Shown piece by piece: positions 1 to 64,000 of a stretch of 64,000 nucleotides of DNA. A program made the position numbers and the translations under genes. Under the pieces are notes generated by a model. That model was not told the DNA's origin. It made no database searches and saw nothing but the letters and a program-made list of their open reading frames with translations. The stretch spans positions 3,224,001-3,288,000 of the forward strand of contig NZ_LT900217.1 of NCBI RefSeq assembly GCF_900199375.1, in the 5' to 3' direction. This DNA comes from Gordonibacter urolithinfaciens. Its GTDB lineage: Bacteria > Actinomycetota > Coriobacteriia > Coriobacteriales > Eggerthellaceae. Every line of letters starts with the position of its first letter. Positions within the stretch are counted from its first letter, which is position 1.

Positions 1-609
1 CGCCACGCGGGCCTCCTCGCCCATGAGGGTCTCCCACGACTTCGCGGAGTTCACGGCGATGTGCGCCAGCCTCTCGCTGTCGGGCTGCACCTCCAGGCCG
101 CAGTCGGAGAACAGGAACGTGCCGTTCGCGCCCAAGTCGCAGTCGGGCACGCACATGACGAAGAACGAGCTGACCAGCTTCACGCCGGGCGCGGTCTTGA
201 GTATCTGCAGGCTCGGGCGCAGCACGTCGCCCGTGGCGTGGCAGGCGCCGGCCACCATGCCGTCGGCCAAGCCCTGCTTCACCATCATCACGCCGAAGTA
301 CAGCACGTCGTCCATGAGGGCCTCGGCCTGCTCGGGCGTCAGGCCCTTGTGGCGGCGCAGCTCGTAGAGGGCGGCGGCGAACTCGGCGCGCTCGGCGGCC
401 GTGCGCACGTCTACGATGCGGGCGCCGTCCAGCGCGTAGGGGCTCGCCTCGATGGCCGCGGCATCGCCCAGGATGACGAGGTTCGCAACCCCTTCGGCCA
501 AGATGCGCTCGGCCGCCTGCAGCGTGCGCTCGTCGTCGCCCTCGGGCAGCACGATCGTCTGCAGGTCGCCCTTGGCGCGGGCCAGCATGGAATCAAGAAA
601 TGCACTCAT
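1..609 (-). CDS. pta: Phosphate acetyltransferase, N-terminal part (cut by window edge)
   Basis: Phosphate acetyltransferase interconverts acetyl-CoA and acetyl phosphate in the cytoplasm, the first step of ATP-yielding acetate formation. The gene reads leftwards and leaves the window at base 1, so only 203 residues are visible and the C-terminal part, with any ackA partner, is outside. The protein begins MSAFLDSMLARAKGDL and carries the family's early IVLPEGDDERTLQAAE stretch (about residues 19-34) and MVKQGLADGMVAGACHATGD near residue 110. The ATG is preceded by AAAGGA at a suitable distance. Family identity is firm; whether an extra N-terminal domain exists elsewhere is excluded by this start. 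Confidence 0.9.
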   Translation of the reverse strand, partial: MSAFLDSMLARAKGDLQTIVLPEGDDERTLQAAERILAEGVANLVILGDAAAIEASPYALDGARIVDVRTAAERAEFAAALYELRRHKGLTPEQAEALMDDVLYFGVMMVKQGLADGMVAGACHATGDVLRPSLQILKTAPGVKLVSSFFVMCVPDCDLGANGTFLFSDCGLEVQPDSERLAHIAVNSAKSWETLMGEEARVA

Positions 610-796
610 CGGCACTATCCTTTCGCGTATATGATCGAAGCTCGCACGACGGAAGGCATGCGAAAAAAACGATGGTTGTATGATAGCGTGCCCGCGGGCT
701 GGGTTTTTCGGTAAACTGGCTTCTCGGTGCAATATGCGCATACTTCGGGCCGGGAGAGGCCCTACCGCTGGTATAGAGACTAAAGGAAGGTGCCCC

Positions 797-2011
797 ATGG
801 GTGTGCAGTACTGCGATTTCAAGGACGTCGATATCGACGAGGTGGACGCCCTCGTCGTGGGAAGCGGGTTCGCGGGCGGCGTCATGGCGCGCGAGCTGGC
901 CGAGCGCGGCGGCAAGCGCGTGCTCGTGGTGGAGAAGCGCCCGCACATCGGCGGCAACATGTACGACGAGGCCGACGAGGCCGGCATCCTCGTGCACCGC
1001 TACGGGCCGCACATCTTCCACACCAACGACGAGCGCGCCTTCGACTACGTGCGCCGCTTCACCGAATGGCGCGACTACCAGCACGAGGTGCTGGCCGACT
1101 GGTACGGCACCTACCTGCCCGTGCCGTTCAACAAGAACTCCATGGAGATCGCCTTCGGCGAGGAGAAGGCCGCGCGCCTCACGGAGAAGCTCGTGGACAC
1201 GTTCGGCGACGAGCGCAAGGTGACCATCACCGAGCTGCGCGCCCAAGACGACCCGGAGCTCTCCGAGATCGCCGACTTCGTCTACAAGAACGTGTTCCTC
1301 TACTACACGCAGAAGCAATGGGGCCTCACGCCCGAGGAGGTTGACCCCTCCGTCACGGCGCGCGTGCCCGTGTTCGTGTCGCGCGACAACCGCTACTTCC
1401 AGGACGCCTTCCAGGGCATGCCGCTGCACGGCTACACCCCGCTGTTCGAGCGCATGCTCGACCACGAGAACATCCAGGTGTGCCTGGGCGTGGAGGCGGA
1501 GAGCGTGTTCGACCTGGAGTTCGAAAGCGACGACGAGGACGCTCCGCTGTCCGCCATCAACGTCAAGGATCGCCCGTTCACGGGGCCCATCGTCTACACC
1601 GGGCCGCTGGACGAGCTCTTCCTGTCGCGCTTCGGCCGCCTGCCGTACCGCAGCCTGGACTTCGTGTACGAGACGCACGACGCCGACCACGTGCTGCCCT
1701 GCGGCACGGTGAACTTCACCGTGACCGAGGACTACACGCGCATCACGGAGTTCAAGTACCTCACGGGCCAGGAGGCCGACAAGACCACCATCATGAAGGA
1801 GTACAGCCACTCCTACGACGACCCCAAGACGCAGACGCCGTACTACGCCATCATCAACGACGAGAACGCCGCGCACTACGAGCGCTACCGCGCGCTGACG
1901 AAGTCGCTGCCGAACTTCCACCCGTTGGGCCGGTTGGCCGAGTACCGCTACTACAACATGGACGTCATCATCGGGCGCGCGCTGGCGCTGGCAGACGAGC
2001 TGGTGGGGTAG
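797..2011 (+). CDS. glf: UDP-galactopyranose mutase
   Basis: This flavoenzyme converts UDP-galactopyranose to UDP-galactofuranose, the donor for galactofuranose in surface glycans. The 404-residue protein has a dinucleotide-binding GSGFAGG at residues 22-28 followed by a short helix and an acidic strand end (VVEKRPHIGGN), the FAD-binding fold. GPHIFHTNDE, the RYGPH region and the C-terminal LAEYRYYNMD segment are typical of the family, and the length matches. The frame is open further upstream, but ATG 797 is chosen because AAGGAAGG lies 7 bases before it. A GT2 glycosyltransferase starts 4 bases after the stop, so the two are almost certainly co-transcribed and work on the same glycan. Confidence 0.93.
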   Translation: MGVQYCDFKDVDIDEVDALVVGSGFAGGVMARELAERGGKRVLVVEKRPHIGGNMYDEADEAGILVHRYGPHIFHTNDERAFDYVRRFTEWRDYQHEVLADWYGTYLPVPFNKNSMEIAFGEEKAARLTEKLVDTFGDERKVTITELRAQDDPELSEIADFVYKNVFLYYTQKQWGLTPEEVDPSVTARVPVFVSRDNRYFQDAFQGMPLHGYTPLFERMLDHENIQVCLGVEAESVFDLEFESDDEDAPLSAINVKDRPFTGPIVYTGPLDELFLSRFGRLPYRSLDFVYETHDADHVLPCGTVNFTVTEDYTRITEFKYLTGQEADKTTIMKEYSHSYDDPKTQTPYYAIINDENAAHYERYRALTKSLPNFHPLGRLAEYRYYNMDVIIGRALALADELVG

Positions 2012-2015
2012 CGCC

Positions 2016-3038
2016 GTGAAGACCATCTCCTTCGCCGTGCCGTGCTACAACTCGGCCGATTACATGGACGCGTGCATCGAGTCCATCTTGAAGTGCGGCG
2101 ACGACATAGAGATCATCATCGTGGACGACGGCTCGACGAAGGACGACACCGCCGCCAAGGCCGATGCGTGGGCGGAGCGGCACCCCGGCATCGTCAAGGC
2201 CGTGCACCAGGAGAACGGCGGGCACGGCCAGGCCGTGAACACGGGCCTGGCGAACGCCACGGGGCGCTACTTCAAGGTGGTGGATTCCGACGACTGGCTC
2301 GACGAGGCCGCCATGCGCGAGATCATGGCCTACCTGCGCCGCCAGAACGAGCTGGAGGACGCCACCGACCTCGTGATCGGCAACTACGTGTACGAGAAGG
2401 TGTCCGAGGGCTCGCGCACCGTCATGCACTACCGCAACGTGTTCCCCGAGGGACGCGAGTTCGGCTGGGACGAGGTGGGGCACTTCGGCCAGAGCCAGTA
2501 CCTGCTCATGCACTCGGTGGTCTACCGCACCGAGCTTCTGCGCGACATGGGCCTGGAGCTGCCGAAGCACACGTTCTACGTGGACAACATCTTCGTGTAC
2601 GTGCCGCTGCCGCACGTGCGCACCATCTACTACCGCGACGTGGACATGTACCGCTACTACATAGGCCGCGAGGACCAGAGCGTGAACGAGAGCGTCATGA
2701 AGGGCCGCATCGACCAGCAGCTGCGCGTCACGCGCCTCATGATCGACGCCGTGCAGCTGCCCGACGCCGTTCCCGAGAAGCGCCTGGAGCGCTACATGGA
2801 GAACTACCTGTCCATGATGATGTGCATCTGCTCCATCTTCCTGCGCATGATAGGCACCGACGAGGCCGAGGACAAGCGCGAGGGCATCTGGGACTACCTC
2901 AAGGAGAAGAACCCCGAGGTCTACCGGCGCATCCGCCGCAGCGTGCTGAACATGGGCACGAACCTGCCCACCGAGCTGGGCCGCAAGATCGGCATCACCG
3001 GCTACCGCATGGCCCAGAAGATATTCAAGTTCAACTAG
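2016..3038 (+). CDS. Family 2 glycosyltransferase
   Basis: A GT-A fold glycosyltransferase that would add a sugar from a nucleotide-sugar donor to a growing surface glycan. Residues 8-13 (VPCYNS) and 36-40 (VDDGS) form the nucleotide-binding part, and VDSDDW at 89-94 supplies the DxD-type metal site. There are no strong membrane segments in its 340 residues, so it is probably cytoplasmic or peripheral. The GTG start lies 4 bases after the glf stop, so expression is coupled to it. The coupling suggests a galactofuranosyl or related transferase, but donor and acceptor cannot be read from sequence. It ends just before a strong hairpin. Confidence 0.85.
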   Translation: MKTISFAVPCYNSADYMDACIESILKCGDDIEIIIVDDGSTKDDTAAKADAWAERHPGIVKAVHQENGGHGQAVNTGLANATGRYFKVVDSDDWLDEAAMREIMAYLRRQNELEDATDLVIGNYVYEKVSEGSRTVMHYRNVFPEGREFGWDEVGHFGQSQYLLMHSVVYRTELLRDMGLELPKHTFYVDNIFVYVPLPHVRTIYYRDVDMYRYYIGREDQSVNESVMKGRIDQQLRVTRLMIDAVQLPDAVPEKRLERYMENYLSMMMCICSIFLRMIGTDEAEDKREGIWDYLKEKNPEVYRRIRRSVLNMGTNLPTELGRKIGITGYRMAQKIFKFN

Positions 3039-3073
3039 GTTCCGGCGGCCCGACGGCTGCCGGAACGAGCCAG

Positions 3074-3122
3074 CAGCGAGAAGCCCCCTCGTGCCGAATC
3101 TGCACGAGGGGGCTTCTCGCTG
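3074..3122. terminator. Long perfect hairpin after the glf-GT2 operon
   Basis: Two perfect 20-base arms (CAGCGAGAAGCCCCCTCGTG and its complement) enclose a 9-base loop. The hairpin follows the glycosyltransferase stop and precedes the convergent small membrane gene, so it could end transcription from both sides. There is no clear T tract on either side, so a simple intrinsic terminator is not certain. Confidence 0.65.
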
Positions 3123-3178
3123 TCTTGCCACGCCAACCTCCGCACCCGTTTCGCTTCGTGCCCGATCCGCGCGCGGCG

Positions 3179-3517
3179 CTACTTCCTGCGCACGAACTCG
3201 TAGAAGGCGAAGATGATGGACACCACGGTGAGCACGCACACGATGAGCTCCGCCATGTTGTTCGCGTAATCGGTCTGGTCGGGGTAGAGCGCGCCGACGA
3301 CGAGGAAGCCTGTGCACCAGATGAGCCCGAGGGCGAGGACGGTGCCCGTGGCGAACCGCAAGAGGATGGAGCCCTTCTTCCACAGGCGCTGGTAGGCGGC
3401 CACCTGCTTGTCGGAATAGCTCCGCTTGCGGTGCAGGCGGTACTTCGCCGCGCCGGCGACGACGCCGAACACCGTGCCGGCGGACAGCGCCGCGCACAGG
3501 GTGATGATGAGCTCCAT
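3179..3517 (-). CDS. Small membrane protein, function unknown
   Basis: A 112-residue protein that I do not recognise. It begins MELIITLCAALSAGTVFGVV, a hydrophobic first segment, followed by a basic stretch (KYRLHRKRSYSDKQ) and two further hydrophobic segments near residues 55-75 and 85-105, ending in charged FVRRK. Three transmembrane helices are likely. The frame is open upstream to 3607, but the ATG at 3517 is preceded by GGAGG at a normal distance, so the shorter form is preferred. It lies alone between the galactofuranose operon and the OPT transporter, with the same direction as the latter and a gap of 135 bases. Confidence 0.6.
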   Translation of the reverse strand: MELIITLCAALSAGTVFGVVAGAAKYRLHRKRSYSDKQVAAYQRLWKKGSILLRFATGTVLALGLIWCTGFLVVGALYPDQTDYANNMAELIVCVLTVVSIIFAFYEFVRRK

Positions 3518-3652
3518 GGGAAAACCTCCGAGGGTCGGGCGGGGCGGGCGGTTGCGAGGTCGGCCGATGCGCGTCCCGCGCCGCGCCCGTCCTCGCCATG
3601 GTACCACGAAGCCGCCCTCCCCAGGCCGGCGCCTGCAGCGGGAGGGGCGTCC

Positions 3653-5377
3653 TTACGCCCCCAATCCGGCCGCGACGGCGGCCAGGGCTATGACCACGCC
3701 CACGACCGACTCGCCGCCCAGCAGGCCGCTTGCCACCACGAGCCCTGTCTCGTCCTGCGCCTTGAGCCGCGCGGCCGCCTCGTCGGGCGGCAGCTTCGCG
3801 CGGCGACGCGCACACACGGCATCGTAGGCCATCTTCGCCATGGCGCCGAGGAACGCGGTGAGGGACATGTAGAACGGCAGGTAGATGCCCAGGCCCAGCA
3901 TCATGGCCGGCGCGCCCAGCAGGTAGAGCGCGAAGCCGACGGCCAGGCCGACAAGGAACGCCGGCACCGAGGGGATGCCCGCCACCATGGTGGCCACGAC
4001 GGATGCCTGCGCCGCGACGAACGTGCCCTGCAGGCCGAACGCGTCGGGCCCGTAGGCGGCCAGGAGCACTGCCATGACGGCCACGGCCACCACGGCGCCC
4101 AGCACGCCTCCCACGGCCTGCCCGATCCACTGCGCCCGCGGGTCCGTTCCCAGCACGTGCCCCGCCTTGAAGTCGTTCATGATGTCGCCCGCCAGGCCGC
4201 ACGCCACAGCCACCACGCCGGCCACGAAGAACAGCTGCACCTGCGCCACGTCGGAGAGGGCGGCCACGGCCAAGAGCACGATGAGGCCGAAGATCTCCAT
4301 GGGGTCGATGCCGGTCTGGCCCACGCTCTGCGCGCTCATGGCGCAGGTCACGAACGCGAGCAGCACCACGATGACGCTCGGCACCGCGCCGAGCCCCAGC
4401 GCGAAGCACGCGAGCAGCGCCACGGCGGCCACGGCCAGCGCCGCGAGTCCCGCGGTGAGGCGGCGGCGATGGCGGGCGCCCGGGGCCGCCGTCGCCGCCG
4501 CCTCGTCGGCGGCGGCCGGCGAGGCGGCGTCAACGCGGGCCACGGCCACCGAGCCGCGCGTGTCCCTGACGAGCGAGACGGCCTTCGACAGGATGTTCTT
4601 CGCGATGACGCCCACGCCGCAGCCCATCATAACGCCCATCCCCAGGCTCGATACGATGCCCTGCGCCGCGGCCACGTCCCAGAGCCCCGCCGCCGTGCCG
4701 CCCACGACGATGCCGAAGTTGCCGATGAGCGCCCCGGCGAACCATACGGCCACCGCGCCGGTGCCCACGAGGAAGCCCACGGCCAGGAGCATGGGGGAGA
4801 GGTACACTCCGAACGCCACGCCCGGCAGGGCCACGTTGCCGAACAGCAGGGAGGGGATGGCGCCCAGCCCGTCCCGCAGCGCCGTGAACAGGCCCGCCAG
4901 CCCCATGGCGCCGAACAGCTTCTTGCCGGTGGAGCCGCCGGAGTCGCCCGCGACGAGCGTCTGCGCGGCCGCCTGGCCAATGGGGTACTCCAGCTCGGCG
5001 TCCTCGATGAAGTGCCGGCGCAGCAGGGCCGTGCACACGAGGCCCAGCACCACGCCCGCCAGCGCCACGGCCAGCATCTGGAACCAGTCGATCTCGGCGG
5101 CGTGCCCGAGCATCCAGGCGCCGGGAATGGTGAAAGCCAGCCCGCCCGCCACCATGGCGCCGGCCGACATGACCGTGTGCGTGACGTTCGCCTCGTTCAG
5201 GTTCGTGTGCCCGAGGGCTTTCAGGAAGAACAGGGAGATGATGGCGGCGAAGATGATGGGCCAGGGAAGCGCCCCCATCTTGAGGGCCGTGTAGGCCGAT
5301 GCCGCGGTGATGATCGCGCAGCCGACGCACCCGATGGCGACGCCGCGCAAGGTCAGTTGCCCCTTCAAGGCTTGCAT
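3653..5377 (-). CDS. OPT family oligopeptide (or metal-chelate) transporter
   Basis: An integral membrane transporter of 574 residues with roughly 14 hydrophobic segments. It opens MQALKGQLTLRGVAIG and has the OPT hallmarks NLNEANVTHTVMSAGAMVAGGLAFTIP-like text around residues 58-85 and a central charged loop near 260-300 rich in Ala and Arg. OPT proteins take up small peptides, or iron and other metals bound to chelators, driven by the proton gradient; the substrate cannot be chosen here. The length is a little short of many bacterial members. It stands alone, divergent from coaX, with the start at ATG 5375-5377. Family assignment is confident, substrate unknown. Confidence 0.85.
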   Translation of the reverse strand: MQALKGQLTLRGVAIGCVGCAIITAASAYTALKMGALPWPIIFAAIISLFFLKALGHTNLNEANVTHTVMSAGAMVAGGLAFTIPGAWMLGHAAEIDWFQMLAVALAGVVLGLVCTALLRRHFIEDAELEYPIGQAAAQTLVAGDSGGSTGKKLFGAMGLAGLFTALRDGLGAIPSLLFGNVALPGVAFGVYLSPMLLAVGFLVGTGAVAVWFAGALIGNFGIVVGGTAAGLWDVAAAQGIVSSLGMGVMMGCGVGVIAKNILSKAVSLVRDTRGSVAVARVDAASPAAADEAAATAAPGARHRRRLTAGLAALAVAAVALLACFALGLGAVPSVIVVLLAFVTCAMSAQSVGQTGIDPMEIFGLIVLLAVAALSDVAQVQLFFVAGVVAVACGLAGDIMNDFKAGHVLGTDPRAQWIGQAVGGVLGAVVAVAVMAVLLAAYGPDAFGLQGTFVAAQASVVATMVAGIPSVPAFLVGLAVGFALYLLGAPAMMLGLGIYLPFYMSLTAFLGAMAKMAYDAVCARRRAKLPPDEAAARLKAQDETGLVVASGLLGGESVVGVVIALAAVAAGLGA

Positions 5378-5447
5378 GTTCCGCTCCTTCTCGTATATCC
5401 GCTTCCCCTCTCTTCGGGAAGTCGGGTTACTGATGAGACGGGTACAG

Positions 5448-5453
5448 TATAAT
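5448..5453 (+). promoter_or_regulatory. Probable -10 box for coaX
   Basis: A perfect TATAAT stands about 100 bases before the coaX start in the divergent OPT/coaX gap. No strong -35 box is visible at the right distance, so the assignment rests on the -10 hexamer, unusual in such GC-rich DNA, and on its position. Confidence 0.45.
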
Positions 5454-5556
5454 CGGGGCGAGCGACGGTGAACATCGTTAATTTCGCGGTATTGGGTAAA
5501 AAAGGCGCAGCGCGCGGTCCGACGGCCGCACGAGGCGCGGAAGGCGAGGCGACATC

Positions 5557-6411
5557 ATGGGAACGGATGCGCGTGAGGCGGTCGGCGGCGAGCGGGCCGG
5601 CGGCCTGCTGGCGGTCGACGTGGGAAACACCGTCACGCGGCTGGGGCTGTTCGACGGCGGGGGGCTCGTGGCAACGTGGGAGGCCACCACGCCGGAGCGG
5701 TGCACGTCCGACGAGGCGCGCCTCGTGGTGACGGGCTTCCTCGATGCGCTCGCGCGCCGCAGGGGCGCCGGGAAGGGGGATGCGGCCGCCGTAGCCGGGG
5801 CGTGCCGGCCGGCCGACGCCATCCTCTCGTGCGTCGTGCCCGACCTCGTGGACGTGTGGGCCCGGGCCCTGCACGCGGAGTGCGGGCGCCGGGCGCTCGT
5901 GGTGGGCCCCGGCCTGAAGACGGGCATCAGGATGCGCTACCGCGACCCCGCCGAGGTGGGTCCCGACCGCGTAGCCGACCTGGCGGCCGCACTGGCCGAC
6001 TACGGCGGGCCTCTCGTGGTGGTGGACCTGGGCACGACGACGAACTTCGAGGTGCTGGACGCCGAGGGCACGTTCGTGGGCGGCATCATCGCGCCGGGGC
6101 TGGCGCTGGGCGCGAAGGCGCTCGCGCAGGCTGCCGCGCGCCTGCCGCGTGTGGAGCTGAAGGCGCCGGCGTCCGTCATCGGCACGTCCACGCGCGAGGC
6201 CATGCAGGCCGGCGTGGTCATGGGCGAGGTCGCGCGCATCGACGGGCTGGTGGACCTGGTGCTGAGCGAGCTCGGCTGCGAGGCGCCGGTGGTGGTGACG
6301 GGCGCGGACGCGACCGCCATGGCAGCGCTGCTGCGCCACGAGGCGCGGGCCGACGACACGCTCACGCTGCGCGGCCTGCGGCGCCTCTACGAGCTGAACC
6401 GGAGGAGGTGA
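5557..6411 (+). CDS. coaX: Type III pantothenate kinase
   Basis: CoaX phosphorylates pantothenate with ATP, the first step of coenzyme A synthesis, in the cytoplasm. The 284-residue protein has the ASKHA phosphate-1 motif DVGNT at residues 21-25 and a second glycine-rich loop, VDLGTTTNFEV, near residue 155, followed by GGIIAPGLALGAKAL, all typical of type III enzymes. A short N-terminal extension of about 16 residues precedes the first strand. It overlaps or abuts murB (GTG within GGAGGAGGTGA), so the two are coupled. A second CoA gene, coaBC, lies at 34.9 kb in this window but in a different operon. Confidence 0.92.
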   Translation: MGTDAREAVGGERAGGLLAVDVGNTVTRLGLFDGGGLVATWEATTPERCTSDEARLVVTGFLDALARRRGAGKGDAAAVAGACRPADAILSCVVPDLVDVWARALHAECGRRALVVGPGLKTGIRMRYRDPAEVGPDRVADLAAALADYGGPLVVVDLGTTTNFEVLDAEGTFVGGIIAPGLALGAKALAQAAARLPRVELKAPASVIGTSTREAMQAGVVMGEVARIDGLVDLVLSELGCEAPVVVTGADATAMAALLRHEARADDTLTLRGLRRLYELNRRR

Positions 6412-6416
6412 GCGCG

Positions 6417-7360
6417 GTGGTGGACGAAGCGCTCCTGGAGCAGTTGCGCGGCATCGTGGGCGTGGAGGGCGTGCATTGCGGCGCGCCCTTGGCGGAGATG
6501 ACGACGTTTCGCATCGGCGGCCCCGCCGAGTGCTGCGTGGAGCCGCGCACCGAGGACGAGGTGCGCGCCGTGGCGGCGGCCTGCCGCCGGGCGGGCGCGC
6601 GCTTCCGGGTGCTGGGGCTGGGAAGCGACGTGCTGGCGGCCGACGAGGGCGTGCGCGGCATCGTGGTGCGCCTGGCCGAGAACCTCGCGGCGCTCGAGGT
6701 GGACGGCGAGACGGTGCGCGCGCAGGCGGGGTGCGCGAACGCCGACGTCGCCCGCGCCGCGTGTGCGGCGGGGCTCGCGGGCTACGAGTTCGCCTGCGGC
6801 ATCCCGGGCACGGTGGGGGGAGCCGCCATCATGAACGCGGGCGCCTACGGCGGCGAGTTCAAGGACGTGTGCACCTCGGTGCGCTGCCTGGCCCCCGACG
6901 GCAGCGTGGAGGACGTGGACGCCGAACGGGCGGAATGGTCGTACCGGCACTCCATGATGGGCGCGGCAGGCTACGTGGTGCTGGCCGCCACGCTGGTCCT
7001 GCGCCGCGACGACCCGGCCGCCATCCAGGCGCGCATGGACGACCTGGCGCGCCGGCGCGCCGAGAAGCAGCCGCTCGAGCTGCCGAGCGCCGGCAGCACG
7101 TTCAAGCGCCCCGAAGGATGCTTCGTGGGCCAGCTCGTGCAGGAGGCGGGCCTGCGCGGATACCGCGTGGGCGGCGCCCAGGTGTCGGAGAAGCACACGG
7201 GCTTCGTGGTGAACGCGGGGGCGCGACGGCCGCCGACGTGCGGCGGCTCATCGCCGACGTGCAGGCGCGCGTGCGCGAGAGCGCGGGCGTGGAGCTCGTG
7301 CCCGAGGTGCGCCTGTGGGGGTTCGAGGAAATGGAAGAGAAAGAGGAAAGCCGTTCATGA
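6417..7360 (+). CDS. murB: UDP-N-acetylenolpyruvoylglucosamine reductase, frameshifted as read
   Basis: MurB reduces UDP-GlcNAc-enolpyruvate to UDP-MurNAc with NADPH and FAD in peptidoglycan synthesis. The first frame gives TTFRIGGPAE, LGLGSDVLA, the FAD-binding GIPGTVGGAAIMNAGAYG and SAGSTFKRPEG, a type II enzyme. At the five-G run 7217-7221 the frame shifts: the normal continuation GGATAADVRRLIADVQ to PEVRLWGFEE, with the catalytic Glu of PEVRLWG, is in the next frame and stops at 7360. One extra G would restore a full protein. The next gene overlaps that stop as ATGA, so 7360 is the native end. GTG 6417 is chosen because GGAGGAGG lies 8 bases upstream; GTG 6408 is an alternative. Confidence 0.85.
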
Positions 7361-8415
7361 AGATAAACCATGCCATCCTGCACGTCTTCGACTTCGTGTC
7401 GTGCGTTAACGTGTATGCCCAGGAGGAGCTGGACCTGGCCAGCAAGAACGCCAAGCGCTACGTGACGAGCCACGCGAAGAAGGCGCTCGGCAACATGGAC
7501 GCCAAGCGCGGCGAGTTCGCCGAGGACAGCCTCTTCGCCGAGGAGCTGCGAGCCTACTTCCGCGGGCAGCGCGACTTCGTGGGGCTGTCCGTCCAGGTAG
7601 CCGAGTTCATCGCCGGCGAGCTGGGGCGCATGGAGAAGTCCGAGTCGGCCGACCTCCTGGTGCTCGACTTCGAGGACGATCCCGACACCATGGTGCGCGC
7701 GATGGACGACGAGGAGGCTGCTGCCGCCTACGAGGCGCGCGGCAAGCGCTACTTCGCGTTCATGCTGCTGGAGAGCCGGCAAGCCTACATGCACGAGGTG
7801 GGCTACGGCGAGAGCGGCGCGCAGCGCGTGGACGTGGCGCGCCACCATGCCATCCTGCCGAACCCCTCGCAGAAGGTGGCGTCGTTCGCGGTGGTCGAGT
7901 CCAAGACGCTCGGCGTGTCGTTCTGCGACAAGGAACGCGAGATCGCGGGCGAGCGGCGCTGGCTCATCCCCGACGGCCTTCTGCAATGCTCTATGGAGGC
8001 TTCGAGCAAGGAGGTGTTCGACACGGTGGCGCGCCTGGTGGAGGAGGTGGCCGAGGAGTACGGCGCCAACTCGACCGTGGCGCTCTCGAAGGCGAAGGCC
8101 TACGTGGCGGAGAACGCTGCCGAATCCGACGAGCTGGCCCCGTGGGATCTCGGCGAAGAGGTGTTCGAAGACGAGCCCCTGCAGCGCCGTTTCGAGGAGG
8201 CGCTTGCCGAGGAGGCCCTTCCCGAGCGCGTGGTGGTGGAGAAGAACGTGGCCAAGCGCGTGGCGAGGAGCCATAAGATACGCACCGACACGGGCATCGA
8301 CATCACCTTCCCCGCGGAGCTCGGCGAGAACCCCGAGTTCATCGAGTTCGTGAGCGGCCCGAACGGCCTCATCAGCATCGAGCTCAAGAACATCGGCAGC
8401 ATAGAGAACCGCTGA
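7357..8415 (+). CDS. NdpA/YejK-type nucleoid-associated protein
   Basis: A 352-residue cytoplasmic protein of the 37-kDa nucleoid-associated family (YejK/NdpA). The opening INHAILHVFDF, the central HHAILPNPSQKVASFAVVE and the C-terminal GIDITFPAEL segment, followed by a short strand-rich end, are the parts that match. Members bind DNA or ride on the nucleoid; the exact role is not established. The ATG overlaps the corrected murB stop by ATGA, with GAGGAAAG upstream, so it belongs to the coaX-murB operon. The frame is open some 14 codons further upstream, but that part lies in the murB tail. A strong hairpin follows its stop. Confidence 0.75.
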   Translation: MKINHAILHVFDFVSCVNVYAQEELDLASKNAKRYVTSHAKKALGNMDAKRGEFAEDSLFAEELRAYFRGQRDFVGLSVQVAEFIAGELGRMEKSESADLLVLDFEDDPDTMVRAMDDEEAAAAYEARGKRYFAFMLLESRQAYMHEVGYGESGAQRVDVARHHAILPNPSQKVASFAVVESKTLGVSFCDKEREIAGERRWLIPDGLLQCSMEASSKEVFDTVARLVEEVAEEYGANSTVALSKAKAYVAENAAESDELAPWDLGEEVFEDEPLQRRFEEALAEEALPERVVVEKNVAKRVARSHKIRTDTGIDITFPAELGENPEFIEFVSGPNGLISIELKNIGSIENR

Positions 8416-8435
8416 GGGGACGCCCCGGTGAAGGT

Positions 8436-8473
8436 AGGCCGCCTGTCGCACGCCGTGGTGCGACAGGCGGCCT
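8436..8473. terminator. Bidirectional hairpin between convergent genes
   Basis: Arms AGGCCGCCTGTCGCAC and its near-complete complement enclose a 6-base loop. The structure follows the nucleoid-protein stop and runs into the stop codon of the convergent gene, so it can serve both. T tracts are weak. Confidence 0.65.
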
Positions 8474-10131
8474 TACCGCACGGACCGCGTGGAGTGGTTC
8501 TCGAGGTGCCCGCCGCAATCACCCACCACCAGCTTTTCGCTGGCTTCGTCCCAGTCGAAGTAGATGCGGACGAAGTTCGGGTCCTTCTGGTTCCCGGTAC
8601 TCGACTTGACGTGGGGTTCGATGAAGATGTCGCGCCCCTGGTAATCGTCTTTGCGCGATGCCATGGTCTTAGGGCTCTTGCGGGTCATGCGGCCCTCGCC
8701 GCGCGCCAGCGAGAAGGTAGAGCGGCTGTTGAACTCGCGCGCTATGTCCACGCTCTCGCTGCCGGCATAGAGCGGGTGCAGAATGGTGCACATGTCGTGG
8801 ATAGCGGCCCACAAGACGGAGGGATCCGTGCGGCACTCGCCGCATGAGTCCCACCCGCGCTCCGTGAAGTCTATCCGGTCGGGGAACGCCGCAACGGCGA
8901 GTCGGGCGGTTTCCGTCGCCGTGGCCGGGGGGAGGCGCCTTGCGGCGCGGACGATCTCGGCAAGCCGCCCTTCGCCATCCGCCGCGGAGGCGCCGGCGAA
9001 GGCGGCCTCGTAGCTTTGGCAACGGGCCCGAAGGTTGTGAACTTCCTCCCTGAGCTGGTTGTTCTCTTCCTTGATCAGCTCGTTGTCCTGCTTGAGGGCT
9101 TCGGTTGCCTCCTCGGTGGACAGCATCTCCTCGAGGGCCTCGTCCTGGAAGCGGCGCTTGAGCTCGGCGATGCGTCGTTCGCGCGCGGATTCCCGGTTGA
9201 GGTGCTTGACGTCGTCGACACGCAGCATGCTCTGCCAGAAATGGACGTCTTGGGCGAGCGCGCGTCTCAGCATGTCGACCACGTAGTCCTCGCCGTGCTC
9301 GCGGATGGCGGAAGCGGCGACGAACCGATGGCGCGCGTGGTCAAGGGGCTCGTCTACGCGTGGCTGCGTTGCGTAGACACGGACCGCGCCACCGAAGCAG
9401 GCAAGGCGTAGGGGCTCGAGCAGGCTGTTCATTGCCTCTGCTGCTTGGAGGCCCATTGCGTAGCACACCAACGCGTTCGGTCCCAGCGCCCGGTGGAGTT
9501 CGTGCGGGTCGACGAGCGGTTGCCCGAGAGTGCCCGGGCTGGCGAACACGACGGGTATGCCGCGGTCGGTGTTCGCGATGATGCCGAGCATCTCCTGCGC
9601 GTTCTCCGACCCTACTTCGACGGGGCCGGACTTGACATTGATGCCCGACACGGTGCAGTCCAGCGCGTCGTCTTTCAGGAGGTAGTCGACGAGCTTCGGG
9701 ATGCTGCGGCCCGGCACGGCCTGCAGAGGGCCGATGAAGCCCGCCCGGTCGCTATACGACAAAACGAGGGAGAAGGTGCTCTCCTCGAGGCTGCGTCCCT
9801 TGAACCCGACCTCGGTGAGCCACTGGCGGGGAGCGCTGCCGTCCTTGAGATCGACGTTCTCCGCAAACCGGCATGCCCATGTGTACACGCCCTCTTCGAT
9901 ATGGAGCGACGAGTACATCTCCACGTCCGCCCCCTCGGCCTTGGCACGAGTCCCGTTCTTGAGGGAGGTCCAGGTGGCGTTGTCGCAAGGGAAGCGGTAC
10001 GACGATCTGCGCGCCTTGTCGGCGATCCATCCGCGGATCTTCAGGACGACGGACCAGAGGGCGTCTTGCCCCTTCAGCGCCAAGATATCGAACTCCGTCT
10101 TGTAGAACATGGTGCGGTTCAAGTCGAGCAT
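8473..10131 (-). CDS. Unrecognised 552-residue protein with central coiled coil
   Basis: I cannot name this protein. The N-terminal part (about 1-290) is a soluble mixed alpha/beta region with WLTEVGFKG, IPKLVDYLL, RGIPVVFASPG and GGAVRVYATQPR. A long heptad-rich helix with ELKRRFQDEALEEML and NELIKEENNQLREEVHNLRA spans about 314-375. A separate C-terminal block of about 75 residues starts RKDDYQGRDIFIEPHVK and ends VRIYFDWDEASEKLVVGDCG plus a short tail. No signal peptide or membrane segment is seen. ATG 10131 is chosen because AAGGAGG stands a few bases before it. It is monocistronic, convergent with the NdpA-like gene, and appears less GC-rich than its neighbours, so transfer is possible. 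The three-part plan resembles accessory or defence proteins, but that is speculation. Confidence 0.7.
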   Translation of the reverse strand: MLDLNRTMFYKTEFDILALKGQDALWSVVLKIRGWIADKARRSSYRFPCDNATWTSLKNGTRAKAEGADVEMYSSLHIEEGVYTWACRFAENVDLKDGSAPRQWLTEVGFKGRSLEESTFSLVLSYSDRAGFIGPLQAVPGRSIPKLVDYLLKDDALDCTVSGINVKSGPVEVGSENAQEMLGIIANTDRGIPVVFASPGTLGQPLVDPHELHRALGPNALVCYAMGLQAAEAMNSLLEPLRLACFGGAVRVYATQPRVDEPLDHARHRFVAASAIREHGEDYVVDMLRRALAQDVHFWQSMLRVDDVKHLNRESARERRIAELKRRFQDEALEEMLSTEEATEALKQDNELIKEENNQLREEVHNLRARCQSYEAAFAGASAADGEGRLAEIVRAARRLPPATATETARLAVAAFPDRIDFTERGWDSCGECRTDPSVLWAAIHDMCTILHPLYAGSESVDIAREFNSRSTFSLARGEGRMTRKSPKTMASRKDDYQGRDIFIEPHVKSSTGNQKDPNFVRIYFDWDEASEKLVVGDCGGHLENHSTRSVR

Positions 10132-10257
10132 GCGTTCCTCCTTGCGCAAAGCGCCTATGCCACCCCGTTCCGAGGCGCCGGCAACCATCTTAACATGTCG
10201 ACCGGCGCGCTCGGAAAAGCGAGGTTCCGGGGCCCTTGCGCGGGGAAATGGCGATCC

Positions 10258-13161
10258 CTAGATCGCGTCGGCGCGCAGGGCCTCCACGATGCTGCCGGCG
10301 CGGGCGCGGGCGAGCGCGTAGGCCACGCTCAGGGCGAGCACCGCGAGCACCATGCCCACCGCGGCGCCCACGTAGGGCCATGGCAGCGAGAACGCGAGGC
10401 CCTCGAACGCCAAAGCCGTGGCCTGATGGAGCGCCCACGCCACGGCGGTCGCAGCCGCCAGGCCGATCGCCAGGCCGCGCGCCGCGTAGCTCGCGCACTC
10501 GCAGGCGAGCATCCGGGCGAACGCCCGGCCCCCCATACCGACCGACTTCAGCACCGCGAACTCGCGCGTGCGCAGGATGATGCTGTTCGCCAGCGTGTTG
10601 AACACGTTCGCCACCGCGATGAGCGCCATGATGACGGAGAAGCACATTACGAACAGCTGGATGGCCTGCGTCGTCAGGCGGTCCTGGCGCGCGCTCTCCT
10701 CGAGGTCGGACACGTTGATGGAGATGCCGTCGAAGCCTGCGGCCATCTTCTCCAGCTCGTCGGCGGCCTTCGCGTGGTCGGCGGCCTTGAACGAGAAACT
10801 TGCGAACGAGTACGTGAAGGGGTTCGTCCGGTAGTCGCCGCTCGATGCGACCGCCACGCTCTCGGGCAGGATGAACGCAGGGAATTGGTTGCTCGCGCCC
10901 ATAATGCTTAGGGCGTCGGGCTCCTTGTTCGCGAGCGCTCCCACCTTAAGCGGCATCGCCGTCGCCACGTCTTCAAGCGGGATCGTCTTTGCGGGACCCT
11001 GCGGATCCGTTATGTCCAGGTAGGACACGAGCGGGCCTTCGGCGCTGTCGAGAATCCCCATGAGGGAGAACCCGTCGGGCCGGTCGATGGCGTAGAGGTC
11101 GATGCTCCCTGTTCCTGCGAATGGCGCAGTCGACGCGTAGGTTCCATCCATGAACGTGTCCTGGAACGTGTTGAGCCCGATGGCGTGCGGGTTTTCGGGG
11201 TCGGTGTACGCCGCTTCGTCGAGGCCGAGCTCCGCCAGGAGCGCGCGCCACGAGGCGTCGTCGAGATAGAACAGCGCCGTGTAGCCGAGATAGTCGCCCT
11301 GCTCGTTAAAGCTGGAGGGCACGTAGTCGGCGTTGCGCTCGGCATCGAGGCGTTCGCGCACGTCTTTCATCTCTGACGCGATCATGGCGGCGGGCACGAT
11401 GCCTTCCGCCTGGCCCTGGCGCGTCGAACTGAGAAGCTCAAGGCCCTCGATAGTGCGCGCGTCTTCAAGGAAGAGGTCGAGGTCCCTGCCATGGTCGGAA
11501 AGGTCGTATGAACCGGAAGCACTCGTGTCGACGTGGGCGGAAGCCACGATGTCGGCCTCGCTTGCCGCGCCGCCGCGGGCCGCGCGATCGGAGATGGGGG
11601 CCATCGCATCCGCGAGGCTGCCGGTGGCCACGATGAGCACGACGCTCACCGCGAGCGAGGCCACCACGGTGCGCCCGCGTGCGGCGGAGCGCGAGAGGTT
11701 GCGGTGCGCCACGAAGCCGGGCACGCCGAAGAGCTTCCCGGCCGCGCCCATCCTCACCTGCGTTCCGGCGCCCGCGCCCGCCTTGCGGCCCGCTCGCTTC
11801 GAGAGGCGCACGTCCTGGGTCTGGCGGATGGCGTCGACGGCCGACACGCGGGCCGCGCGCAGGGCCGGCACCCAGGCGCTCGCCACGAGCGTGGCCAGCG
11901 AGAGCGCCGCGGCGGCGGCCAGCACGGCTGCGTCCACGTGCACGGGCACGCCGCTTCCGGTGCCCACGAGCGAGGTGAACGCCTCCTGCGACAGGGCGAA
12001 CGCGCCGGCCGTGCCGCCCAAGCCCAGCACGAGGCCCAGCGGCACGCCCACGAGGCCCAGCACGAGCGCCTCGGCGATCACCGTGCGCCGCAGCTGCCGC
12101 TTCGACGCGCCGAGCGAGGCCAGCAGGCCGAACTGGCGCGTGCGCTCCGCCACCGAGATGGCGAAGGCGTTGTAAATGAGCGACACCGATGCCGCCACGA
12201 TCACCACGGCGAGCACGGCCGCGACCATCCAGAGCGTGCCCCAGATGGGCCGTCCGTCGGAGATGCCGAGGTAGCGGAAAAGGTTCGTGTGAAAGTACGT
12301 GGAGCTGAAATCCTCCGTGCCCGTCGCCCCAGCCATGAACGCCTTCATGTCCTCCAGGCTGCCGATGCCCTGCGTCCGCACGTAGGCCCCCGTGAGCGCG
12401 CCGCCTGTCTGGCCAGGGGCTGCAAGCGCCACGATGGAGGAGCTTGATGCGGCAAAGTTGTTGCCAGGGAAGTTCGGTTGGCGTTCGTAGAAGCCCACCA
12501 CCCTGTACGTGCGCTCGGAGATGTCGACGAGCTCCTCTTCGGCATCTCCCGAATTCCTCTCGGGAGAGCGGTACCAGTTGTCCACGCTGCTCAGCACGGC
12601 CGGCCCGTCGACTCCGTTGTCGTACAGGCGCGTCCCCAAGTCGAGCGCGAGCTCGCTGCCCACGGCGAGCGGTCCGTCCGTGCGTGCGCCTTCTCCGCCC
12701 AGCTCGATGCCGCGTGCGTAGTCCGGCAGCACGACTTCGTCTGCGGACTCGGGCAAGCGGCCTTCCACGATCTCCGGCATGATGGCGAGTGGCTGTCCAT
12801 TCGGCTCGAACGACCCCTTCATCGCCCGGGGAAGCGTCCGCACGGCTACGAATTCGCCCACGACATGCGCCTCCTCGTCGGAGAGCAGCGCCGACCCCAG
12901 TTCCTCGAACGTGGCGATGTCGACCGTGCGATCGTCTGCCGCGATCGCCTCCAGAGCCTCGCCGGACACGTCGGAGGAGAAAACGTGCCACGAGCCCTCG
13001 GTGTCCATCGTCCGCTGCAGGAGCGCCGCCTGCATGCTGCCCACGCTCGTGAGCACGGCGGCCAGGAGCGCGGTGGAGAGCGCTATACCCGCCACGGTGA
13101 CGGCGGTGCGCACGCGGTTCTTCGCGAGCGAGCGCAGCGTGAAGCGCGTGAAGATGCCCAT
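10258..13161 (-). CDS. ABC transporter permease with two FtsX domains
   Basis: A 967-residue permease of the FtsX/MacB class. The N-terminal helix (about 17-37) is followed by a large extracytoplasmic region to about 300, three helices forming the first FtsX domain (about 305-440), a linker, a further helix near 495, a second extracytoplasmic region, and a last FtsX domain of three helices (about 850-960). Such tandem permeases in Gram-positive bacteria export or remove lipophilic or peptide antimicrobials, or handle lipoproteins; the substrate is not readable. Its ATPase gene ends 1 base before its ATG, and a two-component system lies upstream in the same direction, so the four genes form one module. 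Confidence 0.88.
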   Translation of the reverse strand: MGIFTRFTLRSLAKNRVRTAVTVAGIALSTALLAAVLTSVGSMQAALLQRTMDTEGSWHVFSSDVSGEALEAIAADDRTVDIATFEELGSALLSDEEAHVVGEFVAVRTLPRAMKGSFEPNGQPLAIMPEIVEGRLPESADEVVLPDYARGIELGGEGARTDGPLAVGSELALDLGTRLYDNGVDGPAVLSSVDNWYRSPERNSGDAEEELVDISERTYRVVGFYERQPNFPGNNFAASSSSIVALAAPGQTGGALTGAYVRTQGIGSLEDMKAFMAGATGTEDFSSTYFHTNLFRYLGISDGRPIWGTLWMVAAVLAVVIVAASVSLIYNAFAISVAERTRQFGLLASLGASKRQLRRTVIAEALVLGLVGVPLGLVLGLGGTAGAFALSQEAFTSLVGTGSGVPVHVDAAVLAAAAALSLATLVASAWVPALRAARVSAVDAIRQTQDVRLSKRAGRKAGAGAGTQVRMGAAGKLFGVPGFVAHRNLSRSAARGRTVVASLAVSVVLIVATGSLADAMAPISDRAARGGAASEADIVASAHVDTSASGSYDLSDHGRDLDLFLEDARTIEGLELLSSTRQGQAEGIVPAAMIASEMKDVRERLDAERNADYVPSSFNEQGDYLGYTALFYLDDASWRALLAELGLDEAAYTDPENPHAIGLNTFQDTFMDGTYASTAPFAGTGSIDLYAIDRPDGFSLMGILDSAEGPLVSYLDITDPQGPAKTIPLEDVATAMPLKVGALANKEPDALSIMGASNQFPAFILPESVAVASSGDYRTNPFTYSFASFSFKAADHAKAADELEKMAAGFDGISINVSDLEESARQDRLTTQAIQLFVMCFSVIMALIAVANVFNTLANSIILRTREFAVLKSVGMGGRAFARMLACECASYAARGLAIGLAAATAVAWALHQATALAFEGLAFSLPWPYVGAAVGMVLAVLALSVAYALARARAGSIVEALRADAI

Positions 13162-13162
13162 G

Positions 13163-13843
13163 CTAGCGCCGCCTCTCGTCCGAGGCCACGCGCCCGTCCT
13201 CGATGGCGATGACGCGGTCGGCCGCGCAGGCGATGTCCTCGTCGTGGGTGATGACGACGAGCGTCTGGTCGAAGTGGCGGTTCGAGTCGCGCAGGAGAGC
13301 CATGATCTCGTTCGAGTTCCGCGAGTCGAGGTTTCCCGTGGGCTCGTCGGCCAGCACCACGGCCGGCGCGTTCATGAGGGCGCGCCCGATGGCCACGCGC
13401 TGCTGCTGCCCGCCCGAGAGCTGGTTGGGCAGGAAGCCCTCGTGGCCGCGCAGCCCCAGGCCGTCGAGCAGCGTGCGCAGGCGCTCCTCGTTCACCTTGC
13501 GCCCGTCCATGAGCACGGGCAGCGTCATGTTCTCCACCACGTTGAGCACGGGGATGAGGTTGTAGAACTGGTAGACCAGCCCCACCTCGCGCCGGCGCAG
13601 CACGGCGAGCTCCTCGTCGGAGCGCGCGTACACGTCCGTGCCGGCCAGGCGCACGGTGCCCGACGTGGGGCGGTCGACGCCGCCCATGAGGTGCAGAAGC
13701 GTCGACTTGCCGGAACCCGACGAGCCCACGATGGCCACGAACTCGCCTTGCCCGATGGAGAGCGACACGTTGTCGAGGGCCTTGAGCGCCGTCGCGCCCT
13801 GCCCGTACACCTTCGTCAGCCGCTCGGTGGTCAGGATGTCCAT
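13163..13843 (-). CDS. ABC transporter ATP-binding protein (LolD/MacB type)
   Basis: The 226-residue cytoplasmic ATPase partner of the neighbouring permease. It has Walker A GSSGSGKST at residues 40-48, the Q-loop YQFYNLIP, signature LSGGQQQR near 142, Walker B VVLADEPTGNLDS near 162 and the switch histidine in VVITHDEDIA. NLIPVLNVVENMTLP after the Q-loop is typical of the subfamily serving FtsX-type permeases. Start ATG 13841-13843. The permease starts immediately after its stop. A 131-base gap separates it from the histidine kinase gene, enough for a separate promoter. Confidence 0.93.
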   Translation of the reverse strand: MDILTTERLTKVYGQGATALKALDNVSLSIGQGEFVAIVGSSGSGKSTLLHLMGGVDRPTSGTVRLAGTDVYARSDEELAVLRRREVGLVYQFYNLIPVLNVVENMTLPVLMDGRKVNEERLRTLLDGLGLRGHEGFLPNQLSGGQQQRVAIGRALMNAPAVVLADEPTGNLDSRNSNEIMALLRDSNRHFDQTLVVITHDEDIACAADRVIAIEDGRVASDERRR

Positions 13844-13974
13844 AGGTTTCGCCTTTCTCGCCCGGTTCTCTACGGACAGTGTCCCATCGCGGCCTTTCGG
13901 CGACGTGAACCCCGCATTACGAAATAGTCACTTTGGTTCTGGGCCTTACCTCGCGCATCCCTGGTCGCCCTCCC

Positions 13975-14979
13975 TCACACCACCATCTTGGGAAACGCGA
14001 AGTCGAAGCGCGCGCCGTCGGTTGCGCGGTCGTTGCCGGCGCGCAGCGTCCCGCCTTGGGCGACGGTGAGCGAGCGCGCGAGCGAGAGCCCGATGCCGAA
14101 GCCCTCCGATCCCGCGCCGCGGTAGAAGCGCTCGAACAGGTGCGGCAGGTCCTCTGCCGCGATGCCAGGGCCCGTGTCCGTGACGCGCAGGCGCAACGCC
14201 ACGGCGTCCTCATGCGCGCTCACGTGCACGATGCCGCCGGCGGGCGTGTGCTCGAGGCAGTTCTTCAGCACGTTGCCGAGCGCCTCGGCCGACCAGGCGG
14301 CATCGCCCGCGAACGACGCGCCCGGCGCCACGTCCGCCTCGAAGGACACGCCGCGCAGGTCGAACGCGCCGGCGAGCGGGGCGAACGCGTCGCGCACGAG
14401 GCGCTCCACGTCCACGGGAGCGGCCTGCACGCGGATGGCCCCGGCGTCGGCCTTCGCCAGCTTGAGGAGCGTCGTCACGAGCCAGCCTACGCGCTCCACG
14501 AGCGCCTCCAGCTCGCGCAGGGCGCGGGCGCGCTCGTCGGGGCCCTCGGCGTCCTCGATGGCGGGCACCAGCAGGCCGATGGCGGTGAGCGGCGTCCTGA
14601 TCTGGTGCGACACGTCGGCGAGTGCATCGGCGAGCGCGGCCTTCTCCTGCCCGAGGCGATCGGTGGCCCCCGCGAGCGCGGCCGTCATCTTCGCCAGCTC
14701 GTTCTTGAGAACGGCCACGTCGCCCTCGCGGTAGTCCGCGAAGTCGATGCTCCGGCCGCCGTGCAGCACCTCGTCCACCTCGGCGGCCAGCCGCGCGATC
14801 TCCCGGTAGCGCCGGGCCGATAACGCGGTGAAGAGTGTGCAGGCGAGGGCGAGGGACGCCAGCGCCGCAAGCCCCGCGCCCGGCCCGGCGAGCGTCCACG
14901 CGAGCGCGGCAACGACGCCGAGCACCGCGGCCAGAACGGCGAGCTCCACCGCGAGGGAGCGGTTGCGCAGAAGGCTCAT
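13975..14979 (-). CDS. Sensor histidine kinase, intramembrane-sensing type
   Basis: A 334-residue kinase with two hydrophobic helices in the first 55 residues and almost no extracytoplasmic loop between them, then a short linker, the phosphoacceptor H125 in ADVSHQIRTPLTAIG, and an ATPase domain with NVLKNCLEHTP (N box), DTGPGI (G1), FERFYRG (F box) and GFGIGLSLA (G2). Kinases with so little outside the membrane (the BceS-like plan) usually sense through a partner transporter rather than bind ligand directly; the ABC pair downstream fits this. Its ATG overlaps the regulator stop (ATGA), so the two are translationally coupled. Confidence 0.9.
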   Translation of the reverse strand: MSLLRNRSLAVELAVLAAVLGVVAALAWTLAGPGAGLAALASLALACTLFTALSARRYREIARLAAEVDEVLHGGRSIDFADYREGDVAVLKNELAKMTAALAGATDRLGQEKAALADALADVSHQIRTPLTAIGLLVPAIEDAEGPDERARALRELEALVERVGWLVTTLLKLAKADAGAIRVQAAPVDVERLVRDAFAPLAGAFDLRGVSFEADVAPGASFAGDAAWSAEALGNVLKNCLEHTPAGGIVHVSAHEDAVALRLRVTDTGPGIAAEDLPHLFERFYRGAGSEGFGIGLSLARSLTVAQGGTLRAGNDRATDGARFDFAFPKMVV

Positions 14980-15668
14980 CGCGCGCCGCCTTCCGCGACA
15001 GGGCCCGCCTTGTACCCGAGTCCGCGCACCGTGAGCACGAGTTTGGGGTTTGTCGGGTCGTCCTCTATCTTGTCGCGCAGGCGCTTCACGTACACGTTGA
15101 GGGTGTTGTCGCTCACATACTCGCCGGCGCTGTCCCAGATGGCGTTGCGCACGTGCTCGCGCGTGACCAGGCGCCCCTGGCTCTGCGCGAACAGGAGCAG
15201 CAGCCGGTACTCGAGAGCGGTCAGCTGCACCTCGGCGCCCGCCTTGCGCACGGCGGCCGCCGTCGGATCCACCTCAACGTCGCCCAGGCGCAGCGCGGCG
15301 GACGCGCCGGAGGTGCGGCGAAGCACGCTTTTCACGCGCGAGAGCAGCTCGCGGGCGCGGAAGGGCTTGGCGATGTAGTCGTCGGCACCCATGTCGAGGC
15401 CGGCCACCGTGCTGTACTCGTCATCGGAGGCCGTGAGGAAGATCACGGCCGGCGCGGGGTCGGCCGCCTTCGCCGCCGCGCACACGGCGAACCCGTTGCC
15501 CTGCGCGAGTGCGATGTCCACGAGGGCCAGGTCGAACCGCTCGCCTGCCAGCAGCGCCGCGGCGGCGTCCTGGCCGTCGGCGTGCTCGGTCTCGTAGCCC
15601 TCCCGGCGCAAGAGGTCGGTCAGGCTGGCCACGATGGCCGCGTCGTCTTCCACGATGAGTATGCGCAT
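14976..15668 (-). CDS. OmpR/PhoB-family response regulator
   Basis: A 230-residue DNA-binding regulator. The receiver domain has the acidic pair in VEDDAA (8-9), phosphoacceptor D51 in LALVDIAL, the T of FLTAS near 81 and K of AKPF near 103. The C-terminal winged helix (about 130-225) has LTALEYRLLLLFAQSQGRLV and NTLNVYVKRLRDKI, the OmpR-type recognition part. ATG 15668 is preceded by GGAG. It overlaps the kinase gene, which phosphorylates it, and most likely controls the ABC transporter genes downstream. The frame is open further upstream but lacks regulator sequence there. Confidence 0.92.
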   Translation of the reverse strand: MRILIVEDDAAIVASLTDLLRREGYETEHADGQDAAAALLAGERFDLALVDIALAQGNGFAVCAAAKAADPAPAVIFLTASDDEYSTVAGLDMGADDYIAKPFRARELLSRVKSVLRRTSGASAALRLGDVEVDPTAAAVRKAGAEVQLTALEYRLLLLFAQSQGRLVTREHVRNAIWDSAGEYVSDNTLNVYVKRLRDKIEDDPTNPKLVLTVRGLGYKAGPVAEGGAR

Positions 15669-15864
15669 GCGCTCGGCTCCTTCTCCTGCGGGCGTTTCCG
15701 AACACGGTAGCAGAAAACGCGCCGCCGCGCAGCGAGGAGGGCTGCCGGGAGCGGCTTCTAGGCGCTTGGCATCTGACTTGGAGCGACACGGTATGGGCGG
15801 CTCCGGCGCGATGGGCGCGCATGGCGAGAAGGGGCGGGAAGGCGAGGGGGCGGTGGACTGCGCG

Positions 15865-16260
15865 TTACGGGAGCCGGTTGAGCGCCCGGTCGATCGGCGG
15901 TAGCGCGGTGTAGGCCGCGAGGACCCCGATGACCGCGCCGAGCGCGTCCACGAGCCAGAGCACCGGGACGGACTCGAAGTCGGCGGTCCCCAGGGCAACC
16001 TCTCCCACGATGGCGAGCAGCCCCGTGAGGGCGAACGCCATCGCACATGCCCGCTTGAGCTCCGCATGCTGCCAGAGCGCGTTCACCAGGAGGAAGGCGA
16101 GTAAAAAGGCGGCGAACATGCGGGGGATGGCGGGCCAGAACACCACGACCGCCGCGCCCCAGGCAACGGCGGCCGCCCATCGCCCGGCGACGACGAACGG
16201 CCGCAGCTTCGAGCGGTCGGAGGGCGCGGGGGCGTTACCTGATGTCTTGCGAGATTCCAT
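15865..16260 (-). CDS. Small integral membrane protein, unknown
   Basis: A membrane protein of 131 residues from ATG 16260, or 156 if the in-frame ATG 16335 is used; neither has a strong ribosome binding site. Four hydrophobic segments are visible: around RWAAAVAWGAAVVVFW, FAAFLLAFLLVNALW, MAFALTGLLAIVGEVAL and VLWLVDALGAVIGVLAAYTA. An N-terminal basic region and a short tail LPPIDRALNRLP flank them. The pattern loosely recalls small VanZ-like proteins but key residues are not clear, so I leave it unnamed. It lies between the two-component system and the zinc-efflux ATPase with gaps on both sides. Confidence 0.55.
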   Translation of the reverse strand: MESRKTSGNAPAPSDRSKLRPFVVAGRWAAAVAWGAAVVVFWPAIPRMFAAFLLAFLLVNALWQHAELKRACAMAFALTGLLAIVGEVALGTADFESVPVLWLVDALGAVIGVLAAYTALPPIDRALNRLP

Positions 16261-16392
16261 GCCCGCCAGCGTACCGCGGACTTCTAGCGCCGACCCCTCT
16301 GCGCCCAACCGGTCGCGCTCCCGTTGACTGCCCATGAACGCGCCGTTGCCTCGGCAATCGGGATGGATCGAGTCGAGCGTCCCCCGTGCGCC

Positions 16393-18318
<1,926 letters not shown>

Positions 18319-18374
18319 GATCTCCAACCTTGTTTTTCGTATGGTTCGGGAAAGGGCGCGCCGCAGCGTCGGAC

Positions 18375-18390
18375 TGTTTCACGTGAAACA
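18375..18390. promoter_or_regulatory. parS site 1 (ParB-binding)
   Basis: TGTTTCACGTGAAACA is a perfect 16-bp palindrome identical to the consensus bacterial chromosomal parS. It lies in the gap between the small HMA gene and the P-type ATPase gene. ParB would load here for chromosome segregation. A second identical copy lies about 1 kb away. Confidence 0.9.
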
Positions 18391-18436
18391 TCCGTTCGCG
18401 TTCTTGCAGGGCGACGCTTCAATTGTCAGCGGGCGG

Positions 18437-18655
18437 TTAGCGCAGGATGACGCAATCCGGCTCGATCTTGCGGCACGCGCGCTCGGCCTCGTCGAGCACC
18501 GCTTCGAAGCGGTCGTCGTCGGCTTCCAACACGAGCTTCTGCGTCATGAAGCTGACCGTGGCGCTTTTCACGCCGTCGATGTTCGAGATGGCGTTCTCCA
18601 TCTTGGCCGCGCAGTTCGCGCAGTCGAGGTCCTGGAGCTTGAATGCTTTGCGCAT
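18437..18655 (-). CDS. Small HMA-domain metal-binding protein
   Basis: A 72-residue single heavy-metal-associated domain with the ferredoxin-like fold expected for metal chaperones. The metal-binding cysteines are C12 and C15 in LDCANCAAKM, and two acidic residues near 51-53 (ADDDR) follow. The D-C-x-x-C form, rather than M-x-C-x-x-C, is the version seen in Zn/Cd ATPase N-terminal domains, and the ATPase downstream lacks that domain, so this looks like the detached domain acting in trans. ATG 18655 is preceded by AAAGGAA. It is the middle gene of the repressor-HMA-ATPase operon. Confidence 0.85.
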   Translation of the reverse strand: MRKAFKLQDLDCANCAAKMENAISNIDGVKSATVSFMTQKLVLEADDDRFEAVLDEAERACRKIEPDCVILR

Positions 18656-18702
18656 GGGGGGTTCCTTTCGGTAGGGGCGTTCGTCGGGTTGTTCGTCGTT
18701 CG

Positions 18703-19101
18703 CTATTCGCAGATGTGGGTCATGCCCTGGGCGAGCATGGTGTACACGTGGTCGTCGGACAGCGAGTAGATGACGTTCTTGCCGTCGCGCTGGAACTTGA
18801 CGAGGCGGGCCTGCTTGAGCGTGCGCAGCTGGTGCGACACGGCGCTCTGCGTGGCGCCGACGAGCTCGGCGATGTCGGCCACGCACCGCTCCGTTCCCAT
18901 GAGGGCGTAGAGGATCTTGATGCGCGTCGTGTCGCCGAACACCTTGAACAGGTCGGCCAGGTCGTAGAGCAGTTCCTCGTCGGGCAACGATTCGGGCGGC
19001 TGGTCGGGCGAGGGATGCTCCGCGCTGCCGCACGCGCACCGGTGGTCGTGCTCGGCCGCCGGTGCGACCGTTCCGTGCTCTTCGTTTCTCGTAGATACCA
19101 T
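18703..19101 (-). CDS. ArsR/SmtB-family metal-sensing repressor
   Basis: A 132-residue winged-helix repressor that opens the zinc/cadmium operon. The recognition part is ATQSAVSHQLRTLKQARLV (82-100) and the conserved ELLYDLADLFKVFGDTTRIKIL precedes it. The C-terminal helix keeps the complete alpha5 zinc site in the SmtB pattern: D116-x-H118, ten residues, H129-x2-E132. The N-terminal tail adds HDHRCACG, a possible alpha3N-type thiol site, and a Cys at 73 (ERCVAD) is in the CadC alpha3 position, so both site types may be present. An inverted repeat of the family type lies just upstream. Confidence 0.92.
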   Translation of the reverse strand: MVSTRNEEHGTVAPAAEHDHRCACGSAEHPSPDQPPESLPDEELLYDLADLFKVFGDTTRIKILYALMGTERCVADIAELVGATQSAVSHQLRTLKQARLVKFQRDGKNVIYSLSDDHVYTMLAQGMTHICE

Positions 19102-19113
19102 TTCAACCTCTTA

Positions 19114-19139
19114 ACATATGATCAACTGTTCATAAGTAT
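19114..19139. promoter_or_regulatory. ArsR/SmtB-type operator
   Basis: The AT-rich imperfect dyad ACATATGATC-AACTG-TTCATAAGTAT lies 13 bases before the repressor start. It matches the ATATGAAC/TTCATAT type of site bound by SmtB/CadC proteins, and stands out as AT-rich in GC-rich DNA. Autoregulation of the repressor-HMA-ATPase operon is inferred. Confidence 0.65.
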
Positions 19140-19370
19140 ACGAACCAGAAGGGAGCTGTCAAGGGGTTCGGCAGACTTTCTCCCGGCCAGCGAAAAAACG
19201 AATCGTCCGGAAGACGGCGGAAGGGGTCGGGGGGAGGGAGATATGGAAGGGCGCTGGAAAAACGGCAGCCGAAGGGCGAGAGGCAAGGTTGCGGAAAAGA
19301 CGCGCAAAAAAGAAAAAAGAGGGGGCACCGCTCATGGCAGGGGCCGCGGGTCGCCGGGATAGCGAACGAA

Positions 19371-19386
19371 TGTTTCACGTGAAACA
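19371..19386. promoter_or_regulatory. parS site 2 (ParB-binding)
   Basis: A second perfect TGTTTCACGTGAAACA, identical to the first and 981 bases from it at the far side of the metal-efflux operon, in the gene-free region. Two exact copies of a 16-bp palindrome this close are not expected by chance. Confidence 0.9.
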
Positions 19387-19613
19387 TTTAGGATGACGGG
19401 GCCCGACGGTGCGAGCGCAGGGGGACAGCCAGATCACTGGGGCGTCGTGTTATTGCAGAAACGCAGGGGAAGTGCCTGCGAGGGAGTAAGCGAGCAGGGG
19501 AATGGAAAAGAGAAAAGAGGAGATGCGGAAACCGAGAGAGTTCTGCGGAACTGCCGAGTTGCCGAGCTGAGGGGCCGCGGCGCTGCAGGGCCGCTAAACC
19601 GCGGGAGGGGCTG

Positions 19614-19649
19614 CACAACCGTTTTTTCGTTCGCGAAAAAACGGTTGTG
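19614..19649. terminator. UUCG-capped hairpin, 16-bp perfect stem
   Basis: CACAACCGTTTTTTCG and its exact complement enclose the loop TTCG. The stem contains a T6/A6 block, so on either strand it resembles an intrinsic terminator whose U tract is inside the stem. It may insulate the Fe-S gene from transcription entering from the left. Confidence 0.55.
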
Positions 19650-19658
19650 GTAGGGGAT

Positions 19659-19672
19659 GTTGTAAATACAAC
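19659..19672. promoter_or_regulatory. Palindrome, possible regulator site for the Fe-S protein gene
   Basis: GTTGTAAATACAAC has perfect 6-base arms with an AA spacer. It lies 121 bases before the Fe-S protein start. The form suits a dimeric activator or repressor, but the regulator is not identified. Confidence 0.35.
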
Positions 19673-19793
19673 GGAAGCGGGGAGGATGGGATGGTAGGCT
19701 TGCTCCGACGGGAACAGGTCCGGGTGCTGACGGCGGTTCGCATGATGCAGATCGGGCGCTCGGCGCGAGCGAGGGAGAACGGAGGAGGCGGAG

Positions 19794-20576
19794 ATGATCC
19801 GTACGATCGTGGAGATAGACGAGGTTGCCTGCAACGGATGCGGGCTGTGCGTAGACGCATGCCATGAGGGGGCGATAGGGCTGGTGGGCGGCAAGGCGAG
19901 GCTCCTGCGCGACGATTACTGCGACGGGCTGGGCGACTGCCTGCCGGCATGCCCGGCCGGGGCCATCTCGTTCGTGCAGCGCGAGGCGGAACCCTACGAC
20001 GAGCAGGCGGTGCTCGCGGCGAAGGGGGCGGCGCCAGGAGCCTCTGCCGCGTCGCTGGAGCATGCGGGCGAGGCGCCCGAGCCTGTCGCAGCGACGCGGC
20101 ACGCGGGCGGCTGCCCGGGATCGCTCTCGAGGTTCTTCGCGGCGGAGGATTCGTCTGCCGTGTCGGCGGGGGCCGACGCTTCCGCCGATGCCGACGCCCT
20201 CGGCGCTCCGCCGAAGTCACGGTTGGCGCAGTGGCCGGTGGAGATCAAGCTCGTGCCCACGCAGGCGCCGTATTTCGCGGGCGCGCACGTGCTCGTGGCA
20301 GCCGACTGCACGGCGTTCGCCCATGCGGACTTCCATCGCCGTTTCATGGACGGCAAGACTACGGTCATCGGCTGTCCCAAGCTCGACGCGGTCGACTACA
20401 CGGGCAAGCTGGCCGAGATATTCGCCTCCAACGACGTGGCCTCGGTCACGGTCGCGCGCATGGAGGTTCCCTGCTGCGGCGGGCTCGAGCAGGCGGCCCG
20501 GACGGCGCTCGCGCGCAGCGGAAAGGACGTGCCTTTCGCGGTGGCCACGATATCGACGCGCGGCGAGCTGCTCTAG
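19794..20576 (+). CDS. 4Fe-4S ferredoxin-domain protein of unknown role
   Basis: A 260-residue cytoplasmic iron-sulfur protein of a family common in strict anaerobes. The N-terminal region binds clusters: CNGCGLCVDAC (14-24) and then CDGLGDCLPACP, whose first spacing is C-x5-C rather than C-x2-C. A variable linker with Ala, Ser and Asp follows (about 85-135), containing GGCPGS. The C-terminal half has LAQWPVEIKLVPTQAPYF, AADCTAFAHADFH, IGCPKLD and MEVPCCGGLEQA, several of them cysteine motifs. The family's function is not established. It is alone on its strand with a GGAGG-rich leader and a hairpin after it. Confidence 0.8.
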   Translation: MIRTIVEIDEVACNGCGLCVDACHEGAIGLVGGKARLLRDDYCDGLGDCLPACPAGAISFVQREAEPYDEQAVLAAKGAAPGASAASLEHAGEAPEPVAATRHAGGCPGSLSRFFAAEDSSAVSAGADASADADALGAPPKSRLAQWPVEIKLVPTQAPYFAGAHVLVAADCTAFAHADFHRRFMDGKTTVIGCPKLDAVDYTGKLAEIFASNDVASVTVARMEVPCCGGLEQAARTALARSGKDVPFAVATISTRGELL

Positions 20577-20608
20577 GAACCGCCGATCCGACCCACGCGG
20601 GTTAGGAG

Positions 20609-20633
20609 AAGGGCGGGGTCTCTGCCCGCCCTT
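20609..20633. terminator. Hairpin between convergent genes
   Basis: AAGGGCGGG and CCCGCCCTT enclose a 7-base loop between the Fe-S protein stop and the stop of the convergent HdeD-like gene. It can act in both directions, with only a short run of T after it. Confidence 0.6.
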
Positions 20634-20635
20634 CG

Positions 20636-21196
20636 CTACGCCTCGGCCTCGACTTTCAGCTTGCCGTGCTCGCGGTGCAGCTTGAAGGGGTAGAGGATGA
20701 GCTCGATGCCCAGCACGATGAGATGGTGCTCGATGTTGGCAAACGGGTTCAGTATGAGCAGCACCGACAGCACGAACTGCAGCACGCAGAACGCGAGCGC
20801 TACGGCGAAGGGACGCTTGTGCCTGATGTCGGAGAAGATGCCGTCGAACGTGCGCGCGGCTTTCTGCAGGCCCAAGAGGCCCCATACGATGCCGATAAAA
20901 ACGGTGGAGTTCGCCCCATGCACGATGATGACCAGGCCGAGGACGCACAGCACGATGGCCGAGCCCAGGCTCTCGCGGCCCGCGTCCGCGTCGCGCTCGC
21001 GTGCGACGGCCACGATGCTGCCGATGGCCGAGACCACCATCGGCACGCCCAGGTACCACGGAAGCGCCTCCTCGGCAAGGGAGGGGAACAGCAGGCAGCT
21101 CACGCCCGCCACGGGCACCAGCAGCATGGAGATCACGGCAACCTGCACGCTTATCCTGCTGTCCTTCACGTCTTTGACGGACGAGACGGTGGTCAT
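20636..21196 (-). CDS. HdeD-like (DUF308) membrane protein
   Basis: A 186-residue membrane protein with six hydrophobic segments arranged as pairs, for example VAVISMLLVPVAGVSCLLFP, LGVPMVVSAIGSIVAVA, LGSAIVLCVLGLVIIVHG and ALAFCVLQFVLSVLLILNP. The repeat of about 55 residues with GLLGLQKAARTFDGI fits the DUF308/HdeD family, linked to acid stress in enterics but of unknown job here. ATG 21196 is chosen because GAGGAGGA stands just before it; the frame is open 14 codons further up. It diverges from csoR. Confidence 0.7.
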   Translation of the reverse strand: MTTVSSVKDVKDSRISVQVAVISMLLVPVAGVSCLLFPSLAEEALPWYLGVPMVVSAIGSIVAVARERDADAGRESLGSAIVLCVLGLVIIVHGANSTVFIGIVWGLLGLQKAARTFDGIFSDIRHKRPFAVALAFCVLQFVLSVLLILNPFANIEHHLIVLGIELILYPFKLHREHGKLKVEAEA

Positions 21197-21321
21197 GGGG
21201 TTCCTCCTCGATCGTTTTTTAGCAGGCAATTCTATCATTCATGCAGCTTCGCGCGGCCGGCTCATGGCAAATGAGACGTGAAATCATGCGCGATGTTGGC
21301 AAACCGTCGGGGGACAGGCTC

Positions 21322-21349
21322 TTGACAATACCCCTAAGGGGTATATACT
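21322..21349 (+). promoter_or_regulatory. csoR-copA promoter
   Basis: TTGACA (21322-21327) and TATACT (21344-21349) are separated by 16 bases. The spacer is itself the CsoR-type palindrome, so repressor binding would block RNA polymerase directly. The csoR start lies 54 bases downstream. Confidence 0.8.
21328..21344. promoter_or_regulatory. CsoR operator 1
   Basis: ATACCCCTAAGGGGTAT is a perfect palindrome around a central base, of the TACCC/GGGTA type bound by copper-sensing CsoR proteins. It fills the promoter spacer. Confidence 0.8.
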
Positions 21350-21362
21350 GACCGCACGTGAG

Positions 21363-21379
21363 ATACCCACAAGGGGTAT
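21363..21379. promoter_or_regulatory. CsoR operator 2
   Basis: ATACCCACAAGGGGTAT differs from operator 1 by two bases and lies 35 bases downstream of it, within the leader of csoR. A second site would tighten repression. Confidence 0.7.
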
Positions 21380-21402
21380 TTGGCAAGCAGAGAGGACAAG
21401 CC

Positions 21403-21783
21403 ATGGCGCAAGGCGGCCCGTTGGTGGACGGAAATACGGGGACGGCCGGCAAACCGAAGGCGGCGGAGAGCGGCTCACGCGACGGGACGGCCTGCCCATG
21501 CCGTCACAAGGACACGCCCCGCAGCGAGGAGCTGCAGGCCGACCTGCAAAAACGCCTCAACCGGGTGATCGGGCAGCTGGGCGGGGTGAAGGCCATGCTC
21601 GACGACAACCGCTACTGCGGCGACGTGCTCGTGCAGCTGGCCGCGGCCGAGAGCGCCGTGCGCAGCATTTCGAGCAGGCTTCTGCAGAACCACCTGGAGA
21701 CGTGCGTGGTCGAGCAGATACAGCGCGGCAACGTGGAGGTAGTCGACGAGGTCATGCAGCTCATGAGGAAGTTCTCGCGCTGA
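21403..21783 (+). CDS. csoR: Copper-sensing CsoR/RcnR-family repressor
   Basis: A 126-residue all-helical repressor that releases DNA when it binds Cu(I). The conserved RLNRVIGQLGGVKAMLDD leads into the ligand set C72 (YCGDV), H97 and C101 (NHLETC), the Cys-His-Cys pattern of copper sensors. The first 40 residues are a poorly conserved extension that contains CPCRHKD. ATG 21403 follows AGAGGACAAG. Two matching palindromes lie in its promoter, and copA follows 113 bases downstream, so it is an autoregulated copper operon. Confidence 0.92.
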   Translation: MAQGGPLVDGNTGTAGKPKAAESGSRDGTACPCRHKDTPRSEELQADLQKRLNRVIGQLGGVKAMLDDNRYCGDVLVQLAAAESAVRSISSRLLQNHLETCVVEQIQRGNVEVVDEVMQLMRKFSR

Positions 21784-21896
21784 CCGCGCCGCGGCGCGGC
21801 CTGCGCCGGAAGGCCGGCGCGCAATGCGCGGTTCGGCGAGAGATGAAGGCAGACGGCGCGGCCTGCAAGGGCCGCGCGGAACAGGAGGCGGAAGCC

Positions 21897-24503
21897 TTGA
21901 AGCAGACATTCGACGTGACCGGCATGACGTGCGCGGCGTGCTCGGCGCGCGTGGAGAAGGCCGTGCGCGCCGTGGGCGGCGTATCCGACGTTGCCGTGAA
22001 CCTGCTGAAAAACAGCATGGAGGTGGACTCCGACGGCGCGCCCGAGACGCTCTCGGCCGTGGTCGCGGCCGTGGAGAAAGCCGGCTACGGCGCCTTGCCG
22101 CGCCAGGCCAAGGGCGCGGGCCCTGCGTGCGGCGTCCAGGCGGGAGCCCCCTCGCCGATGGGCGCGGCGGCTGCGGAGGCCAAGCAGGTAAGGCAGCGGC
22201 TCGTCGTGTCGTTCGCGTTCACCATCCCGCTGTTCTATATCTCCATGGGCCATATGTTCGGCTGGCCGCTGCCGGGGTTCCTGCTGGGCGAGCGGAACAT
22301 CATGGCGTTCGGCCTCACTCAGCTTCTGCTGCTCGCGCCCGTGGTGTTCGTGAACTTCAAGTTCTTCCGCGTGGGCTTCAAGACGCTCTTCCGCGGCGCG
22401 CCCAACATGGACTCGCTCATCGCGCTCGGCTCCACGGCGGCCACGGTGTACGGCGTGTACGCGCTGTACCGCATTGCCTACGCGCTCGGCGCGGGCGATG
22501 TGCACGGGGCGCATGCGGCCGGCATGGACCTGTACTTCGAGAGCGCGGCCATGATCCTCACGCTCATCACGCTGGGCAAGTACTTCGAGGCGCGCGCGAA
22601 GGGCCGCACGACCGATGCCATCGCCACGCTCATGGACCTGGCGCCCAAGACGGCCGTGCGCGTCTCCGCCGACGGCACCCAGGAGCAGATCCTGGCCGAC
22701 GACGTGCGCGAGGGCGACGTGCTGGCGGTGCGCGCGGGCGAGGGCGTGCCGGTGGACGGCGTGGTGGTGGACGGCGCGGCGTCGGTGGACGAATCGGCCA
22801 TCACCGGCGAGTCGGTGCCAGTCGACAAGGCGCCCGGCGACCCGGTGACGGGAGCCACGGTGAGCCGCACGGGCTACTTCACCATGCGCGCCACGCGCGT
22901 GGGCGACGACACCACGCTCGCCGGCATCATCCGCCTCGTGGACGAGGCCACCAGCTCCAAGGCGCCCATCGAGAAGATAGCCGACCGCATCAGCGGCGTG
23001 TTCGTGCCCGTGGTCATCGTCATCGCGCTGGCCGCGTTCGCCGTATGGATGGTGCTGGGAGCGGGGTTGGAGACAGCCCTGTCGCACGCCATCTCGGTGC
23101 TCGTGATATCGTGTCCCTGCGCGCTGGGGCTCGCCACGCCCACGGCCATCATGGTGGGCACCGGCCGCGGCGCGAAGAGCGGCATCCTGGTGAAGTCAGC
23201 CGAGGCGCTGGAGGGCGCCCACGACGTGCGCACCGTCGTGCTCGACAAGACCGGCACCGTGACCGAGGGCGCCCCGAGCGTGACCGACGTGATAACCGCG
23301 CCCGGCGTGCCCGAGGGACGCCTGCTGGCGACGGCGCTGGCCGTGGAGCATCTGAGCGAGCACCCGCTCGCCCGCGCCGTGTGCGGCTTCGCGCAGGCAC
23401 GCGGGACGGCGGCGGACGCCCGCATCGAGGGCTTCATGCAGGTGCCCGGCGAGGGCCTTTCCGCCACCGTGGACGGCGCGGCCGTGCTGGCCGGCAACCT
23501 GCGCATGATGGAGGCGCGCGGCGTGGACGCAGGCGAGATGGGCGCGCGGGCGCGGCGCTTGGCCGACGACGGCAAGACGCCGCTGTTCTTCGCTGCGGAC
23601 GGCAGGCTGCTGGGCGTGATCGCCGTGGCCGACACGGTGAAGCCCACGAGCCGCGCCGCCGTGGCCGAGCTTTCGGCCATGGGCATCCGCACCGTGATGC
23701 TCACCGGCGACAACGAGCGCACGGCCGCCGCCATCCAGCGCGAGGTGGGCGCGGACGAGGTGATAGCCGGCGTGCTGCCCGAGGGCAAGGAGCGCGAGAT
23801 CCGCCGCCTGGCCCAGGGCGGACGCGTAGCCATGGTGGGGGACGGCATCAACGACGCGCCCGCGCTCGCCCGCGCCGACATCGGCATCGCCATAGGCGCC
23901 GGCACCGACGTTGCCATCGAGAGCGCCGACGTCGTGCTCATGAGAAGCGACCTCATGGACGTGCCGGCGGCCATCCAGCTGTCGCGCGCCACCCTGCGCA
24001 ACATCAAGCAGAACCTGTTCTGGGCGCTCGTCTACAACGCCGTGTGCATCCCGGTGGCGGCCGGTGCGCTGGCCTTCGCGGGCGTGAACCTGAACCCGAT
24101 GATCGCCGCGGCTGCCATGTCGTTGAGCTCGGTGTGCGTGGTGTCGAACGCGCTGCGGTTGCGCGGGTGGCAGCCACGGTTCACGGCGGCCGCGCCGCCC
24201 GCCGCTCGACCGTCGACGCTCGCAGCGGGCGAGGAGAGCGGTGGTAAGGAAATCGAAGGGGGCGCCGCGGCGCCCGCGGGAAAGGAGATCGTCATGGAAA
24301 AGGTACTGCATGTCGAGGGCATGATGTGCCAGCACTGCGTTGCGCGCGTGAAGAAGGCCCTCGAGGCCGTGGACGGCGTAAAAGAGGCCGTCGTGGACCT
24401 CGACGCGAAGACCGCCGTCGCGAGGCTCGCGCGCGAGGTGGACGATGCGACCCTGAAGGCCGCCGTGGAGGAGCAGGACTACGAGGTAACGGGCGTGGAG
24501 TAA
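21897..24503 (+). CDS. copA: Copper-exporting P1B-1 ATPase with fused C-terminal CopZ domain
   Basis: CopA pumps Cu(I) out of the cytoplasm. The 868-residue protein has an N-terminal metal-binding domain with MTCAAC (C12, C15), eight membrane segments, CPC at 406-408, D450 of DKTGT, GDGINDAPAL, and a last helix MSLSSVCVVSNALRLR of the copper group. After the last helix comes a low-complexity linker (PPAARPSTLAAGEESGGKE) and a second full domain with GMMCQHC (C811, C814). TTG 21897 is chosen because AGGAGG lies 8 bases upstream; an in-frame ATG at 21843 would add 18 residues. It follows csoR in the same operon. Confidence 0.92.
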   Translation: MKQTFDVTGMTCAACSARVEKAVRAVGGVSDVAVNLLKNSMEVDSDGAPETLSAVVAAVEKAGYGALPRQAKGAGPACGVQAGAPSPMGAAAAEAKQVRQRLVVSFAFTIPLFYISMGHMFGWPLPGFLLGERNIMAFGLTQLLLLAPVVFVNFKFFRVGFKTLFRGAPNMDSLIALGSTAATVYGVYALYRIAYALGAGDVHGAHAAGMDLYFESAAMILTLITLGKYFEARAKGRTTDAIATLMDLAPKTAVRVSADGTQEQILADDVREGDVLAVRAGEGVPVDGVVVDGAASVDESAITGESVPVDKAPGDPVTGATVSRTGYFTMRATRVGDDTTLAGIIRLVDEATSSKAPIEKIADRISGVFVPVVIVIALAAFAVWMVLGAGLETALSHAISVLVISCPCALGLATPTAIMVGTGRGAKSGILVKSAEALEGAHDVRTVVLDKTGTVTEGAPSVTDVITAPGVPEGRLLATALAVEHLSEHPLARAVCGFAQARGTAADARIEGFMQVPGEGLSATVDGAAVLAGNLRMMEARGVDAGEMGARARRLADDGKTPLFFAADGRLLGVIAVADTVKPTSRAAVAELSAMGIRTVMLTGDNERTAAAIQREVGADEVIAGVLPEGKEREIRRLAQGGRVAMVGDGINDAPALARADIGIAIGAGTDVAIESADVVLMRSDLMDVPAAIQLSRATLRNIKQNLFWALVYNAVCIPVAAGALAFAGVNLNPMIAAAAMSLSSVCVVSNALRLRGWQPRFTAAAPPAARPSTLAAGEESGGKEIEGGAAAPAGKEIVMEKVLHVEGMMCQHCVARVKKALEAVDGVKEAVVDLDAKTAVARLAREVDDATLKAAVEEQDYEVTGVE
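24294..24503 (+). CDS. Internal start giving a free CopZ-like chaperone (possible)
   Basis: Within the copA frame, ATG 24294 is preceded by AAAGGAG with a 6-base spacer, a normal ribosome binding site. Translation from it would give a 69-residue single HMA domain, MEKVLHVEGMMCQHCVARVK onward, the size of a CopZ copper chaperone. Its fold is also the C-terminal domain of CopA. I infer that it was a separate copZ gene that lost its upstream stop, or that both products are made. Expression is not shown by sequence. Confidence 0.5.
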   Translation: MEKVLHVEGMMCQHCVARVKKALEAVDGVKEAVVDLDAKTAVARLAREVDDATLKAAVEEQDYEVTGVE

Positions 24504-24509
24504 CCTCTC

Positions 24510-25637
24510 CTAGCACCCCGTGATGATCTCGCGCAGGGCGGCGATGAGCTTCTCGTTGTCCTCGCGGGTGCGCACGGCCACGCAGAAGTACTTGCCGTTG
24601 GCGAGCCCCGGCGTGCCCTGCAGCTTGCGGATGAGGAAACCGGCCAGCTGCAGGCGCGCCGCCAGCTCCTCGGTGCTCGCCACGCCCAGGTTCAAATCGG
24701 GGCCGTGGTCGAAGGCGCACATGACGTAGTTCGCCTCGGCGGGGAAGATGTCGATGCCCGGCACCAGGCTCAGCATGCACTGCATCCACGGGATCTCGGA
24801 ATCCAGGAACTCGCGCGTGCGTTCCAGGTGCTCGCGCTCGGCCAGCGCCAGCTCGCCCAGCACCTCGGCGAACATGGGCACCCCCGAGCTGTCGTAGAAG
24901 CGGGCGATCTGCGCGATGGTGTCGGGGTGCGCCACGCAGTAGCTGATGGGGATGCCCGGCATGGCGTACGGCTCGCAGAGCGAGCGCACCACCACGAGGT
25001 TGCGGTGCTCCTTCACCAGGCCCACCATGCTCTCGCCGCCGAGCGTGAGCTCGATGGAGCGCTCGTCCACCACGACCCAGGTGCATGCGTCCAGGTAGGC
25101 CAGCAACGTGGGCAGGGGCAGCAGACGGCTCGTGGGGTAGCCGGGGTTCGCCAGCACCGCGGCGTCGAACGACACGCCGTGGCGCGCGGCCGCGGCAGGG
25201 TCGGGCATGACGAAGCCGGCGGGGCTTGCGATCTCCACCACGCGATGCCCGGCGTTGCCTGCCGCCAGCGCGTACTCCACCGGGCCCGGCACGGCCACGC
25301 CCACGGTGCAGGGCTGGTAGGTCTGCGCGACGGCGCGCACCATGTCGCCGACGGTCGAGCCCACCAGGAACGACTCCACGGGCAGGCCGTGCTGGCGCGC
25401 CAGCACGCTGCGCAGCGTGTGCGCCTCGCGGTCGGGGGAGTAGTTCAACTCGCCGGCTGCGAGGGCAGCCTGCATGGCGCGGATGAACGAGGGGGGCGTG
25501 CCCAGCGGGTTGGCCGTTCCCGAGAAGTCTATCCAGTTCATCTCGGTGCGCAACTCGTAGGGAGGGGAGAGCAGCTGCTCGGGCAGGGCGGTCACCGCGG
25601 CTCGCACGCCGGGCGTCGCATCGCATCCGTTCGACAT
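24510..25637 (-). CDS. HisC/CobD-like aminotransferase fold protein lacking the PLP lysine
   Basis: A 375-residue member of the class I/II aminotransferase fold, closest in layout to histidinol-phosphate aminotransferase or threonine-phosphate decarboxylase. It keeps FSGTANPLGTPPS near the N-terminus, the NPGYPTS version of NPNNPTG and the Asp of VVVDERS. In the block that normally reads S-x-x-K-x-x-x-LPG it reads RSLCEPYAMPGIPISY, so the PLP-binding Lys is replaced by Glu (E222). A conventional transaminase reaction is therefore unlikely. ATG 25637 is chosen, with AAGGAG before it. It is convergent with copA and stands alone. Confidence 0.75.
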   Translation of the reverse strand: MSNGCDATPGVRAAVTALPEQLLSPPYELRTEMNWIDFSGTANPLGTPPSFIRAMQAALAAGELNYSPDREAHTLRSVLARQHGLPVESFLVGSTVGDMVRAVAQTYQPCTVGVAVPGPVEYALAAGNAGHRVVEIASPAGFVMPDPAAAARHGVSFDAAVLANPGYPTSRLLPLPTLLAYLDACTWVVVDERSIELTLGGESMVGLVKEHRNLVVVRSLCEPYAMPGIPISYCVAHPDTIAQIARFYDSSGVPMFAEVLGELALAEREHLERTREFLDSEIPWMQCMLSLVPGIDIFPAEANYVMCAFDHGPDLNLGVASTEELAARLQLAGFLIRKLQGTPGLANGKYFCVAVRTREDNEKLIAALREIITGC

Positions 25638-25844
25638 GTCGTCTCTCCTTCCCATCTCTTCCCGATACGGTCCGCTGCGGGCTTGAGGGGAATCTGGGGG
25701 ACGTTTCAGCAGGTGGCAGATTCGAGCGCGGCCGTGTATGTCAAGTTCCCCGCCCGCGCGATCGGGCGCGGAGGTTGCGGGGGAATGATAATCCTAGCAC
25801 ATGTTCCCAACGGCCGCGTGCGGCATGGTAGACTAATTCGCGCA

Positions 25845-27200
25845 ATGAAGGAAGAATTCCCGCAGACCGCCGCGCCCGCACCGGGCGACCGCCCCTCCCG
25901 CCCGCGGGCGGGGGAAGCCCCGGCGCGCCCGCTGCCGCTCGAGCCGTGGGAGGGGCCGGCCATCCTGCTGGTAGACCTGGACGCGTTCTTCGCCTCGGTC
26001 GAGCAGCTGGACCATCCCGCCTGGCGCGGCAAGCCCGTCATCGTGGGCGGCGACGCGGACAAGCACGGCGTGGTGTCCACCGCCTCCTACGAGGCGCGGC
26101 CCTACGGGGTGAGAAGCGCCATGCCCTCGTCGACGGCGCGCCGCCTGTGCCCCGACGCCGTCTGGACGCACGGACGCTTCGACCGCTACCGCGAGGTGTC
26201 CAACGCCATCATGGCCATCCTGCGCTCCGAGACGCCGCACGTGCAGCAGGTGAGCATCGACGAGGCGTTCCTGGACGTCACGCCTACCGCGGTGAACCGC
26301 GAGCACCCGGTGCGCGTGGCCCAGCGCATCCAGCGGCGCGTGGAGGAGCTGGGGGTGACGTGCTCCATCGGCGCGGGGACCTCCAAGACCATCGCGAAGA
26401 TCGCCTCGGACATGGACAAGCCGCGCGGCCTCACCGTGGTCTACCCCGGCAGCGAGCGCGACTTTTTGGCGCCGTTGCCCGTGCGAGCGATGAGCGGCAT
26501 CGGCGCGTCGGCCGAGGAGAAGCTGAGATCGCGCGGCATCCGCACGCTCGGGCAGCTTGCCGACGCCGACCTGCGCATGCTCGAGCGCGTGTTCGGCAAG
26601 CTGGGGCGCGTTATGCACGTGAGGGCGAACGGCGGCGACGACGCGCCGGTGGAGCAGGACGACGCCGTGAAGTCGGTTTCCAACGAGATGACGTTCGCGA
26701 CGGACCTCACCCGCCGAGAGGACGTGGAGGCCGCCATCGCCACGATGGCCGCGAAGGTGGGGCGCCGCCTTCGCCGCAAGGGCCTGCGCGGCCGCACGCT
26801 CGCCCTGCGCGTGAAGTTCGACGACCTGAGCGTGCGCTCGGTGCAGCGCCAGCTGCCGCAGCCGAGCGACGACGAGCTGGCCTACACGCCGCTGCTCTAC
26901 GCCATGGTCGACGAGGTGTGGCGCCCCGGCACGCCGCTGCGCCTCATCGGCGTGGGCATGAGCGGCTTCGCGGAGGAGGGCGCCGTGCAGGAGAGCCTCT
27001 TCGACGTGGCCGAGGCGGCGCCGTCCGCCGACGACGTGGAGCCCGTCGTGCGCGACGAGCGCAAGCGCCGCGGCCTCATCGAGGCCACCGACCTCGTGAA
27101 GGACCGCTTCGGCGAGGCCGCCGTCCGCTTCGGCCACGAGCTGCGCAACGAGGGGAACACCACCGGCTCGTCCAGCAAGAACCCGGCGGATTACAAGTAA
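25845..27200 (+). CDS. dinB: DNA polymerase IV (Y-family)
   Basis: A translesion DNA polymerase of 451 residues. ILLVDLDAFFASVEQ carries the first catalytic Asp, QQVSIDEAFLDVTPT the second acidic pair, and CSIGAGTSKTIAKIASDMDKP and the helix-hairpin-helix region (PVRAMSGIGASAEEKL) follow in the usual order, with the little-finger domain after residue 260. QESLF at 382-386 is a beta-clamp-binding motif. About 35 residues of Pro/Ala/Arg-rich sequence precede the palm. ATG 25845 has no clear ribosome binding site; translation could start a little downstream. No LexA box was found upstream. Confidence 0.92.
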   Translation: MKEEFPQTAAPAPGDRPSRPRAGEAPARPLPLEPWEGPAILLVDLDAFFASVEQLDHPAWRGKPVIVGGDADKHGVVSTASYEARPYGVRSAMPSSTARRLCPDAVWTHGRFDRYREVSNAIMAILRSETPHVQQVSIDEAFLDVTPTAVNREHPVRVAQRIQRRVEELGVTCSIGAGTSKTIAKIASDMDKPRGLTVVYPGSERDFLAPLPVRAMSGIGASAEEKLRSRGIRTLGQLADADLRMLERVFGKLGRVMHVRANGGDDAPVEQDDAVKSVSNEMTFATDLTRREDVEAAIATMAAKVGRRLRRKGLRGRTLALRVKFDDLSVRSVQRQLPQPSDDELAYTPLLYAMVDEVWRPGTPLRLIGVGMSGFAEEGAVQESLFDVAEAAPSADDVEPVVRDERKRRGLIEATDLVKDRFGEAAVRFGHELRNEGNTTGSSSKNPADYK

Positions 27201-27271
27201 GAGAAGCGTCGCAGGTTGATTCCGTCAAAGCGAAGCCGGCCTCCCGGCAGATTGAATCAGGTGGAGAGCGT

Positions 27272-28144
27272 CTAGCGCTTGTCGGCCAGGAAGAACAGGG
27301 CCATCGTGCCCGGGCCGGAATGGGCGCCGATGACGGGGTCGACGTAGTTGATGACCACTTCCTTCACGCCGAAGCGCTCCTTCACCTGGTCGGCCACGTA
27401 CTCGGCCTCTTCCAGGCAGTCGCCGTGCGTGATGAACACCATCTGCTGGTCGATGGGCTGGACGGCGCTCTTCTCCATGTGGTCCACGAGCGCGTTCAGC
27501 GACTTCTTGCGGCCGCGCACCTTCTCGAGCGGGATGAGATGCCCTTCGTCGTCCACGTGCATGACCGGCTTGATGTTGAGCATGGTGCCCGCCCAGGCCG
27601 CCGTCTTCGACACGCGCCCGCCGCGGAACAGGAACATGAGGTCGTCCACGGTGAACCAGTGGGCCAGGTGCAGCTTGTTCTCCTCCACCCAGTCGCGCAC
27701 CTCCCCGATGGAGGCGCCGGCGCGGGCGCGCTGCACGGCATGCCACACGAGCAGGCCCTCGCCGCCGGAAGCCGCCAGCGTGTCCACCGCGCACAGCGTG
27801 CGCTCCGGGAACTCCGCCGCCAGGTCGCGCATCAGGAGCTCGGTGGCCTCGAACGTCCCGGAAAGGCCGCTCGAGAAACCCAGGTACAGGATGTCGCGCC
27901 CTTGCTCCAGGAGGCCGCGCATGAGCGCCTCGGACTCGGCCAGGTTCGGCAGCGACGTGGTGATGACCTTGCCCTCGCGCATCATGGTGTAGAACTGCTT
28001 GAGGTCGGTGTGCTGGCCCTTGAGGTAGCTCTGGTACTCCTCGCCGTCCACCATGAAGGTGAGGGGCAGGACGTGCAGGCCGAAGTCGTCGATCATCTCC
28101 TCGACGAGGTTGCTGCTTGAATCGGTGACGATCTCAAAATCCAT
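27272..28144 (-). CDS. DegV-family fatty-acid-binding protein
   Basis: A 290-residue cytoplasmic protein of the DegV family. The family binds a fatty acid between two domains and, as FakB, presents it to the fatty acid kinase FakA. It opens with FEIVTDSSSNL, has the lipid-contact block TTSLPN (63-68) and GFSSGLSGTFEA, and ends with the HSGPGTMALFFL segment of the second domain. No FakA kinase gene is in the window. ATG 28144 is clear. It is convergent with dinB and diverges from ileS. Confidence 0.88.
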   Translation of the reverse strand: MDFEIVTDSSSNLVEEMIDDFGLHVLPLTFMVDGEEYQSYLKGQHTDLKQFYTMMREGKVITTSLPNLAESEALMRGLLEQGRDILYLGFSSGLSGTFEATELLMRDLAAEFPERTLCAVDTLAASGGEGLLVWHAVQRARAGASIGEVRDWVEENKLHLAHWFTVDDLMFLFRGGRVSKTAAWAGTMLNIKPVMHVDDEGHLIPLEKVRGRKKSLNALVDHMEKSAVQPIDQQMVFITHGDCLEEAEYVADQVKERFGVKEVVINYVDPVIGAHSGPGTMALFFLADKR

Positions 28145-28400
28145 TTCGTTCCTCCGATGTGCGGGGCCGCCGCGAAAGGGCGCCGTGGTTACCTTCTAAA
28201 GTATACCTATTTCCCTGCAATTTCTTGTGTCGCATTTTTGAAATGTGGCCAAGGCGAGGGGAATATGCCCTTGGCGCGCGTGCAATCCGCGCGCAATCGC
28301 CTATACTATAGCGGTTTGTATCGAATGTTGAATCCGCGGGGCCCGGCGGCTCGGCCGCCGCCCCGCGCAGCGCATGCTTGAAGGAAAGGTACGGCACCCC

Positions 28401-31262
28401 GTGGCGAACAGTTACAAGGAAACGATGAACCTGCCCAAGACCGACTTCGCGATGCGGGCGAACCTGCCCGAGAACGAGCCGAAGCGCCTCGCGAAGTGGG
28501 AGGAAGAGCGCATCTACGAGCGCGTGCTGGAGAAGAACAAGGACGGCAAGCCCTTCATCCTGCACGACGGCCCCCCGTACGCCAACGGCCCCATCCACAT
28601 CGGCCATGCCTTCAACAAGATCCTCAAGGACTTCGTGAACAAGTCCCATGCGCAGCGCGGCTTCTTCACGCCGTACGTGCCGGGCTGGGACTGCCACGGC
28701 CAGCCCATCGAGCACATGGTGGAGAAGACCCTCGGGCCCGAGAAGATGGCGAAGATCGACCAGCCCACGCTGCGCCGCCTGTGCCGCGAGTGGGCCGAGA
28801 AGTACGTCGACGTGCAGCGCGAGGGCTTCAAGCGCCTCGGCGTGAACGGCGACTGGGAGCACCCCTACCTCACGTTCACTCCGAACTACGAGGCGGGCAA
28901 CGTCGAGGTGTTCAAGAAGATGTACCTGGACGGCTCGGTGTACCGCGGCCGCAAGCCCATCCACTGGTGCAAGCGCTGCCACACCGCGCTCGCCGAGGCC
29001 GAGATCGAGTACTCCGACGAGACGTCGCCGTCCATCTTCGTGAAGTTCAAGATGGACCTCATGCCCGGCATGTTCGAGGCCGCGGGTGCTGTGGGCGACG
29101 CCTTCGTGCTCATCTGGACCACCACGCCCTGGACGCTGCCGGCGAACACGGCCGTGTCGCTGGCCCCCGACGCCGACTACGTCATGGTGGTCGCCGACGG
29201 CTCCAACATGATCATGGCGCGCGAGCTGGTGGAGCAGGTGGCCGAGATCGCGGGCTGGGAGTCCTACGACCTCGTGCGCGGCGCCGACGGCGAGCCCGTC
29301 GCGCTCAAGGGCCGCGAGTTCACGGGACTGACCTACACGTGCCCCATCCGCCAGGACCTCAAGGGCACCGTCATCTACGGCGACCACGTCACGCTCGACT
29401 CGGGCACGGGCGCGGTGCACACCGCCCCCGGCCACGGCCAGGACGACTACCTGGTGGCGCTGGAGTTCGACGTGCCGCTGCTCATGCCGGTGGACGACAA
29501 CGGCGTGCTCACCGACGAGGCGGGCCCCTTCGCGGGCCTCGACGTGGACGAGGCGAACCCGGCCATCATCGAGTGGCTGCGCGAGCGCGGCACGCTCGTG
29601 GCCCAGAAGGAGATCCTGCACAGTTACCCGCACTGCTGGCGCTGCCACGAGCCGGTCATCTTCCGCGCCACCGACCAGTGGTTCGTGTCCATGGACAAGA
29701 ACTCGCTGCGCGAGGACGCCCTCGACGCCATCGACCACAAGGTGGAGTGGATCCCCGCGTGGGCGAAGAACCGCATCGGGTCCATGGTGGCCGACCGCCC
29801 CGACTGGTGCATCTCGCGCCAGCGCTCATGGGGCGTGCCCATCCCCGTGTTCAAGTGCGCCAAGTGCGGCAACACGGTGGCCACCGCCGAGACGTTCGAC
29901 GCGGTGATCGACCTGTTCTACCGCGAGGGCGCCGACGCGTGGTTCACGCACGAGCCGTCCGACTACCTGCCGCGCGGCGTGAAGTGCGAGACCTGCGGCT
30001 GCTCCGAGCTCGTCCCCGAGAAGGACATCCTCGACGTGTGGTGGGAGAGCGGCGTGTCGCACACCTCCGTGCTGAAGCACCGCGAGGCCGAGGGCCTGCG
30101 CTTCCCGGCCGACATGTACCTCGAAGGCTCCGACCAGCATCGCGGCTGGTTCCAGTCGTCCCTGCTCACCAGCATGGGCGCCTACGGCGTGCCGCCGTAC
30201 AAGTCCGTCATGCACTGCGGATTCACGATGGACGCCGAGGGCAAGAAGATGTCGAAGTCGGCCGGAAACGGCGTCGACCCGGCGGACGTCATGGCGAAGA
30301 GCGGCGCCGACGTGCTGCGCCTGTGGGTGGCCAGCGTCGATTACTCCCAGGACGTGAACATCGGCGACGAGATCCTCGAGCGCACGAGCGAGGCGTACCG
30401 CCGCATCCGCAACACGATGCGCTTCCTGCTGGGCAGCTTGAGCGACTTCGACGACTTGAAGCATACGGTCACCGACTGGAATGCGCTTGAACCCGTCGAC
30501 CAGTGGGCCATGGTGCGCCTGTGGCACCTGCTCGTCGACGTGGAGCGCGCCTACGACGAATACAAGTTCCATGTGGTGTACCGCGCGGTGTACGACTACA
30601 TCGTGGGCGACCTCTCGGCCGTGTACATGGACGCGACGAAGGACCGCGTGTACTCCGAGGCGCCCGACTCGCCGCGCCGCCGCGCCGCGCAGACCGTGCT
30701 CATGAACATCGTCGAGGTGCTCGTGCGCGTCCTCGCGCCGGTGCTGTCGTTCACCACTGACGAGGTGTGGGAGCACTATCCCGAGGCCATCCGCTCGCGC
30801 GAGGGACGTCCCGGAAACGTGCAGCTGGCCGGCTGGCCCGAGAAGTCCGACTTCGCGCCCTCGCTGCCGGACGATGCGGACGCCGAGCGCATCGCCGAGG
30901 ACTTCGGCATCATCCTCGGGGTGCGCGAGATCGCGACGAAGGCGCTCGAGGACGCGCGCGGCCAGAAGGTCGTCAACAAGAGCCAGGAGGCCGATGTGAC
31001 CGTGACGGCCCCGCGCTCGGTGCTCGACCACGTGGAGCGCTACGACGCCGCCGTGTTCGAGGAGCTGTTCATCGTGGCGTCCGTGTCGTTCGTCGAAGGC
31101 GAGGAACTCTCGGCCGAGGTGCGCAAGACGACCGCCGAGAAGTGCCCGCGCTGCTGGAACTACCGCGCGCTCGGCGGCAACCCGAGCCATCCGGATGTGT
31201 GCGAGCGCTGCGGCGACGTGCTCGACGCCATCGGCTACGAGGAAGCGGGGTCGGACGCTTGA
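28401..31262 (+). CDS. ileS: Isoleucyl-tRNA synthetase
   Basis: Charges tRNA-Ile with isoleucine. The 953-residue protein has the class I signatures HIGH at 66-69 (PIHIGHAF) and KMSKS at 616-620, the CP1 editing domain between them (TTTPWTLPANTAVS, and DYLVALEFDVP near the editing pocket), WWESGVSH, and a C-terminal zinc-binding end with CPRCWNY and CERCG. GTG 28401 gives MANSYKETMNLPKT, the usual bacterial start; ATG 28374 in the same frame is possible, with AAGGAAAGG in between. lspA overlaps its stop. No T-box leader is visible. Confidence 0.95.
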   Translation: MANSYKETMNLPKTDFAMRANLPENEPKRLAKWEEERIYERVLEKNKDGKPFILHDGPPYANGPIHIGHAFNKILKDFVNKSHAQRGFFTPYVPGWDCHGQPIEHMVEKTLGPEKMAKIDQPTLRRLCREWAEKYVDVQREGFKRLGVNGDWEHPYLTFTPNYEAGNVEVFKKMYLDGSVYRGRKPIHWCKRCHTALAEAEIEYSDETSPSIFVKFKMDLMPGMFEAAGAVGDAFVLIWTTTPWTLPANTAVSLAPDADYVMVVADGSNMIMARELVEQVAEIAGWESYDLVRGADGEPVALKGREFTGLTYTCPIRQDLKGTVIYGDHVTLDSGTGAVHTAPGHGQDDYLVALEFDVPLLMPVDDNGVLTDEAGPFAGLDVDEANPAIIEWLRERGTLVAQKEILHSYPHCWRCHEPVIFRATDQWFVSMDKNSLREDALDAIDHKVEWIPAWAKNRIGSMVADRPDWCISRQRSWGVPIPVFKCAKCGNTVATAETFDAVIDLFYREGADAWFTHEPSDYLPRGVKCETCGCSELVPEKDILDVWWESGVSHTSVLKHREAEGLRFPADMYLEGSDQHRGWFQSSLLTSMGAYGVPPYKSVMHCGFTMDAEGKKMSKSAGNGVDPADVMAKSGADVLRLWVASVDYSQDVNIGDEILERTSEAYRRIRNTMRFLLGSLSDFDDLKHTVTDWNALEPVDQWAMVRLWHLLVDVERAYDEYKFHVVYRAVYDYIVGDLSAVYMDATKDRVYSEAPDSPRRRAAQTVLMNIVEVLVRVLAPVLSFTTDEVWEHYPEAIRSREGRPGNVQLAGWPEKSDFAPSLPDDADAERIAEDFGIILGVREIATKALEDARGQKVVNKSQEADVTVTAPRSVLDHVERYDAAVFEELFIVASVSFVEGEELSAEVRKTTAEKCPRCWNYRALGGNPSHPDVCERCGDVLDAIGYEEAGSDA

Positions 31263-31876
31263 GCGAGGAAAAGCGCGGGTTGGGCGTGAGCGCCGAGGGC
31301 GGGGACGCCGCCCTCGGGCGGGCTGCACGGCTGCGCGACACGCTCGTGTTCGGCGCGGTGGCCCTGGCGTGGCTCGCGCTCGACACGCTCACGAAAGGCT
31401 ACTTCAACGGCTCCTTCGCCGTGGGCGAGGTGGCCGGCGGCCCCTTCCTCGGGCTCGTGCGCTTCCGCCTCGTGCACAACACGGGTGCGGCGTGGGGCAT
31501 GTTCGGCGACTCGACGTTCTTGCTGGGCGTGGTGTCCATCGCGGTATGCCTCGTGCTCGTGGCGTACCTGTTCTTCCTGTCGCCCCGTCCGGGGATGCTG
31601 GAGGTCGTGGGCGTGGCGCTCGTGGTGGCGGGCGGGCTGGGCAACGCGTTCGACCGTTTCACGCTGGGCTACGTGGTGGACTTCATCGAGCCCGTGTTCA
31701 TAGACTTCCCGGTGTTCAACGTGGCCGACATAGGCGTGACATGCGGGTTCGTGCTGTTCGTGGCAGGGATGATCCTGGCGTACCGCCGCGCCGACCGCGA
31801 GGCCGCGGCGCTGGCCGAGGGCTCCGTGGGGCCGCAGGCGCCCGGGGACGGCGGGGAAGGGCCGGGGGAGCGATGA
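31259..31876 (+). CDS. lspA: Lipoprotein signal peptidase II
   Basis: Membrane aspartyl protease that removes signal peptides from prolipoproteins. The 205-residue protein has four hydrophobic helices after a 30-residue N-terminal part, with the conserved NTGAAWGMF, the catalytic Asp motifs GGLGNAFDRF and FNVADIGV, and VVDF. The C-terminal 30 residues (EAAALAEGSVGPQAPGDGG) are a charged, low-complexity tail longer than usual. The start is TTG 31259, whose TTGA overlaps the ileS stop, and rluD overlaps its own stop as ATGA, so ileS-lspA-rluD is a tight operon. Confidence 0.93.
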   Translation: MSEEKRGLGVSAEGGDAALGRAARLRDTLVFGAVALAWLALDTLTKGYFNGSFAVGEVAGGPFLGLVRFRLVHNTGAAWGMFGDSTFLLGVVSIAVCLVLVAYLFFLSPRPGMLEVVGVALVVAGGLGNAFDRFTLGYVVDFIEPVFIDFPVFNVADIGVTCGFVLFVAGMILAYRRADREAAALAEGSVGPQAPGDGGEGPGER

Positions 31877-32907
31877 CGCGCTCGCTCTGCCACATCGTGG
31901 GCGCGGCCGATGCCGGCGCTCGCCTGGACGCGCTCATGGCCGAGCGCGGACTGTACCCCAGCCGCAGCGCCGCCGCGCGCGCCATCGAGGAGGGCGCCGT
32001 GTTCGTGAACGGCGCGAACGTGGCCAAGAAGCACGCCGTGGCGGCCGGCGACACCGTCGTGTACGAGGCGCCCGAGGAGGCCGCCCCCCGCGCGCTGGAG
32101 GGGGAGCCCATCGACCTGGACATCCGCTTCGAAGACGAGCACCTCCTGGTGCTGTCGAAACAGGTGGGCCTCGTGTGCCACCCCTCGGTCGACCACTACG
32201 ACGGCACGCTGGTGAACGCGCTCGTCCACCACTGCGGGGCCGCCAACCTGTGCAACGTGCAGGGCGAGGACGACCGCCTGGGCATCGTGCACCGCCTCGA
32301 CCGCGATACGAGCGGCCTCATGCTGGCCGCCAAGACCGACGAGGCGGGCTACGCGCTCATGGAGGACATCCGCGCCCGCGCCGTCGACCGGCGCTACCTG
32401 GCGCTCGTCCACGGCGTCATCCCGCACGACACCGGCATGGTGGACGCGCCCATCGCCCGCGCCGAGAAGGAGCGCACGCGCATGGCCGTGCGCGACGTGC
32501 CCTCGGCCCGCGACGCGGTGACGACGTTCCGCGTGCTGGAGCGCTTCGAGCACGGGCCGCGCGACGACGGCTACACGCTCATCGACTGCAAGCTGTTCAC
32601 GGGCCGCACGCACCAGATCCGCGTGCATATGGAGTACGCGAAGCACCCGCTGGCAGGGGAGCCGGTCTACCGCTCCCGCGCCCCCAAGGATCCGACTGCC
32701 GACCTGGGGCTCGAGCGCCAGTTCCTGCATTCGTTCCAGCTGGCGTTCACCCATCCCGCCACGGGGGAGGAGCTCTCGTTCGCCGACAACCTGCCCGCCG
32801 ACCTGCAAGCCGCCCTCGATTCCCTGGCCGACCGCAGCCGCGGCCGCACCGAGGCCGGCAGGGAGGTCTTCGAGCTGTTGAGGGACGCGCCGCACCCGAG
32901 GCTGTAA
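31873..32907 (+). CDS. rluD: RluA-family pseudouridine synthase
   Basis: Isomerises uridines in large-subunit rRNA. The 344-residue protein has an N-terminal S4 RNA-binding domain (RLDALMAERGLYPSRSAAAR to about residue 70) and a catalytic domain with the family motif VHRLDRDTSGLMLAAKT, whose Asp is catalytic, plus LFTGRTHQIRVHME. Together these place it in the RluC/RluD group; RluD is the best guess, since S4 plus this motif does not give the exact target site. ATG overlaps the lspA stop. A 96-bp inverted repeat follows its stop. Confidence 0.88.
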   Translation: MTRSLCHIVGAADAGARLDALMAERGLYPSRSAAARAIEEGAVFVNGANVAKKHAVAAGDTVVYEAPEEAAPRALEGEPIDLDIRFEDEHLLVLSKQVGLVCHPSVDHYDGTLVNALVHHCGAANLCNVQGEDDRLGIVHRLDRDTSGLMLAAKTDEAGYALMEDIRARAVDRRYLALVHGVIPHDTGMVDAPIARAEKERTRMAVRDVPSARDAVTTFRVLERFEHGPRDDGYTLIDCKLFTGRTHQIRVHMEYAKHPLAGEPVYRSRAPKDPTADLGLERQFLHSFQLAFTHPATGEELSFADNLPADLQAALDSLADRSRGRTEAGREVFELLRDAPHPRL

Positions 32908-32914
32908 GACAAGG

Positions 32915-33010
32915 TGAGACAAGGGGACGGGGTTAATGTCTCATTCCGCAAAGCCTGAGGATCGCGTCAACCGCACGAGAATGAGACATTAACCCCGTCC
33001 CCTTGTCTCA
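32915..33010. repeat. Large inverted repeat with perfect 32-bp arms
   Basis: The arms 32915-32946 and 32979-33010 are exact reverse complements, with a 32-base loop. Each arm also begins TGAGAC and holds GTCTCA near its end, so each can fold on itself. The structure starts 8 bases after the rluD stop and ends in the stop codon of the convergent gene. It works as a terminator at least by position; its size and nested symmetry suggest a REP- or MITE-type mobile palindrome. Confidence 0.85.
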
Positions 33011-33811
33011 TTCCTTCCCGTACACGCTCATGTTCTGCATCCTGGACTGCAAGAAGCTGTCGGGGAAGTGCTCGTCGAGGAAACGCTGCTCCCAGGTGGT
33101 GGCGGGGACGCCCTGGGCGCGTTGCCCCTCCCGATCGAGGGCGAGCACCGTGACCGCGACGTCCGCGGCCAGGAAGGCCGCCATGAGCGCCGTCACGGCG
33201 CGCACGGCGGCGTTTCGCGCGTTCACGTGCGAGAACGCCTGCTTGACGGCAGGCAGCGCCACGCGCACCCACACAAGGCCCAAAAGGCCCCACATCATGC
33301 CGAACGCGAAGTTCGTGCGCCCGTTGATGGAGCCGAACGTGCCCGAGTAGTCCCAGGCCACAGCACCCCAGAAGAACTCCATGCCCCAACTGGTCACGTA
33401 CTCCAGCACACTGCCCACCACCATGGCAACCAGGAATATGACCAGGTTGTGCGAATGGTAGAAGCGGTTGAGGAACAGCGTCAGCACCACGGCGCCCACG
33501 CCGTAGATGGGCGAGAAGGGGCCCCAGACCAAGCCCGCGCGGCTCTCGAGGCCGCCGTAGACGATGGCGTGGAACACGGTCTCCACGGCGAGTCCGATAA
33601 CGCAGCCCGCCACGAACAGCCAGAACAGGTTGAACCAGTCGAGCCGCAGGTAGCCGGTGTTGTGGAACACCTGGGCTCGTACCTCCTGCTTGACCTCGCT
33701 CAGCAGGTCCGCACCCTCCGAGGCGCCCGCACGCGCGGGCGCAGCCCCCGAAGGGGCCGGAGCATCGCCCTCCGATTCGGGCGAACCCGGGTTTTTCGGT
33801 TCTTTCTCCAT
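33008..33811 (-). CDS. CmpB-like putative permease membrane protein
   Basis: A 267-residue membrane protein that matches the PF06541 type (ABC-transporter type IV, CmpB-like) of unknown function. After about 55 Pro/Ala/Glu-rich residues come hydrophobic segments around FNLFWLFVAGCVIGLAVET, GAVVLTLFLNRFYH, VIFLVAMVVGSVLEYVT and FGMMWGLLGLVWVRVAL, with the marker WDYSGTFGSINGRTNFAFG near 160. The C-terminal part is a long soluble tail with QRFLDEHFPDSFLQSRMQNM. The start ATG 33811 is clear. It is convergent with rluD and diverges from hemH; no ATPase partner lies next to it. Confidence 0.72.
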   Translation of the reverse strand: MEKEPKNPGSPESEGDAPAPSGAAPARAGASEGADLLSEVKQEVRAQVFHNTGYLRLDWFNLFWLFVAGCVIGLAVETVFHAIVYGGLESRAGLVWGPFSPIYGVGAVVLTLFLNRFYHSHNLVIFLVAMVVGSVLEYVTSWGMEFFWGAVAWDYSGTFGSINGRTNFAFGMMWGLLGLVWVRVALPAVKQAFSHVNARNAAVRAVTALMAAFLAADVAVTVLALDREGQRAQGVPATTWEQRFLDEHFPDSFLQSRMQNMSVYGKE

Positions 33812-33921
33812 TCATCCGTTCCTCGAGGGGCCGATAGGGCTAAACTATAGCAGATTTCTCAAGTTGGACGGGCACCGTTTCGCCTCGGCGATGCGCGCAG
33901 GCCGGGAAGGGGATCGACATC

Positions 33922-34938
33922 GTGCAAGAAGGGGACCGCACCGGCATTCTCCTGGTGAACACCGGCACGCCGGACGAGCCGCGACCGCGCGCCGTGCGCA
34001 AGTACCTCGCGCGCTTCCTCATGGACCCGCGCATCGCCCCCATGAACCGCGTGGGCTGGTGGTTCGTCCTCCACCTGTTCATCCTGCCCAAGCGCGGGCG
34101 CGCCTCGGCGGAGAAGTACGCGAGGATCTGGACCGAGGAGGGGTCTCCTTTCACGGTCGCCCACATGAAGCTCGCCCGCGCCCTGGACGCGCAGCTGGCC
34201 GAGGAGGGCCACGACGCCGTCGTGCGCTGCGCCATGAGCTACAGCGCCCCGTTCGTGCGCGACGCCGTGCGCGAGCTGAAGGAGGCCGGCTGCACGCGCC
34301 TCGTCGTGCTGCCGCTGTACCCGCAGAGCGCGCACTCCACCACCGGCTCGGTATCGGACGGCGTGGGCCGCGCGCTGCGCAAGGAGCGGTGGGACGTGCC
34401 CTGCGACTTCGTGGACAACTACCACGACGACCCCACCTACGTGCGCGCCATCGCCGCCTCGGTCAGGCACGCCGGCTTCGATCCCGACTCTGACGACAAG
34501 GTGCTGTTCTCGTACCATTCCATCCCGCTCGTCGACATCGAGGCGGGCGACACCTACGAGCTGCAGTCGGGTGCCTCGAGCCTCCAGATAGCGGGCGAGC
34601 TGGGCATCGAGCGCAACCGGTGGACCATCGGCTACCAGTGCCGTTTCGACAAGGGGCGCGAATGGCTCTCGCCGTTCACGCGCGACGTCCTGGCGCGCTG
34701 GGCCGAGGCAGACGTGGGCCGCGTGTTCTTCGTGTGCCCGAACTTCGCCGTGGACTGCCTCGAGACGCTCTACGACATCGAGCACGAGCTGAAGCCGTTC
34801 TATTTCGAACAGATCAGGAAGGCGGGCCGCGAGCCGCGCGAAGGCGCTTTCACGTACGTGCCCTGCCTCGACCGCAGCCGCGCGCACGTGAGGGTGCTCG
34901 CCGACGTGCTTCGCCCCCATGTGGAAGGAGGCCGATGA
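33922..34938 (+). CDS. hemH: Ferrochelatase (or coproporphyrin ferrochelatase)
   Basis: Inserts iron into a porphyrin late in heme synthesis. The 338-residue protein opens with TGILLVNTGTPDEPRPRAVR, has YSAPFVRDAV, VVLPLYPQSAHSTTGSV, LFSYHSIPL with the metal-site His, YQCRFDKGREWLSP and CPNFAVDCLETLYDIEHEL with the conserved Glu; all are chelatase blocks in the usual order. Actinobacterial members may act on coproporphyrin III instead of protoporphyrin IX, which cannot be separated here. The GTG start follows AAGGGGA. coaBC overlaps its stop, so they are coupled. Confidence 0.9.
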   Translation: MQEGDRTGILLVNTGTPDEPRPRAVRKYLARFLMDPRIAPMNRVGWWFVLHLFILPKRGRASAEKYARIWTEEGSPFTVAHMKLARALDAQLAEEGHDAVVRCAMSYSAPFVRDAVRELKEAGCTRLVVLPLYPQSAHSTTGSVSDGVGRALRKERWDVPCDFVDNYHDDPTYVRAIAASVRHAGFDPDSDDKVLFSYHSIPLVDIEAGDTYELQSGASSLQIAGELGIERNRWTIGYQCRFDKGREWLSPFTRDVLARWAEADVGRVFFVCPNFAVDCLETLYDIEHELKPFYFEQIRKAGREPREGAFTYVPCLDRSRAHVRVLADVLRPHVEGGR

Positions 34939-36161
34939 TGGCCAGGGAAGAAGGCGCCGCGGCTCCGGCGCCGCGGAAGACGGTGCTCGTGGGCGTGACG
35001 GGCTGCATCGCGGCCTACAAGTCCTGCGAGATCGTGCGCCTCCTGCAGAAGGCCGGCGTGAGGGCGAAGGTGGTCATGACCGAGCATGCCGCCGAGTTCG
35101 TGGGACCCACGACGTTCCGTGCGCTCACGCGCGAGCCGGTGGCCGTGGGCTTGTTCGACGACCCGTCAGACCCCATACACCACGTGTCGCTTGCGCAGGA
35201 GGCCGACTGCTTCGTCATCGCGCCCTGCACGGCGAACGTCATTGCCAAGATAGCGAACGGCTTGGCCGACGACCTGCTCACCACCACGGCGCTCGCCTGC
35301 ACGTGCCCGCTCGTGGTCGCGCCCGCCATGAACGTGAACATGTACGAGAACCCGGCGACGCGCTACAACCTGGGCAAGCTTCACATCCGCGGCGCGCGCA
35401 TCGTGGAGGCCGGCGACGGCTATCTGGCCTGCGGCGACGTGGGACGGGGCCGTCTGGCCGAGCCGGCCGACATCGTGGCCGCCGTGCTCGAGGAGCTGGA
35501 TATGCGCCGCGACCTGGCCGGGCGCCGCGTCATGGTCACGGCTGGGCCCACCGTGGAGCCCATCGATCCGGTGCGCTACCTCACGAACCGCTCGTCGGGC
35601 AAGACCGGCTACGCCATCGCACGGGCGGCTGCGGCCCGCGGGGCCGACGTCACGCTCGTGTCCGGCCCGGTGGCGCTCCCGGAGCCCGAGGGCATGCGCA
35701 CGGTGCACGTGGAGACGGCGCGCGAGATGCTGTCTGCGGCCCAAAGGGCGTTTGCGGCAGCCGATATCGCCGTGTTCTCGGCTGCCGTGGCCGACATGCG
35801 GCCGCGCGAGGCTGCGGCGCACAAGTTGAAGAAGGGCGCAGGAGATGCGAGGCTCGATACCCTCGAGCTCGTGGAGAACCCCGATATCCTGGCCACGCTC
35901 GGCGCCGCCAAGCGTCCCGGCCAGGTGGTGGTGGGCTTCGCCGCCGAGACGGACGACGTGGTGGCCAATGCCCAGCGGAAGCTCTCTTCCAAGCATGCCG
36001 ATCTTGTCGTGGGAAACGTCGTGGGAGGGGGCCGCGCCTTCGGCACCGACGACAACGAGGTGTGGTTCGTCACCGCCGAGGAGACTTACGGCCTTCCCCT
36101 CATGTCCAAGGACCGGCTGGCCGACCGCATCCTCGACGTGGCCGCCTCGTTCCTGCCGTAA
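34938..36161 (+). CDS. coaBC: Bifunctional phosphopantothenoylcysteine decarboxylase/synthase
   Basis: Makes 4'-phosphopantetheine in CoA synthesis, in two fused domains. The N-terminal flavin decarboxylase (CoaC, about 1-180) has VGVTGCIAAYKSCEIVRLL, HHVSLAQEAD, PANxNM-type VVAPAMNVNMYENPA and ACGDVGRGRLAEP. The C-terminal synthase (CoaB, about 190-405) has VTAGPTVEPIDPVRYLTNRS, SSGKTGYAIA, AAVADMRP and the KxKK-type KLKKG. ATG 34938 is 6 bases after GGAAGGAGG and is preferred to the in-frame ATG 34935. It overlaps the hemH stop. A strong hairpin follows. Confidence 0.95.
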   Translation: MAREEGAAAPAPRKTVLVGVTGCIAAYKSCEIVRLLQKAGVRAKVVMTEHAAEFVGPTTFRALTREPVAVGLFDDPSDPIHHVSLAQEADCFVIAPCTANVIAKIANGLADDLLTTTALACTCPLVVAPAMNVNMYENPATRYNLGKLHIRGARIVEAGDGYLACGDVGRGRLAEPADIVAAVLEELDMRRDLAGRRVMVTAGPTVEPIDPVRYLTNRSSGKTGYAIARAAAARGADVTLVSGPVALPEPEGMRTVHVETAREMLSAAQRAFAAADIAVFSAAVADMRPREAAAHKLKKGAGDARLDTLELVENPDILATLGAAKRPGQVVVGFAAETDDVVANAQRKLSSKHADLVVGNVVGGGRAFGTDDNEVWFVTAEETYGLPLMSKDRLADRILDVAASFLP

Positions 36162-36202
36162 GCCGAGCCTGATCTTTCAGCTGGTCCTTCCTGTAAAAGC
36201 AA

Positions 36203-36238
36203 GAAAGCCCCTCGGCCCGAAAGGGCGGAGGGGCTTTC
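36203..36238. terminator. Terminator shared by coaBC and cspA
   Basis: GAAAGCCCCTC and GAGGGGCTTTC enclose a 14-base loop that itself pairs (CCCGAAAGGG). It lies between the convergent coaBC and cspA genes, and each side reads a short T/C run after the stem. Confidence 0.75.
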
Positions 36239-36287
36239 TCGAATCGGGGCCGGTAGGCGGCCCCGGGCAGTTCGGAAGTTCGGCGAA

Positions 36288-36491
36288 CTAGATGGTGTGC
36301 ACCATCGTAGCCTGGCTCTTGCCGTTGTTGCCGACCGCGACGGTGAACTCGACGTGGGCGTTCTCCTCGAGGGTCTTGAACCCGTCGGTCTGGATCTCGC
36401 TGAAGTGGACGAACAGGTCATCGCCGCCGTCCTGAGAGATGAAACCGTAGCCTTTGTCGGCGTTGAACCATTTGACTGTACCAGTAGACAT
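36288..36491 (-). CDS. cspA: Cold-shock-domain protein
   Basis: A 67-residue single-stranded nucleic acid-binding OB-fold protein. [20 protein letters not shown] holds RNP1 (KGYGFI) and DLFVHFSEI is RNP2, both complete. The length is standard. It is monocistronic, with a terminator after it and a leader region upstream that shares 317 bases with the tRNA-Pro gene. Several csp copies are usual, so the letter is nominal. Confidence 0.93.
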
Positions 36492-36808
36492 GCAAACCTA
36501 GCTTTCTGCCCCGCAGGGCACTTAACGGGCAGCGCGGCCGAAACCAAATCGCTGCCAACAACGTGCGGCAACATGCCGCGTCAACCAGTGTACGCGCATC
36601 CGCGGGCTTTTCGGTCGGGGTTGGGCGGAAAGCCCCTTGCACACGCTATCCACACGATCGGCCCGTCGGCGGGCGTTGCACCCAAGATCACCTGCAATTG
36701 AAAAAGATTCGGGGAAGATGATAAATTCCATCTTGAAATACCCGGCGAGTAACGGTAATATGTTCAAGCTGTCTGACGGGGAAACGATGCAAACCCCAAG
36801 ACGCATAA
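36492..36808. other. Gap between cspA and tRNA-Pro
   Basis: No gene is seen. The left part is the cspA leader, with hairpin-forming GGCATGTTGCCGC-type repeats near 36560-36580, and the right part carries the tRNA promoter. One DnaA-box-like CTATCCACA occurs alone at 36646-36654. An additional -35/-10 pair (TTGAAA near 36698 and TAAATT) is weaker than the tRNA promoter. Confidence 0.4.
36733..36761 (+). promoter_or_regulatory. tRNA-Pro promoter
   Basis: TTGAAA (36733-36738) and TAATAT (36756-36761) stand 17 bases apart, a near-consensus vegetative promoter. The start of transcription would fall about 40 bases before the mature tRNA. Confidence 0.75.
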
Positions 36809-36885
<77 letters not shown>

Positions 36886-36893
36886 GAAACTCG

Positions 36894-36917
36894 AAAGCCG
36901 CCTTCGGGCGGCTTTTT
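36894..36917 (+). terminator. Intrinsic terminator of tRNA-Pro
   Basis: AAAGCCGCC-TTCG-GGCGGCTTT is a strong stem capped by TTCG and followed by a T run, 9 bases after the tRNA. It may also serve the convergent EamA gene. Confidence 0.85.
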
Positions 36918-36972
36918 CGTGCTTGCGCGGGCTTCACGCCAGGCGCTTGGGGCGAAGCCGAAACGCCTGGCC

Positions 36973-37872
36973 CTACAGCGCCGCTTCCGCGCCGCGAGCG
37001 CGACGGACGTGGGGCAGGTGCAGCCTCGCGCCGCACTCGGCGTACACGGCGCCGCCTATGACGAGCACCACGCCTATCGCCTGAGCAGGGGAGAAGGCCT
37101 CGTCCAAGAGCAACGCGGACAGCACGACGGCCGCGAGCGGCTCCAGGTAGCCGCACACCGACACCGTCTGCGCCGGCAGCTTGCCCATGGCGGAGAAGTA
37201 CACGAAGCAGCCGAATCCGGTGTTCACCAGGCCCAGCACCAGGAGGGGCGCCCAGTCGACCGGGCCTATCTGCAGCGAGGTCCCCCCGGTTGCGCCGACG
37301 AACAGCGCAACGGCCGCGAAGCTGGACACGAGCTGCACGGCAGAGCTCTCCAGCCCCTCCACGTGGCGCACCTTCTTCGCTAACACGACCATCGCTGCGT
37401 ACATGACGGCCGACATCCCGCCGCAGAACAGCCCCCATCCCGATGCGCCCTCGCCGAGCGCGCGGCCGTTCACCAGCAGCACGCCAACCAGCACGAGGCC
37501 GAACCCGGCGAGCTTCGCACGGGTCAGCCGCTCGCCGAACAGCCACGGCGACAGGGCGGCCACGATGATGGGGCCGCAGTAGTACACGAGCGAGGCGGTG
37601 CCCACGCCCAGATGGCGATACGCCTCGAACAGGAAGAGCCAGCTGGCGCCCAGCGCGGCGCCGGATGCGGCAAGGCAGCCCAAGTCGCCGAGGTGCCGGT
37701 GGAACGTGACGCGGCGCTTCGCGGCAAGCAGCAGCACGACCAGCAGCAGGCTTCCCAGCAACGTGCGCAGCAGCACGACCGAGGAGCTGGGCAAGGCGAT
37801 GCCGCTCGCCACGATGCCGTTGCTGCCGAACAGGAGCAGAGCCCCTACGTACTTCCCGTAATCCCGTGCCAC
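36973..37872 (-). CDS. EamA/DMT-family metabolite transporter
   Basis: A 299-residue inner-membrane exporter or permease with ten hydrophobic segments arranged as two EamA repeats of five. The first contains ALLLFGSNGIVASGIAL and YRHLGVGTASLVYYCGPII, the second GLFCGGMSAVMYAAMVVLA and MGKLPAQTVSVCGYLEPLAAV with the conserved Pro-Glu/Leu block. Members move amino acids, nucleotides or drugs; the substrate is unknown. The GTG start (37870-37872) faces a LysR regulator across a 175-base gap, the usual divergent regulator/transporter pair. Confidence 0.85.
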   Translation of the reverse strand: MARDYGKYVGALLLFGSNGIVASGIALPSSSVVLLRTLLGSLLLVVLLLAAKRRVTFHRHLGDLGCLAASGAALGASWLFLFEAYRHLGVGTASLVYYCGPIIVAALSPWLFGERLTRAKLAGFGLVLVGVLLVNGRALGEGASGWGLFCGGMSAVMYAAMVVLAKKVRHVEGLESSAVQLVSSFAAVALFVGATGGTSLQIGPVDWAPLLVLGLVNTGFGCFVYFSAMGKLPAQTVSVCGYLEPLAAVVLSALLLDEAFSPAQAIGVVLVIGGAVYAECGARLHLPHVRRARGAEAAL

Positions 37873-37971
37873 CTTCGTCCTTCTTTCCTTGACACGCCGC
37901 CTACCCGCATAAGGTGCGAGAAACTGCCGGGCGACAGTGTGTCACAGAATCAAACAGCACAAAAGCGAATG

Positions 37972-37994
37972 TTTATCATAATAAGCATGATAAA
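37972..37994. promoter_or_regulatory. Dyad in the EamA/LysR gap, likely LysR site
   Basis: TTTATCAT and ATGATAAA are perfect 8-base arms separated by 7 bases, 54 bases before the LysR start. The AT-rich T-N11-A form suits a LysR-type regulator controlling itself and the divergent transporter. Confidence 0.6.
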
Positions 37995-38047
37995 ATCGCA
38001 TGCAAAAGGGAAACGATGGCCCACGGAGGCGGAAAGAGAGGACGGCG

Positions 38048-38914
38048 GTGGACGCGAGCATCCAGAAGTACCAGGCGTTCGTGAGGACGGTTGAGCTGGG
38101 AAGCTTCACCAAGGCGGCCGAGTCGCTGTCGTATTCCCAGTCGGGCGTGAGCCGCATGGTGGCCGACCTGGAGCGGGAGTGGAAAGTCGCCTTGCTCGAG
38201 CGCGGGCGGGCCGGCGTGCGCCTCACGTCCGAGGGCACGCGCCTCCTGCCCTGCATCCGACGCGTGTGCGAGGAGCATGCGCGCCTGCAGGCCCAGGTCG
38301 ACGAGCTGAACGGGCTGCAGGCGGGCCTCATCCGCATCGGCACGTTCTCCAGCGTGGCCACCCATTGGCTGCCGAACGTCATCCGCGCGTTCCAAGAGGA
38401 CTACCCGAACATCGACTACGAGCTTTTGCTGGGAGATTACAGCGAGATCGAGGAGTGGGTGCTCGAGGGGCGCGTGGACTGCGGCTTCCTGCGCCTGCCT
38501 GCGCACCGCGGCCTGGAGACGGCGTTCATCGAGCGCGACGAGCTGCTGGCCGTGCTCCCCGAGGGGCACCCGTTGGCCGAGCAGGAGCGCGTGCCGGCGG
38601 CGGAGCTGTGCGAGGAGCCGTTCCTGCTGCTGGAGAAGGGCGACAACACCGTGGTGTCCGAGGTGTTCGAGCGCGACGGCCTGTCACCGCGCACGCGATT
38701 CACCACCTGGGACGACTACGCCATCATGGCCATGGTGGAATGCGGGCTGGGCGTGAGCATCCTGCCTGGGCTCATCCTGCGGCGCGCGCCGTACCGCATC
38801 GCGGCGCGGCCGTTGGAGGAGCCCGCCTACCGCACCATAGGACTCGCCCTGCGCAGCCGCGAGGCGGCCTCGCTCGCCACGCAACGCTTCCTGGAGTACC
38901 TGGACTGCCGCTGA
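38048..38914 (+). CDS. LysR-family transcriptional regulator
   Basis: A 288-residue regulator. The N-terminal winged helix has KYQAFVRTVELGSFTKAAES and SQSGVSRMVADLEREW, with a recognition helix typical of the family. The effector domain (about 90-288) contains GLIRIGTFSSVATHWLPNV, DYSEIEEWVLEGRVDCGFL and CGLGVSILPG. GTG 38048 is chosen because AGAGAGGA precedes it by a few bases; an in-frame ATG at 38000 would add 16 residues including NDGPRRRKER. It faces the EamA transporter, its likely target; the inducer is unknown. Confidence 0.88.
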   Translation: MDASIQKYQAFVRTVELGSFTKAAESLSYSQSGVSRMVADLEREWKVALLERGRAGVRLTSEGTRLLPCIRRVCEEHARLQAQVDELNGLQAGLIRIGTFSSVATHWLPNVIRAFQEDYPNIDYELLLGDYSEIEEWVLEGRVDCGFLRLPAHRGLETAFIERDELLAVLPEGHPLAEQERVPAAELCEEPFLLLEKGDNTVVSEVFERDGLSPRTRFTTWDDYAIMAMVECGLGVSILPGLILRRAPYRIAARPLEEPAYRTIGLALRSREAASLATQRFLEYLDCR

Positions 38915-39040
38915 CGGCCGGCGGGCGGATCTTCGCGAAACAGCGTGGAAACGCCGTGCGCACGGGATGCTTCCAGTATCGGCTGCCCGACCCGCGAACT
39001 CCTACACTGGACGGTGTCGGTCACAGAAAGGAGCATAACT

Positions 39041-39292
39041 ATGAGCATTATCGTGTGGATCATCATCGGCGGCCTGGCCGGCTGGGTCGCGGGCATGATC
39101 ATGAAGGAGCAGGGCAGCTTGGTGAAGAACATCATCGTGGGCATCGTGGGCGCGCTCATCGGCGGGTTCATCATGAGCTTCTTCGGGGCCGAGGGCTTCA
39201 CCGGGTTCAACCTATGGTCGTTCGTGGTGGCGTTGCTCGGGTCGGTGGTGCTGCTGGCCATCATCAACTTCGTCACCAAGAAGAGCGCCTAG
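39041..39292 (+). CDS. GlsB/YeaQ/YmgE-family membrane protein
   Basis: An 83-residue protein of three hydrophobic helices with the family markers IIGGLAGWVAGMIMK, NIIVGIVGALIGGFI and LWSFVVALLGSVVLLAI. These small stress-associated membrane proteins (transglycosylase-associated protein name in databases) have no proven function. GAAAGGAG lies 8 bases before the ATG. It is alone between the LysR gene and the convergent DUF4179 gene. Confidence 0.85.
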   Translation: MSIIVWIIIGGLAGWVAGMIMKEQGSLVKNIIVGIVGALIGGFIMSFFGAEGFTGFNLWSFVVALLGSVVLLAIINFVTKKSA

Positions 39293-39348
39293 GCGAACCG
39301 GAGGAGGCCCCGCTGCTTTGGCTTGCGGCGCCTCCTCCGGCTTAGTGG

Positions 39349-40446
39349 CTACGGCAGCGCTATCTCCGTGCCGCCGATGGTGACGGAGGCCACGTCGTCG
39401 GTGTTCAAGAACTCTTCGAACACTATGTTCTTATGGCAGGCGGTCGTGCTGCCGTTCTCGCGGGTTCCCCCGCTGTGCTTCGAGGCATCGATTTCGAGAA
39501 CCGTCCCGTCCTTCATGTTCACCGTGATGGACGGGTTGAGGAAGCGGTCGACCTCGCTGCCGTTGTGCTCGGACAGGCGCCCGGATCCTTGCTCGAGCCA
39601 GTCCATGGCGCCGTCGGCCGTGTACTCGAGCGTGAGCGCGATCGGCGAGATGCTGGCGCTGTCCAGCGTGGCGCCCATGCCGTTCAGCTCGAACGGCTGC
39701 CCGGCCGGCAGGTCGACGGAGGTGTCCTCGTAGTCCACGACGAACTTCATGTCCCAGGTGCCTTCGGCGACGGCCTCGCGCCCGCCGTCGCCGTACCGGT
39801 ACAGGTTCTGGAAGCTCGCGCGCGCCGTATGCCCGATGATGCTGCCGCCGGTCGAGGTGACGGACATCTGCTCCACGTACTGGATGACGTTGTCGGAAGG
39901 GTCGGCATCGTAGAAGTGGCTGCTTCCGCCGCTTGTCGTCACCCCGTCGACGTGGACTCCGGCCGCCTCTCCGAACCCGAGGGGCAGCGCACCGTTGTCC
40001 AGGGCCTCGACGCCCTCGAACGGCGTGCCGTCGTCCTTGGCGATGCTGAACACGATGGTGTAGTTCGCCCGGTCGCCGATGATGGCCTCGGCCGTGACGG
40101 TGACGCCGTTCGACGTGGCGCTCGCGCCGAGGGGGCGCCCTATCTTGCCCACGACCTCGGTCTGGGCGGGTGGGCCGCCGAACAGGTCGTCCATGACGTT
40201 GCCCACGCCCATGAGCGCGCCGGAGGCGTACGCACCCCCTGCCAGGCCTACTGCCAGAACCACCGTGGCCGCCGCTGCCGCCGCGAAGCGCCAGCGCCGC
40301 TTGCCGCCGCGCGCTGCGTGCACATCCGGTTGCGGGCGCACCGCCCGCGCCTGCTCCTGCGCCGCAGCCAGGCGCGCCGCCATGCGCTCCTTCGCGGCGG
40401 GCGAGAATCTCAGGTCGTCCATGGCCTCGTTATACTCCCTGTCCAC
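39349..40446 (-). CDS. DUF4179-type membrane protein, likely partner of ECF sigma
   Basis: A 365-residue protein with a short cytoplasmic N-terminus (about 50 residues, AAKERMAARLAAAQEQARA), one membrane helix (FAAAAAATVVLAVGLAGGAYA, about 52-74) and a large extracytoplasmic beta-rich region containing SNGVTVTAEAIIGDRANYTI, the DUF4179 pattern. The GTG start overlaps the sigma gene stop by 17 bases, and this layout (sigma, then one-helix protein) is typical of a sigma/anti-sigma pair. Regulation of the sigma factor by this protein is inference. AAGGAG lies 6 bases before the start. Confidence 0.75.
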   Translation of the reverse strand: MDREYNEAMDDLRFSPAAKERMAARLAAAQEQARAVRPQPDVHAARGGKRRWRFAAAAAATVVLAVGLAGGAYASGALMGVGNVMDDLFGGPPAQTEVVGKIGRPLGASATSNGVTVTAEAIIGDRANYTIVFSIAKDDGTPFEGVEALDNGALPLGFGEAAGVHVDGVTTSGGSSHFYDADPSDNVIQYVEQMSVTSTGGSIIGHTARASFQNLYRYGDGGREAVAEGTWDMKFVVDYEDTSVDLPAGQPFELNGMGATLDSASISPIALTLEYTADGAMDWLEQGSGRLSEHNGSEVDRFLNPSITVNMKDGTVLEIDASKHSGGTRENGSTTACHKNIVFEEFLNTDDVASVTIGGTEIALP

Positions 40447-40930
40447 AATAGGCTCCTTCCAACATAGTGCGGAGCTTGCCGCGGCCGCGGCTCAGATGGG
40501 CGCTGACGGCCGACTCGCTCCGTCCGGTGAGCTCCGAGATCTCCCGGATCGAGTACCCTTCGTAATAATGGAGGTAGATGGCCTCGCGGTACTTCGCCGG
40601 CAGCGCCATGACGGCGTCCACGACCCCGCTGTCGGGCTCGTCGGGGACTGCGGCATCGGGCGCCGCCTCCAGCCCAACCGTGTGCCTCCTGAACCCGCTG
40701 CGCAGCGCGTCCTTGCAGGCGTTCGCCGTCGTGCGGACGACCCAGGCCTTCTCGTGCTCGGGTCCCTCGAACCTCGTGCGGGCCCCCATGAGCTTGAGCA
40801 GCACCGTCTGGCAGACGTCCTCCGCGTCGTGCGTGGACTTCAGGTAGGTGTAGCTCAGCCGCAGTATGAGGTCCGCGTAGGCCTCGACCAGCCGCTCGGC
40901 CTCCACCTCGCTTGCTCTTCTTGTCCCCAT
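40430..40930 (-). CDS. ECF sigma factor (sigma-70 family)
   Basis: A 166-residue sigma factor with only regions 2 and 4. Region 2 (about 12-78) includes ADLILRLSYTYLKSTHDAEDVCQTV, and region 4 (about 108-155) includes ALPAKYREAIYLHYYEGYSI followed by the helix-turn-helix ISELTGRSESAVSAHLSRGR. A basic linker (RSGFRRHTVG) joins them. The next gene overlaps it and is a one-helix membrane protein of DUF4179 type. The regulon is unknown. Confidence 0.9.
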   Translation of the reverse strand: MGTRRASEVEAERLVEAYADLILRLSYTYLKSTHDAEDVCQTVLLKLMGARTRFEGPEHEKAWVVRTTANACKDALRSGFRRHTVGLEAAPDAAVPDEPDSGVVDAVMALPAKYREAIYLHYYEGYSIREISELTGRSESAVSAHLSRGRGKLRTMLEGAYCGQGV

Positions 40931-41337
40931 CCGTGGCTTTTCCCTCTCTTGCCCGGCTGCCGCCGGGGATGTTCGAGCAACGTCGCTTCACCTTCAATAC
41001 GATCCAGGGACGGCTTTCCTGACAGCATAGCGCGAATTTTCGGAAAAACCGGGGGAGCGCCCGTCGCGTTCCCGTCAACCGGCCGGCTGGCAAGCAGGGC
41101 CTCGCAAGCGCCCGCATTTGCCCGCACGGGCGGGCTTGCCGCCGCTTCCGGGCTCCCGTATACTGGCCTCTGTTCGGGATGACCCGAGCCGGCGCGGCGT
41201 CGAGCCCCGAGAGGGAAGCTCCGCCGCCTGTCCAGTCTGCCGGGACAACCCGGGAAATTCCGCGATCGAGAAAACCGCACCGTCCGCGAGGCGGGCAGGG
41301 CTCGAGGTCGCCTGCGTTCATGCAACGGGGTAGCACG
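40931..41337. other. Gap between the ECF sigma operon and the MATE gene
   Basis: No gene is supported. A GC-rich dyad (CAAGCGCCCG with CGGGCGGGCTTG, about 41107-41140) and a TATACT -10-like box (41158-41163) are visible before the MATE gene. A frame open from 41179 joins the MATE frame but is Arg/Pro-rich and has no start signal. Confidence 0.4.
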
Positions 41338-42939
41338 ATGGAGGAGAAGAAGGGAACGCCGCGAGGCGGGGGAGAGGGCGCCTCCCGCGTCGGCGGCGAA
41401 GCCGAGGATACGTCGCTGTCGGCCCAAATAGCCGCCCAGGAGCCGTTCGAGCGCCGCCCGGTGCTCGACACCGGCGACCTCGAGGTGGCCGTGCCCGTCG
41501 CGCGCACGGACCAGCAGCGCGCCGGCGACGCGAAGATCGACCGCATGGGCACCGCCAGCACGCTCAAGCTGCTGCTGGAATTCTCCATCCCGGCCGTGTT
41601 CGGCGTGCTCGTGCAGACGCTCTACAACGTCATCGACGCCGTGTACGTGGGCGCCGCGGTGGGGGAGAACGGCCTGGCGGCCACGACGGTGGCGAACCCC
41701 GCCATGACGTTCATGGTGGCCGTGGCCATGCTCGTGGGCGTGGGCGGCAACGCGCTCGCGGCCATCAAGCTGGGCGAGCGGAAGAAGCGCGTGGCCGAGC
41801 GCGTGCTGGGCAACAGCTTCGTGCTGCTCGTGGGCGCGGGCGTCGTCGCCTGGATCGTCGGCCTCGCGGCGCTCGACCCCATCCTGCGCGCCTCGGGCGC
41901 CGACGACGCGGTGCTGCCGCACGCGCGCGCCTTCATGACGGTCATCATCGCGGGCTGTCCCTTGCAGTTCGTGGCGTTCGGCATGAACAACTTCATCCGC
42001 ACGGCGGGCCACCCCAACCGCGCGCTCGGCTCCATGCTCGTGGGCACGGGCGCGAACATCGTGCTCGGCTACCTGTTCATCATCGTGCTCGACGGCGGCA
42101 TGACGGGCGCGGGGCTCGCCACCGTATGCTCGTGGGCGCTCTCGGCCGCCTTCGTCATGCAGTTCTTCCTGAAGAAGGGCTCGCCCATGCCGCTGCGCCG
42201 CGAGGCCCTCGGCATCAAGTGGCGCGTGGCGCTGCGCATCTGCGCGCTCGGCGTGGCCCCCTCGGTCATGGAGCTGGGCTTCGCGGTGTCGAACATGATC
42301 ATGAACAACCTGCTGCTGTTCTACGGCGCCTCCGACCCCCTCGGCTCGGACGGCGCGCTCGCGGTCATGCGCGTGCTCTCGGCCGTGGGCATGTTCACCA
42401 TCATGCCGTCCATGGGCATCGCCATGGGCGCGCAGCCCATCATCGGCTACAACTACGGCGCGCGGAAGTTCGGGCGCATGAAGCGCACGCTGGGGCAGGG
42501 CATCCTCCTGGGCATCGCCATCACCACGCCCCTGTGGCTCACCGTGCTCTTCCTGCCCGATATGTACGCGCACCTGTTCAGCCTGCCGGAGGCCTACCTG
42601 GACGCCACGGCGTGGGCGCTCATCGCCTACCTCGTGTTCATACCCATCCTTCCCGTGGCGCTCATCGGGTCGAACTACTTCGACGCCACCGGGCAGGCGC
42701 TCAAGGCGACGCTGCTCACGCTCACGCGCCAGATACTGTTCTTCATCCCGCTGCTCTTGGCGAGCCCCCACGTACTGCCGCTCGTGCTTCCCTGGACGCC
42801 GCTGCAGAGCCTGTTCTTCGCGCCCTCGATCTCGGACATCACGTCCACGCTGCTCGTGGTGGCCTTCCTGGCGGCGGAGTGGCGCCGCCTGCGCAAGCTG
42901 GAGGCGCGCGAGGCCCTTGAAGCGCCCGTAGCCTCCTAA
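41338..42939 (+). CDS. MATE-family efflux transporter
   Basis: A 533-residue exporter with twelve hydrophobic segments after about 70 charged residues (EEKKGTPRGGGEGASRVGG and on). Starting near LKLLLEFSIPAVFGVLVQTL come LYNVIDAVYVG, the MATE first-helix block, and the second half repeats it around PSVMELGFAVSNMIMNNL and QPIIGYNYGARKFGRMK. These pumps export drugs or metabolites in exchange for Na+ or H+. ATG 41338 gives the extended form; ATG near 41545 would start just before the first helix. It stands alone. Confidence 0.88.
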   Translation: MEEKKGTPRGGGEGASRVGGEAEDTSLSAQIAAQEPFERRPVLDTGDLEVAVPVARTDQQRAGDAKIDRMGTASTLKLLLEFSIPAVFGVLVQTLYNVIDAVYVGAAVGENGLAATTVANPAMTFMVAVAMLVGVGGNALAAIKLGERKKRVAERVLGNSFVLLVGAGVVAWIVGLAALDPILRASGADDAVLPHARAFMTVIIAGCPLQFVAFGMNNFIRTAGHPNRALGSMLVGTGANIVLGYLFIIVLDGGMTGAGLATVCSWALSAAFVMQFFLKKGSPMPLRREALGIKWRVALRICALGVAPSVMELGFAVSNMIMNNLLLFYGASDPLGSDGALAVMRVLSAVGMFTIMPSMGIAMGAQPIIGYNYGARKFGRMKRTLGQGILLGIAITTPLWLTVLFLPDMYAHLFSLPEAYLDATAWALIAYLVFIPILPVALIGSNYFDATGQALKATLLTLTRQILFFIPLLLASPHVLPLVLPWTPLQSLFFAPSISDITSTLLVVAFLAAEWRRLRKLEAREALEAPVAS

Positions 42940-43097
42940 GGGAGCCTCCGCCCGCCGCAGCTCCCTCGCCGCCCGCCGCCGCGCGCGTCCGCAGGGATGG
43001 GCGATACCGCCAGTTGGCGGTGCGGCCGCGTCTGCGCTCGACGCGGAGCCTAGCATGGTGCGCAAGGCTACCGAGGAGCACGAAGGAGGAGCGCACC

Positions 43098-44180
43098 ATG
43101 AAGATCGAGGCCGCCGTTACCCACGGCATGGGCGAGGAATTCGAGATCGGGGAAGTCGAGCTGGCAGAACCCCGCTCCAACGAGGTTCTGGTGAGGGTGG
43201 TGGCGACGGGCGTCTGCCATACGGATGCCGTCGCCCGGGACAACGGCATCGTGCCCTATCCGATCGTCCTCGGGCACGAGGGGGCCGGCATCGTCGAGCG
43301 GGCGGGCGCGAACGTGAAGACGGTCGGGCCGGGAGACCACGTGGTGCTCTCGTACTCCTCGTGCGGCCATTGCGAGAACTGCCTGTCCGCCCATCCCCCC
43401 ACGTGCGAGAAGATGAACGACCTGAATTTCGGCTCCGAGGGCATCGAGCGCCTGGAGCAGGACGGGAGGCCGGTGGCCACGTTCTTCGGGCAGTCCTCGT
43501 TCGCCACCTACGCCGTCGCCGACGAGCGCAACGTGGTGAAGGTCCCCGACAACGTGGAGCTGGAGCTGCTCGGCCCTCTGGGTTGCGGCATCCAGACGGG
43601 CAGCGGGACGGTGCTCGTCCGCCTCAAGCCCTCGTTCGGCTCCACGATCGCCGTGTACGGTTGCGGCGCGGTGGGGCTTAGCGCCGTCATGGCGGCGAAG
43701 ATCGCGGGATGCAGGACCGTCATCGCGGTCGACGTGCACGAGAGGCGCCTCGAGCTGGCGCGCGAGCTGGGCGCCGACTACGCGCTCAACGGCAGCGAGG
43801 TGGACGTGGTGGAGGAGGTCAGGAAGGCGACAGGCTCGTCGGGTACCCATTTCGCGGTCGAGACGACCGGCGTCCCCGCGGTCGTCCACCAGAGCCTGGC
43901 GGCGCTGCGCCCGCTGGGCACGGTGGCCATCGTGGGCATCACGCCCGAGATGACCGTCGATATGTTCGGCGAGGTCATGGCCGAGGGGAAAACGGTGACG
44001 GGCGTCATAGAGGGCGACACCGTGCCCCAGCTGTTCATCCCCGAGCTGGTAGAGTACTACCGCCAGGGCCGCTTCCCCTTCGACAAGCTGGTGGAGTTCT
44101 ATGACTTCGAGAACATCAACCAGGCGTTCGAGGATTCCCGAACCGGCAAGACCATCAAACCGGTCGTCAAGATGAGGTAG
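43098..44180 (+). CDS. Zinc-dependent alcohol dehydrogenase (MDR family)
   Basis: A 360-residue NAD(P)-dependent oxidoreductase. It has the catalytic zinc ligands in GVCHTD and GHEGAG, the structural zinc four-cysteine loop CGHCENCLSAHPPTC (ligands near 95-109), and a Rossmann glycine motif YGCGAVGLSAVMAA near 195-210 followed by the acidic end IAVDVHERR, which favours NAD. The overall order, with the YPIVLGHEGAG block and GCGIQTGSGTV, is closest to class III or aryl-alcohol dehydrogenases. ATG 43098 follows AAGGAGGAG. The substrate is not determined. A hairpin follows its stop. Confidence 0.9.
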   Translation: MKIEAAVTHGMGEEFEIGEVELAEPRSNEVLVRVVATGVCHTDAVARDNGIVPYPIVLGHEGAGIVERAGANVKTVGPGDHVVLSYSSCGHCENCLSAHPPTCEKMNDLNFGSEGIERLEQDGRPVATFFGQSSFATYAVADERNVVKVPDNVELELLGPLGCGIQTGSGTVLVRLKPSFGSTIAVYGCGAVGLSAVMAAKIAGCRTVIAVDVHERRLELARELGADYALNGSEVDVVEEVRKATGSSGTHFAVETTGVPAVVHQSLAALRPLGTVAIVGITPEMTVDMFGEVMAEGKTVTGVIEGDTVPQLFIPELVEYYRQGRFPFDKLVEFYDFENINQAFEDSRTGKTIKPVVKMR

Positions 44181-44545
44181 GGTCCGGCCGAAAGCATGCC
44201 CGAAAGCGCGCCCCGCATGCCATGCGGGGCGTTTCTGCGTGCCGGGGAGGGCGGGCGCGCGCATTGCGCCGCCCTGCGGTATACGGCCTGTTGAAAAGCC
44301 GTTACCGCCGTTAAAAACCGCTCGCGACGGCAAACCTGCCACTGCCCGGCGATACGAATACCCAATGCATCCATAATACAACCGTGGCGCTCTCCTTTCG
44401 CCGGATAATACGCTCCGATGGGGAAGCGCTGGGGCCGGGGATGCCCAGGTTTGCTAAAGTTCGGTCATCGCTTGCACGGGGGTTCAGGTTTCCCTGCCGC
44501 ATTCTGCAAGCTTTCCATCAACCGACACAAGTGAAGGGATACGAC
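44181..44545. other. Gap before the Ech operon
   Basis: After the dehydrogenase terminator this region carries no supported gene. The echA frame stays open through its right part but lacks any hydrogenase sequence there. TTGCAC (44472) and AT-rich patches around 44360-44380 and 44400 may belong to the ech promoter, which I cannot place with certainty. Confidence 0.4.
44209..44234 (+). terminator. Terminator after the alcohol dehydrogenase
   Basis: GCCCCGCAT-GCC-ATGCGGGGC followed by GTTTCT is a tight stem-loop 29 bases after the stop codon. Confidence 0.75.
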
Positions 44546-46465
<1,920 letters not shown>

Positions 46466-46483
46466 GAAAGGGTGTGATCTGAA

Positions 46484-47353
46484 ATGTCCCTGCTCTTCGC
46501 TCTCATCGGCACCCTCGCCTTCGCCATCGCGGCACCGGTGCTGGGCTGCCTCCTGGCCGGCCTCGACCGCAAGATCACGGCGCGCATGCAGGGCCGCGTG
46601 GGCCCGCCGCTGCTGCAGCCGTACTACGATGTGCGCAAGCTCATCGAGAAGGACAACGTCTCCGTCAACTCCAGCGAGGGAACCTACATCACGTGCGCGC
46701 TCGTGTTCACGCTGCTGGCTGGAGGCATCTTCTACTCGGGCGGCAACCTGCTCATGAGCGTGTTCGTCATCACGCTCGCGGGCCTGTTCTTCATCATCGC
46801 CGCGTACTCCACGCGCAGCCCCTACGCGGAGCTCGGCGCGAACCGCGAGACGCTGCAGGTCATGTCCTACGAACCCATGGTGCTGTTCATGGCCGTGGCG
46901 TTCTACATGGCTGCCGGCACGTTCGACTCGGCGGGCGTCTTCGCCCTCGACGCGCCCGTGGTCACGAGCATCTGGCTCGTGTTCCTGGGCCTGCTGTTCG
47001 TGCTCACCATCAAGCTGCGCAAGTCGCCGTTCGACCTTTCGTACTCCCACCACGCCCACCAGGAGCTCGTCAAGGGCATCACCACCGAGATGAGCGGCAA
47101 GACGCTCGCGAAGGTGGAGATCATGCACTGGTGCGAGAACGTGCTGTTCCTGGGTTGGGTCGGCCTGTTCTTCGTGTGGGGCAACCCGCTCTCCATCGTG
47201 CTGGCCATCGCCGTGGTCGTGCTCGTGTACTTCCTGGAGATCTGGATCGACAACAACTTCGCCCGCGTGAAATGGCAGGCCATGCTCTCGTCGGCCTGGG
47301 CCGTGGCGTTCGTGGCGGGCTTCGTCAACATCGCCGTCCTGGCGTACCTGTAA
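46484..47353 (+). CDS. echB: Ech hydrogenase subunit B (NuoH-like)
   Basis: A 289-residue membrane subunit with eight hydrophobic segments that joins the hydrogenase arm to the ion pump. LDRKITARMQGRVGPPLLQPYYDVRKLIEKD (from about residue 26) is the NuoH loop signature, and ELGANRETLQVMSYEPMVL and RKSPFDLSYSHHAHQELVKG, a quinone-cavity-like loop, are family blocks. It begins 18 bases after echA ends, with AAGGGTG upstream, and echC follows after 15 bases. Confidence 0.93.
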   Translation: MSLLFALIGTLAFAIAAPVLGCLLAGLDRKITARMQGRVGPPLLQPYYDVRKLIEKDNVSVNSSEGTYITCALVFTLLAGGIFYSGGNLLMSVFVITLAGLFFIIAAYSTRSPYAELGANRETLQVMSYEPMVLFMAVAFYMAAGTFDSAGVFALDAPVVTSIWLVFLGLLFVLTIKLRKSPFDLSYSHHAHQELVKGITTEMSGKTLAKVEIMHWCENVLFLGWVGLFFVWGNPLSIVLAIAVVVLVYFLEIWIDNNFARVKWQAMLSSAWAVAFVAGFVNIAVLAYL

Positions 47354-47368
47354 GGAGGCGCGGAACCA

Positions 47369-47812
47369 ATGACGTTCGCAACGAAATCACCGTGGGTCAT
47401 CCACTACGACGGCTCGAGCTGCAACGGCTGCGACATCGAGGTGCTGGCGGCGCTGTGCCCCGGCTACGACGTGGAGCGCTTCGGCATCATCAACACGGGC
47501 AACCCCAAGCACGCCGACATCTTCCTGGTCACCGGCAGCGTGAACGAGCGCAACATCAAGGTGGTGCAGGAGATCTACAACCAGATGGTCGAGCCCAAGG
47601 TCGTCATCGCGTGCGGCATCTGCGCGTGCTCGGCCGGCATCTTCCACGACTGCTACAACGTGATAGGCGGCGTGGACCAGGCCATACCCGTTGACGTGTA
47701 CGCGCCCGGCTGCGCCGTGCGCCCCGAGGCCATCATCGACGCGGTCGTGCAGGGCCTTGGCATACTGGAAGAGAAATCGAAGGCCCTGCAGGCTCAGAAG
47801 AAGGGAGCGTGA
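47369..47812 (+). CDS. echC: Ech hydrogenase small subunit C (NuoB-like)
   Basis: The 147-residue electron-transfer subunit that holds the proximal [4Fe-4S] cluster. Cysteines for it are in SSCNGCDIEVLA (C18, C21), CGICACSAG (82-90) and YAPGCAVRPE (C115), the NuoB/EchC pattern. Unlike soluble [NiFe] small subunits it has no signal peptide and no further cluster domain. It passes electrons from EchF to the NiFe site of EchE. It begins 15 bases after echB with AAGGAGG, and ends 1 base before echD. Confidence 0.94.
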   Translation: MTFATKSPWVIHYDGSSCNGCDIEVLAALCPGYDVERFGIINTGNPKHADIFLVTGSVNERNIKVVQEIYNQMVEPKVVIACGICACSAGIFHDCYNVIGGVDQAIPVDVYAPGCAVRPEAIIDAVVQGLGILEEKSKALQAQKKGA

Positions 47813-47813
47813 C

Positions 47814-48443
47814 ATGGCGCTTGAGACGACGTTCGTCCCGCTGACCGTCGAGGAGCTGCCGGCACTGGCGGCCGCCAAGAAGGACGGCGGCTGGCGGTTC
47901 GTGCAGCTGCTCGCCGTGAACACCGAGGACGGCATCGACCTGGTCTACTCGTTCATGAAGGACAACCTGCTGGAGAACCACGAGATCAAGGGCGTCCAGA
48001 AGGGCACGACGGTGCCCAGCATCACCGACCGGTTCCTCGAGGCGTTCGTGTTCGAGAACGAGACGCACGACCTGTTCGGCGTGGACGTGCAGGGCATCGC
48101 CATCGACTTCGGCGGCAACTTCTACGCGCTGGCGCAGAAAGAGCCCATGACCATCATATCGCCGGAGCAGAAGGCCGCGCGCGAGAAGGCCAAGAAGGTG
48201 GCCGCCGCCAAGGCTGCGAAGGAGAAGGCCGCCAAGGCGGCCGCGGCGAACGCCGCCTACGTGGAGACGCACCCCGACGCCGCCCCCGCCCCCGGCGAGC
48301 GCGGCTACATCGCGCCGCCCGAGGACGACGATCTGGAGACGAAGCTGGCCGGCATGGACCCCGAGAAGGTCGCCCGCGTGCGCGCGGCCATCGCCGCGAA
48401 GGCCAAGAAGGCGGCCGCCGAGGCCGGGAAGGAAGGTGAGTAG
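47814..48443 (+). CDS. echD: Ech hydrogenase subunit D (NuoC-like) with long charged tail
   Basis: A soluble 209-residue subunit related to the 30-kDa complex I subunit. The core (about 1-115) has SITDRFLEAFVFENETHDLF, which matches the NuoC E-R/N-E-x-x-D-L-F-G motif. After about residue 120 comes an unusual tail of some 90 residues: a Lys/Ala-rich helix (REKAKKVAAAKAAKEKAAKA), an Asp/Pro linker (GYIAPPEDDDLETKLAGMD) and a second Lys/Ala helix (RVRAAIAAKAKKAAAEAG). Family members usually end near the core. It lies 1 base from both neighbours. Confidence 0.88.
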   Translation: MALETTFVPLTVEELPALAAAKKDGGWRFVQLLAVNTEDGIDLVYSFMKDNLLENHEIKGVQKGTTVPSITDRFLEAFVFENETHDLFGVDVQGIAIDFGGNFYALAQKEPMTIISPEQKAAREKAKKVAAAKAAKEKAAKAAAANAAYVETHPDAAPAPGERGYIAPPEDDDLETKLAGMDPEKVARVRAAIAAKAKKAAAEAGKEGE

Positions 48444-48444
48444 C

Positions 48445-49533
48445 ATGGGGAAGGCGACCGTCATCCCGTTCGGCCCGCAGCACCCGGTGCTGCCCGAGCC
48501 CCTGCACCTCGACCTGGTGGTGGAGGACGAGACCGTCATCGAGGCCGTGCCGCAGATCGGCTTCATCCACCGCGGGCTCGAGAAGCTCGTCGAGACGCGC
48601 GACTACAACCAGTTCATCTACGTGGCCGAGCGCATCTGCGGCATCTGCGCCTTCGGCCACTCCATGGGCTACGCCGAGACGGTGGAGAAGCTCATGGGCG
48701 TGGAGATCCCCGAGCGCGCCGAGTACCTGCGCGTCATCTGGCACGAGCTGTCCCGTGTCCACTCCCACGTGCTGTGGATGGGCCTGGCCGCCGACGCGTT
48801 CGGCTACGAGAGCCTGTTCATGCACTGCTGGCGCCTGCGCGAGCGGGTGCTCGACATCTTCGAGAAGACCACCGGCGGGCGCGTCATCTTCTCGGTGGTG
48901 AAGGTGGGCGGCGTCGTGCGCGACATCGACGAGGGCATGCTCGCCGAGATGAAGCGCGTGCTGGACGGCATAAAGGACGACTACCGCCAGCTGTGCAACG
49001 CGTTCCTCAAGGACACCTCGGTCAAGAACCGCACCGTGGGCATCGGCTACATCAGCCCGGAAGACGCGTTCTCCCTGAGCATGGTGGGCCCCTTCGCCCG
49101 CGCGTCCAACGTGAACAACGACGTGCGCTGCCTGGGCAACGGCGGCTACGGCAAGCTCGCCGACTTCCAGCCCGTGCTCGACACCCAGGGCGACTGCTAC
49201 GCCCGCGTGAAGGTGCGCGCGCTGGAGGTGCTGCAGTCCATCGACATCATCGAGGAGATGATCGCGAAGATCCCCGCCGGCGACATCGCGGTGGACGTGA
49301 AGGGCTCGCCCGCGCCGGGGGCCGAGGCGGCCAACCTGGTGGAGCAGCCGCGCGGCGAGTGCTACTACTACGCGCGCGGCAACGGGTCGAAGTACCTGGA
49401 GCGCATGCGCATGCGCACGCCCACGTCGCAGAACCTGGCCGGCATGGCCACGGCGCTGGCCGGATGCGACCTGGCCGACGTCAACATGATCGTGCTGACC
49501 ATCGACCCCTGCATCAGCTGCACGGAAAGGTAG
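48445..49533 (+). CDS. echE: Ech hydrogenase large subunit E ([NiFe] catalytic)
   Basis: The catalytic subunit, of 362 residues, related to NuoD but with the hydrogen-activating NiFe site intact. The N-terminal motif is RICGICAFGH (C65, C68) and the C-terminal one is DPCISCTER with C356 and C359. The protein ends three residues after the last Cys, so there is no tail for a maturation protease to remove. The HPVLPEPLHLDL and FIHRGLEKL blocks match EchE. ATG 48445 follows GGAAGG; GTG 48436 is an alternative. It makes or uses H2 together with ferredoxin. Confidence 0.94.
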   Translation: MGKATVIPFGPQHPVLPEPLHLDLVVEDETVIEAVPQIGFIHRGLEKLVETRDYNQFIYVAERICGICAFGHSMGYAETVEKLMGVEIPERAEYLRVIWHELSRVHSHVLWMGLAADAFGYESLFMHCWRLRERVLDIFEKTTGGRVIFSVVKVGGVVRDIDEGMLAEMKRVLDGIKDDYRQLCNAFLKDTSVKNRTVGIGYISPEDAFSLSMVGPFARASNVNNDVRCLGNGGYGKLADFQPVLDTQGDCYARVKVRALEVLQSIDIIEEMIAKIPAGDIAVDVKGSPAPGAEAANLVEQPRGECYYYARGNGSKYLERMRMRTPTSQNLAGMATALAGCDLADVNMIVLTIDPCISCTER

Positions 49534-49539
49534 GCGGGA

Positions 49540-49908
49540 ATGGGATCGTTCAAACTGGGAAAGATGACGCTGAAGTCGCTGTTCGGCAAGCCGGAGACCA
49601 TCCAGTACCCTGCCGAGCAGAAGACGCCTCCGCCGGGCCTCAAGGGCCACGTGACCAACAACGTGGACGCGTGCATCCTGTGCGGCATCTGCATGAAGCG
49701 CTGCCCCTGCGACGCCATCACGGTGGACAAGCCGGCCCGCACGTGGTCCATCAACCGCTTCCGCTGCGTGCAGTGCGGCACGTGCGTGCGCGAGTGCCCG
49801 AAGCAGTGCCTGGCCATGGAGCCCACCTACACGCCTCCCGCCACCGAGAAGCGCTCCGACGTGTTCGAGGTGCCCGAGCACGCGAAGGCGGCTGCGGGGC
49901 AGTCTTAA
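49540..49908 (+). CDS. echF: Ech hydrogenase ferredoxin-like subunit F (NuoI-like)
   Basis: The 122-residue electron-entry subunit with two [4Fe-4S] sites: CILCGICMKRCP (45-56) and CVQCGTCVRECP (75-86), each C-x2-C-x2-C-x3-CP. Its N-terminus (FKLGKMTLKSLFGKPETIQY) is the usual membrane-side anchor. It would accept electrons from reduced ferredoxin and pass them to EchC. It is the last gene of the operon; 180 bases and a hairpin separate it from pgsA. Confidence 0.94.
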   Translation: MGSFKLGKMTLKSLFGKPETIQYPAEQKTPPPGLKGHVTNNVDACILCGICMKRCPCDAITVDKPARTWSINRFRCVQCGTCVRECPKQCLAMEPTYTPPATEKRSDVFEVPEHAKAAAGQS

Positions 49909-49981
49909 AAAACTGCGAAGGATGCGTGGGCGCGCCGGCGGGCGCGTGCAAAACTGCTAGAATAAACGCCGATAGGCAAGG

Positions 49982-50002
49982 GACCGGGCTTCGAGCCCGG
50001 TC
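49982..50002 (+). terminator. Terminator after the ech operon
   Basis: GACCGGGC-TTCGA-GCCCGGTC followed by TTTGCG is a compact hairpin between echF and pgsA. A TAGAAT box lies just before it, so a promoter for pgsA may overlap this gap. Confidence 0.75.
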
Positions 50003-50089
50003 TTTGCGTGGGGAGGCTGCTGCGACCTCTTGGCCGGCGGCACCGCGCAGGGCGGACGGCCCATTGGCAGGCGGCGGGAGAAGAGGACG

Positions 50090-50767
50090 ATGGCAGGCAA
50101 AGAAGCGCGTGAGACCGGAGGTCGGAAGGGCAGGGAAGAGGCGAGCGACCGCATCTTCACCGTGCCGAACATAATATCGCTCATCCGGCTGTGCCTCGTG
50201 CCCATATTCCTCGTGCTGCTGTTCAACGGCTACGACCTTATGGCCACGTTCCTGTTCGCGCTGGCCGCGGGCACGGATTGGGTCGACGGGCAGATCGCCC
50301 GGCGCACGCACGCCGTGTCGAGGCTCGGGCAGCTTCTGGACCCGGCCGTCGACCGCATCCTCATGATAGCGGGCGTGGCCGGCCTGTTCCTGGTGGGACG
50401 GCTGCCGTTGTGGATCATCCTCGTGGTGCTGATACGCGACCTGGCCCTGCTCGTGGGCGGCGCGGTGCTGCTCAAGCGCTACCGCGTTCGCGTGGCGGTG
50501 GTCTACGCGGGCAAGGTGGCCACCACGCTCCTGTTCGTGGGCTTCGCCGGCCTGCTGCTGAACTGGCCGCTGCTAAACGGCCTCGGCGTGGTGGACGCCG
50601 CCTGGCTGCCGGGCCTCGCGGCGGGCCCGTACTCGTGGGGCATCTGGTTCGTGTACGCGGGGCTCGTGCTCGCGCTCCTCACCACGGTCTACTACGCCCT
50701 TTCCGCGCTCGCGAAGGTGCGCGCCGCCAAGCGCGAAGCCGCATCCGCCCAGCCGGAGCGACGGTAG
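50090..50767 (+). CDS. pgsA: CDP-diacylglycerol-glycerol-3-phosphate phosphatidyltransferase
   Basis: Makes phosphatidylglycerol phosphate from CDP-diacylglycerol in the membrane. The 225-residue protein has the complete CDP-alcohol phosphotransferase motif: D63, D66-G67, A70-R71, G80, D84 and D88, in GTDWVDGQIARRTHAV to QLLDPAVD. Several hydrophobic segments follow. ATG 50090 follows GGGAGAAGAGG; an extended form from 50030 is open but Arg-rich. It opens a co-directional run with the VanW-like gene, 3 bases away. The class motif is firm; substrate glycerol phosphate is the common assignment. Confidence 0.88.
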   Translation: MAGKEARETGGRKGREEASDRIFTVPNIISLIRLCLVPIFLVLLFNGYDLMATFLFALAAGTDWVDGQIARRTHAVSRLGQLLDPAVDRILMIAGVAGLFLVGRLPLWIILVVLIRDLALLVGGAVLLKRYRVRVAVVYAGKVATTLLFVGFAGLLLNWPLLNGLGVVDAAWLPGLAAGPYSWGIWFVYAGLVLALLTTVYYALSALAKVRAAKREAASAQPERR

Positions 50768-50770
50768 CCG

Positions 50771-53122
50771 ATGGCGGGAAGGACGCCGGGCACGGGCGGC
50801 GCGCCGAGGCGCCAGCGCACGGATCCGCAGCCGGCCTCGCGGCAGGGCCCTTTGCGTCCCGCGTCCCGCGCCGCAAAGGGCCCTGCCGCCGGAGCCGGGC
50901 GCGCTTCTTCGCCCGCATCGCCCAAGGCGGGAAGGCCCTCTGCCCGCGCATCCCATGCCGCGGCGACCCGCAAGGGCGGCGCATCCCCTGCGCGCGGGCA
51001 GGCTTCCCCCTCTTACAACGCCCCCTTGCTCTGGACGAAGGGCGCCCCGGGCAAGCCGCCTGCAGGAGGCCCCGTCCGCCGCGCGCTCGGATTCACGGGG
51101 CGGGCGCTGTTGTCCGTGCTCGCGCTCGCCGGGCGCGGGGCAAGCTGGGCCGCGCGCTCCCTCGGCTCGCTGGTGCGTCGCAGCCGCGTGGCGCTGGCCG
51201 TGACGGTGCTGGCAGCGGCGCTCGTGGCAGGCGGCGCGGTTGACTTTGGGCTGAACTGGGGAAAGGCCTACGCCGGCGTGAGCATCGGGGAGGTGGACGT
51301 GTCCGGCAAGGATGCCGAGGAGATGCGCGCGCTGGTGGAGCAGGCCTACGCCGCGCGCCTCGCGGCGGGCTCCGCCACCGTCTTCGCGAGCGACGACGCC
51401 GCAGCGCGGGTCGCCGACGCGGCGGCCCAGGCCGAGGACGAGGCCCTGGCCGAACAGCGCTCCGTGGAGGAGGCGCGGGCGGCCAAGCAGCTGTGGACGG
51501 CCGACGCAACCGCGCTCGGAGCCGTGCTGCCCGCCGAGCAGCTGGTGGAGGAGGCGCTCGCGGTGGGGCGCGAGGAGGGCGGGCTGGGCGCGCGCCTCGC
51601 GGCGCTCTTCGGCGGATGGACCGTCGAGGTGCGGGCCGACTACGATGCGGGCGCGCTGGAGGAGCTGGCCGCCGACATAGACGCGACCATCGGCAGCCCG
51701 CGCGTGGACTTCGGTTTGGCCGTGGACGCGGGGCAGGCGCGCGTCACGGAGGGGCACGACGGCTCCATGGTCGACCGCGCGGCGTTCGCCCGCGAGCTCG
51801 ACCGGGCCTACCTTACGAGCCCGGACGGCAGGGGCTCCTTCGTGGCGCGCGCGGAATACGCGCCCCTGCGCATCGACCGCAACGAGGCCCAGGCGGCCTG
51901 CGATGCCGTTAACGCCGCCATCGCCGACGGCGCGCGCTTCACCTGGGCGGGCACCTCTTGGGAGGCGACTGCTGCCGACCTGGGAGAATGGGTGGTCGCC
52001 ACGCCTGTTGAGCACGACGGCGGCTGGGTTCTCGCACCGTCGCTGGACGAGGCGAAGGCGAAGCCCGCCATCCTCGCCCACGTGCAGCAGACGCGCACGG
52101 GCGACCCCGTGCACGTGACGTTCGAGCGCGCAGACGACGAGGTGCGCGTGCGCACGGACGGCGCGGGCGAGGTGCCGCTCGCGGCCGAGACGGCGCGGGC
52201 GCTCGACGCGGCGCTGTTCGGGGCCGGCGACGGCGCGGGGGGCGACGGCGGCTCCGCGAGCGCGCACCGGCCCGGCCCCGGGCAGCCCGTCGAGGTGGCG
52301 GTGGGCAGCGGCACCGCCCCCGAGACGTCCACGTTCGACGAGGCCGTCTCGCTCGGGCTCGTGGCCGAGATATCCTCGTACACGACCGAGTTCACGAGCG
52401 GCGCGGGCACCGAGAACCGCAACCACAACATCCGCCTCGTATCCGACCTGCTGAACAACTCCGTGGCCCCGGCAGGCGGCACCTGGTCGTTCAACGGCAC
52501 GTCGGGCGAGTGCAACGCCGAGCGCGGCTTCCTGGGCGCAGGCGCCATCATCGACGGGGAGTACGACGACGCCGTGGGCGGCGGCATCTGCCAGGTGGCC
52601 ACCACCGTGTTCAACGCGGTGTACGACGCCGGCTACCCCGTTCCCACGCGCCACAACCACTCGCTCTACATCGCCAGCTACCCCGCCGGCCGCGACGCGG
52701 CGGTCAGCTGGGACGAGCTCGACCTCGTGTGGAAGAACGACGGCGCTTCCGATGTTTTGATGCGCACCAGCTACACCGACACGTCCGTAACCGTTACACT
52801 GTACGGAGTCGATCCGGGCTACCACGTGAGCACCGACGTGGGGGAGTGGACCGAGGGGGAGAAGCACAAGACCAAGACCGAGCGCGACGACTCCATGGCG
52901 CCGGGCACGAGCTACGTCAAGACCGCGGGCACCGATGGCAGGAAGATCACGGTGATCCGCACGGTGACTTCCTCCGACGGAAGCATCCTGCACGAGGACC
53001 CGTTCTACTCGACGTACGATCCCATCACCGAGGTCGTGGTCGCGGGCCCCGAGACCCAGGAGAAGACGGACGGCGCGGCCGCCGGGGACGACGCCGCGAA
53101 GAAGCAGAACGAGGAAAGGTGA
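50771..53122 (+). CDS. VanW-family cell-envelope protein with YoaR-like N-terminal domains
   Basis: A 783-residue single-pass membrane protein. About 130 Pro/Ala/Arg-rich residues (many KGPAAGAG-like) precede one membrane helix (RVALAVTVLAAALVAGGAVDF, about 138-158). Outside are two putative peptidoglycan-binding repeat domains (about 165-420) and the VanW domain with SYTTEFTSGAGTENRNHNI, WSFNGTSGE, GGGICQVATTVFNAVYDAG and RHNHSLYIASYPAGRD (about 510-620). A C-terminal G5-like strand region follows. VanW's role in glycopeptide-resistance clusters and elsewhere is unknown. No vanS/vanR or ligase genes lie near. It abuts pgsA and paaK1. Confidence 0.88.
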   Translation: MAGRTPGTGGAPRRQRTDPQPASRQGPLRPASRAAKGPAAGAGRASSPASPKAGRPSARASHAAATRKGGASPARGQASPSYNAPLLWTKGAPGKPPAGGPVRRALGFTGRALLSVLALAGRGASWAARSLGSLVRRSRVALAVTVLAAALVAGGAVDFGLNWGKAYAGVSIGEVDVSGKDAEEMRALVEQAYAARLAAGSATVFASDDAAARVADAAAQAEDEALAEQRSVEEARAAKQLWTADATALGAVLPAEQLVEEALAVGREEGGLGARLAALFGGWTVEVRADYDAGALEELAADIDATIGSPRVDFGLAVDAGQARVTEGHDGSMVDRAAFARELDRAYLTSPDGRGSFVARAEYAPLRIDRNEAQAACDAVNAAIADGARFTWAGTSWEATAADLGEWVVATPVEHDGGWVLAPSLDEAKAKPAILAHVQQTRTGDPVHVTFERADDEVRVRTDGAGEVPLAAETARALDAALFGAGDGAGGDGGSASAHRPGPGQPVEVAVGSGTAPETSTFDEAVSLGLVAEISSYTTEFTSGAGTENRNHNIRLVSDLLNNSVAPAGGTWSFNGTSGECNAERGFLGAGAIIDGEYDDAVGGGICQVATTVFNAVYDAGYPVPTRHNHSLYIASYPAGRDAAVSWDELDLVWKNDGASDVLMRTSYTDTSVTVTLYGVDPGYHVSTDVGEWTEGEKHKTKTERDDSMAPGTSYVKTAGTDGRKITVIRTVTSSDGSILHEDPFYSTYDPITEVVVAGPETQEKTDGAAAGDDAAKKQNEER

Positions 53123-53129
53123 CCGACCC

Positions 53130-54434
53130 GTGTACTACCAGCCAGACATCGAAACCATGCCGCGCGAGCAGCTGCGCGAGCTCCAGCTCGAGCGCATGAA
53201 GCAAAGCGTCCGCCACGCCTACGACAACGTGGCGTTCTACCAGCAGTCCTTCAATGAGGCGGGCGTCGTCCCCGACGACCTCCAGACCCTCGAGGACTTG
53301 GAGCGCCTCCCGTTCGTCGTGAAGCAGGACATGCGCGACGCCTACCCGTTCGGGCTGTTCGCCGTGCCGCAGAAGGACGTGGCGCGCATCCACGCCTCCT
53401 CCGGCACGACGGGCCAGGCCACGGTGGTGGGCCACACGGCGTCGGACCTCAAGAACTGGGGCGACTGCTTCGCCCGCGGCATCGCCATGGTGGGCGGCGA
53501 CGAGAACTCCACCATCCAGGTATCCTACGGCTACGGCCTGTTCACGGGCGGTCTGGGCGCGCACGCCGGCGGCGAGGCCATGGGCTGCTCGGTCATCCCC
53601 ACGTCGTCGGGCAACACGCGCCGGCAGGTGCAGATGATGAAGGACTGCGGCACGGACATCCTGGCCTGCACGCCCTCGTACGCGCTCCTCATCGCGGACA
53701 CCGCCATCGAGATGGGCTACGACCCGGCCACCGAGTTCAAGATCTCGGGCGGCATCTTCGGCGCCGAGCCGGCGTCGGACAACATGCGCGAGGAGATAGC
53801 CTCCAAGCTGGGCATCCAGTACTGCGACGTGTACGGCTTGTCCGAGATCATGGGCCCGGGCGTGGCCATGGAGTGCGCGGAACGCGCCGGCCTGCACGTG
53901 GCCGAGGACCACTTCTACTGCGAGATCCTGAACCCCGAGACGCTCAAGCCCGTGCCCGACGGCGAGTGGGGCGAGCTCGTCATCACCACGCTCACCCGCG
54001 AGTGCTGCCCGCTCGTGCGCTACCGCACGCGCGACGTCACGCGCATCATCTCCGAGCCGTGCGCATGCGGGCGCACGCACCGCAAGATCGACCAGCTGCG
54101 CGGCCGCACCGACGACATGCTCATCATCCGCGGCGTGAACGTGTTCCCCTCGCAGATCGAGCAGGTCATCACCGGCTTCCCGGAGATCGCCACGCACTAT
54201 CAGATCATCCTCACCACGCGCGGCCCGCTCGATCACGTGGAGCTGCAGGTGGAGACGGTGCCCGACTTCCCGATCGACGAGGTGCGCAAGATCGAGGACC
54301 TGAAGCGTCGCCTGGGCGCGGAGCTGAAGAGCAACCTGCAGGTGTCGGTGGAGGTCAAGATCGTCGAGCCGAAGACCATTGCCCGCAGCGAGGGCAAAGC
54401 GAAGCGCGTCATCGACCAGAGGGAAGGGAAGTAA
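53130..54434 (+). CDS. paaK: Phenylacetate-CoA ligase (arylacetate-CoA ligase) 1
   Basis: An AMP-forming acyl-adenylate enzyme of 434 residues that makes aryl-acetyl-CoA from the acid, ATP and CoA. It has the ATP-binding ASSGTTGQATVVGHT (about 88-102), YGYGLFTGG, VYGLSEIMGPG and the hinge YRTRDVTR, then GRTDDMLIIRGVNVFP with the catalytic-hinge region, all PaaK blocks. The C-terminal domain ends KTIARSEGKAKRVID with the active Lys. GTG 53130 lies 7 bases after the VanW stop with GAAAGGTGACC before it, and an ACT protein follows. A second copy lies at 60.3 kb. Confidence 0.9.
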   Translation: MYYQPDIETMPREQLRELQLERMKQSVRHAYDNVAFYQQSFNEAGVVPDDLQTLEDLERLPFVVKQDMRDAYPFGLFAVPQKDVARIHASSGTTGQATVVGHTASDLKNWGDCFARGIAMVGGDENSTIQVSYGYGLFTGGLGAHAGGEAMGCSVIPTSSGNTRRQVQMMKDCGTDILACTPSYALLIADTAIEMGYDPATEFKISGGIFGAEPASDNMREEIASKLGIQYCDVYGLSEIMGPGVAMECAERAGLHVAEDHFYCEILNPETLKPVPDGEWGELVITTLTRECCPLVRYRTRDVTRIISEPCACGRTHRKIDQLRGRTDDMLIIRGVNVFPSQIEQVITGFPEIATHYQIILTTRGPLDHVELQVETVPDFPIDEVRKIEDLKRRLGAELKSNLQVSVEVKIVEPKTIARSEGKAKRVIDQREGK

Positions 54435-54437
54435 GCC

Positions 54438-54866
54438 ATGATCGACCAGCTGACCGTGTTCCTGGAGAACGAGAAGGGGCGCCTGGCCGCCGCCTGCCAG
54501 ACCCTCGCCGACGCGGGCATCAACCTGCATGCGCTGAACCTGGCCGACACGGCCGACTTCGGCGTCGTGCGCCTGCTGTGCGACACGCCCGAGGCGGCGT
54601 CCGGCGCGCTCAAGGCCGCCGGCTACCGTGCGGCCGTGACCCCCGTGCTGGGCGTGCGCGTGCCCAACGTGCCGGGCGGCCTGGCCAAGCTGCTTTCCTT
54701 CATGGACGAGCAGGAAGCCAACATAGAGTACGGCTATTGTTTTTCCGTGAACGAGAACGTTGCCATTGACGTGCTCAAGGTGGACGGCGATAGTGGGATC
54801 GAGGAGAAGCTGAAAGCTGCCGGTTTCGAGCCGGTACGACCCGAAGACATCTATGACCTGGACTAA
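54438..54866 (+). CDS. Tandem ACT-domain protein 1
   Basis: A 142-residue protein of two ACT domains (about 1-70 and 72-140), which bind amino acids and regulate enzymes. The first reads LTVFLENEKGRLAAACQTLA and INLHALNLADTADFGVVRLL, the second VRVPNVPGGLAKLLSFMDEQ and IEYGYCFSV. It lies 3 bases after paaK1 and overlaps dacF by 14 bases. A sensor of aromatic amino acids for the ligase is a reasonable guess, repeated in the second PaaK-ACT pair. Confidence 0.82.
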   Translation: MIDQLTVFLENEKGRLAAACQTLADAGINLHALNLADTADFGVVRLLCDTPEAASGALKAAGYRAAVTPVLGVRVPNVPGGLAKLLSFMDEQEANIEYGYCFSVNENVAIDVLKVDGDSGIEEKLKAAGFEPVRPEDIYDLD

Positions 54867-56247
54867 CACGATAAAGCAGACCGTGAAGGCACGGCGCGCG
54901 GGCCTGGTGGCTTGCGCGCTCGCCTTCACGCTTGCCTGGGGCGTTGCCGCGCCCGCACCGGCGCTCGCCGATGTGCGCAAGGCCGACGTCGTCTACGGCC
55001 AGACGGTGGAGGCGCGCGACCTGTCGGTGGCGCAGTGCCCGAACATCGACGCGGAGTACGCGCTGGTCATGGACGCGGACGGCACCGTCTACTTCGAGCG
55101 CAACGCCACCAGCCCCACGCAGATCGCCTCCATCACGAAGGTCATGACGGCCATCGTGGCGCTGGATGCCGTGGCTTCCGGCGCCGTGTCGCTCGATTCG
55201 ACCGTTACCGTCTCGGCGGCCGCCGCGGCGGTGGGCGAATCGTCGGCAGGGTTGCAGGAGGGCGACGCCATGCCGCTCGAGGTGGCGCTCAAGGCGCTGC
55301 TCGTGCCGTCGGGCAACGACGCCGCCGTGGCCATCGCCGAGACGATCGGCGGCAGCGAGGACGCGTTCGTGGCCTCCATGAACGCGAAGGCGGCGGAACT
55401 CGGCTGCACCGACACCGTGTTCGAGAACCCGCACGGCTTGGACGACGGCGAGTTCGCCGGCGACCAGCACAGCTGCGCCGCCGACGTGGCGAAGATGGCC
55501 CGGTACGCCATGAGGAACGAGACGTTCCGGACCATCGTCGGCGGCGGCGACACGGGCATCGTGGTGGATCGCGCGGACGGCACGAGGGCCACCATCGAGC
55601 TGGAGTCCACCGACGAGCTCATGGACTACTACGACAAGGCCATCGGCATCAAGACCGGCTTCACGGCGCTCGCAGGCCCCTCGTTCGCCGGCGCGGCGAG
55701 CAACGGCGAGCTGGAGCTCTACGCCATCGTCATCCACTCGACGTCCGAGGCGCAGCGCTTCAACGACGCCGAGACGCTGTTCGAGTGGGTCTACGGGCAC
55801 GAGATGGACTATCCGCTGGCCAACAGCGCCCAGACGACCTCCATGACGGCGGGTGGCCAGACGTCCGAAGTGCCCGTGGTGGCCGAGGTGCCGCACACGG
55901 AATGGATCGACAAGACCGTGAAGGCCACGCTCTCCGACCCCGAGGCGTCGGTGCGCATATTCGACCTGAACGGCAACGTGAGCCAGTCGCTCGAGTTCGA
56001 CGAGGTCAAGGGCGACGTGAAGGCCGGCGACAAGGTGGGTACGATCACGTTCAAGCAGCGCAACGCCACCATCGCCACGCTCGACCTCGTGGCCTGCGAG
56101 GACGTGGCGGCGCCCGACGTGTTCCAGGGCATCGGCATCTGGTGGGACCGCCTGTTCAGGGGCCTGTCCGGCCAGCCCCAGGCCGCCTCGGCCGTCACGC
56201 TGAACGAGACGCCGCTCGTCGTAGACAAGACCGCCGTCGCCGGCTAG
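54853..56247 (+). CDS. dacF: D-alanyl-D-alanine carboxypeptidase (PBP5/6 type)
   Basis: Trims the terminal D-Ala from peptidoglycan stem peptides outside the membrane. The 464-residue protein has a signal peptide (basic KARRAG, hydrophobic core and cleavage near ALA-DVRKA, about residue 40). The active-site motifs are S93-x-x-K96 (SITK), S153-G-N and K267-T-G, in proper order. A C-terminal beta-rich domain follows to about 430, with no clear second membrane anchor. It overlaps the ACT gene by 14 bases, an odd partner in a metabolic operon, and precedes the FHA gene. Confidence 0.92.
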   Translation: MTWTNTIKQTVKARRAGLVACALAFTLAWGVAAPAPALADVRKADVVYGQTVEARDLSVAQCPNIDAEYALVMDADGTVYFERNATSPTQIASITKVMTAIVALDAVASGAVSLDSTVTVSAAAAAVGESSAGLQEGDAMPLEVALKALLVPSGNDAAVAIAETIGGSEDAFVASMNAKAAELGCTDTVFENPHGLDDGEFAGDQHSCAADVAKMARYAMRNETFRTIVGGGDTGIVVDRADGTRATIELESTDELMDYYDKAIGIKTGFTALAGPSFAGAASNGELELYAIVIHSTSEAQRFNDAETLFEWVYGHEMDYPLANSAQTTSMTAGGQTSEVPVVAEVPHTEWIDKTVKATLSDPEASVRIFDLNGNVSQSLEFDEVKGDVKAGDKVGTITFKQRNATIATLDLVACEDVAAPDVFQGIGIWWDRLFRGLSGQPQAASAVTLNETPLVVDKTAVAG

Positions 56248-56275
56248 GCGGCGCGCCCGATAGAAGGAGCCGCAC

Positions 56276-56719
56276 ATGACCGAGAGATGCCCCGTATGCA
56301 ACAACGAGCTGGCGCCTGACGACGCGGCGTGCCCGCACTGCGGCTTCAAGCTGCTCGGCTCCACGCAGCGCTTCGCCCCCGTGGCGCTGCCCGACGAGTC
56401 GTTCTCGCCCGAGGCCAAGCCCGCCGCAGCAGCAGCCCTGCGCGTCGTGCGCGGCCCGCAGACCGGCGTGGTCATCCAGCTGGGCGACGCGCCGCAGACC
56501 ATCGGCCGCAGTCCCCAGCGCGACGTGTTCCTGAACGACATGACCGTGTCGCGCGAGCACGCGCTCATCGAGCCGTGCGAGGGCGGCTACGCCATCCATG
56601 ACACGAATTCCTTCAACGGCGTGTGGGTGAACAACGACAGCGTGGACGCCCCGCGCAAGCTGTGCAATGGCGACGTGATCCAGATAGGCGCGTTCTGCCT
56701 GCTGTACCAGGAGGAATAG
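56276..56719 (+). CDS. Zinc-ribbon plus FHA-domain protein
   Basis: A 147-residue cytoplasmic protein. The N-terminus is a small zinc ribbon (C5, C8, C19, C22 in CPVCNNELAPDDAACPHCG). After a linker comes an FHA phosphothreonine-binding domain (about 55-145) with QTIGRSPQRDVFLND, VSREHALIE and NSFNGVWVNN. It would link a Ser/Thr kinase signal to a partner; no kinase gene is in the window. RBS AGAAGGAG precedes the ATG. It ends the pgsA to dacF run, and a hairpin follows its stop. Confidence 0.88.
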   Translation: MTERCPVCNNELAPDDAACPHCGFKLLGSTQRFAPVALPDESFSPEAKPAAAAALRVVRGPQTGVVIQLGDAPQTIGRSPQRDVFLNDMTVSREHALIEPCEGGYAIHDTNSFNGVWVNNDSVDAPRKLCNGDVIQIGAFCLLYQEE

Positions 56720-56723
56720 GGGA

Positions 56724-56761
56724 GCGACGCCCGGTAGCGTGAGGCCGCCACCGGGCGTCGC
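56724..56761 (+). terminator. Terminator after the FHA gene
   Basis: GCGACGCCCGGT and its exact complement ACCGGGCGTCGC enclose a 14-base loop 5 bases after the stop codon. No T run follows, so it may be only part of the structure that fills this gap. Confidence 0.6.
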
Positions 56762-56810
56762 CAAGCCCATGCGCGCGCCGGCGGGCGAAGCGGTCGTCGT
56801 GATCTTCGTC

Positions 56811-56850
56811 CGCCAGCCGGTTGCTCCTGCACCCGCCAGCCGGTTGCTCC
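56811..56850. repeat. Exact 17-bp direct repeat with degenerate units after it
   Basis: CGCCAGCCGGTTGCTCC occurs at 56811-56827 and again at 56834-56850, a 23-base period. Looser copies with AGCCG and TGCCC/TGCTC follow to about 57015, ending in the large palindrome. Confidence 0.6.
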
Positions 56851-57008
56851 CTCATCATCGCCGAGCGTTTCCTTCGCCAACCCCCTGCGCCCTCATCCGT
56901 CTGCCGTACCCTCGTTGGCGACCAGCCATCGGCCGCGCTATCAGCCGCATGCCCTCCACCTATTAGCCGATTGCCCTCGGTATCAACCGGCGAGGCCCTT
57001 TTTTTCAC

Positions 57009-57123
57009 CAGCCGGCCGGGGCCGTGCGGACAAGGGCGGCCGCCCCGGCGCATGCGGTGGACCTCCGGGACGTTCCGGTGCGCCGGGGGCGGCTCTCATC
57101 GCCCGCACGGCCCCGACCGGCTG
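57009..57123. repeat. Nested 115-bp palindrome
   Basis: Outer arms 57009-57029 and 57103-57123 match at 20 of 21 bases. An inner stem, CCGCCCCGGCGCA against TGCGCCGGGGGCGG, continues it, with one bulged base. An oligo-T run lies outside the left arm and oligo-A outside the right, so it reads as a strong terminator in both directions. Confidence 0.75.
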
Positions 57124-57207
57124 ATAAAAAGAGAGCCACTTCCTCCTTCCTTCTCCGCAAAGCCCCGCGCTTCCCCATGTGCTCGTATACATGACCAAAA
57201 GACTAAT

Positions 57208-57335
57208 GGACGAGATCGGAGGCTGTGGCATGATCTCCGCGCATCGTGCGCTGCCGTGACTTCCGCGACCTGGTGCTTTCCCGATGTTGTCCGTGCGGAG
57301 GCGTGGGAAACGTGCCATAGGCTCCGATCTCGTCC
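57208..57335. repeat. 128-bp palindrome with 23-bp arms
   Basis: The arms 57208-57230 and 57313-57335 match at 21 of 23 positions, starting GGACGAGATCGGAG on one side and its complement on the other. Inside, CTCCGC (57235) can pair with GCGGAG (57295). It sits about 200 bases before iorA and differs from the first palindrome in sequence. Confidence 0.7.
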
Positions 57336-57499
57336 CGGAGGTAGCGTTTCCTCGAAGCGGACGAGTCGAGGGGCCCTCGCCGCTGTTCCCGGAAGCTCCT
57401 GCGGACGTGCCACCCTCGTGCGGCGCCCGCCGATGCGCCCCCTTCCGCGGATTTCCTCCGCCTACGACGGTTGAGCGGGCCGCTCGGCATTCGTTGCCG

Positions 57500-57505
57500 T
57501 ATAAT
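57500..57505 (+). promoter_or_regulatory. -10 box of iorA operon
   Basis: A perfect TATAAT, with no good -35 hexamer. Transcription would begin near 57512, which makes ATG 57511 unusable and supports ATG 57541 as the iorA start. Confidence 0.5.
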
Positions 57506-57540
57506 TCGCCATGGTAATCTCAAGCGGGGGAAGGTCGCTT

Positions 57541-59286
57541 ATGGAATTGATGTCAGGAAACGAAGCCATCGCCCAGGGGGCATGGGAGGCCGGCGCGCAC
57601 ATCGGCGTCGCCTATCCCGGCACGCCCTCAACCGAGACGCTCGAGGCGTTCGCCAAGAAGGACGGCGTGTACGCCGAGTGGTGCGTGAACGAGAAGGTGG
57701 CCGTCGAGGTGGGGGTGGGAGCCTCCGCCGCGGGCGCGCGCGTGCTGTCCACCATGAAGCACGTGGGCGTGAACGTGGCGGCCGACCCGCTGTTCACCGC
57801 CGCCTACACGGGCGTGGGGGGCGGCCTGGTGGTGCTGGCCGCCGACGACCCCGGCATGTACTCGTCGCAGAACGAGCAGGACTCGCACCACTACGCCCGC
57901 GCGGCGCACATCCCCATGCTCGATCCCGCCGACTCCGCCGAGGCGCTGCGCTTCACGCGAGAGGCCTACGAGCTGTCCGAGCGCTTCGACGTGCCGGTGT
58001 TCATCCGCTCCACGGTGCGCGTGTCGCACACGAAGACGCCGGTGGAGCCCGGCCCGCGCGCCCAGGCAGCGCTCAAGCCCTACGAGAAGGACGCGGCGAA
58101 GTGGGTCATGATGCCCGCCTTCGCCAAACCGCGCCGCCGCGACCAGCTGGCGCGCGTCGAGGCGCTGCGCGCGTGGGCCGAGACGTGCCCCTACAACGAG
58201 GTCGTGCGCCGCGGCGACGCCGTGGGCGTCGTGTGCGCGGGCGCCGTGTACCAGCATGTGGTCGAGGCGCTGCCGGACGCGTCGGTTTTCAAGCTGGGCT
58301 GCACCTGGCCGCTGCCCGCCGAGGCGCTGCGCGCCTTCGCCGCGAGCGTTGAGGCGCTCTACGTGGTGGAGGAGGCGTCCGAGTACCTGACCGAAAGCGT
58401 GCGCGCGCTGGGTATCGAGGCAGCCCCGTTCGCGCATCCGCTGCCGGCCGACGGCGAGCTCACGCCCGGGCTCGTCCGCGCCGCCTTCGGGCTCGCGGAG
58501 CCCCCGCACGCCCCGACGCCCGAGGGCCTTCCCGGCCGCCCGCCGGCGCTCTGCCCCGGCTGCCCGCACCGCCTGGTGTTCAAGGAGCTCACGCGCCTCA
58601 AGGCCATCGTCACCGGCGACATCGGCTGCTACACGCTGGGCGCGCTGCCGCCGCTGTCCGCCATGGACACGTGCGTGGACATGGGCGCGTCGGTGTCGAT
58701 GGCGCACGGCTTCGAGCTGGCGCTGGCGGGGACGGAGCATCGCCCGGTGGTGGCCGTCATCGGGGACTCCACGTTCGCGCATTCGGGCCTGTCGTCGCTC
58801 ATCTCCACCGTGTACAACCGCGGCGGGGGCACGGTGTGCGTGCTCGACAACCGCACGACGGCCATGACGGGCCGCCAAGGCAACCCCTTCAACGGCGAGA
58901 CGCTGCAGAAGCGCCCGAGCCGCGAGCTGGACCTGGAGGGCGTCGTGCGCGCGCTGGGCGTGGAGGACGTGCGCACCGTCGACCCGCACGATGCGCGTGC
59001 CGTGCGCGCAGCGCTCAAGGACGCCACGGGCACCGACGAGCTGTCCGTGCTCGTGTTCCGCGCGCCCTGCGTGCTGCTCGACCGCACGCGCAAGCCGGCC
59101 TTCCTGGTCACGGGGGCCTGCACGGCGTGCGGCGTGTGCCCGACGCTCGGCTGCCCGGCCATCGCCAAGGACGCCGGAACGGGCTGCGCCAGCATCGATC
59201 CGGGCCTGTGCATCGGGTGCGGCCAGTGCGCCCAGTACTGCGCCTTCAACGCTATCGAGCAGCCGGAAGGGGGCTCCCATGAGTAA
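57541..59286 (+). CDS. iorA: Indolepyruvate:ferredoxin oxidoreductase alpha subunit
   Basis: The thiamine-diphosphate subunit that oxidatively decarboxylates aryl-pyruvates (from Trp, Phe, Tyr) to aryl-acetyl-CoA, giving electrons to ferredoxin. The 581-residue protein has the N-terminal pyrimidine domain (VAYPGTPSTETLE, and EWCVNEKVAVEVGVGAS), a middle TPP block (CPGCPHR, TGDIGCYTLG, MGASVSMAHG, GDSTFAHSGL), and a C-terminal two-cluster ferredoxin: CTACGVCPTLGCP with C-x2-C-x2-C-x4-C, and CIGCGQCAQYC. The first site lacks the usual x3 spacing, as in the family. ATG 57541 follows GGGGAAGG; iorB overlaps by 8 bases. Confidence 0.93.
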   Translation: MELMSGNEAIAQGAWEAGAHIGVAYPGTPSTETLEAFAKKDGVYAEWCVNEKVAVEVGVGASAAGARVLSTMKHVGVNVAADPLFTAAYTGVGGGLVVLAADDPGMYSSQNEQDSHHYARAAHIPMLDPADSAEALRFTREAYELSERFDVPVFIRSTVRVSHTKTPVEPGPRAQAALKPYEKDAAKWVMMPAFAKPRRRDQLARVEALRAWAETCPYNEVVRRGDAVGVVCAGAVYQHVVEALPDASVFKLGCTWPLPAEALRAFAASVEALYVVEEASEYLTESVRALGIEAAPFAHPLPADGELTPGLVRAAFGLAEPPHAPTPEGLPGRPPALCPGCPHRLVFKELTRLKAIVTGDIGCYTLGALPPLSAMDTCVDMGASVSMAHGFELALAGTEHRPVVAVIGDSTFAHSGLSSLISTVYNRGGGTVCVLDNRTTAMTGRQGNPFNGETLQKRPSRELDLEGVVRALGVEDVRTVDPHDARAVRAALKDATGTDELSVLVFRAPCVLLDRTRKPAFLVTGACTACGVCPTLGCPAIAKDAGTGCASIDPGLCIGCGQCAQYCAFNAIEQPEGGSHE

Positions 59287-59893
59287 CGAGAACGCGACCA
59301 CCGTGCTGCTCTGCGGCGTGGGCGGCCAGGGCACCATCCTGGCAGCCGACCTTCTGGCCCATGCGGCACTCGAGGCCGGCACCTCGGTGAAGGTGTCGGA
59401 GATCCACGGCATGGCCCAGCGCGGCGGCGCCGTGACCACCGTGGTGCGCTTCGGCGACGAGGTGTCCTCCATGGTGTGCGACCCCGGAACGGCCGACTGC
59501 GTCGTGTCGTTCGAGACGACCGAGGCGCTGCGCAACCTGTCGTTTTTGGCCGAGGACGGCTACCTGCTGGTGGCCGACGAGGCCATAAAGCCGCTGCCCG
59601 TTGCCACGGGGCGCGCCTCCATGCCCGCCCGGGCCCGCGAGACGCTCGCCGACAGGGGAGCCACGCTCATCCCGGCAGGGGAGCTGGCCCGCGAGGCGGG
59701 CAGCGCCAAGTCGGTGAACGTCGTGCTGCTGGGCGCGCTGTCCACGCGGCTGCCGTTTGCCGTCGGGGCATGGGAGCGCGTCTTGGCCGACCGCGTGCCG
59801 CCCAAGACCGTGGAGGCGAACCTGGCGGCATTCCGCGCCGGTCGCGCGTTCGCCCTGCCAGCCGACGGCGCGGAGGGGGTGCGGGAAGCATGA
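59279..59893 (+). CDS. iorB: Indolepyruvate:ferredoxin oxidoreductase beta subunit
   Basis: The 204-residue beta (gamma-type) subunit that completes IOR. LLCGVGGQGTILAADLLAHA is the signature, followed by SEIHGMAQRGGAVTTVVRFG and the C-terminal NVVLLGALSTRLPF block. It overlaps iorA by 8 bases and the ACT gene by 4, so IorA, IorB, ACT2 and PaaK2 are made from one message. The complex is cytoplasmic and oxygen-labile. Confidence 0.94.
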   Translation: MSNENATTVLLCGVGGQGTILAADLLAHAALEAGTSVKVSEIHGMAQRGGAVTTVVRFGDEVSSMVCDPGTADCVVSFETTEALRNLSFLAEDGYLLVADEAIKPLPVATGRASMPARARETLADRGATLIPAGELAREAGSAKSVNVVLLGALSTRLPFAVGAWERVLADRVPPKTVEANLAAFRAGRAFALPADGAEGVREA

Positions 59894-60351
59894 GCGTTCA
59901 GCAGATCAGCGTGTTCCTGGAAAGCCAGCCGGGGCATCTGCGCCGTGTGCTCGACGCGTTCGAGGACGCGCACGTGAGCGTGCGCGGCTACAGCGCCTCC
60001 GACACGGGAGACTACGGCATCGTGCGTTTCATCGTGGACGACCCCCTGCGCGCGCTGGACGTGCTCGTGGACATGGGTGCCGCCGCCACGACGACCGATG
60101 TGCTGTGCGCGCGCCTGAACGACGAGCCGGGCGAGCTCGCACGGGTCATGGGCGTCATGGCCGACTGCGGCATCAACGTCACGTACAGCTACTCGCTCAT
60201 ATCCACCTATATCGCGCTGTCCGTGAAGGACCTTGCGCGCGCGGAGCAGCTGCTGGCGGGCGAGCCGGTGGAGCTCATCGGTCAGGACGACCTGGCGCGG
60301 GCGCTCGGCTCCGACGGCCCCAGCGCCACGGCGTGCACCGAGGGGCGGTGA
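59890..60351 (+). CDS. Tandem ACT-domain protein 2
   Basis: A 153-residue pair of ACT domains, paralogous to the one at 54.4 kb. The first reads ISVFLESQPGHLRRVLDAFE and ASDTGDYGIVRFIVDD, the second LCARLNDEPGELARVMGVMA and INVTYSYSLIS. It starts on iorB's stop (ATGA), and paaK2 starts on its stop (GTGA). Such proteins between IOR and PaaK are often annotated as amino-acid-binding regulators; a role in sensing aromatic amino acids is inferred. Confidence 0.82.
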   Translation: MSVQQISVFLESQPGHLRRVLDAFEDAHVSVRGYSASDTGDYGIVRFIVDDPLRALDVLVDMGAAATTTDVLCARLNDEPGELARVMGVMADCGINVTYSYSLISTYIALSVKDLARAEQLLAGEPVELIGQDDLARALGSDGPSATACTEGR

Positions 60352-61721
60352 GCGCCGTGGCAGACCTGACCGCGAAGGGAGCCGCTCTTGCGGCGGCCCG
60401 CGCCGGCGACTTCGCCGGCCTGCCCGTCTACGACCGCGCCAGGGAGTGCGCACCGCGCGAGGAGGTGCGCGCGCTCCAGCTGGAGAAGCTGAAGGCCCAG
60501 GTGGCTTGGACCTACGATCGCGTGGCGTGGTACCGCGAGCGCATGGACGCCCTCGGCGTGGCGCCGGGAGACATCCGCTCGCTCGACGACGTGCGCAAGC
60601 TGCCGTTCACGGACAAGTCCGTGCTGCGCGACACGTTTCCCTACGGTCTGTTCGCTGTGCCGCTCGACGAGGTAGTGGAGCTGCACGCCTCTTCCGGCAC
60701 GACCGGCAAGCCCATCGTCGTGGGCTACAACGCGCACGACATGGACGTGTGGAGCGACTGCATCGCACGCCTGGCGCAGATGGCGGGCGTCGTGCCCGGC
60801 GACCGCGTGCAGATGGCGTTCGGCTACGGCATGTTCACCGGAGGTTTCGGCCTGCACTACGGCTGCCAGAAGCTCGGCTGCATGATGATCCCCGCCGGCT
60901 CGGGCAACACCGAGCGGCACATCGCCATGATAGGGGACTACGGCACCACGGTGCTCATTGCCACGCCCTCCTACGCCCTGCATATGTGCGAGGTGGGGGA
61001 GCGGCTGGGATTCGACTGGGAGGCGTCCACGCTGCGCGTGGGCCTGTTCGGGGGCGAGCCGTGCCCGCCGGGCCTCAAGGCCGAGATCGAGGAGCGCATG
61101 CACATCGTATGTACCGACAACTACGGCCTGACCGAGGTCATGGGCCCGGGCGTGTCGGGCGAGTGCCTGGCGGCACGCGACATGCAGCATATCGCCGAGG
61201 ACCATTTCCTGTGGGAGGTCGTGGATCCCGAGACCGGCGAGCCGGTGGGCGAGGGCGAGATGGGCGAGCTCGTGCTCACGCCGCTCGACAAGCAGGCCAT
61301 CCCCGTGCTGCGCTACCGCACGCACGACCTGACGCGCGTGGTATGCGAGCCTTGCGCCTGCGGCCGCACGAGCGCGCGCATGCAGAAGGTGCGCGCCCGC
61401 TGCGACGATATGCTCATCATCCGCGGCACGAACGTGTTCCCGAGCCAGGTGGAGGACGTGCTCTCCGGCATCCGGGGCGTCACGCCGCACTACCGCATCG
61501 TCGTGGAGACGGCGAACGGCCTCGACAGGATGACGGTGCACGTGGAGCTGAAGCCCGAGGCGTTCTCGGACTCGTTCGAGGAGATGGAGGGCCTGCGGCG
61601 CGCCATAGAGGAGAAGCTCAAGGGCGTGCTCCTGGTGGGCGTGCGCGTGAAGCTGGTGGAGCCGGGCGGCATCGAGCGCACCACCGGCAAGGCCAAGCAC
61701 GTGGAAGACCTGAGGAAGTAG
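60348..61721 (+). CDS. paaK: Phenylacetate-CoA ligase (arylacetate-CoA ligase) 2
   Basis: The second PaaK-type ligase, of 457 residues. It has ASSGTTGKPIVVGYNAHD, YGYGMFTGGFGLHYG, PSYALHMCEVGERLG, NYGLTEVMGPGVSG, the hinge YRTHDLTR and RCDDMLIIRGTNVFPSQVED, ending IERTTGKAKHVEDL with the active Lys. The N-terminal 30 residues (TAKGAALAAARAGDFAG) are an extension absent from copy 1. GTG 60348 overlaps the ACT stop; GTG 60357 with GAGGGG before it is equally likely. In a fermentation it would run with IorAB on aryl-acetyl-CoA. Confidence 0.9.
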   Translation: MSAVADLTAKGAALAAARAGDFAGLPVYDRARECAPREEVRALQLEKLKAQVAWTYDRVAWYRERMDALGVAPGDIRSLDDVRKLPFTDKSVLRDTFPYGLFAVPLDEVVELHASSGTTGKPIVVGYNAHDMDVWSDCIARLAQMAGVVPGDRVQMAFGYGMFTGGFGLHYGCQKLGCMMIPAGSGNTERHIAMIGDYGTTVLIATPSYALHMCEVGERLGFDWEASTLRVGLFGGEPCPPGLKAEIEERMHIVCTDNYGLTEVMGPGVSGECLAARDMQHIAEDHFLWEVVDPETGEPVGEGEMGELVLTPLDKQAIPVLRYRTHDLTRVVCEPCACGRTSARMQKVRARCDDMLIIRGTNVFPSQVEDVLSGIRGVTPHYRIVVETANGLDRMTVHVELKPEAFSDSFEEMEGLRRAIEEKLKGVLLVGVRVKLVEPGGIERTTGKAKHVEDLRK

Positions 61722-61731
61722 GGGGCACCGC

Positions 61732-62673
61732 ATGGCCGCCGCCTCGCCAACCGTCCCCGTCGTCGGGCGTTTCGCGCCGTCCCCGACCGGGAGGATGCAT
61801 GCGGGCAACGTGTTCGCGGCGCTCGTCGCCTGGCTCGTGGCGAAGTCGCAGGGCGGGCGGATGGTGCTGCGCATCGAGGACCTCGACGCCGAGCGCTCCA
61901 AGCCGGCCTATATCGACGCGGTGCAGCGCGATTTCGAGGCGCTCGGCCTCACCTGGGACGAGGGGCCGTACTTCCAGCACGACCGCACGGAGGCCTATCG
62001 CGCCGCCTTCGACGGGCTGGCCGCGCGCGGGCTCGTGTACCCCTGCTTCTGCACGCGCGCCGACCTGCACGCCGCCTCCGCGCCGCATCGGGGCGAGAAG
62101 CCGGTGTACCCGGGCACGTGCCGGGAGCTTTCCGCCGCAGAGCGCGCCTCACGTGCGCTGGAGCGCACGCCCGCCCAGCGCCTGCGGGTGCCCCATGAGG
62201 AGGTGGCGTTCACCGACCAGGTGCAGGGCCCCTATGCGCAGAACCTCGCGCAGGACTGCGGCGACTTCCTCGTTCGCCGCTCGGACGGGGCGTACGCCTA
62301 CCAGCTGGCCGTGGTGGTGGACGATGCCGAGCAGGGCGTGAGCTCGGTGGTGCGCGGCGTGGACCTCTTGTGCTCGACGCCGCAGCAGATCTACCTGCAG
62401 AGCTTGCTGGGGCTGCCGCATCCGGACTACGCGCACGTCCCGCTGCTCGTCGCCGAGCGCGACCGGCGCCTCTCGAAGCGGGACCGCGACGCCGCCCTCG
62501 ATGCGCTGCTCGCGCGCTTCAAGACGCCCGCGGCCGTCGTCGGACACATCGCCGGCCTCACCGGCCTCGCGCCCACCTGCGACCCCGCCACCCCCGAGGA
62601 GCTGCTCGCGACGTTCGACCTCGCCGCCCTGCCGACAGCCTTCCCCGACCTCGTGCAGGTGCGCTGGGAGTAG
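61732..62673 (+). CDS. gluQ: Glutamyl-Q tRNA(Asp) synthetase
   Basis: Attaches glutamate to queuosine in tRNA-Asp; a shortened relative of glutamyl-tRNA synthetase of 313 residues without the anticodon-binding part. It has RFAPSPTGRMHAGNV, with HAGN in place of HIGH, RIEDLDAERSKP, the zinc-site YPCFCTRADL and YPGTC, and RRLSKRDRD for KMSKS. The length and missing C-terminal domain separate it from GltX. ATG 61732 is 10 bases after paaK2, likely the last gene of that operon. Confidence 0.9.
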   Translation: MAAASPTVPVVGRFAPSPTGRMHAGNVFAALVAWLVAKSQGGRMVLRIEDLDAERSKPAYIDAVQRDFEALGLTWDEGPYFQHDRTEAYRAAFDGLAARGLVYPCFCTRADLHAASAPHRGEKPVYPGTCRELSAAERASRALERTPAQRLRVPHEEVAFTDQVQGPYAQNLAQDCGDFLVRRSDGAYAYQLAVVVDDAEQGVSSVVRGVDLLCSTPQQIYLQSLLGLPHPDYAHVPLLVAERDRRLSKRDRDAALDALLARFKTPAAVVGHIAGLTGLAPTCDPATPEELLATFDLAALPTAFPDLVQVRWE

Positions 62674-62682
62674 GTACTCGAC

Positions 62683-63210
62683 CTACAGCCCGGCGAACAG
62701 GATGCCCACGAGGGCGACGACGGCTATGATGGCCAGGGTGAACAGGATGGTGGCGAGGGGCAGGTGGTCGAGGCGCGCGGCGTGCGCACGGGAGGCCATG
62801 CGGGGATCTTGCGAGGAGGCGCTCTCCTTGGGACGGTCGGGCCGCTGCACGATGAAGAACCACACCATGGCGACAAGCAAAGCCACGAACGCCACGTTGT
62901 TGACCAGGGTGGCCGCAGAGGCGAGCAGGGCGTTGCCGGCCAGCTTCGCCCCTTCGAACGCGAGCAGCGTGGCCACGAGCACGCAGGCTGCGAGCAGCAC
63001 CACGGCCATGCGCCGCCCCATCTTGCGGACGCCGCCCGCACCGGAGAGCCCGGCCGCGGACCCGACGGCGCTCTCGGCCTCCTCGACGGCTGCGGCGCCT
63101 CCCGCCACGAGGAACAGCCACTTCCCCTTCCAGAACATGAACGCTGCCAGCGCGAACGCGACGAGTGCCGCCGTGGCCGCCGCAAAGGCGGCGATAGTGG
63201 TGCCATCCAT
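62683..63210 (-). CDS. Membrane protein, DUF3784-like
   Basis: A 175-residue protein with four hydrophobic segments: two near the N-terminus (AAFAAATAALVAFALAAFMF and the GKWLFLVAG region), one around VVLLAACVLVATLLAF, and one or two at the end (ATILFTLAIIAVVALVGILF). GKWLFLVAGG after the first helix resembles the DUF3784 pattern, of unknown function. A charged loop (QRPDRPKESASSQDPRMASR) separates the last helices. It is convergent with gluQ and diverges from the UspA gene. Confidence 0.6.
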   Translation of the reverse strand: MDGTTIAAFAAATAALVAFALAAFMFWKGKWLFLVAGGAAAVEEAESAVGSAAGLSGAGGVRKMGRRMAVVLLAACVLVATLLAFEGAKLAGNALLASAATLVNNVAFVALLVAMVWFFIVQRPDRPKESASSQDPRMASRAHAARLDHLPLATILFTLAIIAVVALVGILFAGL

Positions 63211-63324
63211 CCGAAACCTCGCAGTCTTGTATCGTATCCTTGGTTGCCTTCGGCTTGATTATAGCGCTCCTGCCGAAGGAGAGGGGTCGGCTGCCGATGG
63301 GTTCTCTGGAGATTGCGGGCATGG

Positions 63325-63330
63325 TAGAAT
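63325..63330 (+). promoter_or_regulatory. Possible -10 box of the universal stress gene
   Basis: TAGAAT with TTCTCT 17 bases before it lies 73 bases ahead of the universal-stress-protein start. Both hexamers are imperfect. Confidence 0.35.
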
Positions 63331-63403
63331 GAGGGAAACGAGCAAGGTGCCTGATGGGCTGCCGGTTCGCGCAGCCTTGGACACGGGAGAAAGCGGGTTT
63401 GCT

Positions 63404-63850
63404 ATGGGTTACGGAGCGATCTTGGTCGCATACGATGGTTCGGCACCCTCGAACCGTGCACTGGCGGACGCCCTCGAGCTCGTTGAATGCGGGCTGGGCA
63501 CGCGGGTGGTGGTGCTGAGCGTCAGCGATCCTCTGAAGATGGAGGATCCCGCATTCGTAGCCGCGGCGCGCGCTGCAGGCGTGCTGCTGTCGCTCGGCGG
63601 CGACGAGAAGGCGAGCCTCGAAGCCCTCGAGGAGCAGGTTGCCGACCGCATCGCGCACCACGAGGGCGCGGTCGACCTGCGCGTGGCGTTCGGGAAGCCC
63701 CAGGAGGCCATCGTCCGCGAGGCGGCTCAGGAGCCCTGCGGCCTCATCGTCATGGGCAGCCGCGGCCTGGGCGCCATCAAGGGCATGCTCGGCAGCGTGA
63801 GCACGGCCGTGCTCCACGCCTCGCCCGTGCCGGTGCTCATCACGAAGTAG
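63404..63850 (+). CDS. Universal stress protein (UspA family)
   Basis: A 148-residue cytoplasmic protein of one Usp domain. It begins AILVAYDGSAPSNRALADAL and ends with the ATP-binding motif MGSRGLGAIKGMLGSVST followed by ASPVPVLITK, so it belongs to the nucleotide-binding subgroup. ATG 63404 follows GAGAAAG. Its target or stress is unknown. It is alone on its strand. Confidence 0.9.
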   Translation: MGYGAILVAYDGSAPSNRALADALELVECGLGTRVVVLSVSDPLKMEDPAFVAAARAAGVLLSLGGDEKASLEALEEQVADRIAHHEGAVDLRVAFGKPQEAIVREAAQEPCGLIVMGSRGLGAIKGMLGSVSTAVLHASPVPVLITK

Positions 63851-63893
63851 TCGTGCAGGCAAGCCGGCGCCTACGCGTTTTGCCCGTATGCCG

Positions 63894-64000
63894 TCAGGCG
63901 AACAGCAGCGACAGGGCCGTGAGCACGATGCAGGTGGCTGCGAGGGTGACGACCAGGCGCGAAGAGCCGCCGGCGAAGTAGGGGCGGCCGTGCACCTTGC
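63894..64000 (-). CDS. C-terminal end of a membrane protein (cut by window edge)
   Basis: The last 35 residues, KVHGRPYFAGGSSRLVVTLA and then a hydrophobic helix ending in FA, read in the minus strand to a TGA at 63894-63896. The rest lies beyond the window edge. One terminal membrane helix is all that can be seen, so no family is named. Confidence 0.55.
   Translation of the reverse strand, partial: KVHGRPYFAGGSSRLVVTLAATCIVLTALSLLFA

Follow-up and report, generated by a model that had tools for sequence, protein, structure and literature searches.

Why do two perfect copies of parS, the chromosomal site bound by ParB, lie about 1 kb apart in a heavy-metal efflux operon of Gordonibacter urolithinfaciens, and what kind of parS are they? 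The stretch of DNA that we analyzed (the window, 64,000 nucleotides) contains the 16-mer TGTTTCACGTGAAACA exactly twice, at 18375..18390 (copy 1) and 19371..19386 (copy 2), neither copy having a strand. No further site was retrieved from the window even when up to 3 mismatches were allowed. Matches of that quality are expected at a mean of 0.07 per window, and two never occurred in 100 shuffles.

A parS pair within a native metal operon

Copy 1 occupies the gap of ~110 bases between the genes for a small HMA metal-binding protein (PF00403; 18437..18655, minus strand) and a heavy-metal P1B ATPase of the cadmium family (PF00122; TIGR01512, 512.9 bits against a cut-off of 313.5; 16393..18318, minus strand), the latter being the gene downstream of the site. 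Copy 2 lies in a divergent gap, upstream of a gene for an ArsR/SmtB-family metalloregulator (PF01022; NF033788, 91.8 bits against a cut-off of 55; 18703..19101, minus strand), with a 4Fe-4S ferredoxin-type protein (PF00037, PF12837; 19794..20576, plus strand) encoded on its other side. The first-pass annotation had correctly recorded both copies, the absence of a third, and the position of one site between the HMA and ATPase genes. Its description of the pair as flanking most of the efflux operon holds for arsR and the HMA gene, which are bracketed, but not for the ATPase gene, which is the largest of the operon and lies outside the interval. The further suggestion that the operon had been inserted beside the sites is contradicted by gene order. 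The ferredoxin-arsR-HMA-ATPase arrangement recurs in related genera, and arsR, HMA, and ATPase genes are collinear both where parS is present (loci L054, L055, and L062) and where it is missing (L060, L061, and L100), which argues that the metal operon is native rather than an insertion.

The surrounding DNA holds other features. An inverted repeat with perfect 16-base arms around a 4-base loop (CACAACCGTTTTTTCG) lies at 19614-19649, in the divergent gap near copy 2. At 21328-24503, a palindrome containing TACCCCTAAGGGGTA precedes a repressor gene (Trns_repr_metal, CsoR-type); next comes a second P-type ATPase gene, whose product has two HMA stretches. A Y-family (IMS) DNA polymerase gene is located at 25845-27200.

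The pair lies opposite the origin

The window corresponds to bases 3224001-3288000 of a single 3,294,868-base contig, on which dnaA spans 1637161-1638720 and ParB is matched at 1645437. The two window sites, at contig positions 3242375 and 3243371, are thus ~1.60 Mb from dnaA, where a circular contig would allow at most 1.65 Mb. Circularity is assumed here, as no gene spanning the contig ends was found. At ~97% of the dnaA-to-antipode distance, the pair falls outside the origin region (about 20% around oriC) in which chromosomal parS usually resides, although such a location is not defining for single sites. GC skew, sampled in twenty places, is either negative or close to zero up to ~1.5 Mb and positive over 1.63 to ~3.25 Mb, becoming mixed in the second half of the window and near zero at the contig ends. 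Across the window and its flanks, cumulative skew reaches its maximum near 3287987, within a broad plateau. With dnaA and ParB ~1.60 Mb away and a skew turn nearby, the window is not origin-proximal, as had been proposed at first; the pair is nearly antipodal to dnaA/ParB. A search of the contig for a second full dnaA/ParB locus gave only weak partial matches at 0.80-0.81 Mb, and the expression used for dif-like motifs matched nothing near ter.

parS is abundant and dispersed in part of the Eggerthellaceae

Across the window genome, we counted 51 exact parS sites and 66 sites at up to 2 mismatches, compared with none for the reversed pattern. Nineteen of the 51 fall within 58 kb of the dnaA-ParB region, and the other 32 are spread along both arms. 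Three pairs, with members 1.0 to 2.4 kb apart, lie near the antipode (3082543/3084121, 3188210/3190606, and the window pair 3242375/3243371). According to a purpose-written dicodon gene caller, 45/51 sites lie outside genes (binomial 3e-35 for at least 45 at a 12% intergenic share, itself taken from the 88% of the window called genic). Of the six sites called genic, two share 12 bases with the end of a gene, and we suspect that the others partly reflect false gene calls.

The palindromes are consensus parS, as first annotated, and a single canonical ParB is encoded within the dense parS cluster beside dnaA. The first-pass annotation had also regarded hundreds of copies genome-wide as the mark of an unrelated palindrome. 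The copies are indeed many, at 51, but their clustering, intergenic placement, and persistence are not those of such a palindrome: 19 are concentrated at dnaA-ParB, 45/51 avoid genes, and sites are kept between species. A reading of the window pair as ordinary origin-proximal parS, or as an unrelated palindrome, draws on the consensus sequence and the many copies; it is exceedingly unlikely given the near-antipodal position indicated by dnaA, ParB, and skew, and given 51 exact copies against 0 for the reversed pattern.

High parS number is a trait of part of the family. Among 36 Eggerthellaceae genomes, 11 carry 25-126 exact copies, 3 carry 11-14, and 22 carry 0-8. Other families of the same order have 0-3 per genome (24 genomes), and across 246 genomes sampled from the phylum, the maximum reached outside the family was 13. 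Gordonibacter pamelaeae has 78. Genome G006, with 108, has dnaA at 2287340 and eight exact copies at 557-618 kb, which is within ~41 kb of its antipode if the chromosome is circular. The best explanation for the window pair is that it belongs to a chromosome-wide parS set present in part of the Eggerthellaceae.

Some copies are more tightly spaced. G006 contains exact pairs 34-36 bases apart (e.g., 100651/100685, 612756/612790, and 2005178/2005213) with similar spacers of 18-20 bases, some bearing inward-facing boxes of the kind described below. Close pairs also occur in locus L062 (5084/5118) and in G. pamelaeae (945990/946024), and an Eggerthellaceae MAG carries three exact copies at 66-base spacing upstream of an ATPase relative (L086:5173-5320).

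One canonical ParB per genome

The ParB of the window genome is a strong match to TIGR00180 (E 3.2e-54) and PF17762 (E 9.7e-35). Our search covered 35 genomes, G017 and G031 not being among them, and retrieved one strong ParB-type helix-turn-helix protein in each of 34 and none in G027. A second, parS-reading ParB paralogue tied to parS number was considered and rejected, as none was seen in this search. The DNA-binding region looked alike by eye, in partial view, among 30 ParB proteins from genomes with many and with few parS. SMC was retrieved in 14/14 genomes, above the cut-off in 11 and as two pieces each in the other three.

A flanking box in fixed register distinguishes distal from origin sites

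Inspection of parS flanks in the window genome revealed two classes of site. The motif GNAC occupies positions -7 to -4 of parS at 28/32 sites at least 59 kb from the origin, compared with 1/19 nearer sites (Fisher 4e-9). Divided by distance, it occurs at 1/18 sites below 58 kb (a count without the nineteenth near-origin site, which is boxless), 3/6 at 58-100 kb, and 25/26 beyond 100 kb. The 28 boxed distal sites have the box on one or both sides in a fixed register, so that box and parS form a hybrid across one parS arm, typically CGAACRRATGTTTC. The box typically reads CGAAC-RRAT-GTTTC, in which the GTTTC half is common to the box and the parS arm. Both window copies are of this type. The box over one arm of copy 1 is CGAACGGATGTTTC (18385..18398, minus strand) and that over one arm of copy 2 is CGAACGAATGTTTC (19363..19376, plus strand), listed in genome coordinates as 3242385-3242397 and 3243364-3243376, respectively.

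The register was assessed on 308 flanks from 154 sites, drawn from the window genome, G. pamelaeae, G001, G006, and relatives of the ATPase locus. GNAC was present at its own offset in 108/308 flanks, versus 1-9/308 at each of 23 other offsets. The consensus preceding parS at 93 oriented one-box sites was C(69%)-G-A/T/C-A-C-R-R-A, with little information outside. In G. pamelaeae, GNAC was found at 0/5 origin-zone sites, 4/6 at 58-100 kb, and 19/29 beyond 100 kb (sites fetched); in G006 at 29/41 sites; and in G018, from another lineage, at 3/11 sites outside the origin cluster. Besides the origin zone of G. pamelaeae, the negative controls were the low-count genome G009 (0/5 sites) and two other actinobacteria (0/3 sites), from which it was likewise absent. 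These figures rest on positions for 76/78 sites and flanks for 40 in G. pamelaeae, positions for 58/108 and sequence for 41 in G006, and 20/26 sites in G018; they do not extend to G007, G024, G025, G028, and G032. For the window genome, the flank and orthology set comprised 50/51 sites, with 1628018 added for LexA-consensus scoring. The distal-versus-origin pattern is looser in G. pamelaeae, G006, and G018 than in the window genome. As a sequence pattern, the box-parS hybrid is well supported and very probably real.

Other flank features were noted. By eye, five origin-zone copies (1643518, 1648430, 1648487, 1664875, and 1678369) sit inside longer, terminator-like inverted repeats, and the boxless distal copies 1409829 and 1715184 likewise center longer inverted repeats. 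Flank symmetry at -2/+2, considered as an RNA stem, was weak (p = 0.002 in a set containing orthologues) and was not relied on. A promoter or RNA element was rejected on the basis of mixed orientation, with 9 boxes sense and 11 antisense in co-directional gaps and no replichore bias evident by eye.

The box matches the LexA consensus

An excerpt of PMC2248561 (its Table 5) gives CGAACRnRYGTTYC as the LexA consensus of Firmicutes and Actinobacteria. The typical box CGAAC-RRAT-GTTTC fits this consensus, and both window boxes match it at 14/14 positions. At most one mismatch to the consensus was found for 24/26 sites of the window genome beyond 100 kb (15 exact), 4/6 at 58-100 kb, and 1/19 nearer the origin. 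The corresponding values were 18/29, 6/6, and 0/5 in G. pamelaeae, and 21/41 sites overall in G006. A sliding control of this fit is zero almost by construction, owing to the fixed parS letters, and the GNAC-offset comparison is the real control.

LexA itself scored above the cut-off in 12/12 genomes tested, including the window genome, and all 12 lexA promoters carry two GAACN4GTTC boxes, a motif found nowhere within the 64-kb window. The lexA promoters also contain a third element, which is exactly CGAACAAATGTTTT in 6/12 genomes and a variant such as CGTACATTTGTTTG in others; it was not found in G018. We infer that this third element binds LexA. We then asked where hybrid-like boxes occur in ~0.99 Mb of the window genome, a sample in which overlaps are counted, whose parts were picked largely for parS content, and to which the lexA locus was added deliberately. 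Of 21 matches to CGAACRNRYGTTYC, 19 lie on parS and 1 on a 3-mismatch parS; the last is 29 bases before a gene with IMS domains (Y-family polymerase). The pattern CGHACRRATGTTT gave 20 matches, 18 on parS, 1 on that same 3-mismatch parS, and 1 at lexA. The looser CGAACN4GTTT gave 28, of which 9 were without parS and 5 of these intergenic. Across the whole genome, all 29 matches to GAACNNATGTTTC are on parS (23 exact, 6 with 1-3 mismatches).

Taken together, LexA is probably the reader of the flanking box. Alternatively, the reader of the box could be a different partner, or ParB, such that isolated distal sites are stabilized and permanently occupied with no role for LexA. The near confinement of the box to sites outside the origin cluster of the window genome fits a stabilizing partner, as does its indifference to gene orientation (9 sense, 11 antisense). 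GTAC or GCAC replaces GAAC in 40/108 boxes, making them less LexA-like, which likewise fits a partner other than LexA. However, at all six box-specific columns (C, G, A, A, C, and R at -8 to -3) the commonest letter is that of the LexA consensus, and near-identical boxes stand at the lexA and Y-polymerase promoters. A box read by ParB also sits poorly with the similarity, noted above, of the ParB DNA-binding region between many- and few-parS genomes. We consider a reader other than LexA rather unlikely.

If LexA does read the box, the sites might simply be SOS operators of their neighboring genes, with ParB as co-repressor and the metal operon responsive to damage. Gap geometry lends this some weight, with intergenic boxed sites of the window genome lying in 21 co-directional, 2 divergent, and 0 convergent gaps, against 8/21 convergent for boxless sites. 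Convergent gaps make up just 7.7% of the background, however, so that 0/23 is weak evidence. The boxed pair 3188210/3190606 (L051) lies ahead of two repair genes, with one site 42 bases from a UvrD/PcrA-like helicase gene and the other 558 bases from uvrC, and is possibly the ancestral hybrid at a true SOS promoter. DNA-repair neighbors were recognizable at 2/29 boxed sites, the remaining neighbors being judged by eye from translations; with so few sites facing repair genes, ordinary SOS gene control is not evident. Other neighbors encode un-SOS-like products, including the metal ATPase, transporters, and HypD-like, FolC-like, and SufC-like proteins. Given in addition that an operator has no need of a complete parS, control of adjacent genes is an improbable account of the boxed sites as a set.

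Sites are probably inherited, with turnover

Among the ATPase loci in fetched DNA, 71/80 are without parS at up to 1 mismatch. A boxed parS in the HMA-ATPase gap is nonetheless shared with Eggerthella sinensis, Gordonibacter An230, G. pamelaeae, and Candidatus Rubneribacter avistercoris, with diverged flanks, although An230 and G. pamelaeae (L056 and L059) are nearly identical there. Rubneribacter badeniensis has the site with one mismatch. It is absent from that gap in L057, L058, L060, L061, L099, L100, and L122. In two of these loci, L057 and L122 (both Gordonibacter), the gap preceding the ATPase contains a different, repeat-like sequence that includes gatccttcgactccg and caggatgac.

Genome-wide comparison gave a similar mixture of retention and loss. 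Where both flanks of a window-genome site were found in G. pamelaeae, the matching gap contained an exact parS in 17/19 cases; a further 31/50 sites had no match in the fetched part of that genome. In the reverse direction, 17/30 G. pamelaeae sites were matched in the window genome, and comparison of the window genome with the same-genus genome G001 gave 2/9. Thirteen window-genome gaps do not have the exact parS of G. pamelaeae. Eleven of these were viewed, and a degenerate copy was present in 8, in five of which the length was roughly unchanged; some of the other viewed gaps without exact parS are indels, which fit insertion too. Persistence together with degenerate copies fits vertical inheritance with turnover better than insertion. 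At two sites, both parS flanks have changed together with the palindrome kept (e.g., GAA..TTC versus GGA..TCC; 1431232 versus G060:1105846 and 1575681 versus G060:1219665). Such joint changes are perhaps template-switch mutations.

These comparisons also bear on whether parS-like palindromes travel on a REP-like repeat mobilized by a Y1/RAYT transposase. The dispersed, intergenic copies with a short box 5' of the palindrome and the pairs repeated 34-36 bases apart in G006 would suit such an element. Nevertheless, the number of Y1 transposases does not track parS across the 36 genomes (G032 has 109 parS and 0 Y1; G011 has 2 parS and 8 Y1), parS flanks share nothing past the motif, and 8/11 viewed "empty" gaps of the window genome contain degenerate parS. 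A mobile repeat is very improbable, finding no support in Y1 number or flanks.

A proposed model of damage-gated masking

How might a genome carry so many parS far from its origin? In our best reading, which we consider an even call, LexA masks origin-distal parS until DNA damage occurs. LexA and the helix-turn-helix of ParB would read the same GTTTC arm and therefore exclude each other, mutual exclusion being the simplest consequence of the overlap. In an undamaged cell, LexA would keep distal parS shut, and ParB (and SMC) would load at the origin alone. Upon DNA damage, LexA cleavage would open the distal sites, and ParB, perhaps with SMC, could then load across the chromosome, terminus included. 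Binding of LexA and ParB to the hybrid sites, their competition, and switching by damage are all predicted from sequence. The wider proposal is that part of the Eggerthellaceae possesses a damage-gated centromere network, in which LexA-shut parS sites are opened together by the SOS response and ParB/SMC is redeployed from the origin to the whole chromosome. We offer it tentatively, as plausible but somewhat short of an even chance.

Masking by LexA would allow a genome to carry distal parS, which experiments elsewhere suggest can be costly. According to an excerpt of PMC5098823, it proved impossible to construct and propagate Pseudomonas aeruginosa strains whose parS lay 1 or 1.5 Mb from oriC, indicating that distal parS is harmful in at least one species. 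In Caulobacter, an excerpt of PMC5815017 describes a zone surrounding the native cluster that is permissive for extra parS, with ter tolerating additional sites better than mid-arm positions. Extra parS near ter is fairly well tolerated in that organism, so masking is not always needed.

Relation to known systems and significance

The parS set resembles the chromosomal ParABS/parS clusters of Bacillus, Caulobacter, Streptomyces, and Corynebacterium in its 16-bp consensus, single canonical ParB, SMC, and densest cluster at dnaA/ParB. It differs in number and reach, with 51 exact copies in this genome and as many as 126 in relatives, extending to the terminus, and in that distal copies are mostly intergenic and mostly bear an SOS-like box. 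For comparison, a published excerpt gives 22 near-origin parS for S. coelicolor and Listeria innocua and describes this as accumulation. The boxes are like Gram-positive LexA SOS boxes, as far as the excerpted consensus defines them, in their 14/14 match at both window sites, their same spacing, and their closeness to the third lexA box; unlike those SOS boxes, they are fused to a full parS and mostly do not precede recognizable DNA-repair genes.

Two other types of dispersed element invite comparison. In the Noc/NBS and SlmA/SBS systems, a division regulator that binds DNA, of the ParB family or another, recognizes numerous palindromes dispersed over the chromosome, and Noc and SlmA sites are generally scarce near ter. 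Here, parS pairs occur near ter, and our 35-genome search gave no parS-reading ParB paralogue that follows parS number. The REP/BIME elements associated with RAYT transposases are intergenic palindromes with a short 5' box, and the boxed parS sites share this layout. They differ from REP/BIME in having no link to Y1 number, unshared flanks, and degenerate copies in many empty gaps.

Among the open-licence PMC papers listed by our search, none concerned these parS sites or a parS/SOS-box overlap, and neither SOS nor LexA appears in the main text of PMC7022226, which treats ParB in general. A link between SOS and segregation was likewise not seen in the open-licence literature searched.

The findings bear on why parS mostly keeps to the origin and on what distal parS does. 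Here, parS occurs naturally at the terminus, and in the window genome one sequence feature tells distal and origin sites apart almost completely. Should the binder prove not to be LexA, the two classes of site and the 25-126 copies per genome would remain conspicuous against the rest of the phylum sample, and both can be tested in cultured relatives. If LexA does gate distal parS, the SOS response would directly reshape how chromosomes segregate and where condensin loads in these bacteria.
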